From a virus, in the IMG/VR virus record IMGVR_UViG_3300006071_000029, positions 1 to 39,830 of that record: a stretch of 39,830 nucleotides of DNA; one strand, given 5' to 3'. Each line of letters starts with the position of its first letter. Position 1 is the stretch's first letter. The position numbers were made by a program, and so were the translations under genes. Under the pieces are notes generated by a model. That model searched no databases and was not told where the DNA came from. It worked only from the letters and a program-made list of their open reading frames with translations. Positions 1 to 39,830 of this stretch are shown here, piece by piece.

Positions 1-1
1 G

Positions 2-115
2 AAGGTAAAAGAAAACATGTTAAGTATTGAATATCTGGATCAAACAGAAGATGTATATGATATTGAGGTGGAAAAGAACTCAAACTTCTTTGCTAATGGT
101 ATTCTAGTACATAAC
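2..115 (+). other. C-terminal end of an intein inside NrdA
   Basis: The reading frame is open from the window edge. Before the NrdA sequence it carries the typical end of a Hint-type intein: a segment reading YDIEVEKNSNFFANGILVHN followed by Cys. The His-Asn pair at 110-115 is the usual C-terminal splice motif, and Cys (codon 116-118) is the +1 extein nucleophile. The rest of the intein, including any homing endonuclease domain, lies outside the window. The function (protein self-splicing) is known for the family; activity here is inferred from the intact junction residues. Confidence 0.9.
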
Positions 116-1078
116 TGTGAAATCACGCTACCGACAACACCACTAAAGGATATTAATGATGAGTCAGGTGAAATTAGCCTCTGCACGCTTGCAGCAATCA
201 ATTGGGGAAAGATTAGAAAGCCAGCTGACTTCGAAAAGCCGTGCACCATTGCAGTACGTGCTCTTGATGCCCTACTGGATTATCAGGACTATCCTGTTAG
301 AGCCGCTGCTATTGGTACTCGCAACCGTCGTCCTCTTGGCATCGGCATCATTAATTTTGCTTATTGGCTGGCTCGTAATGATAGCAGTTACTCTGATCCA
401 GATCTCGATCTTGTGCATGAGTATGCTGAAGCATGGAGTTATTATCTTATCAAAGCCTCGGTCGACTTGGCAGATGAAGTAAATCCATGTCCTAAGCATG
501 CTGATACACTTTACTCAGGTGGTATCTTGCCTATTGATACGTACAAGAAGGAAGTCGATGAACTAGTTCAACCAAACTATAAGATGGATTGGGATAGACT
601 TGCATTTAGAGCTTCTGCTATTGGTATTCGTAACTCTACTCTAATGGCACTCATGCCTGCTGAAACATCAGCTCAGATAAGTAATTCGACAAACGGTATT
701 GAACCACCACGTGCTCTTGTATCAATCAAGCAGTCTAAGGATGGTGTGCTGAAGCAGGTTGTTCCTGGTATCCGTACACTAAAGAATAAATACGAATTGC
801 TGTGGGATCAAAAGAGTCCAGAAGGATATCTGAAGATCGTGGCGGTGTTGCAGAAGTTTATTGATCAGGCCATCTCTGTCAATACTTCATACAATCCTGC
901 TCATTATCCAGATGGCCAGATTCCACTATCTGAAATGATTGGTCATTTGCTTATGTTCTATAAATTTGGTGGCAAAAACTTATATTATTTCAATACCAAT
1001 GATGGTGCTGGTGAGATTGAAGAACCACTGGCACAAGGTTCTGTTGATGAAGAAGACTGTGATAGTTGTAAGCTTTAG
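2..1078 (+). CDS. nrdA: Ribonucleoside-diphosphate reductase alpha subunit, C-terminal part (after intein)
   Basis: Class Ia ribonucleotide reductase large subunit, which reduces NDPs to dNDPs with the NrdB radical subunit. About 320 extein residues are present from Cys at 116. The first extein stretch CEITLPTTPL matches the finger loop that holds the catalytic Cys/Glu (E. coli C439/E441 region), so the intein interrupts the active site. The following GEISLCTL carries the Cys equivalent to E. coli C462. LYYFNT near the end has the two radical-transfer tyrosines, and the tail DCDSCKL supplies the C-terminal redox cysteine pair. The 5' part is outside the window. nrdB lies 700 bp downstream after three small genes. 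Identification is firm; the exact insertion position relative to C439 cannot be fixed without the upstream extein. Confidence 0.96.
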   Translation, partial: KVKENMLSIEYLDQTEDVYDIEVEKNSNFFANGILVHNCEITLPTTPLKDINDESGEISLCTLAAINWGKIRKPADFEKPCTIAVRALDALLDYQDYPVRAAAIGTRNRRPLGIGIINFAYWLARNDSSYSDPDLDLVHEYAEAWSYYLIKASVDLADEVNPCPKHADTLYSGGILPIDTYKKEVDELVQPNYKMDWDRLAFRASAIGIRNSTLMALMPAETSAQISNSTNGIEPPRALVSIKQSKDGVLKQVVPGIRTLKNKYELLWDQKSPEGYLKIVAVLQKFIDQAISVNTSYNPAHYPDGQIPLSEMIGHLLMFYKFGGKNLYYFNTNDGAGEIEEPLAQGSVDEEDCDSCKL

Positions 1079-1086
1079 GAGCTGAT

Positions 1087-1269
1087 ATGAACTACATTCG
1101 AATTTTAAATGATAATTGGGATGATCACAATAAGACCTATAAGGTAATTAGCTATCAGAGCTTTCCTCATACAACTGGAGCAAAGTTCATACTTGAACAT
1201 GATAACAATATCTCTAGAAGAACTATCTGTACACATCAAGTAGAATGGTTAGAGTCTGATGAAGGTTAA
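1087..1269 (+). CDS. Small hypothetical protein
   Basis: A 60-residue protein with no motif I recognise, starting 8 bp after nrdA behind a good Shine-Dalgarno (AGGAG overlapping the nrdA stop). It overlaps the next small gene by a few bases, so it is probably co-transcribed with the nrd genes. Confidence 0.7.
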   Translation: MNYIRILNDNWDDHNKTYKVISYQSFPHTTGAKFILEHDNNISRRTICTHQVEWLESDEG

Positions 1270-1390
1270 AAAACTAATTAAAAAGATGTATGAGGCCATT
1301 GTCCGGAATGACAAGGACGAAGAACAACGGCTATGGCTTAAGGCACTTAAAAAGTCATTGAAGCACAAAAAGACTCATGTCATTAAATGA
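1259..1390 (+). CDS. Small basic hypothetical protein
   Basis: A 43-residue, lysine-rich protein (MKVKKLIKKM start, KSLKHKKTHVIK end). Its start overlaps the preceding gene and its TGA overlaps the ATG of the next gene (ATGA), which is typical of tightly packed phage operons. The charge would fit nucleic-acid or membrane-surface binding, but no family is recognised. Confidence 0.55.
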   Translation: MKVKKLIKKMYEAIVRNDKDEEQRLWLKALKKSLKHKKTHVIK

Positions 1391-1713
1391 TTAAAGAGTT
1401 CAACCGTAGATTTGCTGTATTGATCACCCACATGGTTGGTACCATGTGGTGTGCATACGCATTCACCCTCCTTGCATTGATCAGTCTACCTCAGGCCATA
1501 TCAGGTGGTACTGCCACCTTGATCTCTTGGATTGCCCAGACATTCCTACAGCTGGTTCTGTTGAGTATCATCATGGTAGGACAAGACGTTATAAGTCAAA
1601 AGACTGAAGCTAGAGCAGAACAAGACCATTTAATGCTAATGGAAGAGCTAGCTGAGATCAAAGACATGCATAAAGATCTTCATGAAGTGATGAACAAAAC
1701 TATTAACCGATAG
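1387..1713 (+). CDS. Two-helix membrane protein with C-terminal coiled coil
   Basis: 108 residues. Two hydrophobic segments are visible, roughly residues 15-35 and 42-66, followed by an acidic, helical, coiled-coil-like tail (KTEARAEQDHLMLMEELAEI). The layout (two TM helices then a charged helix) resembles DUF1003-type membrane proteins, but I cannot confirm this. It sits between nrdA and nrdB and starts by ATGA overlap with the preceding gene. Possible roles such as superinfection exclusion are speculation. Confidence 0.7.
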   Translation: MIKEFNRRFAVLITHMVGTMWCAYAFTLLALISLPQAISGGTATLISWIAQTFLQLVLLSIIMVGQDVISQKTEARAEQDHLMLMEELAEIKDMHKDLHEVMNKTINR

Positions 1714-1769
1714 TTTGATTTGTAGTATATTGTATATTCGAATATTCACCAAAAAGAGGCAATAGAGTA

Positions 1770-2861
1770 ATGTCAGTATTCACTACAAACAAGAATGATG
1801 CAACACAAGAAACATGCTTCTTCGGCAATCATGTGAACATCGCACGATACGACAAGCAACGGTATCCTCAGTTTGAGAAGCTGACTGAGAAGCAGCTCGG
1901 TTTCTTCTGGAGACCAGAGGAAGTTGACCTGTCACGAGATGGCAAAGACTTCAAAGGATTGAATGAACATGAGAAACATATTTTTACAAGCAACCTCAAG
2001 AGGCAGATCCTTCTTGATTCGGTTCAGGGTCGTGCTCCATCTCTGGCTTTTCTGCCAATATGTTCGCTTCCTGAGCTGGAAACCTGGATCCAGACTTGGG
2101 CGTTTAGTGAGACGATTCATTCCCGTTCTTACACTCATATCATTCGCAACATCTATACTGATCCTTCCAGAGTCTTTGATGAAATGTTGGAGATCAAGGA
2201 AATCGTAGACTGTGCTGGTAGCATTAGTAAGTACTATGATGAGTTGATTAGCTATAATGAGGCTAGATCGCCTTATGGCTATACGAGGCTAAACACAAAT
2301 ACGTATGGTCACAAGAAAGCACTATGGCTTTGTCTTAATGCTGTGAATGCTCTAGAGGGAGTTAGGTTCTATGTCTCGTTCGCATGTTCATGGGCATTTG
2401 CTGAAGTCAAGAAGATGGAAGGTAACGCGAAGATTATCAAGCTCATCGCGAGGGATGAGAACATTCACCTTGCCTCGACTCAGCAGCTCCTCAAGATTCT
2501 TCCAAAAGAGGATGCAGACTTTGCTCGGATACAAGAAGAGACACGATCTGAATGTATTGATATGTTTTACCGTGTGGTCGAGCAAGAAAAGGCGTGGGCA
2601 CGTTACCTTTTTCAGAAAGGGTCGATGATTGGTCTTAATGAACAGCTGCTCTGTGATTATGTTGATCACATTGCTGCCAAGCGTATGGGTAATCTTGGGT
2701 TGAACGGTAAGCCAGGACCAAATCCTCTGCCCTGGACTCAGAAGTGGATCAGCGGTTCGGAGGTGCAGGTTGCGCCACAGGAAACTGAGATCACCAGCTA
2801 TATCAATGGTGGTGTCAAGAAAGATGTTGATTCCGAAACATTCAAAGGATTCTCTCTGTGA
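1770..2861 (+). CDS. nrdB: Ribonucleoside-diphosphate reductase beta subunit
   Basis: 363 residues, the normal length for class Ia NrdB. It provides the diiron-tyrosyl radical that NrdA uses. Iron ligands and the radical Tyr are all visible: Asp in LLDSVQGR, Glu/His/Tyr in ETIHSRSY (equivalent to E. coli E115, H118, Y122), Glu in SWAFAE, and Glu/His in RDENIH. The C-terminus (TFKGFSL) is the NrdA-binding tail. The start ATG at 1770 is preceded by AAGAGG. The downstream dCMP deaminase begins by a GTG that overlaps this stop codon, so nucleotide supply genes form one unit. Confidence 0.98.
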   Translation: MSVFTTNKNDATQETCFFGNHVNIARYDKQRYPQFEKLTEKQLGFFWRPEEVDLSRDGKDFKGLNEHEKHIFTSNLKRQILLDSVQGRAPSLAFLPICSLPELETWIQTWAFSETIHSRSYTHIIRNIYTDPSRVFDEMLEIKEIVDCAGSISKYYDELISYNEARSPYGYTRLNTNTYGHKKALWLCLNAVNALEGVRFYVSFACSWAFAEVKKMEGNAKIIKLIARDENIHLASTQQLLKILPKEDADFARIQEETRSECIDMFYRVVEQEKAWARYLFQKGSMIGLNEQLLCDYVDHIAAKRMGNLGLNGKPGPNPLPWTQKWISGSEVQVAPQETEITSYINGGVKKDVDSETFKGFSL

Positions 2862-3319
2862 ACGATAAGTTTATTGATTATTTCATGAGAGTGGCTGAGG
2901 AAACTGCTGCTCTCTCTTATGCCAAAAGATTGCAGGTTGGATGCGTCATCGTTAAGGATCGGCGCATCCTTTCCATCGGATACAACGGAACACCAGCTGG
3001 CTGGGATAACTGTTGTGAATATGAAATTCCAGAGAAAGTTTATTACGAGACTCGGTCAGTTGAACCTGCTCGAACAGCAACCAAGCCTGAAGTGATCCAC
3101 GCCGAATCTAATGCTATCACAAAACTGGCAGCATCCACCGAATCTTCAAAAGATGCCACTGCCTTTGTTACACATGCTCCTTGCATGGACTGCGCGAAAC
3201 TCCTCTACCAAGCAGGGATTTCCGAAGTAATATATAAGGAAGAATACCGCGATCGTGTTGGTATCGAATTCCTAGAAAAATGTGGAGTAAATGTATGGCA
3301 AAAAGAGACGACTGGGTAA
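2858..3319 (+). CDS. dCMP deaminase
   Basis: 153 residues of the cytidine/deoxycytidylate deaminase family. The enzyme makes dUMP for thymidylate synthesis. The zinc site is complete: HAE (in EVIHAESNA, with the proton-shuttle Glu) and PCMDC. The N-terminal part carries the family GCVIVKD and YNGTPAGWDNCCE segments. The start is a GTG that overlaps the nrdB stop (GTGA). The 3' end overlaps the next small zinc-ribbon gene by 25 bp. Confidence 0.95.
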   Translation: MNDKFIDYFMRVAEETAALSYAKRLQVGCVIVKDRRILSIGYNGTPAGWDNCCEYEIPEKVYYETRSVEPARTATKPEVIHAESNAITKLAASTESSKDATAFVTHAPCMDCAKLLYQAGISEVIYKEEYRDRVGIEFLEKCGVNVWQKETTG

Positions 3320-3447
3320 CATGTGACAATTGCGAAGAAGAGTTTCGCGTAATCAACGAAACACTTGCTGAAGTTGAATATTGTCCCTTCTGTGGGGAAA
3401 TGTTAGACGATAGTTTGGACGAAGATTACACCTTCGACGAAGAATGA
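3295..3447 (+). CDS. Small zinc-ribbon protein
   Basis: 50 residues. Two CxxC knuckles, CDNC near residue 10 and CPFC near residue 31, are followed by a very acidic tail (DDSLDEDYTFDEE). It starts inside dCMP deaminase and its stop overlaps the ATG of the next gene (ATGA). Small phage zinc ribbons of this form are common and mostly of unknown function. Confidence 0.75.
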   Translation: MAKRDDWVTCDNCEEEFRVINETLAEVEYCPFCGEMLDDSLDEDYTFDEE

Positions 3448-3857
3448 GCTGGCTATACGAAGGTCAAGAATTCTTCAAGATTCCTGACAAGGCGTATGGT
3501 TTCGTCTATATCATTCACAATCTTGTCTCCGGCAAACGCTATATCGGCAGAAAGTTTTTCACCAAAGCTGGGTATAAGACGGTCGCAGGGAAACGGAAAA
3601 AGATCCGCCTAGAAAGCGACTGGAGAGACTACTATGGCTCCTCTCCTGCTCTCGCTAGGGCTATTGAGGCTGAGGGCAGGGAGAACTTCCAGCGGGAGAT
3701 TGTCCGGATCTGTTACAACCGATCCGAGTGCTCGTACTACGAATCCAAGCTGATTTTTGAGAACGACGCCATCCTGTCCGACGCATTCTACAACGATTGG
3801 ATCTCGTGCAAAATCTCTTCGAGGCATGTCAACGCGATCAAAAAAAATCCAAAATAG
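3444..3857 (+). CDS. GIY-YIG-type nuclease-like protein
   Basis: 137 residues. Near the N-terminus it reads VYIIHNLVSGKRYIGRKFF, which fits the GIY-YIG pattern (first motif VYI, second YIG followed by an Arg/Lys). A conserved-looking DWRDYYGSS follows, then a Glu in YESKLIF that could be the metal-binding Glu. No NUMOD repeats are seen, unlike the homing endonucleases elsewhere in this window. It may therefore be a stand-alone phage nuclease rather than a mobile gene. It starts by ATGA overlap with the zinc-ribbon gene. Confidence 0.7.
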   Translation: MSWLYEGQEFFKIPDKAYGFVYIIHNLVSGKRYIGRKFFTKAGYKTVAGKRKKIRLESDWRDYYGSSPALARAIEAEGRENFQREIVRICYNRSECSYYESKLIFENDAILSDAFYNDWISCKISSRHVNAIKKNPK

Positions 3858-3859
3858 TG

Positions 3860-3888
3860 CTTTACCTTTTTTCAAATTTAGGTTAGAA
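3860..3888 (+). promoter_or_regulatory. Early promoter (sigma-70 type)
   Basis: -35 TTTACC, a 17-bp spacer, -10 TAGAAT. It belongs to a family repeated many times in the window, in which the spacer (TTTTTTCAAATTTAGGT) and the bases after the -10 (GAATTATAG) are also conserved. It lies just before the gene at 3918. Confidence 0.85.
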
Positions 3889-3917
3889 TGAATTATAGTG
3901 ATTGGAAGGAACTGATT

Positions 3918-4412
3918 ATGAAGCTCGTGATTGACACCCAGATCGCTGAAAACTATGCCGCCCACAACGGCTTCACTGGCGAACATCGCTGGAAGTTCAA
4001 GGGTGGCAACACCTACGTGGTGGATAACATCACTCCCGCCCAGAAGGCTCGCATCGAAGCCGAGGGTACTCCTACCCTCGATGCCCTGATTAATGAGGAT
4101 GGCGGCTCGTATCGCGAGTACATCATCTCGCATCGTATCGTGGAAGACACTGCGGAAGAAGGTGAACCCTGGGAAACTCCTTTCCGTCTCTCCTACATCG
4201 ATGGTAAGTGGGTTGTTGCCCGCACCATCTACAACAAGGGCGAGTATGGTGGCTACATGCGCCCTGAGATCGCCACCAAGACGGAGACCTATGTAATGGG
4301 TCCTGCAGGTGAACGCCTCGATTATGAGGCTTCCTACGTTCTCGTTAACGGTCGCACTGCTCGCGACCAGCAGGAGCTCCAGTGTGAGCTTGATATGATG
4401 GAGGATGCATAA
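3918..4412 (+). CDS. Hypothetical early protein
   Basis: 164 residues starting MKLVIDTQIAENYAAHNGF. I chose the ATG at 3918 over the in-frame ATG at 3888 because the latter overlaps the early promoter -10 region. Codon use is regular and GC-rich at third positions. No known family is recognised. It is the first gene after an early promoter and is followed by TAATG overlap with the next gene. Confidence 0.75.
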   Translation: MKLVIDTQIAENYAAHNGFTGEHRWKFKGGNTYVVDNITPAQKARIEAEGTPTLDALINEDGGSYREYIISHRIVEDTAEEGEPWETPFRLSYIDGKWVVARTIYNKGEYGGYMRPEIATKTETYVMGPAGERLDYEASYVLVNGRTARDQQELQCELDMMEDA

Positions 4413-4669
4413 TGGTTAATATCTACAAATACCCTCTTATGATTGGCTATAACTGCATGAATCTCCCAAGAGGAGCAAAGATTCTTCATGTTGCTGATCA
4501 ATATGGTGTTCTGACCATGTGGGTTGAACAGCCAGCTGTTGTGGATTTGTTGGAAACACGTAACTTTGTGGTGCGTGCAACGGGCGAACAATTCCATAAC
4601 CATAACGCAACCCATCTCGGAACTGCGATTTCCGATTCGTTTGTGTGGCATTTGTATGAGGTGTTTTAA
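4412..4669 (+). CDS. Small conserved phage protein (DUF7352-like)
   Basis: 85 residues beginning MVNIYKYPL with a later RGAKILHVADQYGVLTMWV. This is the pattern I associate with a small phage domain (KIYKYPL ... GAKIL.V..Q...L.LW), annotated in places as DUF7352; the assignment is from memory and not verified. Function unknown. The ATG overlaps the preceding stop and its own stop overlaps the next ATG. Confidence 0.75.
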   Translation: MVNIYKYPLMIGYNCMNLPRGAKILHVADQYGVLTMWVEQPAVVDLLETRNFVVRATGEQFHNHNATHLGTAISDSFVWHLYEVF

Positions 4670-4821
4670 TGCTTGAGTACATGGAGATCAATGGAGTTTT
4701 ACTCGATCTTCATGAGTGGGCAGGTGGTCTGACTATGAAACACAAAGAAGTTGCAAAAGCTCAGGCATCTAGACGCAGAGAAGTCAAAAAAGATTATGCA
4801 AAAATCGTAATTTTTACCTAA
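4669..4821 (+). CDS. Small hypothetical protein
   Basis: 50 residues, beginning at an ATG that overlaps the preceding TAA. The first half is neutral, the second half strongly basic (KHKEVAKAQASRRREVKKDYAK). No family recognised. Confidence 0.55.
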   Translation: MLEYMEINGVLLDLHEWAGGLTMKHKEVAKAQASRRREVKKDYAKIVIFT

Positions 4822-4838
4822 ATAGAGCAAGAAAGTGC

Positions 4839-4867
4839 TTTACTTAATAACGTTTTTGAGGTAGAAT
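4839..4867 (+). promoter_or_regulatory. Early-type promoter before the tRNA cluster
   Basis: -35 TTTACT, 17-bp spacer, -10 TAGAAT followed by GAATAATAG. The spacer differs from the main family. It is placed 20 bp before the first tRNA gene and probably starts the cluster transcript. Confidence 0.8.
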
Positions 4868-4887
4868 GAATAATAGGAATTGAGTTT

Positions 4888-4962
4888 TCCCTGATAGCTC
4901 AGCGGTAGAGCCCTCGACTGTTAATCGAGTGGTCGTAGGTTCGAATCCTACTCAGGGAGCCA
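4888..4962 (+). tRNA. tRNA-Asn (GTT)
   Basis: Complete cloverleaf: acceptor TCCCTGA/TCAGGGA, anticodon loop CTGTTAA, T-loop TTCGAAT, discriminator G and encoded CCA. Confidence 0.95.
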
Positions 4963-4982
4963 TTTTTGTTAGGAGAAGCGAT

Positions 4983-5159
4983 ATGACTGAAGTCTTGGTA
5001 TTCAAGTTTCCGGAACTTAACGATTCTAGCCGCACGGTGATCGAACGTCGTTTCTGCGAACTGATCAACGACTACCGTAATGGCGTGAAGTTGGCTCCTG
5101 AAGTCCTTGACTGGATGGATAGCGCCAATAACTTTCTCCTCACTGCGGAGAGTGCATAA
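4983..5159 (+). CDS. Small hypothetical protein
   Basis: 58 residues (MTEVLVFKFPELNDSSR start). It lies between two tRNA genes and is preceded by AGGAG at a good distance. No family recognised. Confidence 0.7.
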   Translation: MTEVLVFKFPELNDSSRTVIERRFCELINDYRNGVKLAPEVLDWMDSANNFLLTAESA

Positions 5160-5167
5160 CTCTTATT

Positions 5168-5244
5168 GGTCCCGTAGCTCAGCTGGATAGAGCACGTGCC
5201 TTCTAAGCATGGGGTCACAGGTTCGAATCCTGTCGGGATCGCCA
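5168..5244 (+). tRNA. tRNA-Arg (TCT)
   Basis: Acceptor GGTCCCG/CGGGATC, anticodon loop CTTCTAA, T-loop TTCGAAT, discriminator G, encoded CCA. Confidence 0.95.
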
Positions 5245-5264
5245 TTTTGAATGAAAGGTTAATA

Positions 5265-5837
5265 ATGTATATTGAAGAAATTGCTATGCCTGAAGATTGG
5301 ACGAAATATCTTCCGACTCATGTGCCCAGCGTAGTCTTTAAGACTCGGGTTCGCGATGATTCGATCGAAGGTCCAAATCCCTATCGTTGGGAAGACGTTT
5401 CGACTTGGGATCTGTTTGCTGGCAAACGTGTAGTTCTTTTCTCGCTTCCTGGTGCTTTTACGCCGACATGCTCGACTTATCAGCTTCCTGGGTTTGAGTC
5501 CAGCTTTGCGGAGTTTAAGGCTCTCGGGATTAAGGATATCTACTGCATCTCGGTGAACGATGCGTTTGTCATGAATCAGTGGGCTAAGAGCCAGAAGCTG
5601 AAGAAGGTCAAGGTGATCCCTGATGGTTCTGGTGAGTTTACTGGTCGTATGAATATGACTGTTGCTAAGGATAATCTTGGCTTCGGTAATCGCTCTTGGC
5701 GCTATGCATGTGTTGTGAACAACGGCAAGATCGAGAAGTGGTTTATCGAGCCTGGCATGGCAAACAATTGCGAAACGGATCCATATGGTGAAACTTCGCC
5801 TGAGAATATTTTGAATTGGTTGAAGAATAACGGTTAA
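5265..5837 (+). CDS. Peroxiredoxin (Prx5-like)
   Basis: 190 residues. It carries the peroxiredoxin active-site motif PGAFTPTCSTYQLPG, with the peroxidatic Cys in TPTCS. It also has the downstream family segments DIYCISVND and NRSWRYACVVNNGKIEKWF. The length and motif spacing fit the AhpC/TSA Prx5 group, which reduces H2O2 and alkyl peroxides with thiol donors. A glutaredoxin-domain gene is present at 20309 and might supply electrons, which is inference. The gene stands alone between tRNA genes. A second in-frame ATG 21 bp downstream is an alternative start. Confidence 0.92.
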   Translation: MYIEEIAMPEDWTKYLPTHVPSVVFKTRVRDDSIEGPNPYRWEDVSTWDLFAGKRVVLFSLPGAFTPTCSTYQLPGFESSFAEFKALGIKDIYCISVNDAFVMNQWAKSQKLKKVKVIPDGSGEFTGRMNMTVAKDNLGFGNRSWRYACVVNNGKIEKWFIEPGMANNCETDPYGETSPENILNWLKNNG

Positions 5838-5838
5838 T

Positions 5839-5915
5839 AGTCCTGTAGCTCAATTGGTTAGAGCTGATCGCTCATAACGGTTAGGTTGGGGGTTCGAGTC
5901 CCTCCGGGACTACCA
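5839..5915 (+). tRNA. tRNA with CAT anticodon (Met or lysidine-modified Ile)
   Basis: Acceptor AGTCCTG/CGGGACT, anticodon loop CTCATAA, T-loop TTCGAGT, encoded CCA. Whether it decodes AUG or, after lysidine modification, AUA cannot be told from the sequence. Confidence 0.9.
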
Positions 5916-5918
5916 AAC

Positions 5919-5996
5919 GAGGCGATGGCGGAGTGGTCCAACGCACAGGTCTGCAAAACCTGACAGCCGTGGGTTCGAATCCCACTCGCTTCTCCA
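5919..5996 (+). tRNA. tRNA-Cys (GCA)
   Basis: Acceptor GAGGCGA/TCGCTTC, anticodon loop CTGCAAA, T-loop TTCGAAT, discriminator T, encoded CCA. Confidence 0.93.
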
Positions 5997-6002
5997 ATTT
6001 AC

Positions 6003-6077
6003 GTCCCCGTCGTCTACTGGCTAGGACACTGCCCTTTCAAGGCGGAGAAGGGGGATCGAAACCCCTCGGGGATACCA
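6003..6077 (+). tRNA. tRNA-Glu (TTC)
   Basis: Acceptor GTCCCCG/CGGGGAT, D-arm GTCTACTGGCTAGGAC, anticodon loop CTTTCAA, T-loop ATCGAAA, encoded CCA. Confidence 0.93.
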
Positions 6078-6084
6078 GTTTAAT

Positions 6085-6158
6085 GCCCACGTAGCTCAAA
6101 GGTAGAGCACCGAGCTGATAACTCGGAGACGGTGGATCGATACCACTCGTGGGTACCA
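6085..6158 (+). tRNA. tRNA-Ile (GAT)
   Basis: Acceptor GCCCACG/CGTGGGT, anticodon stem CCGAG/CTCGG with loop CTGATAA, T-loop ATCGATA, encoded CCA. Confidence 0.93.
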
Positions 6159-6163
6159 AATAC

Positions 6164-6240
6164 GGACGTGTAGCTCAGTAGGTTAGAGCAGCCGACTCTT
6201 AATCGGCTTGTCGTGAGTTCGAATCTCACCTCGTCTACCA
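6164..6240 (+). tRNA. tRNA-Lys (CTT)
   Basis: Anticodon stem GCCGA/TCGGC with loop CTCTTAA, T-loop TTCGAAT, encoded CCA. The acceptor GGACGTG/CTCGTCT has one T-T mismatch. Confidence 0.9.
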
Positions 6241-6245
6241 ATTAT

Positions 6246-6321
6246 GGACCCATAGCTCAATAGGTAGAGCACCGTTCTTTTAAATCGGTGGTTCCGCGTT
6301 CGAGTCGCGGTGGGTCCACCA
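6246..6321 (+). tRNA. tRNA-Lys (TTT)
   Basis: Acceptor GGACCCA/TGGGTCC, anticodon loop CTTTTAA, T-loop TTCGAGT, encoded CCA. The anticodon stem CCGTT/ATCGG has one T-T mismatch. Confidence 0.9.
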
Positions 6322-6337
6322 TTTTTTGAGAGTTGTA

Positions 6338-6928
6338 ATGTCTAATCGTTTTGTAATCAGTGATACCCATTTCGGGCATACCAACAGCTGGGAAAAGTTC
6401 AAGCTGCCCAACGGTGATCCTCTGCGTCCGTTCACTTCAACCGAAGAGATGGATGAGACGATGGTTGAGCGTTGGAATGCCAAGGTTGGTCCTCATGATG
6501 TGGTTTACCATCTGGGTGATGTCGTTATCAACAAGAAGTCTCTGCATCATGTCAAGAGGCTGAATGGTAAGAAGCGTCTGGTTCGTGGCAATCACGATAT
6601 CTTTAAGGATGCTGATTACCGTGAAGTTGGTTTTGATAGCCTGTATGGTGTTCGTGTGTTTGTGGATAAGTTCATCCTGAGCCATATTCCACTTTTTGAA
6701 AAGTGTGTGTCTGATAGGTTTGTTTGTAATGTGTCAGGTCATCTTCACGCAAACTATATCAACTCGCCACGCTATCTGACAGTATGTGTAGAACATACCG
6801 ACTTCACGCCACTTTCGTTTGAAGAAGTTGAACAGAGGATTGCATCCAACAAAGAATCCTTTGAACGGACTGGATCAGTTATCAACTATGGTGGCGGGGT
6901 TGATATTACTTCGTTAAAGAGATTATGA
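6338..6928 (+). CDS. Calcineurin-like metallophosphoesterase
   Basis: 196 residues. The dinuclear-metal motifs occur in order: DTHFGH near residue 9, LGDVV near 65, GNHD near 90, and SGHLHA near 130. That is the full calcineurin-like phosphoesterase signature. The substrate is unknown; phage members have been proposed to act on nucleotides or RNA ends. The start at 6338 follows tRNA-Lys by 17 bp, and the stop overlaps the next gene (ATGA). The C-terminal segment RYLTVCVEHTDFTPLSFEEV recurs in a short gene at 7413. Confidence 0.9.
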   Translation: MSNRFVISDTHFGHTNSWEKFKLPNGDPLRPFTSTEEMDETMVERWNAKVGPHDVVYHLGDVVINKKSLHHVKRLNGKKRLVRGNHDIFKDADYREVGFDSLYGVRVFVDKFILSHIPLFEKCVSDRFVCNVSGHLHANYINSPRYLTVCVEHTDFTPLSFEEVEQRIASNKESFERTGSVINYGGGVDITSLKRL

Positions 6929-7194
6929 GCTATTATAATGAACGCAACGGTTGGGTAGACAACGGCAAAAAGCTACATAACGATCCATGTCCTAATTGTG
7001 GTAGCGAAAACTTCCAAGAAACAGTGAGTCGTGAATACTGCCCTGATTGTAAGATGGAGTGCAACTATTGGGGCAGTGGTGCTAACGAAGTCTATGATAG
7101 TATGTGTAAGCGCAAATCTGCCGAGGAAGATCGCAGGCGTGAAGAAGACTTTCGTAGACAAATGCGCGAAGAATGGGGCGACCACAATGGATAA
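6925..7194 (+). CDS. Zinc-ribbon protein
   Basis: 89 residues with CPNCG and CPDCK pairs near residues 22 and 39, followed by a highly charged Arg/Glu-rich C-terminal helix. The start overlaps the metallophosphoesterase stop. Function unknown. Confidence 0.75.
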   Translation: MSYYNERNGWVDNGKKLHNDPCPNCGSENFQETVSREYCPDCKMECNYWGSGANEVYDSMCKRKSAEEDRRREEDFRRQMREEWGDHNG

Positions 7195-7423
7195 CAGTAT
7201 ACCTTCCAAAGAAGAACAAATCTTGGAAATGTTCAAGTGGCTTGAAGAAAGTGCAGAAGCACTAGGTGGATGCTCTGACGGAAACTGCGTGATTCACAAA
7301 CCAAAAGGTATGCACACTAACGGTGGATGCAGATGTGCATCTGATAGAAACAGAATTTATAGATACGTTCAATATGTTGCCTATTTTCGCAGCAAAGTTC
7401 GTAAAATACGGGATGAAAACTAA
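7187..7423 (+). CDS. Small cysteine-containing hypothetical protein
   Basis: 78 residues from the ATG at 7187, overlapping the previous gene by 8 bp. Cysteines are spaced GGCSDGNC and GGCRCA, possibly a metal site. No family recognised. Confidence 0.65.
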   Translation: MDNSIPSKEEQILEMFKWLEESAEALGGCSDGNCVIHKPKGMHTNGGCRCASDRNRIYRYVQYVAYFRSKVRKIRDEN

Positions 7424-7643
7424 TGAGGTGATGCGTACTGTTATGGTGACTAAGGACGTTGCAGTTCCGTGGCCACACGAGAAGACAGAGATTGATCCGC
7501 GATATCTGTGTGTCTCTGTCGAGCATACCAACTATGAGCCTCTGTCATTCGATGAAGTCGAAGCTCGGATCAAGGCTCGTTGGGAAGCAACTGGTTACGT
7601 CGGACCCGAGAAGGCTTGGGGTAATGGAAGTGGACCAAACTAA
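7413..7643 (+). CDS. Short gene resembling the C-terminus of the metallophosphoesterase
   Basis: 76 residues from the ATG at 7413. The segment RYLCVSVEHTNYEPLSFDEVEARI matches the C-terminal region of the metallophosphoesterase at 6338 (RYLTVCVEHTDFTPLSFEEV), but none of the metal-binding motifs are present. It is either the remnant of a second phosphoesterase copy or a gene made from its tail. The product could be non-functional. Confidence 0.6.
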   Translation: MKTNEVMRTVMVTKDVAVPWPHEKTEIDPRYLCVSVEHTNYEPLSFDEVEARIKARWEATGYVGPEKAWGNGSGPN

Positions 7644-7653
7644 ATAAAAAAAT

Positions 7654-7741
7654 GGAAGGATGGGTGAGAGGTCTAAACCAGCTCACTGCTAACGAGTCGA
7701 ACCGAAAGGTTCCGAGGGTTCGAATCCCTCTCCTTCCGCCA
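7654..7741 (+). tRNA. tRNA-Ser (GCT)
   Basis: Class II tRNA with a long variable arm. Acceptor GGAAGGA/TCCTTCC, anticodon loop CTGCTAA, T-loop TTCGAAT, discriminator G, encoded CCA. Its final A is one base before the start of tRNA-His. Confidence 0.94.
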
Positions 7742-7742
7742 T

Positions 7743-7818
7743 GGTGAATGTAGCTCAGAGGAAGAGCGCTCGGTTGTGATCCGAGAGGACGGGATTTCGA
7801 AATTCCTCATTCACCCCA
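7743..7818 (+). tRNA. tRNA-His (GTG)
   Basis: It has the extra G-1 paired with C73 that marks tRNA-His: GGTGAATG/CATTCACC. Anticodon loop TTGTGAT. The T-arm (loop TTCGAAA) has one T-T mismatch. CCA is encoded. Confidence 0.9.
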
Positions 7819-7823
7819 GTTAT

Positions 7824-7898
7824 ACCCAGTTAGCTCAGCGGTAGAGCATCTCCTCGACATGGAGAAGGTCATTGGCTCGAATCCAATACTGGGTACCA
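7824..7898 (+). tRNA. tRNA-Val (GAC) with C33
   Basis: Acceptor ACCCAGT/ACTGGGT and anticodon stem TCTCC/GGAGA are perfect. The anticodon loop TCGACAT has C at position 33 instead of the near-universal U. The T-loop CTCGAAT has C at position 54. CCA is encoded. Identity follows from the anticodon; the odd loop bases are noted as a finding. Confidence 0.85.
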
Positions 7899-7914
7899 AA
7901 ATTAAGGAGTTAGT

Positions 7915-8064
7915 ATGTGGCGTATTTGGGCAAAAGCATTGGGTGAGAAAGCATCACCTTGTTCTAACGAATCGGATAGAGTTGCTTGGATTAGAACCAT
8001 TCTGATTTTGCAGGGTATAGTTGCTAATGTGTTCTTGATTGCTAATGCATTACACCACTGGTGA
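7915..8064 (+). CDS. Small single-pass membrane protein
   Basis: 49 residues beginning MWRIWAKALGEKAS, with one hydrophobic helix (about residues 27-46, TILILQGIVANVFLIANAL). AAGGAG is at a good distance upstream. It lies between two tRNA genes. Function unknown. Confidence 0.7.
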   Translation: MWRIWAKALGEKASPCSNESDRVAWIRTILILQGIVANVFLIANALHHW

Positions 8065-8068
8065 GTGT

Positions 8069-8144
8069 GGGGGCATAGTCCAAAGGCAGAGACAAGGCAC
8101 TTAAAATGCCTCCAGTGTGGGTTCGAGTCCCACTGCCCCTACCA
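8069..8144 (+). tRNA. tRNA-Leu (TAA), short variable loop
   Basis: 76 nt. Acceptor GGGGGCA/TGCCCCT, anticodon stem AGGCA/TGCCT with loop CTTAAAA, T-loop TTCGAGT, encoded CCA. Bacterial tRNA-Leu normally has a long variable arm; here it is only 5 nt (CCAGT), so the leucine assignment rests on the anticodon. Confidence 0.82.
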
Positions 8145-8176
8145 AAAATAAAATGCATTTAGAGGCAAAATAGTTC

Positions 8177-8205
8177 TTGCTTTATTATAAAAAATAGGTT
8201 AGACT
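8177..8205 (+). promoter_or_regulatory. Possible early-type promoter in the tRNA cluster
   Basis: TTGCTT, 17 bp, TAGACT followed by GAATAATAAG, so the part around the -10 matches the early family. Compared with other members there is a 4-bp deletion in the spacer, and the -35 is shifted. Confidence 0.5.
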
Positions 8206-8257
8206 GAATAATAAGTTGATTGAAGACGCCTAAATAAACGCTCTTTGAAACGTGAAG

Positions 8258-8362
8258 ACTCTTTAGAAGAACACTGTTGACGTAATGTGAGAGTGGTACT
8301 TACACCCTGAAATGGGTTGTCCTAGCGTTGGTTCGAGTCCAACCAGTGTTCTTCTAAAGAGT
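8258..8362 (+). ncRNA. tRNA-like RNA with a 19-bp extended acceptor stem
   Basis: Two perfectly complementary 19-nt arms (8258-8276 and 8344-8362) enclose a canonical T-arm (GTTGG TTCGAGT CCAAC at 8327-8343) that abuts the stem just as in a tRNA. Between them a D-like hairpin (TGTGAG/CTTACA) and a hairpin ACCC-TGAAAT-GGGT are visible. No CCA is encoded and the geometry is not a normal tRNA. It may be a degenerate tRNA-Phe-like gene or a separate stable RNA. The gap 8206-8257 contains only a CTAAATAA element. Confidence 0.6.
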
Positions 8363-8365
8363 TTT

Positions 8366-8441
8366 GCCCTTATAGCTCAGTTGGTAGAGCACCTGCCTTG
8401 TAAGCAGGGGGTCTGGGGTTCGAGTCCTCATGGGGGCACCA
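8366..8441 (+). tRNA. tRNA-Thr (TGT)
   Basis: Acceptor GCCCTTA/TGGGGGC, anticodon stem CCTGC/GCAGG with loop CTTGTAA, T-loop TTCGAGT, encoded CCA. Confidence 0.93.
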
Positions 8442-8444
8442 TTA

Positions 8445-8522
8445 TTATCTACTCGGTTCGAGTCCGAGCTAAACATAGGGTTGGCCACCTATGGTACAGA
8501 GGTGCTCACAGGGAGCGGATAA
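8445..8522 (+). ncRNA. Putative cloverleaf-like small RNA
   Basis: A closing stem TTATC/GATAA (8445-8449, 8518-8522) encloses three hairpins: CTCGG with the T-loop-like TTCGAGT; CATAGG/CCTATG with loop GTTGGCCA; and GCTC/GAGC with loop ACAGG. It does not read as a tRNA because the T-arm comes first and there is no acceptor. Its place in the tRNA cluster suggests a stable RNA. The prediction is by eye only. Confidence 0.4.
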
Positions 8523-8532
8523 CGCAGTTTAT

Positions 8533-8608
8533 ACCAGGATAGCTCAGCGGCAGAGCAGGAGGCTCATAACCTCAAGGTCGTTGGTTCGAGTCCAACTCTC
8601 TGGTACCA
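8533..8608 (+). tRNA. tRNA with CAT anticodon (second elongator-type)
   Basis: Acceptor ACCAGGA pairs imperfectly with CTCTGGT (one extra T at the T-stem junction). Anticodon loop CTCATAA, T-loop TTCGAGT, encoded CCA. Met or Ile2 identity cannot be decided. Confidence 0.85.
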
Positions 8609-8614
8609 AAATAT

Positions 8615-8690
8615 CTAGGTGTGGGAAAGTTGGAAATCCGCCTGCTTTGGAAGCAGGAGAGCGCTGGGTCGGGACCAGCCACCTAGACCA
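8615..8690 (+). tRNA. tRNA-Pro (TGG), copy 1
   Basis: Acceptor CTAGGTG/CACCTAG, anticodon stem CCTGC/GCAGG with loop TTTGGAA, encoded CCA. The T-loop GTCGGGA is atypical. A second Pro(TGG) gene is at 10840. Confidence 0.88.
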
Positions 8691-8767
8691 GTTTACTCCG
8701 CAGGTGTTAGGCACCGTAAGACGGCAGAATTATAGGAGAGTGTTTGTTTTGTATAAATCCTGCGATT
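8691..8767 (+). other. Untranslated stretch with small hairpins
   Basis: Between tRNA-Pro and the first HNH gene there are hairpins GGTG-TTAGG-CACC and CCG-TAAGA-CGG, and an 8-bp hairpin TATAAATC/GATTTATA with loop CTGC. No gene is seen. It may belong to the leader of the HNH gene or to a small RNA. Confidence 0.35.
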
Positions 8768-8794
8768 TATAAATACTCCATAAGGAGATTTATA
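8768..8794 (+). promoter_or_regulatory. Late promoter plus RBS-sequestering hairpin of HNH gene 1
   Basis: TATAAATA at 8768-8775 matches the T4 late promoter. The same bases form the 5' arm of a hairpin (TATAAAT-A-CTCC, loop ATAA, GGAGATTTATA) whose 3' arm contains the Shine-Dalgarno and reaches the ATG at 8794. A transcript starting from the late promoter would lack most of the 5' arm and leave the start site free. Confidence 0.7.
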
Positions 8795-9339
8795 TGTGGA
8801 AATGCAAACACTGCTCTCATGAATTTGATTTTAACAGAACTACAGAAAAAGCGAATCATTCTCGCCATTGTAATATGAATCCTACAAAAAAGAGTTCATA
8901 TGAACAATTGAAAGTTGGACAACAAGCAAATGTTGAACGAAAATTGGGCAGGTTGCAGAATTATGATGTATCTTGCGAATGTTGCGGTAATACGTTTAGC
9001 GTAAAGGAAAGAGAAAAGCAATTTCCTAAACGCAAAAAATATTTTTGTTCTAGGTCTTGTGCCAATTCTTCTGGAGGAAAGGCTAAAGCGGTTAAATATC
9101 ATCAAGACGAAGTTGCTCATTATACTACTGTTGCTTGGAGACACCACGACAAAAAATGTTTGGTTTGTGGTGAAGAAAATGTCGTTGCGGTTCATCATGT
9201 AAATGAAAATCATAACGATAATGATCCAAAGAATTTGGTTCCGTTATGTCCTACGCATCACCAATATATGCACAGCAGATATCGAGATTTAGTTCAAAGT
9301 CAAGTTGATGATTATATAAAAGTTAAATGGGGCACCTGA
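8794..9339 (+). CDS. HNH homing endonuclease 1
   Basis: 181 residues. N-terminal Cys/His clusters (CKHC, CECCG, CSRSC) suggest zinc fingers. The C-terminal HNH domain reads CLVCG then VHHVNENHNDNDPKNLVPLC, ending in a THH. It likely makes a site-specific cut to mobilise itself. Its last codons (WGT then TGA) lie inside the following tRNA-Ala gene, which suggests insertion at that tRNA. It has its own late promoter and an RBS-hiding hairpin. A/T-rich codon use differs from neighbouring phage genes. Confidence 0.9.
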   Translation: MWKCKHCSHEFDFNRTTEKANHSRHCNMNPTKKSSYEQLKVGQQANVERKLGRLQNYDVSCECCGNTFSVKEREKQFPKRKKYFCSRSCANSSGGKAKAVKYHQDEVAHYTTVAWRHHDKKCLVCGEENVVAVHHVNENHNDNDPKNLVPLCPTHHQYMHSRYRDLVQSQVDDYIKVKWGT

Positions 9340-9401
9340 GTGGGTGCAGACTCTGCCCTTGCACGGCGGAAGATGGGGTTCGACTCCCCAGTGCTCCACC
9401 A
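9329..9401 (+). tRNA. tRNA-Ala (TGC)
   Basis: Acceptor GGGGCAC/GTGCTCC (with G3-T70), anticodon stem CTGCC/GGCGG with loop CTTGCAC, T-loop TTCGACT, encoded CCA. The first 11 nt overlap the end of the HNH 1 coding region. Confidence 0.9.
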
Positions 9402-9406
9402 ATATA

Positions 9407-9518
9407 GACTTCCTCGGCTGAACCCGGGAAAGGATAGAGTTGTTGATACGTAGCAATAATTCTGTCTGGGAAGATACAGCGTCCGGACGTAATGTATCAA
9501 GGCACACTGTAGGAAGTC
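9407..9518 (+). ncRNA. Structured non-tRNA RNA
   Basis: Closed by GACTTCCT/AGGAAGTC (9407-9414, 9511-9518). An inner 7-bp stem TTGATAC/GTATCAA (9443-9449, 9494-9500) encloses CTGT/ACAG and the palindrome GTCCGGAC. No open frame of interest. Its place among tRNA genes recalls the T4 stable RNAs C and D, but no sequence relation is claimed. Confidence 0.5.
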
Positions 9519-9527
9519 ACTAAATTT

Positions 9528-9610
9528 GCGTCTATGGTGAAATTGGCAGACACGGCAGACTTAGAATCTGTTGCTTCGGCGTGGGGGTTCAAGTCCCTCT
9601 AGACGCACCA
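9528..9610 (+). tRNA. tRNA-Leu (TAG)
   Basis: Class II. Acceptor GCGTCTA/TAGACGC, anticodon loop CTTAGAA, long variable arm with a CTTCGG turn, T-loop TTCAAGT, encoded CCA. Confidence 0.94.
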
Positions 9611-9618
9611 AGTTTTTT

Positions 9619-9693
9619 GCCTTTGTAGCTCAGTTGGTAGAGCGCTCGGTTGAAGCCCGAGGGTCTGGGGTTCGATTCCCTGCGAAGGCACCA
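9619..9693 (+). tRNA. tRNA-Phe (GAA)
   Basis: Acceptor GCCTTTG/CGAAGGC, anticodon stem CTCGG/CCGAG with loop TTGAAGC, T-loop TTCGATT, encoded CCA. Confidence 0.94.
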
Positions 9694-9700
9694 TAAATTA

Positions 9701-9803
9701 TCCAGCATTCTAGACAGGCTGGAGAGACCTAGCAAGGGTAACAGTGGGGAAATCTTGCGAATATCGGATTGCTGACCACAAGGATCAAAGGGCTAAACCG
9801 ATA
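9701..9803 (+). ncRNA. Structured non-tRNA RNA
   Basis: Three hairpins in series: TCCAGC/GCTGGA (9701-9706, 9718-9723), GCAAG/CTTGC (9732-9736, 9754-9758) and TATCGG/CCGATA (9762-9767, 9798-9803). It lies between tRNA-Phe and tRNA-Tyr and has no coding potential. Possibly a stable RNA. Confidence 0.45.
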
Positions 9804-9817
9804 AGGTGTAAGGAATT

Positions 9818-9903
9818 GGGAAGGTAAAGCTGTTCGGATACAGCAGTCAGACTGTAAATCTGATCCTTAACGGGGAGTGGTTCGAGTCCGCACCTTCCCA
9901 CCA
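9818..9903 (+). tRNA. tRNA-Tyr (GTA)
   Basis: Class II. Acceptor GGGAAGG/CCTTCCC, anticodon loop CTGTAAA, long variable arm, T-loop TTCGAGT, encoded CCA. Confidence 0.94.
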
Positions 9904-9909
9904 AGTTTT

Positions 9910-9985
9910 GGGGACGTAGCTCAATCGGGAGAGCACCAGCTTGTCACGCTGGAGGTAGTGGGATCGAAACCCATCGTCCTCGCCA
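9910..9985 (+). tRNA. tRNA-Asp (GTC)
   Basis: Acceptor GGGGACG/CGTCCTC, anticodon stem CCAGC/GCTGG with loop TTGTCAC, T-loop ATCGAAA, discriminator G, encoded CCA. Confidence 0.94.
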
Positions 9986-10003
9986 ACCCTAAATAAGTTT
10001 AAT

Positions 10004-10077
10004 GCGGATATCGTATAATGGTATTATTACAGCCTTCCAAGCTGAAGACGCGAGTTCGATTCTCGCTATCCGCTCCA
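10004..10077 (+). tRNA. tRNA-Gly (TCC)
   Basis: Acceptor GCGGATA/TATCCGC, anticodon loop CTTCCAA, T-loop TTCGATT, discriminator T, encoded CCA. A CTAAATAA element lies 10 bp upstream. Confidence 0.94.
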
Positions 10078-10085
10078 TTTATTAT

Positions 10086-10164
10086 CGCGGAGTAGAGGAG
10101 TCTGGTCGTCCTCGCCTGTCTCATAAGCAGGAAATCGTCGGTTCGAATCCGACTTCCGCAACCA
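10086..10164 (+). tRNA. Initiator-like tRNA-fMet (CAT)
   Basis: The first base C is unpaired with A72 (CGCGGAG...TTCCGCA), and the D-stem has A11-T24. Both are hallmarks of bacterial initiator tRNA. Anticodon loop CTCATAA, T-loop TTCGAAT, encoded CCA. The three consecutive G-C pairs of the usual initiator anticodon stem are not fully present. Confidence 0.85.
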
Positions 10165-10166
10165 AA

Positions 10167-10175
10167 TATGCCCAA
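10167..10175 (+). pseudogene. Orphan tRNA-Arg 5' acceptor strand
   Basis: The bases GCCCAAGTA are the exact partner of the 3' acceptor strand CTTGGGC of the tRNA-Arg that ends at 10788, plus positions 8-9. The complete tRNA downstream uses GCCCGAG instead, with a G-T pair. This reads as the original 5' end left behind by insertion of the HNH gene. It is short, so chance is possible. Confidence 0.45.
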
Positions 10176-10192
10176 GTATCTTTGTCTATAAA

Positions 10193-10234
10193 TTCGAACT
10201 TATATAAATAATTTGAGTTTATAGGAGGTTCGAA
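10193..10234 (+). promoter_or_regulatory. Late promoter plus RBS-sequestering hairpin of HNH gene 2
   Basis: TATAAATA at 10203-10210. Outer arms TTCGAAC/GTTCGAA (10193-10199, 10228-10234) and inner arms TATAAA/TTTATA (10203-10208, 10218-10223) enclose the Shine-Dalgarno AGGAGG; the start ATG begins at the last base of the outer arm. Late transcripts would start downstream of the 5' arms. Confidence 0.7.
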
Positions 10235-10734
10235 TGAAGTGCGAAAACTGCGGAAATACACATATTGGATCATTTGGTTCTGGTAGATTTTGTTCCAAGT
10301 CTTGTTCTAGAAGTTATTCAACTAAATCTAAACGAGATGATATAAATAAAAGAGTCAAAGAAAAGTTAACTGGAAGAACTCTTAGCGAAGAGCATCGACA
10401 GAAACTTAAAGATTCTTGGAAATCAGGTTCGTATGCTGAACGATGTGTGAGAAAACCACAACCAATAGAAGAATTATTGGTAGAACAGGGATTTGTTTCT
10501 ACCCAACACATAAAACGAAGATTGTTTAAAGAAGGTCTAAAAGTAAATATATGTGAAGATTGTGGAATAGGAGATGAATATAATGGGAAACCTATTGTCC
10601 ATCAACTCCACCATATTAATGGAAATCCTAAAGATCATCGCATAACAAATTTGCAAATACTCTGCCCTAACTGTCATTCTCAGACAGATAATTGGTCAGG
10701 TAAAAAACATGCCCGAGTAGCTCAACTGGATTAG
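10234..10734 (+). CDS. HNH homing endonuclease 2
   Basis: 166 residues. The N-terminus has a CENCG/CSKSC zinc-finger-like pair, then a NUMOD-like basic segment (LTGRTLSEEHRQKLKDSW). The C-terminal HNH domain reads CEDCG, then LHHINGNPKDHRITNLQILC and PNCHSQT. The final residues (ARVAQLD) are encoded by the first part of the tRNA-Arg(ACG) gene, so the ORF ends inside the tRNA. The domain itself is complete before that point. A/T-rich composition fits a mobile gene. Confidence 0.9.
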   Translation: MKCENCGNTHIGSFGSGRFCSKSCSRSYSTKSKRDDINKRVKEKLTGRTLSEEHRQKLKDSWKSGSYAERCVRKPQPIEELLVEQGFVSTQHIKRRLFKEGLKVNICEDCGIGDEYNGKPIVHQLHHINGNPKDHRITNLQILCPNCHSQTDNWSGKKHARVAQLD

Positions 10735-10788
10735 AGTGCTCGCCTACGAAGCGAAAGGTTGCAGGTTCGAATCCTGTCTTGGGCTCCA
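10711..10788 (+). tRNA. tRNA-Arg (ACG)
   Basis: Acceptor GCCCGAG/CTTGGGC, anticodon loop CTACGAA (A34, presumably modified to inosine), T-loop TTCGAAT, discriminator T, encoded CCA. The first 24 nt overlap the end of HNH gene 2. Confidence 0.9.
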
Positions 10789-10798
10789 GAATAATATG

Positions 10799-10829
10799 TC
10801 CCACACCTCTGCCTTTGGTACGTGTGGGA
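10799..10829 (+). other. Hairpin between tRNA genes
   Basis: A perfect 8-bp inverted repeat, TCCCACAC/GTGTGGGA, with a 15-nt loop. There is no U-run, so it is not a typical terminator; it may be a processing signal. Confidence 0.5.
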
Positions 10830-10839
10830 TCTCTACTCT

Positions 10840-10916
10840 CTACCTGTAGGAAAGTCTGGTAATCCGTCTGCTTTGGGTGCAGAAGATCGGGAGTTCGAAT
10901 CTCTCCAGGTAGACCA
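10840..10916 (+). tRNA. tRNA-Pro (TGG), copy 2
   Basis: Acceptor CTACCTG/CAGGTAG, anticodon loop TTTGGGT, normal T-loop TTCGAAT, encoded CCA. Its D-arm resembles that of the Pro gene at 8615. Confidence 0.92.
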
Positions 10917-10922
10917 GTTCTT

Positions 10923-10996
10923 GTCGGTGAAGCATTAAAGTGATGTGTCAGTCTCCAAAACTGAAGAACACGGGGCGGTACCGTGCACCTTCGCCA
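10923..10996 (+). tRNA. tRNA-Trp (CCA), aberrant
   Basis: Anticodon stem TCAGT/ACTGA with loop CTCCAAA and T-stem CACGG/CCGTG are perfect, and CCA is encoded. The T-loop is GGCGGTA rather than TTCGAAT, the D-loop lacks GG, and the acceptor GTCGGTG/CACCTTC has two mismatches. It may be degenerate or recognised in an unusual way. Confidence 0.7.
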
Positions 10997-11014
10997 ATTT
11001 TAATCAGGTGATTT

Positions 11015-11452
11015 ATGTTTGATGAAGCAAAGCAAGCAATTATTGAATCGAGTCAGACTTCATCGGTTTATGTCGGTGCGGATAGTATTCGATATAAGAA
11101 GAACAAGGAATGGTGGGCAAAGTATTCTACCGTGATTATCCTTCACAAGGATTCCAAGCACGGTTGTCAGCTTTGGCACAACTCGGTTGATATGCGCGAC
11201 TTTGGCAATCTTCGTCAGAGAATGATCACCGAAGCTGGGTTTGCTATTGAAGCAGCTTCAGAAATTATCGAGGTTATCGGAGATCGAAAGCTGGAAATTC
11301 ACCTTGATATTAATCCTGATCCAAAGCACAAGTCTAGTATTGCCGTCAAGGAAGCCCTTGGCTACGTGAAGGGCAGTACTGGACTTGATGCTAAGATCAA
11401 GCCTGAAGCATTTGCTGCTACTCATGCTGCGGATCATATGGTAAGAAGTTAA
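11015..11452 (+). CDS. RNase H-like protein (YkuK/DUF458-like)
   Basis: 145 residues. YVGADSIRYKKNKEWWAKYSTVIIL resembles the start of the RNase H-like YkuK family (usually a GxDS strand followed by a beta hairpin). Further acidic residues occur in HLDINPDPKHKSS and ATHAADHMV. The function of the family is not settled; nuclease activity is inferred from the fold. The start follows AATCAGGTGATTT at a plausible RBS distance. The stop lies 2 bp before the tRNA fragment at 11455. Confidence 0.72.
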   Translation: MFDEAKQAIIESSQTSSVYVGADSIRYKKNKEWWAKYSTVIILHKDSKHGCQLWHNSVDMRDFGNLRQRMITEAGFAIEAASEIIEVIGDRKLEIHLDINPDPKHKSSIAVKEALGYVKGSTGLDAKIKPEAFAATHAADHMVRS

Positions 11453-11454
11453 GT

Positions 11455-11482
11455 GGTCGATTAGCTCAGCGGTAGAGCAACT
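11455..11482 (+). pseudogene. 5' half of a tRNA gene, truncated before HNH gene 3
   Basis: GGTCGAT, TA, then the complete D-arm GCTCAGCGGTAGAGC and A. The tRNA breaks off at the start of the anticodon stem, where A/T-rich sequence with the late promoter of HNH gene 3 begins. No matching 3' half (ATCGACC acceptor strand) is found downstream. Confidence 0.75.
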
Positions 11483-11488
11483 TAAAAA

Positions 11489-11526
11489 TATAAATAACTT
11501 AGTAATTGAGCTAAGGAGTTTATATG
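11489..11526 (+). promoter_or_regulatory. Late promoter plus RBS-sequestering hairpin of HNH gene 3
   Basis: TATAAATA at 11489-11496. TATAAA/TTTATA (11489-11494, 11519-11524) and CTTAG/CTAAG (11498-11502, 11511-11515) form a two-part hairpin. The Shine-Dalgarno AAGGAG and the first base of the ATG at 11524 are in the 3' arm. Confidence 0.7.
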
Positions 11527-12021
11527 CATAAATGTGAAATTTGTGATAAAGAATTTGATAATTACCGCAAATTAAATGGCCACAAAAGCGTCCATCGCTC
11601 TGGTGGTAGATATTCGGTTTCTCGTAAAACTAATAAAGAATATTCTTGTTTATCTTGCGGGTCTTTCCCAGTCAAAGCGAAATATTGTAGTAATGCATGC
11701 CAAAGAGAATTTCAGTGGAAGCAGAATTATACTGCAATATCGAACGGAAAGGTTTTGTCTGAGGGGTTAATGCGCAGATATATTACTGAAGTTCGTGGAT
11801 ATATTTGTGAACACTGCAGCGTGGGCAATGAGTGGAATGGTAAATCGCTAACTCTACAACTAGATCATATAGACGGAAATAGTGATAACAACGAACTTTC
11901 TAATTTAAGATGGTTGTGTCCTAATTGCCACACCCAAACCCAAACTTGGTGCGGGAGAAATAAGAAAAACACTAAAAGGAATAGATATTTACGAAAATAC
12001 AAAACAGGGGTCGTTAGTTAA
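11524..12021 (+). CDS. HNH homing endonuclease 3
   Basis: 165 residues. N-terminal CEICDKEF...GHKSVH is a C2H2-like zinc finger, and CLSCG...CSNAC is a second metal site. The HNH domain reads CEHCSVGNEWNGK, then LDHIDGNSDNNELSNLRWLC and PNCHTQT. It is closely similar in plan to HNH 2. The ORF ends (VVS, TAA) inside the tRNA-Val(TAC) gene. The upstream tRNA half at 11455 shows that the insertion also hit a tRNA. Confidence 0.9.
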   Translation: MHKCEICDKEFDNYRKLNGHKSVHRSGGRYSVSRKTNKEYSCLSCGSFPVKAKYCSNACQREFQWKQNYTAISNGKVLSEGLMRRYITEVRGYICEHCSVGNEWNGKSLTLQLDHIDGNSDNNELSNLRWLCPNCHTQTQTWCGRNKKNTKRNRYLRKYKTGVVS

Positions 12022-12081
12022 ATGGTATAACCTCGCTTTTACATAGCGATGTCGGCAGTTCAATCCCGTCATCCGGTACCA
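12008..12081 (+). tRNA. tRNA-Val (TAC), damaged acceptor stem
   Basis: D-arm GTTAAATGGTATAAC and anticodon stem TCGCT/AGCGA with loop TTTACAT are sound, and CCA is encoded. The 5' acceptor GGGTCGT does not pair with the 3' strand ATCCGGT, and the T-stem GGCAG/CCGTC has a mismatch. The 5' acceptor lies inside the HNH 3 coding sequence, which may have replaced the original strand. It could be a pseudogene. Confidence 0.6.
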
Positions 12082-12147
12082 GAATTATGTGTCATCCTCT
12101 GGGTGAGATATAGGGCAGGCAGTTTTAGATGTGATTAAAGGTGAATT

Positions 12148-12513
12148 ATGGAAGAGTCGCTAGAAGAGTTTCTTGAACGATGTAGGAAACGCAATCGTGA
12201 GTTCGTTCAATATGGTATTGATAACTTCTGGTGGGAAACATACAAGGTGACTAATGGGGGTTCATGGGAACCAGTTCCCTTCCCCTATGTGTTTGTAATG
12301 GATTGTCGTTGGCTTCGACAGATGAATAATGGTTTGTGGGAAACCATTGGTATTCTTGAGCCACATCAAAATACTATGGCACATGTTTTAGCGGCTTTTG
12401 ATATTTTTGCAAGTGTATCTGAGGCAAAGAAAAACGGTTGGCATAAACCCATCACTCCTGGTGAATATCTGTTTAAGAAAACAGGTCGTAGATTGGTAGT
12501 TGAAGAAGAATAG
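12148..12513 (+). CDS. Hypothetical protein
   Basis: 121 residues, acidic N-terminus (MEESLEEFLERCRKRN) and an aromatic-rich middle (NFWWETYKV, PYVFVMDCRWLRQM). The start is preceded by AAAGGTGAA. No family recognised. It stands alone between tRNA-Val and the structured RNA region. Confidence 0.7.
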   Translation: MEESLEEFLERCRKRNREFVQYGIDNFWWETYKVTNGGSWEPVPFPYVFVMDCRWLRQMNNGLWETIGILEPHQNTMAHVLAAFDIFASVSEAKKNGWHKPITPGEYLFKKTGRRLVVEEE

Positions 12514-12518
12514 ATATC

Positions 12519-12691
12519 ACTGCCGACGGGCGGTGTAAGAAGTGTGACTGAATAATCTCCTGCCAGAGGAGATAAAGTAGACTCGGGGAGTGGTTCTCCT
12601 GCTCAACCAGCTAACGGGTCGTGGCGGCGAAATAGATACAGAGGTATTTGGCTAGCTGCTTGAGGGTATATCCGAATCCCTTCACTTCGCC
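12519..12691 (+). ncRNA. Highly structured non-coding region, partly tRNA-like
   Basis: Hairpins by eye: ACTGCC/GGCGGT with loop GACG (12519-12534), ATCTCCT/AGGAGAT with loop GCCAG (12555-12573), GGAG/CTCC (12587-12599), and a 12-bp long-range pairing with one mismatch (12602-12613 with 12653-12664). The last part can also form a degenerate tRNA (GGCGAA/TTCGCC, 12626-12631 and 12686-12691) without CCA. No coding frame. Candidate stable RNA. Confidence 0.5.
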
Positions 12692-12695
12692 TTTA

Positions 12696-12703
12696 TATAA
12701 ATA
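12696..12703 (+). promoter_or_regulatory. Late promoter
   Basis: TATAAATA, 5 bp before the ATG at 12709. With the usual T4 late start distance the transcript would begin at about the A of the ATG, giving a leaderless mRNA. Confidence 0.65.
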
Positions 12704-12708
12704 GATGC

Positions 12709-12996
12709 ATGAACTATAATGCTATCTTTCAGTTGATTGCCGATGTCGGCTTCCCCATCGCAGCTGCAATGCTCGGTGGGGTTTTCGTGTATTTTGTCAT
12801 CAACTATATTCTGGAGAGCGTCTTGAAGGCGATCAAAGGAATGCAAGGTATTATCATGGGGTTAGATAACCGAGTGAAAACTATGAACCACGATATTATT
12901 CGTGTTGATACCGTAGTCAGTTCTGCTCTAGGTCTTCGCCCTGATATGGATCGTATTGCCCGAGCAGACGGAAAGAACGATGCTCGGAGGGATTGA
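12709..12996 (+). CDS. Small membrane protein, paralogue A
   Basis: 95 residues. A hydrophobic N-terminal segment (about residues 12-32, VGFPIAAAMLGGVFVYFVINY) is followed by an amphipathic tail with DNRVKTMNHDIIRVD. It aligns in plan with the next gene (FPI...V.YFVI.Y/F..., then D.R...N.D.IR), so the two are tandem paralogues. Single-TM proteins of this form next to lysis or curli-like genes could be holin-like, but this is not shown. No Shine-Dalgarno is seen. The ATG is fixed by alignment with the paralogue. Confidence 0.75.
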   Translation: MNYNAIFQLIADVGFPIAAAMLGGVFVYFVINYILESVLKAIKGMQGIIMGLDNRVKTMNHDIIRVDTVVSSALGLRPDMDRIARADGKNDARRD

Positions 12997-13271
12997 TGGA
13001 TTTAAATGTTATTGCCCCTCTGATTAAACAATACGGATTTCCTATTGTTGCTTCGGTTGGTATGGGATACTTTGTATTTTTCATTTATAAATTTGTTACT
13101 GATAGACTTATGCCTCTTATTGGAGAGACGAATGGAATTTTGATTGCACTGATTGATCGCATTAGAATGTTAGACAATGATCTCATTAGGCTACAACAGA
13201 AAGTAAGTGTTGTGCTGCAGATTAAAGGGGAACATAATTATGCAGATAAATCTGAAGATCGAAATCCTTAA
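12996..13271 (+). CDS. Small membrane protein, paralogue B
   Basis: 91 residues from the ATG at 12996, which overlaps the stop of paralogue A and follows GGAGGG. One TM segment (YGFPIVASVGMGYFVFFIYKFV) is followed by a helical region with IDRIRMLDNDLIRLQQKV. Same architecture as paralogue A. Function unknown; holin or envelope-associated roles are possible. Confidence 0.78.
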   Translation: MDLNVIAPLIKQYGFPIVASVGMGYFVFFIYKFVTDRLMPLIGETNGILIALIDRIRMLDNDLIRLQQKVSVVLQIKGEHNYADKSEDRNP

Positions 13272-13369
13272 AGTCTTCACACTCGACTTCTCTTTCTGCT
13301 CAGAAAAGAAGGGGAAGAAAGATGAGAAAGCTATTTCTACTTCTGGCTCTGACAGCAAGTCAGGCTAAC
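13241..13369 (+). CDS. Possible small overlapping protein
   Basis: 42 residues (MQINLKIEILKVFTLDFSF start). It overlaps the end of paralogue B and the start of the CsgF-like gene in a third frame. It has its own AAGGGGA about 9 bp upstream and fills the gap between its neighbours, which argues for translation. No homologue recognised. Confidence 0.35.
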
Positions 13370-13708
13370 GCTAGCGAACAAGTATTTCAATTCAAGAATC
13401 CTTCTTTTGGTGGCGGACCAGGAGCGAGTGCTCAGTGGATAACGACAGAAAACGAGCAGCATGCAAGACAACAGGCTATTCAGGATAAGATTGACGCTGC
13501 TTCTGAGAAGGCACACGAACTGTTTCTAAATGCATATAGACTGGGAGCTTGGAAACGAGCATACGCTATGGCGGTCTCTATGAGAGGAATCTGGTCTGGA
13601 CATCTTGCTGCGTATTATGATATGATGGCAGAAAGAATCAAAGATATTCAAGCTAATCCGCCACGCCCGAAAGAATGGGACGGAATTTACCGTGCCCAAA
13701 CTAAATGA
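13322..13708 (+). CDS. Secreted CsgF-like protein
   Basis: 128 residues. The N-terminus is a signal peptide (MRKLFLLLALTASQANA with likely cleavage after ANA). The mature protein begins SEQVFQFKNPSFGGGPG, closely resembling the CsgG-binding N-terminus of curli factor CsgF (FQFRNPNFGGNP). The remainder (a helical, Ala-rich region) does not look like E. coli CsgF. In curli secretion CsgF sits at the outer-membrane CsgG pore. A phage protein of this kind might plug or use such a pore, or act in the envelope late in infection. No CsgG gene is in the window. Confidence 0.72.
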   Translation: MRKLFLLLALTASQANASEQVFQFKNPSFGGGPGASAQWITTENEQHARQQAIQDKIDAASEKAHELFLNAYRLGAWKRAYAMAVSMRGIWSGHLAAYYDMMAERIKDIQANPPRPKEWDGIYRAQTK

Positions 13709-13736
13709 GTTTATAGGGCAACGGCTAAATAAGAAT

Positions 13737-14318
13737 ATGAAACATACCCATCATATCATACCTAAACACATGGGCGGGTCAGATGACCCGGAAAACTTAA
13801 TAGAATTAACAATAAAAGAACATGCCGAAGCGCACCGAGTATTGTATGAACAACATGGAAAATGGCAAGACAAAGTAGCATGGCAAGGATTATTAGGGTT
13901 AATACCTCACGAGCAAATCATGAAAGAAATGTATGCTGCACGTCGAGGATCTGGAAATAATTTTTATGGAAAAAAACATACAGAAGAAACAAAAAAACTT
14001 ATTAGCGAAAAAACCAAAGGAAAATTAAAAGGTATTCCAAAATCTGCTGAGACTCGTAAAAAGATGAGCGAAAATAATGGTAGATCTCAGTTAGGAAAAA
14101 CCCCTTGGAATAAAGGTAAGACTAGTGTTCAGCTAAAAAGTTTAGAAACTAAAATGAAAGTTAGCAAACCTGTAAATTACAACGGAATTGAATATTATTC
14201 AATAAAAGAAGCAGCAATACAAAATAATACTACACCTTATTATATAAAAAAACACATAAAAGGAATCACAACTCTTAATAGGAAGTGTACTACTCGAAAC
14301 CGAAGAACAAATAAATAA
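13737..14318 (+). CDS. HNH homing endonuclease 4 with NUMOD repeats
   Basis: 193 residues. The N-terminal HNH is compact: HHIIPKHMGGSDDPENLIELTIKEHAEAH. Two or more NUMOD3-like segments follow (GKKHTEETKKLISEKTKG, GIPKSAETRKKMSENN), and a NUMOD1-like C-terminus (YNGIEYYSIKEAAIQNN). These are DNA-contact modules of homing endonucleases. The ATG at 13737 was chosen because it begins the HNH motif and follows a CTAAATAA element. A/T-rich codon use marks it as foreign to its neighbours. Confidence 0.9.
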   Translation: MKHTHHIIPKHMGGSDDPENLIELTIKEHAEAHRVLYEQHGKWQDKVAWQGLLGLIPHEQIMKEMYAARRGSGNNFYGKKHTEETKKLISEKTKGKLKGIPKSAETRKKMSENNGRSQLGKTPWNKGKTSVQLKSLETKMKVSKPVNYNGIEYYSIKEAAIQNNTTPYYIKKHIKGITTLNRKCTTRNRRTNK

Positions 14319-14322
14319 TTCT

Positions 14323-14697
14323 ATGAGAGCACATGAATTTATAGTTGAAATGCCACAAGGAATTAGTTTTAATCCTGATAACAAAACAACACAAGAAATT
14401 GCTAATCTGTATTCATTAGGATTTACACTAGCAGATATTGCTAAAGAATATCCGACATCGCAAACAGCATTGCTAAGAGTTCTAAAGTCACTTCCGTCAT
14501 GGAATGATATTAAAACATCTAACAGAGAGTCAAGATCAAAGCAAGGGTTAGCAATCGGACGAAAAGGTACTACGCAAGAGAAACTTGAACAAATGTCTAG
14601 AATGTTTGCAACTGGAGGATTTAATCATGGCATTTTTATCTTTGGTTGCTGCATTTTATTTTGGTTATCTTGTTTGCGCCTTTTTCACTTTGGGTAG
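14323..14697 (+). CDS. HTH-like protein, 3' end probably replaced
   Basis: 124 residues beginning MRAHEFIVEMPQG. A helix-turn-helix-like stretch (TTQEIANLYSLGFTLADIAKEYPTSQTALLRVL) is recognisable. The C-terminal 25 residues are a hydrophobic out-of-frame reading of the next gene, so the original C-terminus appears lost, perhaps when the adjacent HNH gene arrived. The product may still be made. Confidence 0.55.
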   Translation: MRAHEFIVEMPQGISFNPDNKTTQEIANLYSLGFTLADIAKEYPTSQTALLRVLKSLPSWNDIKTSNRESRSKQGLAIGRKGTTQEKLEQMSRMFATGGFNHGIFIFGCCILFWLSCLRLFHFG

Positions 14698-14845
14698 TTC
14701 CGATAGTGCTTGGGAACGTGGCTTTCGAGACGGCAAAAGGGCGAGTAAGATCGCTGGTCATGTGATTGCGAGAAACGATCCTATTGATGAGATTATGGTT
14801 GAGCATAATGGTGATATGGCTCGCTACCGGAGAGTTGTCGATTAA
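14627..14845 (+). CDS. Small membrane-anchored protein
   Basis: 72 residues starting MAFLSLVAAFYFGYLVCAFF (a single TM helix), then a polar tail with WERGFRDGKRASK. It has GGAGG at proper distance before ATG 14627, inside the 3' end of the previous reading frame. Function unknown. Confidence 0.72.
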   Translation: MAFLSLVAAFYFGYLVCAFFTLGSSDSAWERGFRDGKRASKIAGHVIARNDPIDEIMVEHNGDMARYRRVVD

Positions 14846-14880
14846 TAAATAATCAATAACTCCAATAAAGGTAATTCCAT

Positions 14881-15792
14881 ATGTGCACAGTAGTTGCTAA
14901 ACATTTTGACAAACTTGGATGGGTTATCGCTAAGAATCGCGACCAAGACTATGTTTCGGACATTTCCTTTGACGACAAAATCCACAAGAATGTCGGCGAA
15001 ATTCTGATCCTCGATGACCATGATACTGGTTATAAAGAGGGAATGAATTACAAAGGTCTGACTATTATTACAGCCAGCCTCACTCCTAATCTTGATGACG
15101 AAACTGATCGCGCGGACGGAACCAAAATCTACGATGCTCTTAAGTTAGAGACACCAGAGAAAGCTGCCGACTATCTCGTTAAGCATAAGCTGACTGGGTT
15201 CTTGTTTATCGCTAACTCTGATAAGTTTGTTTTGGTTGAAGCTGGTAGAACCAACGATGACAAGGGTGGCTATCATAGCAAAGTCAGAGTTGTTCCCAAG
15301 ACGGAAATCGTTGTAAGAACAAACCATGGTGTCGATCTTGCTTGGGCTGGGTTCCAATATGGAATTGATGAGCAGCAAGATATCTGGAGAAAGTCGAGCG
15401 AGTCAAGAAAGAAGCTCGCCGAAAAGGTCGCCAAGACAGCAAAAGATCCTGTTGCACTTCTGGACGGTCTCGCCAGCAAAATGGTTGACGACCTTCAGAT
15501 GAACGTTTTCAGAATTGAGTCAAAGCCAAAGCAAATGAGAACTATCTTTCAGTGGGCTCTTATTCCTTCTAAAAATGTTGCCATCGTTCGACCAATTCAG
15601 TGCAAAATGAAAGTCAGAGTCAGTAAAGAAAAGATTAAGATTGACGTTCTTGACAATACTCTTATCAAGAAAACATATGACGGTAAAGTAAAGCATTTTT
15701 CGAAATTAAAGATTACGCAAAACAAAGATTATATTATGGCAGTGCAAGAGCAACTGTTGCGATTCAAGGAATTTATTGGAAATGACGTTTAA
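14881..15792 (+). CDS. N-terminal nucleophile hydrolase (NRDE / linear amide C-N hydrolase type)
   Basis: 303 residues. The protein begins MCTVVAKHFDKLGWVIAKNRDQDY. Removal of Met would expose Cys as the N-terminal nucleophile, and the AKNRD motif follows as in the NRDE/TANGO2 and choloylglycine-hydrolase-like groups. A later RTNHGVDL also fits the family, in which Asn stabilises the intermediate. Such enzymes hydrolyse linear amides (for example acyl-homoserine lactones, penicillin V or conjugated acids) or are proteases; the substrate here is unknown. It is preceded by AATAAATA and AAAGG. The next gene overlaps its end. Confidence 0.78.
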   Translation: MCTVVAKHFDKLGWVIAKNRDQDYVSDISFDDKIHKNVGEILILDDHDTGYKEGMNYKGLTIITASLTPNLDDETDRADGTKIYDALKLETPEKAADYLVKHKLTGFLFIANSDKFVLVEAGRTNDDKGGYHSKVRVVPKTEIVVRTNHGVDLAWAGFQYGIDEQQDIWRKSSESRKKLAEKVAKTAKDPVALLDGLASKMVDDLQMNVFRIESKPKQMRTIFQWALIPSKNVAIVRPIQCKMKVRVSKEKIKIDVLDNTLIKKTYDGKVKHFSKLKITQNKDYIMAVQEQLLRFKEFIGNDV

Positions 15793-15964
15793 ACAATGGC
15801 TAGATGAGCAAGAAGGTTTTGCTGGTCCTAGAATGTATAGGTTAATGGATGATATCAATTCTCCTGATCCTAAGTATAACGATATGATTTTGAAATGGCT
15901 TGAAGCCGCATGGCAGGTCGGTCATGACCATGCTGTGTATAAAATTGCGGATGATTTGAAATGA
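15782..15964 (+). CDS. Small hypothetical protein
   Basis: 60 residues (MTFKQWLDEQEGFAGP start), overlapping the preceding gene by 11 bp and the next by 4 bp (ATGA). No family recognised. Confidence 0.7.
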   Translation: MTFKQWLDEQEGFAGPRMYRLMDDINSPDPKYNDMILKWLEAAWQVGHDHAVYKIADDLK

Positions 15965-16656
15965 AAGCAAATATTGGACCATATCGATACGATATTATTC
16001 CCGTTCGTGGATGGGAACGTCGTTATGAAATGTGGCGAGGAGAAAGCTATTTCCTAAAGGAAGCTGATTATACTTGGTATGATAAGATCGTCTTTGAAAT
16101 CTTCGACAAGCTAGAAAACCTTGTCCGACCAATCAATCATTGGTCATATCGTCGCAAACGCAAAATTAAAATCCAAATTGATCGCTATGATGTTTGGAGC
16201 GCAGATCACACTCTCGCGCTGATCATTCATCCTGTTCTTGTTGAGCTTAAGAAACAGAAACAGGGTTCGCCGAACGTTGACGATTCTGATGTTCCTGATT
16301 ATCTGAAGTCAACTGCATCTCCGCCGAAAGAAAATGAATGGGATACTGACAATAACCATCATGCTCGTTGGGAATATGTTCTTGATGAAATGATCTGGGC
16401 ATTTGAACAGCATACTCACGATGATTGCAACGATCATCAATTCCATCACAATTCTGATCAGCTTGAAATGCTGTTCGTTCCTACTGGAGATGATAAACTC
16501 GATAGCAAGGGTATGAAATCTATTGAATTCAATCACCAGAAAGATCCTACCAAGCCTGCATATTATGTTGATGAAGAAGGAAAGAAAGCACATTATGAAC
16601 GAATCGCAAACGGAAGACGGCTCTTCGCCAAATATTATCAAGCTCTCTGGGATTGA
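15961..16656 (+). CDS. Conserved T4-like phage protein of unknown function
   Basis: 231 residues. The core segment (IDRYDVWSADHTLALIIHPVL, then KQGSPNVDDSDVP and PPKENEWDTDNNHHARWEYVLDEMIWAFEQ) matches a pattern I remember from many marine and alphaproteobacterial T4-like phages, where it is annotated only as hypothetical. Several His/Asp residues could bind metal. Start by ATGA overlap with the previous gene. Confidence 0.82.
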   Translation: MKANIGPYRYDIIPVRGWERRYEMWRGESYFLKEADYTWYDKIVFEIFDKLENLVRPINHWSYRRKRKIKIQIDRYDVWSADHTLALIIHPVLVELKKQKQGSPNVDDSDVPDYLKSTASPPKENEWDTDNNHHARWEYVLDEMIWAFEQHTHDDCNDHQFHHNSDQLEMLFVPTGDDKLDSKGMKSIEFNHQKDPTKPAYYVDEEGKKAHYERIANGRRLFAKYYQALWD

Positions 16657-16852
16657 AAAGGTAGAGATGCCAGAGCACTTGTTTACTGGTTTTATTACAC
16701 TTGCACCACCAAAGAAATCTGATTGGTCCGCTCAAGTGCTAGGGAACATATTCTTTACCCCGGACATGGGGAAGGAACCGAATTGGTTCCATCGTAAAAT
16801 GCAAGAAATTTGTTTTGGAATCCGCTGGAGGAAGAACCAAAATGCTAAATAA
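16595..16852 (+). CDS. Hypothetical protein
   Basis: 85 residues (MNESQTEDGSSPN start), overlapping the preceding gene by 62 bp in another frame. The distinct frame continues well beyond the preceding stop, so the coding part after 16656 is convincing. The true start may be a later in-frame codon. Confidence 0.6.
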   Translation: MNESQTEDGSSPNIIKLSGIEKVEMPEHLFTGFITLAPPKKSDWSAQVLGNIFFTPDMGKEPNWFHRKMQEICFGIRWRKNQNAK

Positions 16853-16870
16853 AACAGTGAAGGAGGGCTA

Positions 16871-17185
16871 ATGCCAGTCTACGAATTTTATAACACCGAT
16901 ACCACAGAACAGTGGACTGATATCATGTCATACGATGACATGAAAGCCTTTCTTGCCGAAAATCCACATATCAATCCAGTCTATTCCATCAATATCGTTG
17001 GCGGACATGGCGATCGCGTAAAGACAGATGCTGGGATGGGCGATCTGCTTGGACGCATTGCTAGAGCAAATCCCACTTCACCATTAGCCGAAAAGCATGG
17101 TGATAAGGGTATAAGGGCGACCAAATCCCGTGAAGCGGTCAAGAAAGCCCAATCTCGTCATGGTATCTCAACTCAAACATCATAA
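16871..17185 (+). CDS. Conserved phage protein (MPVYEF family)
   Basis: 104 residues starting MPVYEFYNTDTTEQWTDIMSYDDMKAFLAENPHI. This start, with a beta hairpin then MS..DMK.FL.ENPHI, is shared by small proteins in many T4-like phages. The C-terminus is basic (KKAQSRHG). Role unknown. GGAGGG lies before the ATG and a CTAAATAA element 19 bp further upstream. Confidence 0.78.
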   Translation: MPVYEFYNTDTTEQWTDIMSYDDMKAFLAENPHINPVYSINIVGGHGDRVKTDAGMGDLLGRIARANPTSPLAEKHGDKGIRATKSREAVKKAQSRHGISTQTS

Positions 17186-17261
17186 GGAGGAATTTGCGAC
17201 CAATTCCGTTTTCGTTATGATTAAGTGATTCCCATCAATCTCCTTTAATAAGGGGCAAAAC

Positions 17262-18065
17262 ATGAATCAAAACTTAATTTTCGATACAAATCCTGAAGAT
17301 TATACGCCTACTCGCAAAGAAAGAAAAATGTCGAGAAAAGCCCAACAAAGGGCAAGGGCAAATAATGTAGTTCAATTTGACCGTGGTCGCCAACAACAAA
17401 GAGGTCTAGAACTAGAATCAATTAAACCAAAAACTGCCAATCAAAGAAAAACATTTAAGTTGTATGGAGAGAATAAAAATCTCCTGCTTCATGGAGTTCC
17501 TGGAAGTGGTAAGACCTTTATCAGTCTTTACCTCGCTCTGGATGAAATATTAAATCAAAATTCCGAAACATTAAATAAAGTCGTGATCATTAGAAGTGCC
17601 CAATCTTCTAAAGGAATTGGATTCCTACCAGGAACAGCCAAGCAGAAGATGGAAGTCTACGAAACACCCTACTCGACAATCTGCTCAAAGCTCTTTGATC
17701 GAGGCGATGCTTATCAATGCCTGAAAAACAAAGGCATTATCGAGTTCGAGTCTACATCGTTTCTCCGCGGCACAACGATTGACGATTCTATCATCATCGT
17801 AGATGAGGTCCAGAATCTTCTACATTCCGAATGGCTAACAGTTCTAACTCGCGTTGGAGAAAATTCCAGGCTTATTTTATGTGGAGACAGAAGGCAAGAC
17901 GATCTAACATCAAAACGATACAACGAGGAATCTGGAATAGAAAGCCTAATGAAGGTCTGTTCCAAAATATCTTCAATGTCAACAATTCAATTTGAGGTCG
18001 ATGATATTGTCAGAAGTGGTTTTGCCAAAGAAGTCATTATGGCAATGATAGAATGTGGAATGTGA
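17262..18065 (+). CDS. phoH: PhoH-family ATPase
   Basis: 267 residues. Walker A GVPGSGKTF (about residue 78), the family segment GIGFLPGTAKQKMEVYETPY, Walker B IIVDEVQNL, and ILCGDRRQDDL later are all as in PhoH/RecD-like ATPases. PhoH-like genes are common in marine and T4-like phages, with RNA-related roles proposed. The 3' part (from about 17838) has a diverged second copy at 19011-19234. A GIY-YIG homing gene sits directly downstream. Confidence 0.93.
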   Translation: MNQNLIFDTNPEDYTPTRKERKMSRKAQQRARANNVVQFDRGRQQQRGLELESIKPKTANQRKTFKLYGENKNLLLHGVPGSGKTFISLYLALDEILNQNSETLNKVVIIRSAQSSKGIGFLPGTAKQKMEVYETPYSTICSKLFDRGDAYQCLKNKGIIEFESTSFLRGTTIDDSIIIVDEVQNLLHSEWLTVLTRVGENSRLILCGDRRQDDLTSKRYNEESGIESLMKVCSKISSMSTIQFEVDDIVRSGFAKEVIMAMIECGM

Positions 18066-18094
18066 CATAACACTTCTCTTGAAAAGGTAAGTTT

Positions 18095-18131
18095 TATAAA
18101 TAGTGCATAGGAGAGATTTTATGCACTATTT
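18095..18131 (+). promoter_or_regulatory. Late promoter plus start-codon-hiding hairpin of GIY-YIG gene
   Basis: TATAAATA at 18095-18102. A perfect 12-bp inverted repeat (18098-18109 with 18120-18131) has the Shine-Dalgarno GGAG in its 10-nt loop and the ATG (18121) in its 3' arm. Transcripts starting at the late promoter would lack most of the 5' arm. Confidence 0.75.
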
Positions 18132-18816
18132 TTTTATATACAAAACAACAAATACTATAAACGGCAAATATTACATAGGCAAACACGAGACTGACAACAT
18201 GGATGACGGATATCTTGGTTCGGGCATACAGTTGAATAGAGCCGTAAAAAAATATGGCAAAAAACAATTTGTGAGAGAAATATTATATTATTGTAATAAC
18301 AGCGAAGAGTTGTCTTCACTCGAATCAAAAATCGTTGATGAAGAGATTGTTCTTGATCCTCTGTCTTATAATATTGCACTCGGAGGCAAAGGAGGATGCA
18401 TTGTTCTAAAAGAACATCATCCACTTAGAGATGCAGTTCTAGATAAAATGAGAAAAACTGTTAGATCGGAAGAACACAGAAATAAACTATCAGAACAAAC
18501 AAAAAAATTACACGAAACAAAACGTGTAGGAATGTACGGCAAAAAACAAACACAAAAACAAAAAGACACGGTTTCCGAAATGATGCGCGGAAAGAAAAAA
18601 ACAACAGAAACCGTAGAAAAAATGAAAATGTCAATAAGCAAAACATTCGCAGATCCAAATTATGTGCATCCAAATAGAGGCAGACAGAGAGAAGATGCGA
18701 AGCAATTGGTCAAAAAAATACATTCAGAATCTCACGTTTGTCCTCACTGCGGAACTAATATGATAGGACCTAACTATTTTCGTTATCACGGCGATAAATG
18801 TAAAAAAATGGCTTGA
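18121..18816 (+). CDS. GIY-YIG homing endonuclease A (SegE-like)
   Basis: 231 residues. The GIY-YIG core is at the N-terminus: FIYKTTNTINGKYYIGKHETDNMDDGYLGSG, with later AVKKYGKKQFVREIL and the Glu in SLESKIVDEE. Basic NUMOD3-like repeats follow (RSEEHRNKLSEQTKK), and a C-terminal zinc knuckle CPHCG...YFRYHGDKC. It resembles T4 SegE-type free-standing homing endonucleases. It lies between phoH and the scrambled exo/phoH fragments. Confidence 0.93.
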   Translation: MHYFFIYKTTNTINGKYYIGKHETDNMDDGYLGSGIQLNRAVKKYGKKQFVREILYYCNNSEELSSLESKIVDEEIVLDPLSYNIALGGKGGCIVLKEHHPLRDAVLDKMRKTVRSEEHRNKLSEQTKKLHETKRVGMYGKKQTQKQKDTVSEMMRGKKKTTETVEKMKMSISKTFADPNYVHPNRGRQREDAKQLVKKIHSESHVCPHCGTNMIGPNYFRYHGDKCKKMA

Positions 18817-18840
18817 CAATATTAAGGGGAGTGTTATACT
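18813..18840 (+). promoter_or_regulatory. Host sigma-70 promoter
   Basis: TTGACA, 16 bp, TATACT, overlapping the stop of the GIY-YIG gene. It would drive the truncated exonuclease fragment. The bases right after it (GGTGTAGCTCAATG) look like a tRNA start, so the promoter may once have served a tRNA. Confidence 0.75.
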
Positions 18841-18869
18841 CCAGGTGTAGCTCAATGATATGGAATAAT

Positions 18870-19022
18870 ATGTTTAACCTTGACCTGATTGAATTCGCTC
18901 CCCTTAACCGAATCGACGGTGCTGACCGACTGTATGAGACCCCTGGTGGTTCTTATCCTTCGGTCACCACTGTCCTTGATAAGACCAAAACCTTTCTTAT
19001 CAAGAACTCAAAACAGTACTGA
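18870..19022 (+). pseudogene. 5' fragment of a second exonuclease gene
   Basis: The frame starts MFNLDLIEFAPLNRIDGADRLYETPGGSYPSVTTVLDKTK in DNA terms (given here as two parts: MFNLDLIEF and PSVTTVLDKTK). It aligns with the start of the intact exonuclease at 19271 (MFELNLIEF, PSVTNVLSKTK). After about 40 residues it breaks into unrelated sequence where the phoH fragment begins. Confidence 0.8.
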
Positions 19023-19234
19023 CTCGCGTTGGCGATAACTCAAGAATCGTGATTTGTGGAGACATAAATCAGGACGATTTGACGAGCACTAGATATAACG
19101 AGGAATCGGGACTGTCTTCTATTATGAAAGTTCTTGAAAGAATCCCTTCGATGGCTAAAGTTGACTTTGAGGTTCAGGACATTGTTCGTTCTGGATTCGT
19201 CAAAGAATTTATTATTGCGGAGTTGCAACTATAG
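19011..19234 (+). pseudogene. 3' fragment of a second phoH gene
   Basis: From 19011 the DNA matches phoH from about 17838 (ACTCGCGTTGG is shared exactly). In translation it gives ICGDINQDDLTSTRYNEESG against LCGDRRQDDLTSKRYNEESG, then both reach DIVRSGF near the end. The copy is diverged, so it is more likely acquired from a related phage than a recent duplication. Confidence 0.85.
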
Positions 19235-19235
19235 C

Positions 19236-19264
19236 TTTACTTTTTATCCAAACTACGTTAGAAT
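19236..19264 (+). promoter_or_regulatory. Early promoter before the exonuclease gene
   Basis: TTTACT, 17 bp, TAGAAT. The exonuclease ATG (19271) is 6 bp after the -10, so the transcript would be leaderless or nearly so. Confidence 0.75.
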
Positions 19265-19270
19265 GATTTT

Positions 19271-19930
19271 ATGTTTGAATTGAATCTGATTGAATTTGAA
19301 GAAATTACTGTCCAAGCTACGACCGAGGGGAGAAAATATACAACTCCGGAAGGAAATGTATACCCCTCGGTCACTAACGTTCTAAGCAAGACCAAGGACA
19401 TGACTGGCTTGATGGAATGGCGAAAGGCTGTCGGAGACGAAGCTGCCAATCGTGAGATGAATCGCGCAGCCAGTCGAGGCAACGGTCTCCACCTTCTATG
19501 CGAACGATTCATTCAGAATGAAGAGATCGATCTTCGTCACGAACTGCCTGTGCCAGTCCAGCTGTTCACTCAGCTTCGCCCAATCCTAAAGCGATTTGTC
19601 AATAACATTCGAGGGATCGAGTCGCCTCTCTACTCGGATTTTCTAAAGGTCGCTGGTCGTGTTGACTTGATTGCCGACTTTGATGGCGTTCGTGCTATCG
19701 TTGACTACAAGTCAAGCAACAACCCCAAACAAAAAGATTGGATTGAAGATTATTTCATCCAGACATCGATGTATTCCGTCATGTTTGAGGAGCGAACCAA
19801 GCTCCCAGTCCCAAGGCTCGCCATCCTGATAGCCAACGAGACAGGCGGAAAGCCATCAGTCTTCGTTGAGAAGCGTGACAATTTTATCAACAAAGCGATC
19901 GATCGGATTCATGAATATAGCAGATTGTAG
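19271..19930 (+). CDS. PD-(D/E)XK exonuclease (MGME1/Cas4-like)
   Basis: 219 residues. The nuclease core is visible as GRVDLIADFDGVRAIVDYKSS: Asp in the first strand and Asp-Tyr-Lys of the (D/E)XK motif. It is preceded by a helical region with GNGLHLLCERF and followed by YFIQTSMYSVMFEE (the QxxxY-type motif of RecB-like nucleases). This fits phage exonucleases related to mitochondrial MGME1. Its likely job is processing of DNA ends in replication or recombination. A 5' fragment of a second copy lies upstream. Confidence 0.88.
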   Translation: MFELNLIEFEEITVQATTEGRKYTTPEGNVYPSVTNVLSKTKDMTGLMEWRKAVGDEAANREMNRAASRGNGLHLLCERFIQNEEIDLRHELPVPVQLFTQLRPILKRFVNNIRGIESPLYSDFLKVAGRVDLIADFDGVRAIVDYKSSNNPKQKDWIEDYFIQTSMYSVMFEERTKLPVPRLAILIANETGGKPSVFVEKRDNFINKAIDRIHEYSRL

Positions 19931-19940
19931 CAGAAAGTGC

Positions 19941-19969
19941 TTTCCTTTTTTTCAAATCTAGGGTAGAAT
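19941..19969 (+). promoter_or_regulatory. Early promoter
   Basis: TTTCCT, 17-bp spacer with the conserved TTCAAAT core, TAGAAT followed by GAATAATAAGG. Serves the gene at 19995 and the glutaredoxin operon. Confidence 0.85.
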
Positions 19970-19994
19970 GAATAATAAGGAATGGAGTTTCTTC

Positions 19995-20177
19995 GTGAAA
20001 GAAAATTTTGTCGTTAACTTCTTCGTGAACAAAGACGGTCTAAATAGCCGCATGACTCTTCAAGGCACTCGTTCTATCCATCTCTCTAACGCAACCTCGG
20101 ATTTCGCTGTGCAGGCATACCTCCAGCGGACTTATCCTAATTCTACAATTACTATCAATGACATCCAATGGAGGTAA
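19995..20177 (+). CDS. Small hypothetical protein
   Basis: 60 residues from the GTG at 19995, chosen because GGAG lies 7 bp upstream. The in-frame ATG at 19968 overlaps the promoter -10. No family recognised. Confidence 0.65.
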   Translation: MKENFVVNFFVNKDGLNSRMTLQGTRSIHLSNATSDFAVQAYLQRTYPNSTITINDIQWR

Positions 20178-20179
20178 TT

Positions 20180-20308
20180 ATGGAAAATCGTAATCCTGTT
20201 GCTGGCAACGCTTGGCGCTACAACAAGCGTCAGATTATCCCGAACAAGAAAATTGAACCTAAGCAGAAGCACGCAAAGCGAGTGCTTGACGAACTAATGG
20301 AGTATTGA
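20180..20308 (+). CDS. Small basic hypothetical protein
   Basis: 42 residues (MENRNPVAGNAWRYNKRQ start), Lys/Arg-rich. GGAGGT lies 5 bp before the ATG. The stop is followed directly by the glutaredoxin ATG. Confidence 0.7.
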   Translation: MENRNPVAGNAWRYNKRQIIPNKKIEPKQKHAKRVLDELMEY

Positions 20309-20812
20309 ATGTCTTATGTGATTTACGGCAAGGAAAATTGCCCATTTTGCGAACGAGCCAAGCGTCTTCTTGACTCAAAGGGTCTTGAATATTCATACCT
20401 GACTCTGGGTGTGGACTACGATCGCGAGGAACTTCTCGAGATGGCTCCGAATGCCAGGACTGTGCCGCAGGTTTGGCAGATCGATCGTGCGACCGAGCAT
20501 AGTGAAGAATGGACGTATGTTGGTGGTTTTGTAGAACTGGAAAGGTCTTTTATGAATGAAATTGAAGCTGTGCTTAACGAAGGTCACACCGTTCAGGTGA
20601 CATTTACCAAGGCTGATGGCACCGAGCGCACTATGCTTTGCACCAAGGATCCTGAAGTCATCGCTGAGCATGTCACTCCTACTGAAAAGAAGACTGATCG
20701 CGTTTATACGCCAGCTGAGGGTGTTGTGTCTGTGTTTGATCTCGAGAAGCTCGGCTATCGCAGCTTCCGTCTTGACAGCGTCAAGCATTATTCTATTGTT
20801 GAGGAAGTTTAA
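20309..20812 (+). CDS. Glutaredoxin fused to a DUF2693-like domain
   Basis: 167 residues. The N-terminal 80 residues are a glutaredoxin (YGKENCPFCERAKRLL with the CPFC redox motif, TVPQVW with the cis-Pro, GGF). The C-terminal part (VQVTFTKADGTERTMLCTKDP) has the pattern of the small DUF2693 domain, whose function is unknown. Glutaredoxin is a likely electron donor for the phage ribonucleotide reductase. It is in an operon behind the early promoter at 19941. Confidence 0.88.
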   Translation: MSYVIYGKENCPFCERAKRLLDSKGLEYSYLTLGVDYDREELLEMAPNARTVPQVWQIDRATEHSEEWTYVGGFVELERSFMNEIEAVLNEGHTVQVTFTKADGTERTMLCTKDPEVIAEHVTPTEKKTDRVYTPAEGVVSVFDLEKLGYRSFRLDSVKHYSIVEEV

Positions 20813-20970
20813 TGCTTCAGCCACTAACCCGATGGGAACACATTCGGGCAGTGATTGCCAAGTGGATTGTTGTTAATGTTGCTAGTCGAATCAGCGCCAT
20901 GGCTGTTTTGGCTTTATGTTTAGAAGTTTCCAGAACTTATATGGAACAGATTGAGGTGCAAGATGACTAA
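20812..20970 (+). CDS. Small hypothetical protein
   Basis: 52 residues, with a start overlapping the glutaredoxin stop (TAATG) and an end overlapping the next gene by 8 bp. A hydrophobic stretch (SAMAVLALCLEV) may be a weak membrane helix. No family recognised. Confidence 0.6.
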   Translation: MLQPLTRWEHIRAVIAKWIVVNVASRISAMAVLALCLEVSRTYMEQIEVQDD

Positions 20971-21337
20971 TTTTGAAATGGTTCGTGAGTTTATGTTGAA
21001 GTTCGGGCAAGAGGTTAAGACCAGCCCAGAACTGCCGAGCAAGGAAGTTCAACAGCTTCGTCTTGAGTTGATTGCTGAAGAGCTCAATGAGCTTTGGGAT
21101 GCTCTTGAGGATAATGATATTGTTGAGGTGGCCGACGCTCTGACTGATATTCTTTATGTGACTTATGGCGCAGGTCTTGCTTTCGGCATTGACCTCGACA
21201 AGTGTTTCGCCGAAGTCCAGCGCAGCAATATGACCAAGCTGGGTGCTGATGGTAACCCGATCTATCGTGAAGATGGCAAGACCATCAAGGGACCGAACTA
21301 CGAGCCGCCTAACCTGAAAGACATTATCAATGGCTAA
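20963..21337 (+). CDS. MazG-like nucleotide pyrophosphohydrolase
   Basis: 124 residues. The all-alpha NTP-pyrophosphatase signature is visible: ELIAEELNEL (ExxEE-type metal site) followed by EVADALTDILYVTYGAG (ExxxD). Such enzymes hydrolyse NTPs or dNTPs to monophosphates, and phage MazG proteins can alter host nucleotide pools or alarmone levels. The start at 20963 overlaps the previous gene. The stop overlaps the start of the epimerase. Confidence 0.85.
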   Translation: MTNFEMVREFMLKFGQEVKTSPELPSKEVQQLRLELIAEELNELWDALEDNDIVEVADALTDILYVTYGAGLAFGIDLDKCFAEVQRSNMTKLGADGNPIYREDGKTIKGPNYEPPNLKDIING

Positions 21338-22301
21338 GGCTCTTGTAACTGGCGCGAATGGATTTATCGGTCGAGTCCTGTGTGTCATTCTGAAAGAACA
21401 TGGTTGGCAGGTTATTGCTAACGACATCAATGGTCCAGCTGAGGTTCCTTCTTGGCTGGACATCGATGCTGGTGATTATTTTCATATTGGCTCTTATGAT
21501 CATCCTCGGCTGTATCTTGGCCAGAATTATGACGCCATCTTCCACCTTGGCGCAGACAGTCTTCTTGGTCCATCGGTAAAGAATCCTCTGAAATATTATC
21601 GTAACAACGTCGGCGAGATGGCCACCATGCTCGACAACGTAGTCAACTCAGGCTTCAAGGGTGCGTTCATCTTCGCTTCTTCGGCTGCGACCTATGGCGA
21701 TCTTGAATCTAGGCATGGTCTGGAAGAATGGGAAGCTGGTGAGCCGATCAATCCATACGGTTCTACCAAGTGGGTTGGCGAGATGATGCTTCGCGAATCG
21801 TGTGCAGCTTATGGTCTGAAGGCATATGCAATGCGGTTCTTCAATGTCGCTGGTGCGTATAAGAATCGTGGTCAGAATCCTGATCAGCCGCATATTCTGA
21901 CCAAAATGGCTATGGCTTCTTTGGCAGATGAGACGTTCTATATCAACGGAAACAAGTATCATACAACTGATGGCACTTGCGTTCGTGATTATATCCACGT
22001 GGCTGATGTTTGCTCTGCTCTGATCGCTGCAGCAGAAACACTATATAATAAGCCTGAAGGTGAATATGACACCTTCAATGTCTGCAGCGGCGACTCAATC
22101 TCAAACCAAGAACTGGCTGAATTGTTCGTCGAAAAATATCCTCTCAGATATGATTACAAAGATGGGCGTCCTGGTGATCCGGGATATCTCATTGGCGACG
22201 CATACAAGCTATCGCAGCTTTGGGTGGATGGTCCTCGCTTCGACATCAACGACATTATCACCGATCATTATGAATATATCAAAGGACAACTACAAAAATG
22301 A
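21330..22301 (+). CDS. NAD-dependent sugar epimerase/dehydratase
   Basis: 323 residues of the extended SDR family. Rossmann motif TGANGFIG at residues 7-14, the SSAATYG serine region, and the catalytic YGSTK (Tyr-x-x-x-Lys) are present, with DYIHVADV later as in GalE-like enzymes. Probable role: epimerising a nucleotide sugar. It starts the sugar gene block and overlaps the glycosyltransferase by 4 bp. The exact substrate (hexose or ADP-heptose) cannot be read from the sequence. Confidence 0.88.
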   Translation: MAKALVTGANGFIGRVLCVILKEHGWQVIANDINGPAEVPSWLDIDAGDYFHIGSYDHPRLYLGQNYDAIFHLGADSLLGPSVKNPLKYYRNNVGEMATMLDNVVNSGFKGAFIFASSAATYGDLESRHGLEEWEAGEPINPYGSTKWVGEMMLRESCAAYGLKAYAMRFFNVAGAYKNRGQNPDQPHILTKMAMASLADETFYINGNKYHTTDGTCVRDYIHVADVCSALIAAAETLYNKPEGEYDTFNVCSGDSISNQELAELFVEKYPLRYDYKDGRPGDPGYLIGDAYKLSQLWVDGPRFDINDIITDHYEYIKGQLQK

Positions 22302-23302
22302 GCATTTGGGAACGTAACGAACAGAATGCCAACTCTCAGGGTGGCACAGAAAAGATGATGGAAGGGATTATTTCGCGACTTGATCCCAAGTATCACGATA
22401 AGTTTCAGATTATTCCTTCGCGAGTCCGCGAACTAGCTGACGATCGAATTCGAATCTATCACCTTCACGATCTTCCTTGGGATCCTGAGACAAGTCACCT
22501 TCAGGATGAAAACAGCCGCAATCGTTTTCATAAGATCGTTTACTGCGGAAATTGGCAGATGAATATGTATCAGCATATTCTGAAGATTCCACAGAACCAG
22601 AAGACTTGTGTGATCGATACGGCAATTGATCCATTCCCCGCTGAAGTTGTCAACAAGAGCGACCCGAAGGACGAAATCCGCTTGGTTTATACCAGCACTC
22701 CTCAGCGTGGTCTCTCGCTTCTTGTTCCTGTTTTTGAAGAGCTATGTAAGAAGCACGATAACCTTGTGCTTGACGTATTCTCGAGCTTCTCGATCTATGG
22801 TTGGCCAGACGCTGACAAGCAATTCGAGGAACTGTTTGATCGTTGCCGCGATAATCCGAATATCAACTATCATGGGTTTGCTCCGAACGAAGTTGTTCGC
22901 GAAACGGTCGGTAAGGCTCACATCTTCTCATATCCTTCGATTTGGCCAGAATGCAACAGCCGTTCGCTGATCGAAGCCATGTCGGCTGGTTGCCTTTGCG
23001 TCCACCCGAACTATGCTGGATTGACCGATACCTCGGGCAGCATCACTGGACAATATCAGTGGGATCAGGACGTCAACGTCCATGCAAACATGTTCTATAC
23101 GGTTATGGATGACGCAATCACTCGTCTGCGTAGTGGTGTTGATATGGTGCCATATCTTCATTTTCAGAAAACATATGCTGACTATCGCTACAACTGGGAT
23201 CGTATTGGCGCTCAGTGGAATGCACTGTGTGAATCTCTGCTGAATGAATATGAAGGAAAGAGTTTGGCAATTCCTGCCGCGAAATTTATCTATAGGACAT
23301 AG
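22298..23302 (+). CDS. Glycosyltransferase (GT-B fold, GT4-like)
   Basis: 334 residues. The C-terminal half has the GT4 pattern: LVYTSTPQRGLSLL, then NYHGFAPNEVV, and SYPSIWPECNSRSLIEAMSAGCLCV with the E-x7-E donor-site motif. The N-terminus contains GGTEKMM, typical of glycosyltransferases with an initial Gly-rich loop. Probably transfers the sugar made by the neighbouring enzymes to DNA, protein or an envelope glycan; the acceptor is unknown. Confidence 0.85.
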   Translation: MSIWERNEQNANSQGGTEKMMEGIISRLDPKYHDKFQIIPSRVRELADDRIRIYHLHDLPWDPETSHLQDENSRNRFHKIVYCGNWQMNMYQHILKIPQNQKTCVIDTAIDPFPAEVVNKSDPKDEIRLVYTSTPQRGLSLLVPVFEELCKKHDNLVLDVFSSFSIYGWPDADKQFEELFDRCRDNPNINYHGFAPNEVVRETVGKAHIFSYPSIWPECNSRSLIEAMSAGCLCVHPNYAGLTDTSGSITGQYQWDQDVNVHANMFYTVMDDAITRLRSGVDMVPYLHFQKTYADYRYNWDRIGAQWNALCESLLNEYEGKSLAIPAAKFIYRT

Positions 23303-23306
23303 TGAT

Positions 23307-23519
23307 ATGTATACCGTTAAACTTGATGGCGAACAGGTTAATCGCATTGTATTGAATGAGTTGAAGGATTCAAGAAAATCTTTCATCGTTGATCTTAATT
23401 CAGAAAATGCCAATATTTTCTATTGGGAAGAACCTGAAAAGGATAAGGCGGAGATTCAGCGCCACATCGATGCGCTTGATCTTCTTATTGAATGGTTTCA
23501 TATTCCTGGAGAAGAATGA
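23307..23519 (+). CDS. Small hypothetical protein
   Basis: 70 residues (MYTVKLDGEQVNRIVLNELKDS start) with a helical, acidic C-terminus. The stop overlaps the next start. No family recognised. Confidence 0.7.
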   Translation: MYTVKLDGEQVNRIVLNELKDSRKSFIVDLNSENANIFYWEEPEKDKAEIQRHIDALDLLIEWFHIPGEE

Positions 23520-23827
23520 TGGCATATTCGTTGCGTAGAACTCGTGATGGTGCTGGTGACTCTGGTCAAATGAGCAATGCTGTAACGTTTGTTCGAGATG
23601 AAAATGGAAGAGTGATCGATAAAACTGTCCACCATGATTCTGCACCAATGGTCGGAGCTGCAATGGTCGTTGGTTCGCATTATGCTCGCTCTTTCTCTGC
23701 GCAGGACTGGTGGCAGACTACGCCAATTACGGAAATTCTTGAGGAGCGAACTGACCCTGAGGATCCCAATTTCCTCTATGTTCGTTTCAAGACTGGCAAC
23801 TCTGAATATGAATGGACAAGATTTTGA
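23519..23827 (+). CDS. Hypothetical protein
   Basis: 102 residues (MAYSLRRTRDG start). Residues 70-102 form a beta-rich segment similar in style to small phage modulators (TEILEERTDPEDPNFLYVRFKTGNSEYEW). No family recognised. It ends directly before the convergent GIY-YIG gene. Confidence 0.7.
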   Translation: MAYSLRRTRDGAGDSGQMSNAVTFVRDENGRVIDKTVHHDSAPMVGAAMVVGSHYARSFSAQDWWQTTPITEILEERTDPEDPNFLYVRFKTGNSEYEWTRF

Positions 23828-23829
23828 TC

Positions 23830-24525
23830 TTAGCTAACAAATGTCCAACCTTTATGTTGCTTTTGCTTTCCTAGTATGACATACATTAATTCTTTTGATC
23901 CTACTCCAGAATATTGATTAGATAATTCTGATCGTTTGCCAATAAAGATTCCGTGTTTTTCATGGAAAAACTTGTATATGGTTTCGTCTCTAGAAGGATT
24001 ATTCAATTTCTTTTGTTCTGAAAATTCTTTACGCCGATCATCAGTCCAACTCGCGCGCATAGCCGATTTTGTCGATTCGGATTTACGATTTCTGTTAATG
24101 GTCAAAGCTCTTTTTGCCTTTTCCTTATCAGATTGCGTCCTTCTTAGACCAAAGGTAGGAGAGAGTTCTCCGGACCTACCAAACATAGGGTTGCATTCTC
24201 CCGATCTATCGAAATGTTTTCTGTGGGGAAATTTCTTGCCTTTGGCGCAAGGAGGCATTCCGCCTCCAGCCACAATATTCCACCCAATATTATCGGTCGG
24301 TCTTAAATAAAATTCTAATTTTTTTGCTTGATCTTCTGACAAATTTTCTTGCACGATCTTCATCTCTGCGCCTCTTTTGAGCGCAGATTTAACTTTAAAA
24401 TTAGACTTTGATTGTTTGTGTTCGATTAAACGACGAGTTGGATTTTTACTTATACCAACATAACCGTCAGTTTGAATATTTTCGTGTTCTGGATAATGTA
24501 TCCAATATACGCTATAAATAGTCAT
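23830..24525 (-). CDS. GIY-YIG homing endonuclease B
   Basis: 231 residues on the minus strand. The GIY-YIG core reads YSVYWIHYPEHENIQTDGYVGISKNPTRRLIEH, with a Glu in KKLEFYL. NUMOD3-like repeats (MFGRSGELSPTFG) and a NUMOD1-like C-terminus follow. It is inserted between the small gene at 23519 and the GHMP kinase, against the direction of the operon. Its leader shares a covarying hairpin with GIY-YIG gene D (38205). Confidence 0.9.
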   Translation of the reverse strand: MTIYSVYWIHYPEHENIQTDGYVGISKNPTRRLIEHKQSKSNFKVKSALKRGAEMKIVQENLSEDQAKKLEFYLRPTDNIGWNIVAGGGMPPCAKGKKFPHRKHFDRSGECNPMFGRSGELSPTFGLRRTQSDKEKAKRALTINRNRKSESTKSAMRASWTDDRRKEFSEQKKLNNPSRDETIYKFFHEKHGIFIGKRSELSNQYSGVGSKELMYVILGKQKQHKGWTFVS

Positions 24526-24551
24526 AAGCTGGTGCTCCTCTTAGCATTAGA

Positions 24552-24581
24552 GTGGTTGGAAGCGGGAACTTCGCGAACCAC
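24552..24581 (-). promoter_or_regulatory. Conserved leader hairpin of GIY-YIG gene B
   Basis: Read on the minus strand: out-stem GTGGTT/AACCAC, internal loop CGC/C, inner stem GAAG/CTTC, terminal loop TTCCCG. The same architecture with compensatory changes occurs at 38232-38261. It lies between the late promoter (24592-24599) and the Shine-Dalgarno GAGGAG. Confidence 0.7.
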
Positions 24582-24591
24582 AATCATCCTT

Positions 24592-24599
24592 TATTTATA
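24592..24599 (-). promoter_or_regulatory. Late promoter of GIY-YIG gene B
   Basis: TATAAATA on the minus strand, 67 bp before the start codon of the gene at 24525. Confidence 0.65.
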
Positions 24600-24633
24600 T
24601 AATTCTAACTTTGAACAGAAAGGAGAGACACCA

Positions 24634-25576
24634 ATGATACTTGCAAAAGCACCCTTACGTGTCAGTTTTTTTCGGTGGTGGGTCGGATATTCCGGCTCAC
24701 TACCTACAGTGGGGAGGCTCGACCATTTCGACAGCGATCGACAAGTATGTCTATGTCGCTGTAGGTAAGACTCCTCAAAACCACATCAAGGTCAACTACT
24801 CCAAGCAGGAACTGGTGACCAAGGTCGACGATCTTCAAAATGAGATTGTCAAAAATGCCCTGAAGTATTTTGGGATTAAGAACAATATCGAGATTACCAC
24901 GTTTGCTGACATTCCTACGGTCGGAACAGGTCTAGCAGGTTCATCGGCATTCACCTGCGCATTGGTCGCTGCTCTTGCAGAATATTGCGGATTCTCTCGT
25001 TATAGCGAATATGAGCTAGCCGAGGCTGCTTGTCAAATTGAAATTCTAATGTGTGGTTGGAATATTGGAAAGCAGGATCAGTATGCTTCGGCTTTTGGTG
25101 GCATGAATTATATTCGCTACCTAAGCAGCGATAAGGTTAATGTCAGTAAGATGGATCCCAACGGAATTGATCACAACATGCTGCTGATTCCGACGAACAT
25201 TCAGCGCCATGCTGCTGAGGTCTTGAATAAGATCGACTTCAACGACAAGACTCCAGTCATCAGAGAACTTTCTCACATGGCTGATCTCCAATATCGTTAT
25301 GAACCTACTCTTGAGCTTTATGGTCCTCTGCTGAACGAAGCATGGAAATATAAGAAACAGATGGAAGGCGGTATCAGCAATCCAGAGATTGATGAGATGT
25401 ATGAGCGTTGTAGAGAGGCTGGTGCGACTGGAGCGAAACTTCTTGGTGCAGGTGGTGGTGGCTATATGCTGGCTCTGACCGACAACAAGAATAAGATCAG
25501 AGCTGAATTCAACGATAGATGTTGCCTCGAAGTAAGAGTTGCTCTTGACGGAGCCAAGGTTGTTTACAAGGATTGA
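24634..25576 (+). pseudogene. Heptose-kinase-like GHMP kinase with a frameshift
   Basis: From the ATG at 24634 (behind AAGGAGAG) the frame reads MILAKAPLRVSFF, the standard start of HddA-type GHMP kinases. After a run of seven T (24667-24673) the continuation GGGSDIPAHYLQWGG is in the +1 frame. With six T the two parts join perfectly. The rest (about 300 residues) is intact, including the ATP-binding GLAGSSAF loop and the C-terminal GAGGGGYM. The family phosphorylates D-glycero-D-manno-heptose 7-phosphate or related sugars. The frameshift may be a sequencing error, a phase-variable tract or a slippage site. Confidence 0.82.
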
Positions 25577-25578
25577 CT

Positions 25579-26175
25579 ATGACGAAGCCACTGATTAAAT
25601 TTTCCGATTATACCGATGCTGTGTTTGACGCAATGGAGAGTGTAGATGAACATTCTCTTGCTCTTGTTTATCTAACTCTGAACGAAGCTCGAGTGAACGG
25701 AAGAACTATTTTCGTTTGCGGTAATGGTGGTTCGGCTGCTATTGCTAATCACCTTGTCTGCGACTGTATGAAGGGTGTTGCAGTAGATACTGGAAATCAT
25801 ATGCATGTGACTTCGCTGTCTTGTAACGTTCCTTTGATGACTGCCATCGCTAACGATATCGGCTATGAGGATGTGTTTGCAAAGCAGCTAGAATGGCAAG
25901 CTGTTCCTGGGGATGTTTTGATCGCGATTAGCTCTAGCGGCAACTCGCCCAATATCTATAACGCACTTCTTTCGGCCAAGGATGTTGGAGTTAAGACGAT
26001 CGCGATTTCTGGATTTACTGGTGGACAGGCTTGTGCTATTGCTGACCACTCTGTCCATATTAAGTCAGATAACTATGGTGTGATCGAAGACGTATCTCAG
26101 TCGGTGATGCATTATATCGCCCAGTGTCTTCGTCGAAATCTTTCCAATAAGAAACCAGAGGACATCATATACTGA
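25579..26175 (+). CDS. SIS-domain phosphosugar isomerase (GmhA-like)
   Basis: 198 residues. IFVCGNGGSAAIANHLVCDCMKG and VLIAISSSGNSPN are the SIS sugar-phosphate binding motifs of sedoheptulose-7-phosphate isomerases (GmhA). With the adjacent kinase and phosphatase this gives the GmhA-HddA-phosphatase sequence of heptose synthesis. I chose ATG 25579 over TTG 25573. The end overlaps the next ATG. Confidence 0.88.
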   Translation: MTKPLIKFSDYTDAVFDAMESVDEHSLALVYLTLNEARVNGRTIFVCGNGGSAAIANHLVCDCMKGVAVDTGNHMHVTSLSCNVPLMTAIANDIGYEDVFAKQLEWQAVPGDVLIAISSSGNSPNIYNALLSAKDVGVKTIAISGFTGGQACAIADHSVHIKSDNYGVIEDVSQSVMHYIAQCLRRNLSNKKPEDIIY

Positions 26176-26651
26176 TGAAGAAGATTGATCATGTTTTTCT
26201 CGATCTAGATGGGGTTGTGTTCGACTTCCATAGCGCAGTCGGCGATCAGCTCCACGATCGAGAAAAATGGTGGAACGAAGGATTCCCAAATTTTATCGAG
26301 GCTGGTGGCTTCGCTGATCTGCCTCTGCTGCCCGATGCCGAAGAGCTGATGAATTTTCTTAACGAAAACGTATGGGTCACAATCCTATCTTCAGCTGGCG
26401 GGACTCCTAGGTTTGACGAGATCGTTGATCAGAAACTTGAAGCTCTGCACAGGAACGGAATCGAATATCCAGCGATCATCGTCCCTTCCAAGGGAGTCAA
26501 GAAAGATTTTGCGGGCGAGGGTCGCCTCCTGATTGACGACCATCCTGAGAATTGCCAAAACTTCATCGAGGCTGGTGGTGAGGCTATCGTCCACATCGAC
26601 GCTGCAACCACGATAGCTCACATCAAAAAACATTACGAATTTTCAAATTAG
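26175..26651 (+). CDS. HAD-family phosphatase
   Basis: 158 residues. Motif I is FLDLDGVVFDF (nucleophile and acid/base Asp), motif II ILSSAGG, Lys in PSKGVKKDF, motif III LLIDDHPENC. The cap region is short. It resembles 5'(3')-nucleotidase-type HAD enzymes. By context it could be the heptose-bisphosphate phosphatase step (GmhB role), but GmhB normally has a different motif I (DRDGV), so the substrate is uncertain. Confidence 0.82.
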   Translation: MKKIDHVFLDLDGVVFDFHSAVGDQLHDREKWWNEGFPNFIEAGGFADLPLLPDAEELMNFLNENVWVTILSSAGGTPRFDEIVDQKLEALHRNGIEYPAIIVPSKGVKKDFAGEGRLLIDDHPENCQNFIEAGGEAIVHIDAATTIAHIKKHYEFSN

Positions 26652-26654
26652 TGC

Positions 26655-26683
26655 TTTACCTTTTTTCAAATCTAGGTTAGAAT
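26655..26683 (+). promoter_or_regulatory. Early promoter
   Basis: TTTACC, 17-bp conserved spacer, TAGAAT followed by GAATTATAAGG. Serves the genes from 26716. Confidence 0.87.
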
Positions 26684-26715
26684 GAATTATAAGGTTGATT
26701 GAAAGGAAGTTTGAA

Positions 26716-27060
26716 ATGATCGTCCAAGTTTTCCACTCTGATCGTGAAATCGGTGGTTTCGTGCATGTCGCTGATATCGATGCCCCTGAGCATTATGATG
26801 CGACTCGTGCCCTCGAGTATGCTTTCCGTCGTACTCAGAACATCGAAGGTTCTTGGTCGATGGGTGAAACCATCGAGTTTGATGGTGACACGATTCCTAA
26901 CATGGACTATGATGCCAGCATCACTGTCGTCCAACCTCTCCGGACTTGGTCTGACGGTCGTGTGATGGGTCATCGTTCTTCGATGATGTATGACCGCATG
27001 ATTGTTGATGGTGAAAACTACGAAGTCGATGCTTTCGGCTTCCGGAAGCTGGAGGCTTGA
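26716..27060 (+). CDS. Hypothetical early protein
   Basis: 114 residues (MIVQVFHSDREIGGFVHVADID start), rich in Asp/Glu and beta-prone. GAAAGGAAG precedes the ATG. No family recognised. Confidence 0.75.
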   Translation: MIVQVFHSDREIGGFVHVADIDAPEHYDATRALEYAFRRTQNIEGSWSMGETIEFDGDTIPNMDYDASITVVQPLRTWSDGRVMGHRSSMMYDRMIVDGENYEVDAFGFRKLEA

Positions 27061-27062
27061 TT

Positions 27063-27470
27063 ATGACTAAGATTGTTTACAATGCCTGCTTTGGTGGCTT
27101 CGGGCTCTCGCATGAAGCTGTTATGCGTTATGCCGAGATCAAGGGCATCACTCTTTATGTTAATGAGCAGAAGTGGGGTGGTAATGCCTACGCGACTGTT
27201 CCTTGGGATGAATATGATCGTATTCACGCTGAGTGCAAAAAGGAACGCAACTATCTTCGTGCGAATGAGCTGTATTTCAGCTATAATGATATTGAACGCA
27301 CCGATCCTGCGCTGGTTCAGGTCGTAGAGGAACTTGGCGATGCGGCTAATGGTGCGCATGCTAAGCTGCGTATCAAGGAGCTTTCGCCTGGTACTCTTTA
27401 CCGCATCGATGAGTATGATGGAAGTGAGTCGGTGATGACTCAGGATAACTATGATTGGAGTGTTGCGTGA
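27063..27470 (+). CDS. Conserved phage protein of unknown function
   Basis: 135 residues. The N-terminal KIVYNACFGGFGLSHEAVMRYAEIKG is a pattern shared by hypothetical proteins of many phages, from memory. The middle contains NDIERTDPALVQVVEELG. The stop overlaps the GTG of the next gene. Function unknown. Confidence 0.82.
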   Translation: MTKIVYNACFGGFGLSHEAVMRYAEIKGITLYVNEQKWGGNAYATVPWDEYDRIHAECKKERNYLRANELYFSYNDIERTDPALVQVVEELGDAANGAHAKLRIKELSPGTLYRIDEYDGSESVMTQDNYDWSVA

Positions 27471-27874
27471 ACTACGAATTTCCTAACATCTACAACATCG
27501 ATGACGTACTGTGGGCTATCGAAGGTCGCGATGAGTTCGTCGTTGCCGAGAAGGAAGGATACACTGTCATCAACTACAACGTGATGATGGCTGATACGTT
27601 TCCTGATGTGATCATTGATGCTGATCCTTATGATCAAGCTTCTGGTGTGGTTGAGCAGCAGGACTATAACGCAGCAATTCGCCGTGAATGTAGAGGTCTG
27701 ATATTCGACTCGAAGACTGGTGAAATCCTTCGTCGCCCTTTCCACAAGTTCTTCAATGTGAATGAGCGCGAAGAGACTCAGGATCATGTCATTAATCTGT
27801 CGCGTCCTCATGCTATCCAGAAGAAGTGCAGGTTGCTATTCCTGTATTTCGCGTTGGTCAAATGGGTCCACTAA
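27467..27874 (+). pseudogene. RNA ligase (Rnl1-like), truncated before the catalytic lysine
   Basis: The N-terminal part fits T4 RNA ligase 1-type enzymes: FVVAEKEGYTVINYNV, AIRRECRGLIFDSKTGEI, RRPFHKFFNVNE. It should continue into the KxDG nucleotidyl-lysine motif just after NLSRPHAIQKK. Instead the frame switches to unrelated sequence (CRLLFLYFALVKWVH) that lies in another frame of the next gene. A deletion has probably removed the catalytic and C-terminal parts. The start is GTG at 27467 (GTGA overlap). Confidence 0.8.
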
Positions 27875-28095
27875 GCACCGTTCCGGTGGAACATATTCAT
27901 CTTGGAATTGACTGGGACAGCAATACCCTGTTTATTACTCCAAAAGGAGACGAATTGCGCGAAATCAATGTAGACGAGATTTCAGCTATCATGAAAAAGT
28001 ATGACGAACTTTGCTGGACTGAATACAAGATTTCCAAGATCAAGCGTGAAAACGAAGCTCTAAAGAAGAAGTTGAAGGAACTTGAAAATGATTAA
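27826..28095 (+). CDS. Hypothetical protein with C-terminal coiled coil, perhaps 5'-truncated
   Basis: The frame is open from 27826 (GTG) with QVAIPVFRVGQMGPLSTVPVEHIHLGIDW; the first ATG is 27862. The upstream part looks like real protein, so the original start may be lost at the RNA-ligase junction. The C-terminal 30 residues (KIKRENEALKKKLKELE) are a coiled coil. No family recognised. Confidence 0.6.
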   Translation: MQVAIPVFRVGQMGPLSTVPVEHIHLGIDWDSNTLFITPKGDELREINVDEISAIMKKYDELCWTEYKISKIKRENEALKKKLKELEND

Positions 28096-28342
28096 CTTTG
28101 ATATTCTTGGTAAGGCTATTAAAGATGTTGCCGGGTATGCTGCAATTGGAGTTGGAGCCGCTTTGGCAGGGATCACATTTGGTGGTTTGCTTATATACCT
28201 TGCAAGCAAATTTGGATTTATAGTTTTCCCAATCATTTGTTGTTTGTTTTTTCTTGGGATGGGCATCGTCTCTCGTTACGAACATCATACTAGATTGGAT
28301 CAGGAATCCAAGAAAAAGATGATGGAAGTTTTGACACGATGA
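28088..28342 (+). CDS. Small membrane protein
   Basis: 84 residues with two adjacent hydrophobic helices (about residues 17-39 and 43-61) and a charged C-terminus (DQESKKKMMEVL). It overlaps both neighbours by a few bases. Function unknown. Confidence 0.72.
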   Translation: MINFDILGKAIKDVAGYAAIGVGAALAGITFGGLLIYLASKFGFIVFPIICCLFFLGMGIVSRYEHHTRLDQESKKKMMEVLTR

Positions 28343-28512
28343 GTTTCCAGCTTCCGCCCGTAAGATGGGAACCTGTAAAAATACCGAACGGTGGAAAAAC
28401 CACGTTTGATGAAATGCGTGAGGGACTGAGTGAGGAACTTTACCGTCAAGGTGATGCCATTCTTGTTTGGGTAAACGAGGGAGACATACTATGGCATACG
28501 CTTGCAAAATGA
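28339..28512 (+). CDS. Small hypothetical protein
   Basis: 57 residues (MSFQLPPVRWEPVKIPNGG start), ATGA overlap with the preceding gene. No family recognised. Confidence 0.65.
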   Translation: MSFQLPPVRWEPVKIPNGGKTTFDEMREGLSEELYRQGDAILVWVNEGDILWHTLAK

Positions 28513-28525
28513 CTAAGGATTAACA

Positions 28526-28648
28526 ATGGAACTACTTAAAGAAAATAGCCACGACCTATCAGAAGTTTCCGCAGAACGTGATAGACATATGGCCACATTA
28601 GATATATGGTCGCTTGCACGAAAGAGACAGGAACTTGAAAATGACTGA
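28526..28648 (+). CDS. Small hypothetical protein
   Basis: 40 residues (MELLKENSHDLSEVSAERDR start), helical and charged. AAGGA upstream. It overlaps the next gene by 8 bp. Confidence 0.5.
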   Translation: MELLKENSHDLSEVSAERDRHMATLDIWSLARKRQELEND

Positions 28649-28820
28649 AGATCGGGCAACAGTTCTCCTTAATGCTGTTTTGGAAATCCTTAACAAGTGC
28701 GACGAAGGTCCATATGTTAAGGAATTCTTTGGTGAAACTGCTTTTTATGATGGTACTGATTGTGATGGATATTGTCTAAAAGACGATATCGAACATTTTT
28801 TGGAGTATGGTGATGCCTAA
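28641..28820 (+). CDS. Small hypothetical protein
   Basis: 59 residues (MTEDRATVLLNAVLEILNK start), acidic. It overlaps the kinase start by about 8 bp. No family recognised. Confidence 0.65.
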   Translation: MTEDRATVLLNAVLEILNKCDEGPYVKEFFGETAFYDGTDCDGYCLKDDIEHFLEYGDA

Positions 28821-29280
28821 GTGCACAATTCTTGTTGGTGTTCCTGGTTCTGGTAAGTCCACGTGGCTCCAGCAACAGAACGTCGATCGTGGTGTAGTTG
28901 CCTCGACCGATAATGTCATTCAGTATCTGGGTGATCATTTCGGATTTGAATACAACGAAATCTTCAGCGAGACTATCCGTTTTGCTGACATGGTCATGGT
29001 TCGGCGTATGATCTATAATGCTGAATGCGGTCGAGACATCTATGTCGATCGTACCAATATGTCGGAGAAATCTCGTCGTCAGTTTATCAACAAGCTGAAG
29101 AAGTATGGCTACGAGTTTGAGTGTGTGGTATTTCCGACTCCTGAACCTGAGGAATGGCAGCGTCGACTGAATTCGCGTCCTGGCAAGACCATTCCTCAGG
29201 AAGCTATCGATCGTATGGTCAACAGCTATGAGATCCCTCTTGAGTCTGAAGGGTTCTCAAAAATTACGGTGATCAAATGA
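28813..29280 (+). CDS. P-loop kinase (polynucleotide-kinase-like)
   Basis: 155 residues. Walker A ILVGVPGSGKSTW at residues 4-16, then DIYVDRTNMSEKSRRQFI (the DxTN... segment of T4 Pnkp-like 5'-kinases) and a lid region with RLNSRPGKTIP. This matches the AAA-33/zeta-toxin-like kinase fold that phosphorylates 5'-OH ends of nucleic acid. The phosphatase domain of T4 Pnk is absent. It lies near the truncated RNA ligase, its usual repair partner. The start may alternatively be 28807. Confidence 0.82.
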   Translation: MPKCTILVGVPGSGKSTWLQQQNVDRGVVASTDNVIQYLGDHFGFEYNEIFSETIRFADMVMVRRMIYNAECGRDIYVDRTNMSEKSRRQFINKLKKYGYEFECVVFPTPEPEEWQRRLNSRPGKTIPQEAIDRMVNSYEIPLESEGFSKITVIK

Positions 29281-29558
29281 ATAAGCAAAGAGTCGACATA
29301 GACAACTCCTTTGATTTTGGCTTCAGCACAGTTTCTGAAATTGATCTGAAAAACCGAGAAAATGCTGTAGCCAAGCAGGTTCACGAGCAGGTCTCTAAGA
29401 ATGCTCAGAGCAAGGTGGATCGGATGTATAAGATGATTATGCCACTGCTCGAGAATCTGAAAAAGGATTCGGAAACGAATGAGTATATCTATTGGCCGAA
29501 ACGTGCCGAGATCATCGATCAGTTTATCGACAAGCTCGATGATCTGATTGCTGAATGA
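29277..29558 (+). CDS. Hypothetical protein
   Basis: 93 residues (MNKQRVDIDNSFDFGFSTVSE start), helical. ATGA overlap with the kinase gene. The phage operon ends here at a terminator. The pattern (a DFGFSTVSE segment then helices) is shared by hypothetical proteins of T4-like phages, from memory. Confidence 0.75.
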   Translation: MNKQRVDIDNSFDFGFSTVSEIDLKNRENAVAKQVHEQVSKNAQSKVDRMYKMIMPLLENLKKDSETNEYIYWPKRAEIIDQFIDKLDDLIAE

Positions 29559-29559
29559 A

Positions 29560-29585
29560 AAAGGGGAGCCAAGAGCTCCCCTTTC
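29560..29585 (+). terminator. Bidirectional intrinsic terminator
   Basis: Stem GGGGAGC/GCTCCCC with loop CAAGA, flanked by A-run and T-run. It lies between converging genes (29277 plus, 29586 minus). An almost identical copy is at 39445. Confidence 0.85.
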
Positions 29586-29732
29586 TTATGGTCGACCTTG
29601 ACCGCGATATGGCTTGAATGTCGCTCTCTTGCGTTTGTTCATAGAGCTGGTCTTTGGGTGTTTAATGTCTTGGGAAGTTTTCTTCGGGATCCGCTCGTGC
29701 TTGACGACGATCTGTTTGGGTGCCTTTGCCAT
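29586..29732 (-). CDS. Small basic minus-strand protein
   Basis: 48 residues, strongly basic (MAKAPKQIVVKHERIPKK start; NKRKRATFKPYRGQGRP end), preceded by GGAG 7 bases before ATG on the minus strand. The frame is too short for most ORF filters, but RBS, composition and position between a terminator and an early promoter support it. Nucleic-acid binding is inferred from charge. Confidence 0.65.
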   Translation of the reverse strand: MAKAPKQIVVKHERIPKKTSQDIKHPKTSSMNKRKRATFKPYRGQGRP

Positions 29733-29763
29733 AATTTTCTCCGTATTTTTCAAAAAATAATGC

Positions 29764-29792
29764 TTTACCTTTTTTCAAATCTAAGGTAGAAT
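29764..29792 (+). promoter_or_regulatory. Early promoter
   Basis: TTTACC, 17 bp, TAGAAT followed by GTATTTATAG. Serves the gene at 29824. Confidence 0.87.
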
Positions 29793-29823
29793 GTATTTAT
29801 AGTGATTGAAAGGGAAAAATGAT

Positions 29824-30093
29824 ATGGCTGCTCCTAAGACCGTCCTCCTCGGTGATCGCGTCCGTTACGAATCTGCTGCTGGTACGATCCGTGGTGAAGT
29901 GATCCGCATCCGCCGTGCAATGAATGCTGCGAATCAGCTGATCAACTGGATTTACGTTGAATATCACAACGAAAAATCGCCTTCCAAGAAGTCGATTGCT
30001 GTTCTCGCTGAGACTGCCCTCGAGATGATGAAGTTTGTGGTGACGTTCCGCGACATCGACATTCAGATCGCTCGCGGCGAGAAGGCTGCATAA
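29824..30093 (+). CDS. Small early protein with SH3-like fold features
   Basis: 89 residues. Beta-strand-rich N-terminal part (VLLGDRVRYESAAGTIRGEVIRIRRA) looks like a small SH3-like barrel. Function unknown. ATG 29824 was chosen over the closer ATG 29819, which is out of frame. Confidence 0.72.
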   Translation: MAAPKTVLLGDRVRYESAAGTIRGEVIRIRRAMNAANQLINWIYVEYHNEKSPSKKSIAVLAETALEMMKFVVTFRDIDIQIARGEKAA

Positions 30094-30109
30094 TTTTTCA
30101 AAAAAGTGC

Positions 30110-30138
30110 TTTTCTTTTTTTCAAATTTAGGTTAGAAT
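30110..30138 (+). promoter_or_regulatory. Early promoter
   Basis: TTTTCT, 17 bp, TAGAAT followed by GAATTATAG. Serves the gene at 30167. Confidence 0.85.
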
Positions 30139-30166
30139 GAATTATAGCTTGAAAGGAAACATTGGA

Positions 30167-30376
30167 ATGGAAAAGTCTTTTACCACTGGCGAACTGATCG
30201 CTCGTCTCTACGATAATCTTCGGATTATGGCTCCTCAGGGTGCTGAGAATTCCTACATCGCTGGCTACCTTCAGGGTGTTCTGGCTGATGTCGCTGAACG
30301 TGGTATGGATGAGCTGGTTAACTACGTTGACTGGACTAACCAGCGTGTTGAAGCCAAGGCTAAGGGAGTTGCTTGA
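30167..30376 (+). CDS. Small early protein
   Basis: 69 residues (MEKSFTTGELIARLYDNLR start), helical. Starts after the GAAAGGAAAC leader. No family recognised. Confidence 0.72.
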   Translation: MEKSFTTGELIARLYDNLRIMAPQGAENSYIAGYLQGVLADVAERGMDELVNYVDWTNQRVEAKAKGVA

Positions 30377-30377
30377 A

Positions 30378-30578
30378 ATGACCTATGAAGAATTTGACAA
30401 CATGTATGACGCCTCCTATGATCTCCAGGATGAGCATATGGAGTATATCATGGAAAACTGCCACGGTGAGCGTGCGATCTGCAATGGCGACAGTCTGATT
30501 GAGGCTCAGGAAGATGGCTACCTTTATGAGGATTTCCGCGACCACTATATTGAAAAGTGGGTCATGGTGAACGCATAA
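30378..30578 (+). CDS. Small acidic early protein
   Basis: 66 residues (MTYEEFDNMYDASYDLQDE start), very acidic. Next to the preceding gene with 1 bp spacing. Acidic small early proteins often bind host enzymes; no evidence beyond charge. Confidence 0.72.
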   Translation: MTYEEFDNMYDASYDLQDEHMEYIMENCHGERAICNGDSLIEAQEDGYLYEDFRDHYIEKWVMVNA

Positions 30579-30583
30579 AGTGC

Positions 30584-30612
30584 TTTCCTTATTTTCAAAT
30601 TTAGGTTAGAAT
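30584..30612 (+). promoter_or_regulatory. Early promoter
   Basis: TTTCCT, 17 bp, TAGAAT followed by GAATTATTGG. Serves the gene at 30639. Confidence 0.86.
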
Positions 30613-30638
30613 GAATTATTGGATTGAAAGGATTTGTT

Positions 30639-31205
30639 ATGCTTCGCAATATTCATGAATTGAGCAACCAAACTTTCTCTGACGTCCAGAGCGATTATTT
30701 TGTTGCAAGAAAGATTTTGGGCTATATGACCAGCGGTCAGATTTTGGTTGAAGACCCGATGACTCGAGAACTCCTCACCAGCGGTCAAAACCAATATGGC
30801 TTTGAAAAGCTCTTTGAGCTTCTGGCTCGTCTCGGTATGTTTCATGCAGGCAATATGGGCGAGATTATCTATTGCCTGGAAAACAAAGATTCTTTGGCCA
30901 AGCGGAATCATTCTCCGTGTGACACGGTCAAAGGTGCTGAAGTCAAGACTTCCAAGAGCATTCGGAAGCACACGAATCCAAAAACTGGAAAGTTTTCATA
31001 TTATTTTCGAATTTCCGGTCTGGAGAAGAAAGATCGATCGAAGGTCGCTGTCGGAATCAACTATGGCGGTATGCGCCAAACTGCGATTCTCGATCTGACG
31101 GGTCACACCGGAAAGCACCTGAATATTCCCTGCAACGCACATGGCGTGATCAAGAAGAACACCAAGTGGGGTCAGTTTTTTGAAATGAAATCTATCGCAG
31201 CATAA
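30639..31205 (+). CDS. Hypothetical early protein
   Basis: 188 residues (MLRNIHELSNQTFSDVQSDYF start). The C-terminal half has a basic, beta-rich segment (SKSIRKHTNPKTGKFSYYFRI). No known family. GAAAGGA lies before the ATG. Confidence 0.75.
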   Translation: MLRNIHELSNQTFSDVQSDYFVARKILGYMTSGQILVEDPMTRELLTSGQNQYGFEKLFELLARLGMFHAGNMGEIIYCLENKDSLAKRNHSPCDTVKGAEVKTSKSIRKHTNPKTGKFSYYFRISGLEKKDRSKVAVGINYGGMRQTAILDLTGHTGKHLNIPCNAHGVIKKNTKWGQFFEMKSIAA

Positions 31206-31213
31206 AATAATGC

Positions 31214-31242
31214 TTTACCTTTTTTCAAATTTAGGTTAGAAT
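31214..31242 (+). promoter_or_regulatory. Early promoter
   Basis: TTTACC, 17 bp, TAGAAT followed by GAATTATAG. Serves the XRE regulator. Confidence 0.87.
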
Positions 31243-31267
31243 GAATTATAGCTTGAAAGGAACTGAT

Positions 31268-31597
31268 ATGACAAATTTTGACCGTGCCACCCTCAAGGCT
31301 CTCCGCTCGGAAATGGCGGCTGTCCTCGAAAAGTTCGGCATGTCTCGATCGCTCTTCACCGATGCCTATGGGAGCTTGATCAGTAAGCTGATTGCGGCGC
31401 GAATGGCTGCAGGGCTAAGGCAGACCGATGTTGCTAAGCGCCTCGGGAAGCCGCAGTCGTTCGTTTCGAAGGTTGAAACAGGCGAGCGGCGATTGGACGT
31501 CATCGAGTTCGTTGTCGTAATGCGTGCGGTGGGTGCGGACCCAGTGTCCGTCATGCGGGAGGTTGCGGAGACGGTAACCAGCGACCTAAAAATCTAA
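31268..31597 (+). CDS. XRE-family transcriptional regulator
   Basis: 109 residues. The HTH core is LIAARMAAGLRQTDVAKRLGKPQSFVSKVETGERRLDVIEFVVVMRAVG at about residues 40-90 (given here as its recognisable parts RQTDVAKRLG, QSFVSKVETG). This is the classic Cro/CI-type domain. The start ATG 31268 follows GAAAGGAAC. Its composition is GC-richer than its neighbours (many CG-ending codons), suggesting recent transfer from a host-like source. Confidence 0.92.
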   Translation: MTNFDRATLKALRSEMAAVLEKFGMSRSLFTDAYGSLISKLIAARMAAGLRQTDVAKRLGKPQSFVSKVETGERRLDVIEFVVVMRAVGADPVSVMREVAETVTSDLKI

Positions 31598-31703
31598 CAG
31601 ACGACCGTCGCTTGCGCCCAACGTATTATAAAACTTAGGTTTCATAATGACCGCCACCTAAGCGACTGATCCAGAGTCGTTTTCCTCAAGCGTATGATTT
31701 TGC
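31598..31703 (+). other. Intergenic stretch with two dyads
   Basis: No gene. CTTAGG/CCTAAG (around 31635-31665) and CGACT/AGTCG with a 7-nt spacer (around 31665-31681) could be operators for the XRE protein upstream or weak terminators. Confidence 0.35.
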
Positions 31704-31732
31704 TTTCTTTATTTTCAAATTTAGGTTAGAAT
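31704..31732 (+). promoter_or_regulatory. Early promoter
   Basis: TTTCTT, 17 bp, TAGAAT followed by GAATAATAGGAAAGGG. Serves the DUF932 gene. Confidence 0.85.
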
Positions 31733-31783
31733 GAATAATAGGAAAGGGAATGGTTCCCTCTCCTCTCTTAAAGGAATTATATT

Positions 31784-32746
31784 ATGGCTCATGAACTCGA
31801 AATGATCGGTGATCGCGCTTCGATGGCTTATGCTGGCGATCTCCCTTGGCACGGTCTCGGCACCAAGGTGTCGAATGACCTGACTCCCGACCAAATGATG
31901 AAGGCTGCTGGTCTCGACTGGACGGTCGACAAGGTTCCCGTCTACGCCGATGTCTATGGCAAGCAGGTCGACGTTGGTCGTCAGGCTCTCGTTCGCTCGT
32001 CGGATCATAAGGTCCTCGACATTATCAGCGACGGCTGGAATCCCGTCCAGAACCACGAGGCTTTCGAATTCTTCAATGATTTCGTTGCCGCTGGCGATAT
32101 GGAGATGCATACTGCAGGCTCGCTGAAGGGTGGGCTGAAGGTCTGGGCGCTCGCCAAGGTCAATGAGTCCTTCGAGATCAATGGTGGTGATCAGGTTGAT
32201 GGCTACCTTCTCTTCTCCAACCCTCACCAGTACGGTGCTAGCGTCGATGTGCGCTTCACTCCGATCCGTGTGGTTTGCAATAACACGCTGACCATGGCTC
32301 TCGGTAGCAAGGCTGAAAAGATGTTCCGCCTTAACCACCGTCGTCAGTTTGACGCCGACATGGCCAAGGAGGTCCTGGGCGTTTCTAAGGACAAGCTGGC
32401 TCGCTACAAGGAAATGGCGGCTTACCTGTCGACCAAGCGTTTCACCAACGAGTCGATCGTCGAGTACTTCAACCGAGTGTTCCCGATGACTAACGGCGAG
32501 AAGGCTAAGACTGGCGAGCTCGGTTCGCGTGCAGCGAATCAGGCTTTTGATGTCCTCGAGAGCCAGCCTGGTGCTGAATATGCTCGTGGCAGCTGGTGGC
32601 AGGCTTTCAATGCCGTCACCTACTCGACTGATCACCTGCTGGGTCGTTCGACGGATACCCGCCTGACCTCGGCTTGGTATGGTGTGAATCAGCGCCGTAA
32701 GATCGAGGCTGGTAACCTCGCTCTGGAGATGGCTGGTGCAGCCTAA
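31784..32746 (+). CDS. DUF932 phage/plasmid protein
   Basis: 320 residues. Typical features of the phage/plasmid-like TIGR03299/DUF932 family: PWHGLGTKV near the start, SDGWNPVQNHEAFEFFNDFV, DVRFTPIRVVCNNTL, and ARGSWWQAFNAVTYSTDHLLGR near the end. Function unknown. Strong RBS (AAAGGAA) and own early promoter. A remnant follows directly. Confidence 0.92.
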   Translation: MAHELEMIGDRASMAYAGDLPWHGLGTKVSNDLTPDQMMKAAGLDWTVDKVPVYADVYGKQVDVGRQALVRSSDHKVLDIISDGWNPVQNHEAFEFFNDFVAAGDMEMHTAGSLKGGLKVWALAKVNESFEINGGDQVDGYLLFSNPHQYGASVDVRFTPIRVVCNNTLTMALGSKAEKMFRLNHRRQFDADMAKEVLGVSKDKLARYKEMAAYLSTKRFTNESIVEYFNRVFPMTNGEKAKTGELGSRAANQAFDVLESQPGAEYARGSWWQAFNAVTYSTDHLLGRSTDTRLTSAWYGVNQRRKIEAGNLALEMAGAA

Positions 32747-32960
32747 GATAGCCTACCTGATCGATGAGAATGCTGAGGCTGAGGCTCGTGCCAAGATCGC
32801 TACGGCTGAGGGTGATGCTAAGGCTACCCAGATTGAAGCCAATGCTATCTCGTCTAACCCCCAGATCCTTACCCAGCGTATGATCGAAAAGTGGGACGGT
32901 CACTATCCTCAGTACGTTGGTGGCGGCTTGCCTCTGCCGACCCTCGCGATCAAGAAGTAA
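32736..32960 (+). pseudogene. C-terminal fragment of a band-7/SPFH (prohibitin-like) protein
   Basis: The frame reads AEGDAKATQIEANAISSNPQ, then LTQRMIEKWDGHYPQYVGGG. This Ala/Glu-rich helix followed by KWDG..P is the C-terminal end of SPFH/prohibitin-like proteins. No N-terminal membrane domain or proper start is present (GTG at 32736 overlaps the DUF932 stop), so it is a remnant. Confidence 0.7.
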
Positions 32961-32970
32961 CTCCCGACTG

Positions 32971-33004
32971 TGAGGGAATCTTTTTTGGGTTCCCTCACTT
33001 TTTT
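32971..33004 (+). terminator. Intrinsic terminator
   Basis: Stem TGAGGGAA/TTCCCTCA (32971-32978, 32990-32997) followed by six T. Directly followed by the next early promoter. Confidence 0.9.
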
Positions 33005-33006
33005 GC

Positions 33007-33035
33007 TTTCTTTATTTTCAAATCTAGGTTAGAAT
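33007..33035 (+). promoter_or_regulatory. Early promoter
   Basis: TTTCTT, 17 bp, TAGAAT followed by GAATAATAGGAAAGGG. Serves 33060 and 33250. Confidence 0.86.
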
Positions 33036-33059
33036 GAATAATAGGAAAGGGAGTTTGCT

Positions 33060-33260
33060 ATGAAGTATGTCTTGATTATCGGTGGTATCCTTCTTATGGC
33101 TGGCGCTGCTGGGTCTTCGGACTTCTATGACCAGTGCAAGGCTGCGGCTGACTGTGTTGCGGGCGATCCCCCGAGCACTCTCCGAATCATTCTCCAGAGC
33201 CTCGCTGGTCTGGCGATGCTGTTTATCGGTGTCGCTAAGTCTCTTCAAGATGACGCTTGA
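33060..33260 (+). CDS. Small membrane protein
   Basis: 66 residues with two hydrophobic segments, MKYVLIIGGILLMAGAAGSS at the N-terminus (possible signal peptide) and a second helix (IILQSLAGLAMLFIGVAKS). A Cys pair in between (DQCKAAADC) could be exposed to the periplasm. Function unknown. Confidence 0.72.
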   Translation: MKYVLIIGGILLMAGAAGSSDFYDQCKAAADCVAGDPPSTLRIILQSLAGLAMLFIGVAKSLQDDA

Positions 33261-33573
33261 TTCATTCTTTGAACCAGAAATGGTGAACGAAGTCCAGACG
33301 CTGGATGAGAAGATCAAACAGCGTAGGACGCAAATGCTGATACATTCCTATCGGTATTATGTCCTAGACGACCCTGTGATCACTGACGAAAAGTGGCAAC
33401 AGTGGGCTGATGAGTTGGTCGAGCTTCAAAAGCGAAAGCTGAAGATTGGCTTCTACGATAAAGAATTCTCTGACTGGACTGGTGCTACTGGAATGCATCT
33501 TCCATTCGATAAGTGGATTAGAGACAAGGTAAAATACCTAAATAAAATATCAGTTGTTGACAATCAACAATAA
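33250..33573 (+). CDS. Protein resembling the Ia domain of NAD-dependent DNA ligase
   Basis: 107 residues. IHSYRYYVLDDPVITDEKWQQWADELVELQKRK resembles the N-terminal Ia (NMN-binding) domain of LigA, where Y.YYVLD.P.I.D.EYD is conserved. The adenylation domain is absent, so it cannot be a ligase alone. Its 3' end overlaps the start of the tmRNA gene. Overlaps the previous gene by 11 bp. Confidence 0.6.
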   Translation: MTLDSFFEPEMVNEVQTLDEKIKQRRTQMLIHSYRYYVLDDPVITDEKWQQWADELVELQKRKLKIGFYDKEFSDWTGATGMHLPFDKWIRDKVKYLNKISVVDNQQ

Positions 33574-33906
33574 AGGCGGAAAGACTGGGGTTCGACTCCC
33601 CACACCTCCACCATCATTCATTACCTTTGTGGTGCCTGCTGGGCAGCAATGGCTTTCTCGGTTACTCGTAAGTGATCATAACGGTAACTGTGGATAGTGA
33701 AAAGGTCTCCTAGCGCAAGGAGATACCCAACGTGATGGATGATGATGGGGGTGAACTGGGATCGATTTTCGTGTAATAGGGCGATCGAGACTGATTCGGT
33801 GGTCGAGCGACCAAAAACAATAAATGCTAACGATAACGAAAGCATTGCTCTAGCTGCATAAGCTAGACTAGGGTTCGGTGGGTACCTCGTAACAGAAACC
33901 CACCAC
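33554..33906 (+). ncRNA. ssrA: Circularly permuted (two-piece) tmRNA
   Basis: The gene is in the permuted order typical of alphaproteobacteria. First, the acceptor piece: T-arm TGGGG TTCGACT CCCCA, 3' acceptor strand CACCTCC, discriminator A and CCA (to 33613). Then about 133 nt of intervening sequence. Then the coding piece from 33747: 5' acceptor strand GGGGGTG, which pairs fully with CACCTCC and includes the G3-T70 pair recognised by alanyl-tRNA synthetase. The tag frame at 33826-33861 reads ANDNESIALAA then TAA. A stem (CTAGCT/AGCTAG) around the stop and a pseudoknot-like GGTGGGT/ACCCACC follow, as expected. The tmRNA rescues stalled ribosomes and tags proteins for degradation. The 5' end of the acceptor piece and the 3' end of the coding piece are estimates. 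Confidence 0.88.
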
Positions 33907-33910
33907 TTAT

Positions 33911-33937
33911 TCCCCTGTCGTCTAACGGTAGGACATC
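33911..33937 (+). pseudogene. 5' half of a Gln/Glu-type tRNA, truncated before a GIY-YIG gene
   Basis: TCCCCTG, TC, complete D-arm GTCTAACGGTAGGAC, A, then T-rich sequence with the late promoter of the GIY-YIG gene. The 3' half is missing. The break is at the same position of the tRNA as in the fragment at 11455. Confidence 0.75.
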
Positions 33938-33947
33938 TAAATATTTT

Positions 33948-33981
33948 GATAAATAAAACATAAGGATAAGATATGTTTTAT
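33948..33981 (+). promoter_or_regulatory. Late promoter plus start-codon-hiding hairpin of GIY-YIG gene C
   Basis: GATAAATA at 33948-33955. A perfect 10-bp inverted repeat (33953-33962 with 33972-33981) holds the Shine-Dalgarno AGGA in a 9-nt loop and the ATG (33973) in the 3' arm. Confidence 0.72.
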
Positions 33982-34608
33982 ACAATATATTCGATAACAA
34001 ATTTATCAGATGGCAAAATATATATCGGAAAGCATAAAACCAATAATTTAGATGATGGTTATATGGGTTCTGGTACACTGATTCGTAGAGCCATTTCTAA
34101 ACATGGTATCGAAAACTTTAAAAAAGAAATTTTATTCGTTTTCGATAACAAAAACGAAATGGACTTAAAAGAAAAAGAATTAGTCAATGAAAATTTTGTT
34201 TTGTCTACGTTAACCTACAACTTATCTTTAGGTGGAAAAGGTGGGTGGAATCCTAGTAAATCTAAAGTCGCATTTCTTGGAAAAAAGCATTCCGAAGAAA
34301 GTAGAAAACGAATAGGTGAAGCTAGTAGGAATAGAATTCATTCACCAGAATCCAAAAAGAAAATGAGTGATTCTCGTAGGGGTGTCTCAAAACCCAATAC
34401 ATCTATTTCTCTTAAAGGAAAAATGAAAACAGATGAACATAAAAAGAAAATAAGTGAATCGCTGAAAAATAGAGATCCTAAAAAAGTTCCTAAGGGTTAT
34501 AAAAGAAAATCTAAACAGATATGGATCAATAACGGAGAATATTCTACCAGAATTAACTCAGAGTTGTTGATTCCAAACGGATTCATCAAAGGAAGATTAA
34601 AGAAATAG
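33973..34608 (+). CDS. GIY-YIG homing endonuclease C (SegE-like)
   Basis: 211 residues. Core: YTIYSITNLSDGKIYIGKHKTNNLDDGYMGSG, then AISKHGIENFKKEILF and a Glu in DLKEKELV. NUMOD3 repeats follow (HSEESRKRIGEASRN, TDEHKKKISESL). Closely similar in plan to the GIY-YIG genes at 18121 and 38205. It ends 1 bp before tRNA-Gln(CTG), and its upstream side carries half a tRNA. Confidence 0.93.
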   Translation: MFYTIYSITNLSDGKIYIGKHKTNNLDDGYMGSGTLIRRAISKHGIENFKKEILFVFDNKNEMDLKEKELVNENFVLSTLTYNLSLGGKGGWNPSKSKVAFLGKKHSEESRKRIGEASRNRIHSPESKKKMSDSRRGVSKPNTSISLKGKMKTDEHKKKISESLKNRDPKKVPKGYKRKSKQIWINNGEYSTRINSELLIPNGFIKGRLKK

Positions 34609-34609
34609 T

Positions 34610-34685
34610 TGCTCTCTGGTGCAATTGGCAGCACGTCTGACTCTGACTCAGAAGGTTCCAGGTTCGACCCCTGGGAGAGCATCCA
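34610..34685 (+). tRNA. tRNA-Gln (CTG)
   Basis: Acceptor TGCTCTC/GAGAGCA, anticodon loop CTCTGAC, T-stem CCAGG/CCTGG with loop TTCGACC, discriminator T, encoded CCA. Begins just after the GIY-YIG stop. Confidence 0.93.
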
Positions 34686-34693
34686 ATTTTTTA

Positions 34694-34723
34694 GTTGACA
34701 TCACAGTCAACACCGTGTATAAT
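34694..34723 (+). promoter_or_regulatory. Consensus sigma-70 promoter with a dyad over the -35
   Basis: TTGACA, 17 bp, TATAAT: a perfect match to the bacterial consensus. GTTGAC/GTCAAC (34694-34699, 34706-34711) forms an inverted repeat over the -35, a possible repressor site. It precedes tRNA-Gln(TTG). Confidence 0.85.
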
Positions 34724-34740
34724 ACGAAAACAATTTACAT

Positions 34741-34814
34741 TGCCCCTTCCTCTAATGGTAAGAGAGCGGACTTTGAATCCGTCAATCTTGGTTCGAATCC
34801 AGTCGGGGGATCCA
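34741..34814 (+). tRNA. tRNA-Gln (TTG), copy 1
   Basis: Anticodon stem GCGGA/TCCGT with loop CTTTGAA, T-loop TTCGAAT, encoded CCA. The acceptor TGCCCCT/CGGGGGA has two mismatches, so the gene may be weakened; a second copy is at 38471. Confidence 0.8.
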
Positions 34815-35138
34815 CGTTTAACCGTTCTCAAAGCACGGTAGACCGTTTTCCATAACCCCTCTAGATGACCTAAATACTATTGTTAATACTGGAGGAAACT
34901 GCCTCCATTGACTCTTACACCAGCTTCAAGTCCTTATGTGGCTAAGAAAGCGATAAAGATTTCGGTCTTTATCACCGACGAAAACACTAATGATTTTGCA
35001 TTCTCAGTAAGAGGAGAATGGATGTAGAAGATACCTCTATAATTAATCTCGTTTCTGTATCTTCTCATAGCGTTATTGCCCCTGAATTGTTTTATACAGG
35101 CAATAATTAGCCAAGTCATTAAATTGATGAGGATACAA
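34815..35138 (+). other. Long untranslated stretch with hairpins
   Basis: No convincing gene (only a 39-codon TTG frame ending at about 35028). Hairpins: GGAGG/CCTCC at about 34890-34907, an 8-bp GATAAAGA/TCTTTATC with loop TTTCGG at about 34951-34972, and GAAGATAC/GTATCTTC further on. A CTAAATA element is near 34869. It may be the structured leader of the lysin gene. Confidence 0.4.
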
Positions 35139-35711
35139 ATGAGACTCTTCGAACATAGAAAAGATTTTCCTTTTATAAGATGGGCTGAGGGATTCTTGCT
35201 CGGCGCTATCGCGATAATTGTAATTATAAGTCTGATTCCACACAATCAGCCAAAACCAGTAATCATTGAGAAACCTATCATTAAGGTTATTGAGAAACCA
35301 ACTATCGTCAAAGTCCCAGTCCGATTGACTGCCCATGACCAGCAACAAATCCAGTGCCTCGCCGAAAACACATATTTCGAGGCTGGTAACCAATCAACAA
35401 AAGGCAAAATTGCCGTCAACAATGTTGTTATGAATAGAGTAAAGGATCCTTCCCACCGATTCGGTAAGACTGCTTGCGCCGTGGTTGCTCAAAAGACCAA
35501 AGGCACCTGCCAGTTCTCGTGGAAGTGTATGAGATTGAAAATTCATAGCCATGAACAATTCGCTGAAAGCAAGCGAGTTGCTGAACAAGTTTATCTTGGT
35601 AACGTCGGAGACGTTACAGGAGGCGCAAAATTTTATCACGCTAACTACGTAAATCCACACTGGAATTTGCATAGATTAATCCAGATCGGTGCACATATTT
35701 TTTACGCTTGA
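35139..35711 (+). CDS. Cell-wall hydrolase, SleB/CwlJ type (probable endolysin)
   Basis: 190 residues from the ATG at 35139 (GAGGA 5-10 bp upstream). An N-terminal hydrophobic helix (GFLLGAIAIIVIISLI) is followed by a Pro/Lys-rich linker (KPVIIEKPIIKVIEKP). The Hydrolase_2 domain has CLAENTYFEAGNQSTKGKIAV with the catalytic Glu, later VVAQKTKGTCQFSW and GAKFYHANYVNPHW. The enzyme cleaves peptidoglycan. The anchor suggests membrane tethering or a signal-anchor-release route at lysis. Confidence 0.88.
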   Translation: MRLFEHRKDFPFIRWAEGFLLGAIAIIVIISLIPHNQPKPVIIEKPIIKVIEKPTIVKVPVRLTAHDQQQIQCLAENTYFEAGNQSTKGKIAVNNVVMNRVKDPSHRFGKTACAVVAQKTKGTCQFSWKCMRLKIHSHEQFAESKRVAEQVYLGNVGDVTGGAKFYHANYVNPHWNLHRLIQIGAHIFYA

Positions 35712-35728
35712 TGAAGGAACACTATATA

Positions 35729-35956
35729 ATGAGTATGACTAAGATTAAAGAGTTGTGCGAAGTGATTGAAGAACTGGTTTGGAAGCACGATATTCCTTAC
35801 ATGGACGCGATCGTTTTATATTGCGAAACGAATAACATCGAAATTGAAACGATCGCCAAGTTTGTTAAGAATAATGATATGCTGAAAGCAAGGGTTCAGA
35901 TTGAAGCTGAAGGTCTCAATTATCTTCCGAAGTCGTCTACCCTTCCTATTGATTGA
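35729..35956 (+). CDS. 33: gp33-like late-transcription factor
   Basis: 75 residues (MTKIKELCEVIEELVWKHDIPYMDAIVLYCETNNIEIETIAKFV in parts). The helical pattern with IPYMDA..LYCE and the C-terminal LNYLPK resembles the short gp33 proteins of marine T4-like phages, which link RNA polymerase to the sliding clamp at late promoters. Position supports it: in T4 gene 33 lies just upstream of gene 32, as here. The window also contains TATAAATA late promoters that would need it. Confidence 0.65.
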   Translation: MSMTKIKELCEVIEELVWKHDIPYMDAIVLYCETNNIEIETIAKFVKNNDMLKARVQIEAEGLNYLPKSSTLPID

Positions 35957-35969
35957 ATAAGGAATCATA

Positions 35970-36548
35970 ATGTCTACAAAGTTGAATTTTAATATTGGTG
36001 GTCTCCCTATCCATCTTGGTGGTCACGAAAACGAGACCCACCTAGATGAAGGTGCTCTTGATTATATCATCAATACCTTTGGAGTTAAGTCGATGGTAGA
36101 CATCGGCTGTGGTCCGGCTGGTATGGTCGAGCTGGCTCGCTCCAAGGGTATTGAAGTTCTGGGCGTTGATGGCGACTTTATTGTCGATCGCGCTGTTACT
36201 GATATTGTCATTCATGATTATCAGGTTGCTCCCTATGTCCCCGAAAAGAACTATGACCTTGCTTGGACTGTCGAATTCGTCGAGCATATCGAGGAAGGTT
36301 ATATGCGCAATTTCATCTCAACGATGGATAAGTGCAAGTATGTGCTGATGACTCATGCGCTTCCTGGTCAGCCAGGACACCACCATGTTAATTGTCAGAC
36401 TGTCGAATACTGGATTCACATGATGAATGCATTCGGCTTTACTACTGATGTGGAACACACGAATGCTATTCGTGCTGCTTCTACTATGAAGGAACGCTAT
36501 ATCCGCGAACAGTCTCTGTTCCTCGTGAATAGAAATTATACCGGATAA
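35970..36548 (+). CDS. SAM-dependent methyltransferase
   Basis: 192 residues. Class I Rossmann fold: motif I MVDIGCGPAGMVELA, acidic end of the second strand VLGVDGD, then DLAWTVEFVEHIEEGY in the motif IV region, as in small-molecule or sugar methyltransferases. Target unknown. It lies between gp33-like and gp32 genes. Confidence 0.88.
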   Translation: MSTKLNFNIGGLPIHLGGHENETHLDEGALDYIINTFGVKSMVDIGCGPAGMVELARSKGIEVLGVDGDFIVDRAVTDIVIHDYQVAPYVPEKNYDLAWTVEFVEHIEEGYMRNFISTMDKCKYVLMTHALPGQPGHHHVNCQTVEYWIHMMNAFGFTTDVEHTNAIRAASTMKERYIREQSLFLVNRNYTG

Positions 36549-36559
36549 GCAAATAGTGC

Positions 36560-36590
36560 TTTACTTTAAAAGAAAAGTAGAGTATAAATA
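36560..36590 (+). promoter_or_regulatory. Overlapping early and late promoters of gene 32
   Basis: TTTACT, 17 bp, TATAAA forms an early-type promoter, and the same -10 extends to TATAAATA (36583-36590), the late element. Either polymerase form could start here. Confidence 0.7.
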
Positions 36591-36656
36591 TAACTGTGAT
36601 TATGAATAACGTGAAACAAAACTGTCTATACACTGTAACACAAGGAAATAATACGT

Positions 36657-37607
36657 ATGTCAAACTTTGCATCTCTTAAGAATTCGAGCCAAGATTCTCT
36701 CCGTAAGCTGACCGAACAGGTTAGCAAGATGACCTCCCCATCGGGCGGTAAGGAAGAAGAAGCCAACAAGTTCTGGAAGGCTACCGTCGATAAGACTGGT
36801 AACGGCTCGGCAATCCTTCGCTTTCTCCCTGCACCTGACGGTGAAGATGTTCCTTTCGTTCGTTTCTGGGACCATGGTTTCCAGGGACCAACCGGAAAGT
36901 GGTATATCGAGAAGTCGCGCACTTCGCTCGGCGAGAAGGATCCTGTAGCTGAATACAACTCGAAGCTGTGGCGCGAATCTGATAATGATGATTCTCCGCA
37001 GCGCAAGCAGGCTCGCAAGCAGAAGCGTCGCGAGCATTTCGTTGCCAATATTCTCGTTGTCAAGGATCCTGCTAATCCTGAAAACAACGGCAAGGTCTTC
37101 CTCTACGATTTCGGTAAGAAGATTTTCAATAAGCTCAACGAACTGATGCATCCGATCGATGACGGTATCGAAGAAGTTAAGGCGATCGATCCATTTAATA
37201 TGTGGTCGGGTGCTGACTTCTACCTTCGCATTCGTAACGTCGATGGCTACCGTAACTACGACAAGTCGAGCTTCGGTGATCAGAAGGCAATCAGTGATGA
37301 CGATGACGCTCTTGAAGCTATCTGGAAGTCTGAGCATTCGCTGAAGGATTTCGTTGACCCTAAGAACTACAAGTCGTTCGAGGATCTCGAAAAGCGTCTG
37401 AACGAAGTTCTTGACCTCAATACTCATATCCGTCGCACTGATGAGCCTATGGCTCGTGCTGAGGCTCCTGTCCAAAAGACAGCCCAGCCAGCTGCTTCTA
37501 CCTTTGACGTTGAAGAAGATGATGTTCCTTGGAGCAACTCTAGTGCAGCTACGACCGAAGAAGACGATGACATGTCGTTTTTTCGCCGACTAGCCGAGGA
37601 AGATTGA
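36657..37607 (+). CDS. 32: Single-stranded DNA-binding protein gp32
   Basis: 316 residues, T4 gp32 length. Features: N-terminal basic cooperativity region (NSSQDSLRKLTEQVSKM), OB-fold core with FVRFWDHGFQGPTGKWYIEKS, HFVANILVVKDPANPENNGKVFLYDFGKKIFNKL as in T4 gp32, and a very acidic C-terminal tail (VEEDDVPW, TTEEDDDMSFF) that binds partners. The Cys/His zinc ligands of T4 gp32 are absent. It coats ssDNA in replication and recombination. Own dual promoter upstream. Confidence 0.95.
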   Translation: MSNFASLKNSSQDSLRKLTEQVSKMTSPSGGKEEEANKFWKATVDKTGNGSAILRFLPAPDGEDVPFVRFWDHGFQGPTGKWYIEKSRTSLGEKDPVAEYNSKLWRESDNDDSPQRKQARKQKRREHFVANILVVKDPANPENNGKVFLYDFGKKIFNKLNELMHPIDDGIEEVKAIDPFNMWSGADFYLRIRNVDGYRNYDKSSFGDQKAISDDDDALEAIWKSEHSLKDFVDPKNYKSFEDLEKRLNEVLDLNTHIRRTDEPMARAEAPVQKTAQPAASTFDVEEDDVPWSNSSAATTEEDDDMSFFRRLAEED

Positions 37608-37608
37608 T

Positions 37609-38205
37609 TTAGTCTAACTGGGATAGATGTTTATTTGATTTTAGATGTCTATCCCAGTTCATACTACCTTTAATAGACCTTGCACAAACTTTACAATGAT
37701 TAACAACCCTATTTTTTGCGGACTCTGATAATTTTTTCTTTGTTGCTTCTGAATGTTTAATTCCAACCGTTCTTTTTAGGTTCTCATGAACAGGCTTGCC
37801 TTTCAATCTATTTGATCTTTCTTTCTTGGCCTGTTCTGAGTGTTTACATCCTTTTGGTTTTCCTTTTATCATTGGCAAACCAAGGACGAGTCTCACTTCG
37901 TTTGTCATGCCCTTTGTGTGGCTCCAAGAACCGTGGCCTCCAACTGTCATGTTATACGTGTCATCTCTGCGTATAAAGGCATCATTGACAATCTGAGATT
38001 CTTTCAGATACATATCTTCTTCGGAATCCAAATAAAATAGTATTGTTTTTGTGAAAGATTCTACACCATATTTTTTTATAGCGGACTTTATTGCGGTTCC
38101 TGAACCCATATATCTATCTTGTGGATTATGCGTTTTATGTGAACCTACATATATTTTATCATTGACTTTATTTTTGACTTCATATACAGTATAATAAATA
38201 GGCAT
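37609..38205 (-). CDS. GIY-YIG homing endonuclease D (SegE-like)
   Basis: 198 residues on the minus strand. Core YYTVYEVKNKVNDKIYVGSHKTHNPQDRYMGSG, then IKKYGVESFTKTILF and Glu in YLKESQIV. NUMOD3 repeats (CKHSEQAKKERSNRLKG, IKHSEATKKKLSESAKN) and a C-terminal zinc finger CKVCAR...HLKSNKH follow. It converges on gene 32, with 1 bp between stops. Confidence 0.93.
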   Translation of the reverse strand: MPIYYTVYEVKNKVNDKIYVGSHKTHNPQDRYMGSGTAIKSAIKKYGVESFTKTILFYLDSEEDMYLKESQIVNDAFIRRDDTYNMTVGGHGSWSHTKGMTNEVRLVLGLPMIKGKPKGCKHSEQAKKERSNRLKGKPVHENLKRTVGIKHSEATKKKLSESAKNRVVNHCKVCARSIKGSMNWDRHLKSNKHLSQLD

Positions 38206-38231
38206 GCTGATTCTCCTACCATAGAGTTAGA

Positions 38232-38261
38232 GTGACTGGATACAGGAATATCGCGAGTCAC
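38232..38261 (-). promoter_or_regulatory. Conserved leader hairpin of GIY-YIG gene D
   Basis: Minus strand: outer stem GTGACT/AGTCAC, internal loop CGC/C, inner stem GATA/TATC, loop TTCCTG. Same layout as 24552-24581 with paired compensatory changes. A CTAAATAA late-like element lies upstream at about 38268-38275 and the Shine-Dalgarno AGGAG downstream. Confidence 0.7.
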
Positions 38262-38300
38262 ATAAAATTATTTAGTAAAACAAGACTAAATAACGAGCTA

Positions 38301-38341
38301 GTCGGGGAGGAAACCTTTCTTCCTTTCAAATCCTCCCCGAC
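38301..38341 (+). other. Strong 11-bp hairpin upstream of tRNA-Ser
   Basis: GTCGGGGAGGA/TCCTCCCCGAC (38301-38311, 38331-38341) with a pyrimidine-rich 19-nt loop. No U-run. It may be a processing site or small RNA. A CTAAATAA element is 14 bp upstream. Confidence 0.55.
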
Positions 38342-38352
38342 GAACAACTAAC

Positions 38353-38442
38353 GGAGGTGTGGCAGAGCTTGGTTTATTGCACCTGACTTGAAATCAGACG
38401 TACTGAAAGGTACCGTGGGTTCGAATCCTACCACCTCCGCCA
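38353..38442 (+). tRNA. tRNA-Ser (TGA)
   Basis: Class II with long variable arm. Acceptor GGAGGTG/CACCTCC, anticodon loop CTTGAAA, T-loop TTCGAAT, discriminator G, encoded CCA. Confidence 0.94.
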
Positions 38443-38470
38443 TCTATTTTAATAATATTAATAATTTTAT

Positions 38471-38544
38471 TGCCCTTTCGTCTAGCGGTAGGACCTCGCA
38501 CTTTGACTGCGAAGACCGAGGTTCGAATCCTCGCGGGGCATCCA
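38471..38544 (+). tRNA. tRNA-Gln (TTG), copy 2
   Basis: Acceptor TGCCCTT/CGGGGCA with one mismatch at position 7, D-arm GTCTAGCGGTAGGAC, anticodon stem TCGCA/TGCGA with loop CTTTGAC, T-loop TTCGAAT, encoded CCA. Confidence 0.92.
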
Positions 38545-38559
38545 TTTTAGGAGTTTATC

Positions 38560-38979
38560 ATGGCAAAAGCAATTCTTGAAGAAATTGAATTCAAAAACGA
38601 TCTTGGTCAGACCATCAAGCCTGGAGACGAAGTCGTAATTGTTACCACTGGCTATAGCCATAGCGTTTCGACCAACAAGGGAACATATGTTGGCATGGTC
38701 AATGGTGGCGCATCTATTGTAAAGCAGGTCAAGACTTCTTACTATGCATTTAAGAGTAATGGCGAGAGGGTTCCACGCTCTTGGTGGAATGAAATGTATG
38801 CTGAACAGCGTGCCTTGGTATCAGATGGACGCAATGCTGATAAAAACTATCGCTACTGGGCTGATCCTCAATATAAGGAAATTCAAGAGAAGCGTTATGC
38901 TCTTATCGAAAAGAAGTATGAAATCTTCCCACGGAAGACGACTCTGAAACTGAACCGAGCATATAAGCTCGCAGCCTAA
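38560..38979 (+). CDS. Hypothetical protein with SH3-like N-terminus
   Basis: 139 residues. The N-terminal half (IKPGDEVVIVTTGYSHSVSTNKGTYVGMVNG) looks like a small beta barrel; the C-terminal half is helical and basic. Similar to hypothetical proteins of T4-like phages, from memory. TAGGAG lies before the ATG. Confidence 0.78.
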   Translation: MAKAILEEIEFKNDLGQTIKPGDEVVIVTTGYSHSVSTNKGTYVGMVNGGASIVKQVKTSYYAFKSNGERVPRSWWNEMYAEQRALVSDGRNADKNYRYWADPQYKEIQEKRYALIEKKYEIFPRKTTLKLNRAYKLAA

Positions 38980-38992
38980 AGGAAATTATATT

Positions 38993-39235
38993 ATGACTGA
39001 TGCAACTGCAACTGATGACCGCCTCCGCCTTCTGATCGAACGCATTGAGCGACTCAATGAAGAGAAGAAGGGTATTTCTGACGATATCCGTGATGTCTAT
39101 AACGAAGGTGCTGCTACTGGATACGACAAGAAGATTATGCGAAAGATGATTAGAATCCGCAAGCAGAATCGTGATGATCGTTTGAACGAAGAAGCTATGA
39201 CCGAAACATATAAGGCAGCACTGGGGATTGAATAA
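38993..39235 (+). CDS. DUF2312/GapR-like DNA-binding protein
   Basis: 80 residues. DRLRLLIERIERLNEEKKGISDDIRDVYNEG...GYDKKIMRKMIRIRK is the GapR/DUF2312 pattern. GapR is an essential nucleoid protein of alphaproteobacteria that binds overtwisted AT-rich DNA as a tetramer and stimulates topoisomerases. The length fits the full family. A phage copy could help replication fork topology or compete with host GapR. It also points to the host class. AAAGGAA lies upstream; the stop overlaps the next ATG. Confidence 0.9.
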   Translation: MTDATATDDRLRLLIERIERLNEEKKGISDDIRDVYNEGAATGYDKKIMRKMIRIRKQNRDDRLNEEAMTETYKAALGIE

Positions 39236-39441
39236 TGACAATGATTAAGGAATACTACGGGAACCAGCCTTTTGGTACTCGAACCTCGTCTGTCCATGAC
39301 GACGTTAAGGGATATGTGGTTTCGTTTCTGGACAACAACCAAGTCTTGAATCGAATTATCTATCCCGAACTATCTCTGGCTGAAGATGCAGCCTCTGGTT
39401 GGTGTAATGGTCGAGGTGGACCGACGGTCTTGAATGGATAA
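39235..39441 (+). CDS. Small hypothetical protein
   Basis: 68 residues (MTMIKEYYGNQPFGTRTSS start), overlapping the GapR-like stop (TAATG). No family recognised. Last plus-strand gene before the terminator. Confidence 0.7.
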   Translation: MTMIKEYYGNQPFGTRTSSVHDDVKGYVVSFLDNNQVLNRIIYPELSLAEDAASGWCNGRGGPTVLNG

Positions 39442-39444
39442 AAG

Positions 39445-39470
39445 AAAGGGGAGCCAAGAGCTCCCCTTTT
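39445..39470 (+). terminator. Bidirectional intrinsic terminator
   Basis: Stem GGGGAGC/GCTCCCC with loop CAAGA and A/T flanks; almost the same sequence as the terminator at 29560. It separates converging genes. Confidence 0.87.
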
Positions 39471-39522
39471 AGTTTTGAGATTCACCCATATTATGCTCGG
39501 GTTTCGATCTCAGTAATTATAT

Positions 39523-39768
39523 TTAGTTGTTGTCGTCGGTAGGTGCTTTTGGAGCAAACTTCTCCACTCCAGTAATACCCATGCCGCCAATGACGATATA
39601 CATGATTGCATTAAACATAAATTCTTCAACAGTAAACTTCCAGAACAGATTAGCAATGAAAGCAGTTGCCATAAGAACTGTGCAAAGAAGAACGACCAGT
39701 CTCTTTGACGATGGCGACCCATTAGGATCTTCCATGATACCTTTGATATAGCTAACGATTCCACCCAT
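39523..39768 (-). CDS. Two-helix membrane protein, possibly holin-like
   Basis: 81 residues on the minus strand with AAGGAG before the ATG. NGSPSSKRLVVLLCTVLMATAFIANLFWKF then FNAIMYIVIGGMGITGVEKFAP: a polar N-terminus, two TM helices and a charged tail. This layout, with SSKR before the first helix, occurs in small phage membrane proteins that are sometimes annotated as holins. Function not proven. Confidence 0.8.
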   Translation of the reverse strand: MGGIVSYIKGIMEDPNGSPSSKRLVVLLCTVLMATAFIANLFWKFTVEEFMFNAIMYIVIGGMGITGVEKFAPKAPTDDNN

Positions 39769-39779
39769 TTGTTTTCTCC

Positions 39780-39830
39780 TTAATATGCGAAATAGAATGT
39801 ATCGAGCGAGTTGCGAACACCAGCAGTTGA
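39780..39830 (-). CDS. C-terminal end of a minus-strand gene (partial)
   Basis: On the minus strand the frame from the window edge reads STAGVRNSLDTFYFAY and stops at TAA, 11 bases before the ATG of the membrane protein. It is the end of an upstream gene in the same operon. Too short to identify. Confidence 0.6.
   Translation of the reverse strand, partial: STAGVRNSLDTFYFAY

Follow-up and report, generated by a model that had tools for sequence, protein, structure and literature searches.

The DNA analysed here, the window, is a 39,830-base stretch of an IMG/VR virus record that carries 28 tRNA genes and a manA RNA motif. On its plus strand, at 33549-33906, lies a circularly permuted (two-piece) tmRNA gene of the alpha type, belonging to a T4-like phage. 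The features of the locus are listed below with the evidence for each.

33252..33573 (+): gene for a stand-alone NAD+-binding domain resembling the one in NAD-dependent DNA ligase (PF22745), with a start chosen by comparison with the relative L124; at its 3' end the gene overlaps the 5' hairpin of the tmRNA
33549..33613 (+): acceptor (tRNA-like 3') piece with CCA end; Rfam, ARAGORN, and a conserved block found in 53 distinct sequences
33553..33569 (+): 5' hairpin within the acceptor piece, stem UUGUUG/CAACAA; across 54 sequences it is 95.7% paired, with one-sided G-U changes only
33577..33582 (+): P2 strand CGGAAA, partner UUUUCG at 33766-33771 in the coding piece; 99.4% paired, with block replacement in L124
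33586..33602 (+): T arm, stem UGGGG/CCCCA, loop UUCGACU; 100% paired, with compensatory change in 2 of 5 pairs
33603..33613 (+): acceptor 3' strand CACCUCC (33603-33609), then A and CCA (33611-33613); 7/7 with 33747-33753
33614..33746 (+): 133-nt intervening segment that processing is predicted to remove; 33614-33624 and 33732-33742 form its closing helix
33747..~33906 (+): coding (tRNA-like 5' and mRNA-like) piece; ARAGORN, Rfam, and relatives
33747-33753 (+): GGGGGTG, 5' acceptor strand including G3-U70; 7/7 with CACCTCC
33800..33813 (+): hairpin UGGUC/GACCA just before the tag, seen in the sequence; in the alignment of relatives the outer pairs are kept and the inner ones mostly gapped or unpaired
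33826..33861 (+): tag frame GCT..GCA TAA, ANDNESIALAA*; ARAGORN, Rfam, and an identical tag in L124
33877..33904 (+): 3' hairpin GGUGGGU/ACCCACC, loop AACAGAA; compensatory changes in 7/7 pairs, yet 74.9% of alignment cells paired
34883-35076 (+): conserved structured RNA between the tmRNA and the hydrolase gene (ATG 35139); covariation

Identity and anatomy of the tmRNA gene

The Rfam model tmRNA_permuted (RF04321) recognized the gene with 103.9 bits (cut-off 47, E 2.3e-19). As a bacterial yardstick, the same Rfam model reached a maximum of 47.9 bits in 185 genomes of one class, with one true permuted tmRNA, at 141.4 bits, set apart. The alpha_tmRNA model (RF01849), the covariance search proposed as a check on the original prediction, gave 80.6 bits, also above its curated cut-off (50). 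ARAGORN called a tmRNA* with the tag ANDNESIALAA, confirming the predicted tag and its ALAA end, and the whole gene folded with a z of -5.8 relative to shuffled sequences. The Rfam scores and the ARAGORN call bear out the original prediction of a permuted tmRNA with the acceptor part first, in the alphaproteobacterial order, and its coordinates (33554-33906) were right to within a few bases. A second RF04321 match in the window (8117-8175, 25.8 bits) overlaps a tRNA-Leu gene and was dismissed as noise.

The acceptor half precedes the coding half, with the intervening segment between them. The strands GGGGGTG and CACCTCC, expected to pair fully, form 7/7 pairs across 133 nt, including G3-U70, and the CCA end is encoded. 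The tag frame opens with the resume codon GCU at 33826, runs through eleven sense codons (33826-33858) to a UAA stop (33859-33861), and ends in hydrophobic residues, AA. The tag had been regarded as shortened, but the commonest tag length is 10 residues (PMC11915505), so that an 11-residue tag is ordinary. The terminal hairpin carries the AACAGAA motif of alpha-type tmRNA, and GGGU (33871-33874) could possibly form a pseudoknot with ACCU (33884-33887).

Relatives and covariation

A T-arm/acceptor pattern matched 120 viral stretches, and ARAGORN found 51 permuted tmRNAs in 122 fetched viral loci. A narrower subfamily pattern matched at least 119 viral stretches. The fetched loci together with the window gave a subfamily of 53 distinct members, to which L124 was added for covariation (54 sequences). 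The acceptor stem and G3-U70 were invariant in 54/54 sequences, and compensatory changes occurred in the T stem, P2, and the intervening-segment helix. All 53 members had an intact tag frame. Twelve different tags were found among them, keeping the ordinary ANDN start and LAA end and varying in the middle, and phages of nearly identical RNA core differed in tag. L124 has a gp32 75% identical to that of the window and the same tag, with a differing tmRNA core. A blastn search against phage isolates revealed no near relative.

The intervening segment ranges from 3 to 157 nt in relatives, and its sequence changes completely. Among 25 distinct segments, the mean pairing energy was -16.7 kcal/mol for a segment's own arms versus -6.6 kcal/mol for foreign arms; the window's own arms gave -13.2 kcal/mol. 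A closing helix that is kept while the sequence turns over fits a segment that is removed in processing and is free to change except for the helix. Segments of only 3-5 nt were found in 12 viral contigs (L016, L118, L183, L198, L207, L212, L227, L245, L247, L256, L260, and L261), near-identical relatives of which have segments of 45-157 nt. We rejected the view that such short segments are a phage peculiarity, as the bacterial permuted tmRNA L354 has one of 4 nt. Processing must therefore tolerate a nearly closed loop.

Genomic surroundings

The locus is conserved: across 52 loci, in which fragments limit the counts, a cell-wall hydrolase gene lay downstream in 49 and, beyond it, gp32 in 29, and 20 had a DUF932 gene upstream. 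The gp32 of the window (PF08804) supports the T4-like context that had been proposed. Its best isolate match, about 50% identical, is in Caulobacter phage Cr30, in which a permuted tmRNA was looked for and was absent.

Across 84,980 bacterial and archaeal species, a pattern of 19 fixed bases from the acceptor piece matched only three times, about the chance level, and none of the matches was a tmRNA. We therefore rejected a host origin. Because this pattern is absent from the bacterial and archaeal tmRNAs searched, the gene belongs to a viral lineage and is no recent copy from a host, as judged by an exact pattern that would miss diverged host relatives. SmpB was not found in 7 phage records, which are incomplete, whereas the control search was positive in 10 genomes; host SmpB is thus presumably used.

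Directly after the tmRNA lies the 5' fragment of a tRNA-Gln-like gene (33912-33938), followed by a GIY-YIG/NUMOD3 homing endonuclease ORF (33973-34608, +) and then by tRNA-Gln genes. In L124 this whole insertion is missing. The tRNA-Gln(ttg) gene at 34741-34814 (+) scores low (34.4 bits). Its 3' acceptor strand CGGGGGA is a better partner for the orphan TCCCCTG at 33912 than for the gene's own 5' strand, an indication that tRNA halves have been rearranged. A perfect TTGACA-17-TATAAT promoter is located at 34695-34723. Elsewhere in the window, a putative PhoH-like gene (17262-19930, +) is apparently split by a putative GIY-YIG-like endonuclease ORF (18103-18816). This ORF is flanked on each side by partial duplicates of the following gene, as would be expected if an endonuclease had inserted recently. 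A general role of the GIY-YIG endonuclease in spreading the tmRNA was rejected, since matches to the window's GIY-YIG endonucleases occurred near the tmRNA in 0/52 relatives and HNH in 1/52.

Expression of the tmRNA

In relatives, 12 of 15 distinct upstream regions carry a TATAWA-type -10 box at one fixed distance, mostly with TTGACW 17 nt before it, and the start predicted from this pair is the first base of the acceptor piece. A TATAAATA box upstream of the relatives' tmRNA was considered as a T4 late promoter and rejected, the conserved TTGACW 17 nt before it fitting host sigma-70 better. Neither a T4-late-like nor a sigma-70-like promoter is intact in the window lineage, because the ligase-like gene overlaps the tmRNA 5' end. 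The same holds for L111, L239, and L242, in which the upstream PF22745 gene reaches or enters the tmRNA hairpin, with loss of the promoter. Transcription in the window would therefore have to come from upstream or from weak sites. In that upstream region, a weak promoter-like site (33015-33042) comes after a strong terminator-like hairpin (32970-32998).

Intergenic repeats of approximately 50-70 bp, 88-98% identical, precede genes at 31698-31749 and 33001-33052; 3851-3921, 26640-26698, 30100-30158, 30577-30632, and 31204-31262. They are probably shared early/middle promoter modules. In mycobacteriophage Wildcat, the tmRNA is the most highly expressed lytic gene (PMC7474061).

A structured RNA before the hydrolase gene

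Homologs of the RNA at 34883-35076 were found in L016 (1029-1207), L124 (2699-2883), L126 (6659-6825), and L296 (2049-2249), and its pattern matched at least 119 viral stretches. Its five helices were 98.9% paired over 27 distinct sequences, and 10 pairs had changed on both sides, a number that 0/500 shuffles reached. A long-range pseudoknot-like helix, CUCUUAC/GUAAGAG, has become CCAUUAC/GUAAUGG in L334. Apart from one chance match, Rfam gave none at E<=5, and blastn gave none among isolate phages; a covariance model of the RNA detects it in more distant phages. In 15/15 cases inspected, a cell-wall hydrolase gene followed the RNA, usually with a TATAAATA-like late-promoter box just upstream. 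The RNA looks like the leader of a late lysis-type gene and is a candidate for a new cis-regulatory element.

Discussion

We consider it highly probable that the window encodes a functional permuted tmRNA that is transcribed, cut in two, charged by the host, and used by the T4-like phage for ribosome rescue and tagging. A single transcript would contain the acceptor half ahead of the tag-coding half. By analogy with established tmRNA biology, RNase P and tRNA 3' processing would excise the 133-nt intervening hairpin, and the acceptor stem and P2 would keep the two resulting RNAs joined. Host alanyl-tRNA synthetase would charge the CCA end through G3-U70, and host SmpB would deliver the RNA to ribosomes that have stalled on mRNAs that are cut or lack a stop codon. 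The nascent chain would receive A followed by ANDNESIALAA (tagging product AANDNESIALAA), and its LAA end would direct it to ClpXP/ClpAP-type proteases for degradation. The likely benefit to the phage is that ribosomes and amino acids would be kept available while mRNA is destroyed during infection.

The gene might instead be a functionless remnant or passenger of a host tmRNA, acquired when a prophage excised imprecisely or as a piece of an integration site. Such an origin has precedents, since tmRNA genes are common integration sites and prophage fragments of them are known (PMC9004378). But the gene is complete, its pairing and tag frame are conserved in 53 phage sequences at one fixed phage locus, and its acceptor piece occurs in no bacterial tmRNA searched, so we regard a remnant as very improbable. 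We give equally little credence to a decoy that binds SmpB and blocks host trans-translation, the role suggested for the tRNA-like, tag-less RNA of mycobacteriophage DS6A. The lack of SmpB in the phage records searched would suit a decoy, and PMC4131195, citing Mao et al. 2009, describes DS6A-like tRNA-like domains as inhibitors of tmRNA. However, an RNA of the DS6A type has a tRNA-like domain without a tag frame, whereas in the window the frame is present, and relatives keep it together with the resume and stop codons and the LAA end, none of which a decoy would need.

Ribosome rescue may also be secondary to a tag chosen by the phage, so that host proteins would be broken down for amino acids or the phage's own proteins left intact. 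Selective degradation has been proposed (PMC9004378), and the variety of tags on a near-identical RNA core agrees with it; the ordinary start and end retained by the subfamily tags argue against it, and we think this unlikely to be the main role. Also tentative, and rather improbable, is the idea that the tmRNA of this clade is long-established in viruses, with tag and intervening segment swapped as modules on a near-fixed core, so that phages could adjust the tag to the host or to the stage of infection without regard to the host tmRNA. Rescue of ribosomes together with tagging remains the reading that we prefer.

The window gene shares with the permuted tmRNA of Alphaproteobacteria (RF01849; in general RF04321) the gene order, the G3-U70 acceptor stem, P2, the tag part, and the AACAGAA hairpin. 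It differs in being phage-borne, in its 133-nt intervening segment, and in its T loop, which has the canonical TTCGACT where the alpha type has GGCGGTA; L124 keeps GGCAGTA. Ruegeria phage RpAliso also has a permuted tmRNA (OR257569 2895-3116, corresponding to L174:1172-1393; 129.5 bits), but with a 30-nt intervening segment, and only 34 bases align by blastn. This tmRNA is without annotation in the public record OR257569. The one-piece tmRNAs of mycobacteriophages Bxz1 and Wildcat and of Bacillus phage G have the standard gene order. They resemble the window gene in being phage-borne with a tag frame (PMC4131195), but come from different phage groups and hosts.

Phage two-piece tmRNAs are already known. 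They were published in 2022 for the T4-like myophage Melnitz, together with 53 predictions from 18,146 phage genomes, 50 being marine or aquatic (PMC9004378), and the current database, from the work that also made RF04321, holds 79 phage tmRNAs (PMC11915505). With our 51 ARAGORN genes, these reports do not uphold the earlier suggestion that such a gene is unusual in a T4-like phage; it is common among the T4-like phages of this aquatic group. Like the window, Methylophilales phage Melnitz and Pelagibacter phage Mosig carry an alphaproteobacterial-type permuted tmRNA and not one of the host-lineage type (PMC9004378). Melnitz, too, is T4-like and aquatic. Its tmRNA, unlike that of the window, is linked to a predicted glutamine riboswitch and lies directly upstream of a transcription coactivator gene; Rfam revealed no glutamine riboswitch near the window tmRNA (E<=1 over 33440-34900, E<=5 over 34815-35180).

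These results extend the known phage two-piece tmRNAs by a well-supported clade, whose 53 distinct sequences lie almost all at the same locus, and correct the view that permuted tmRNAs are rare in T4-like phages. They indicate that phage two-piece tmRNAs are viral genes under structural selection and not stray host copies, and phage control of ribosome rescue becomes a testable question.
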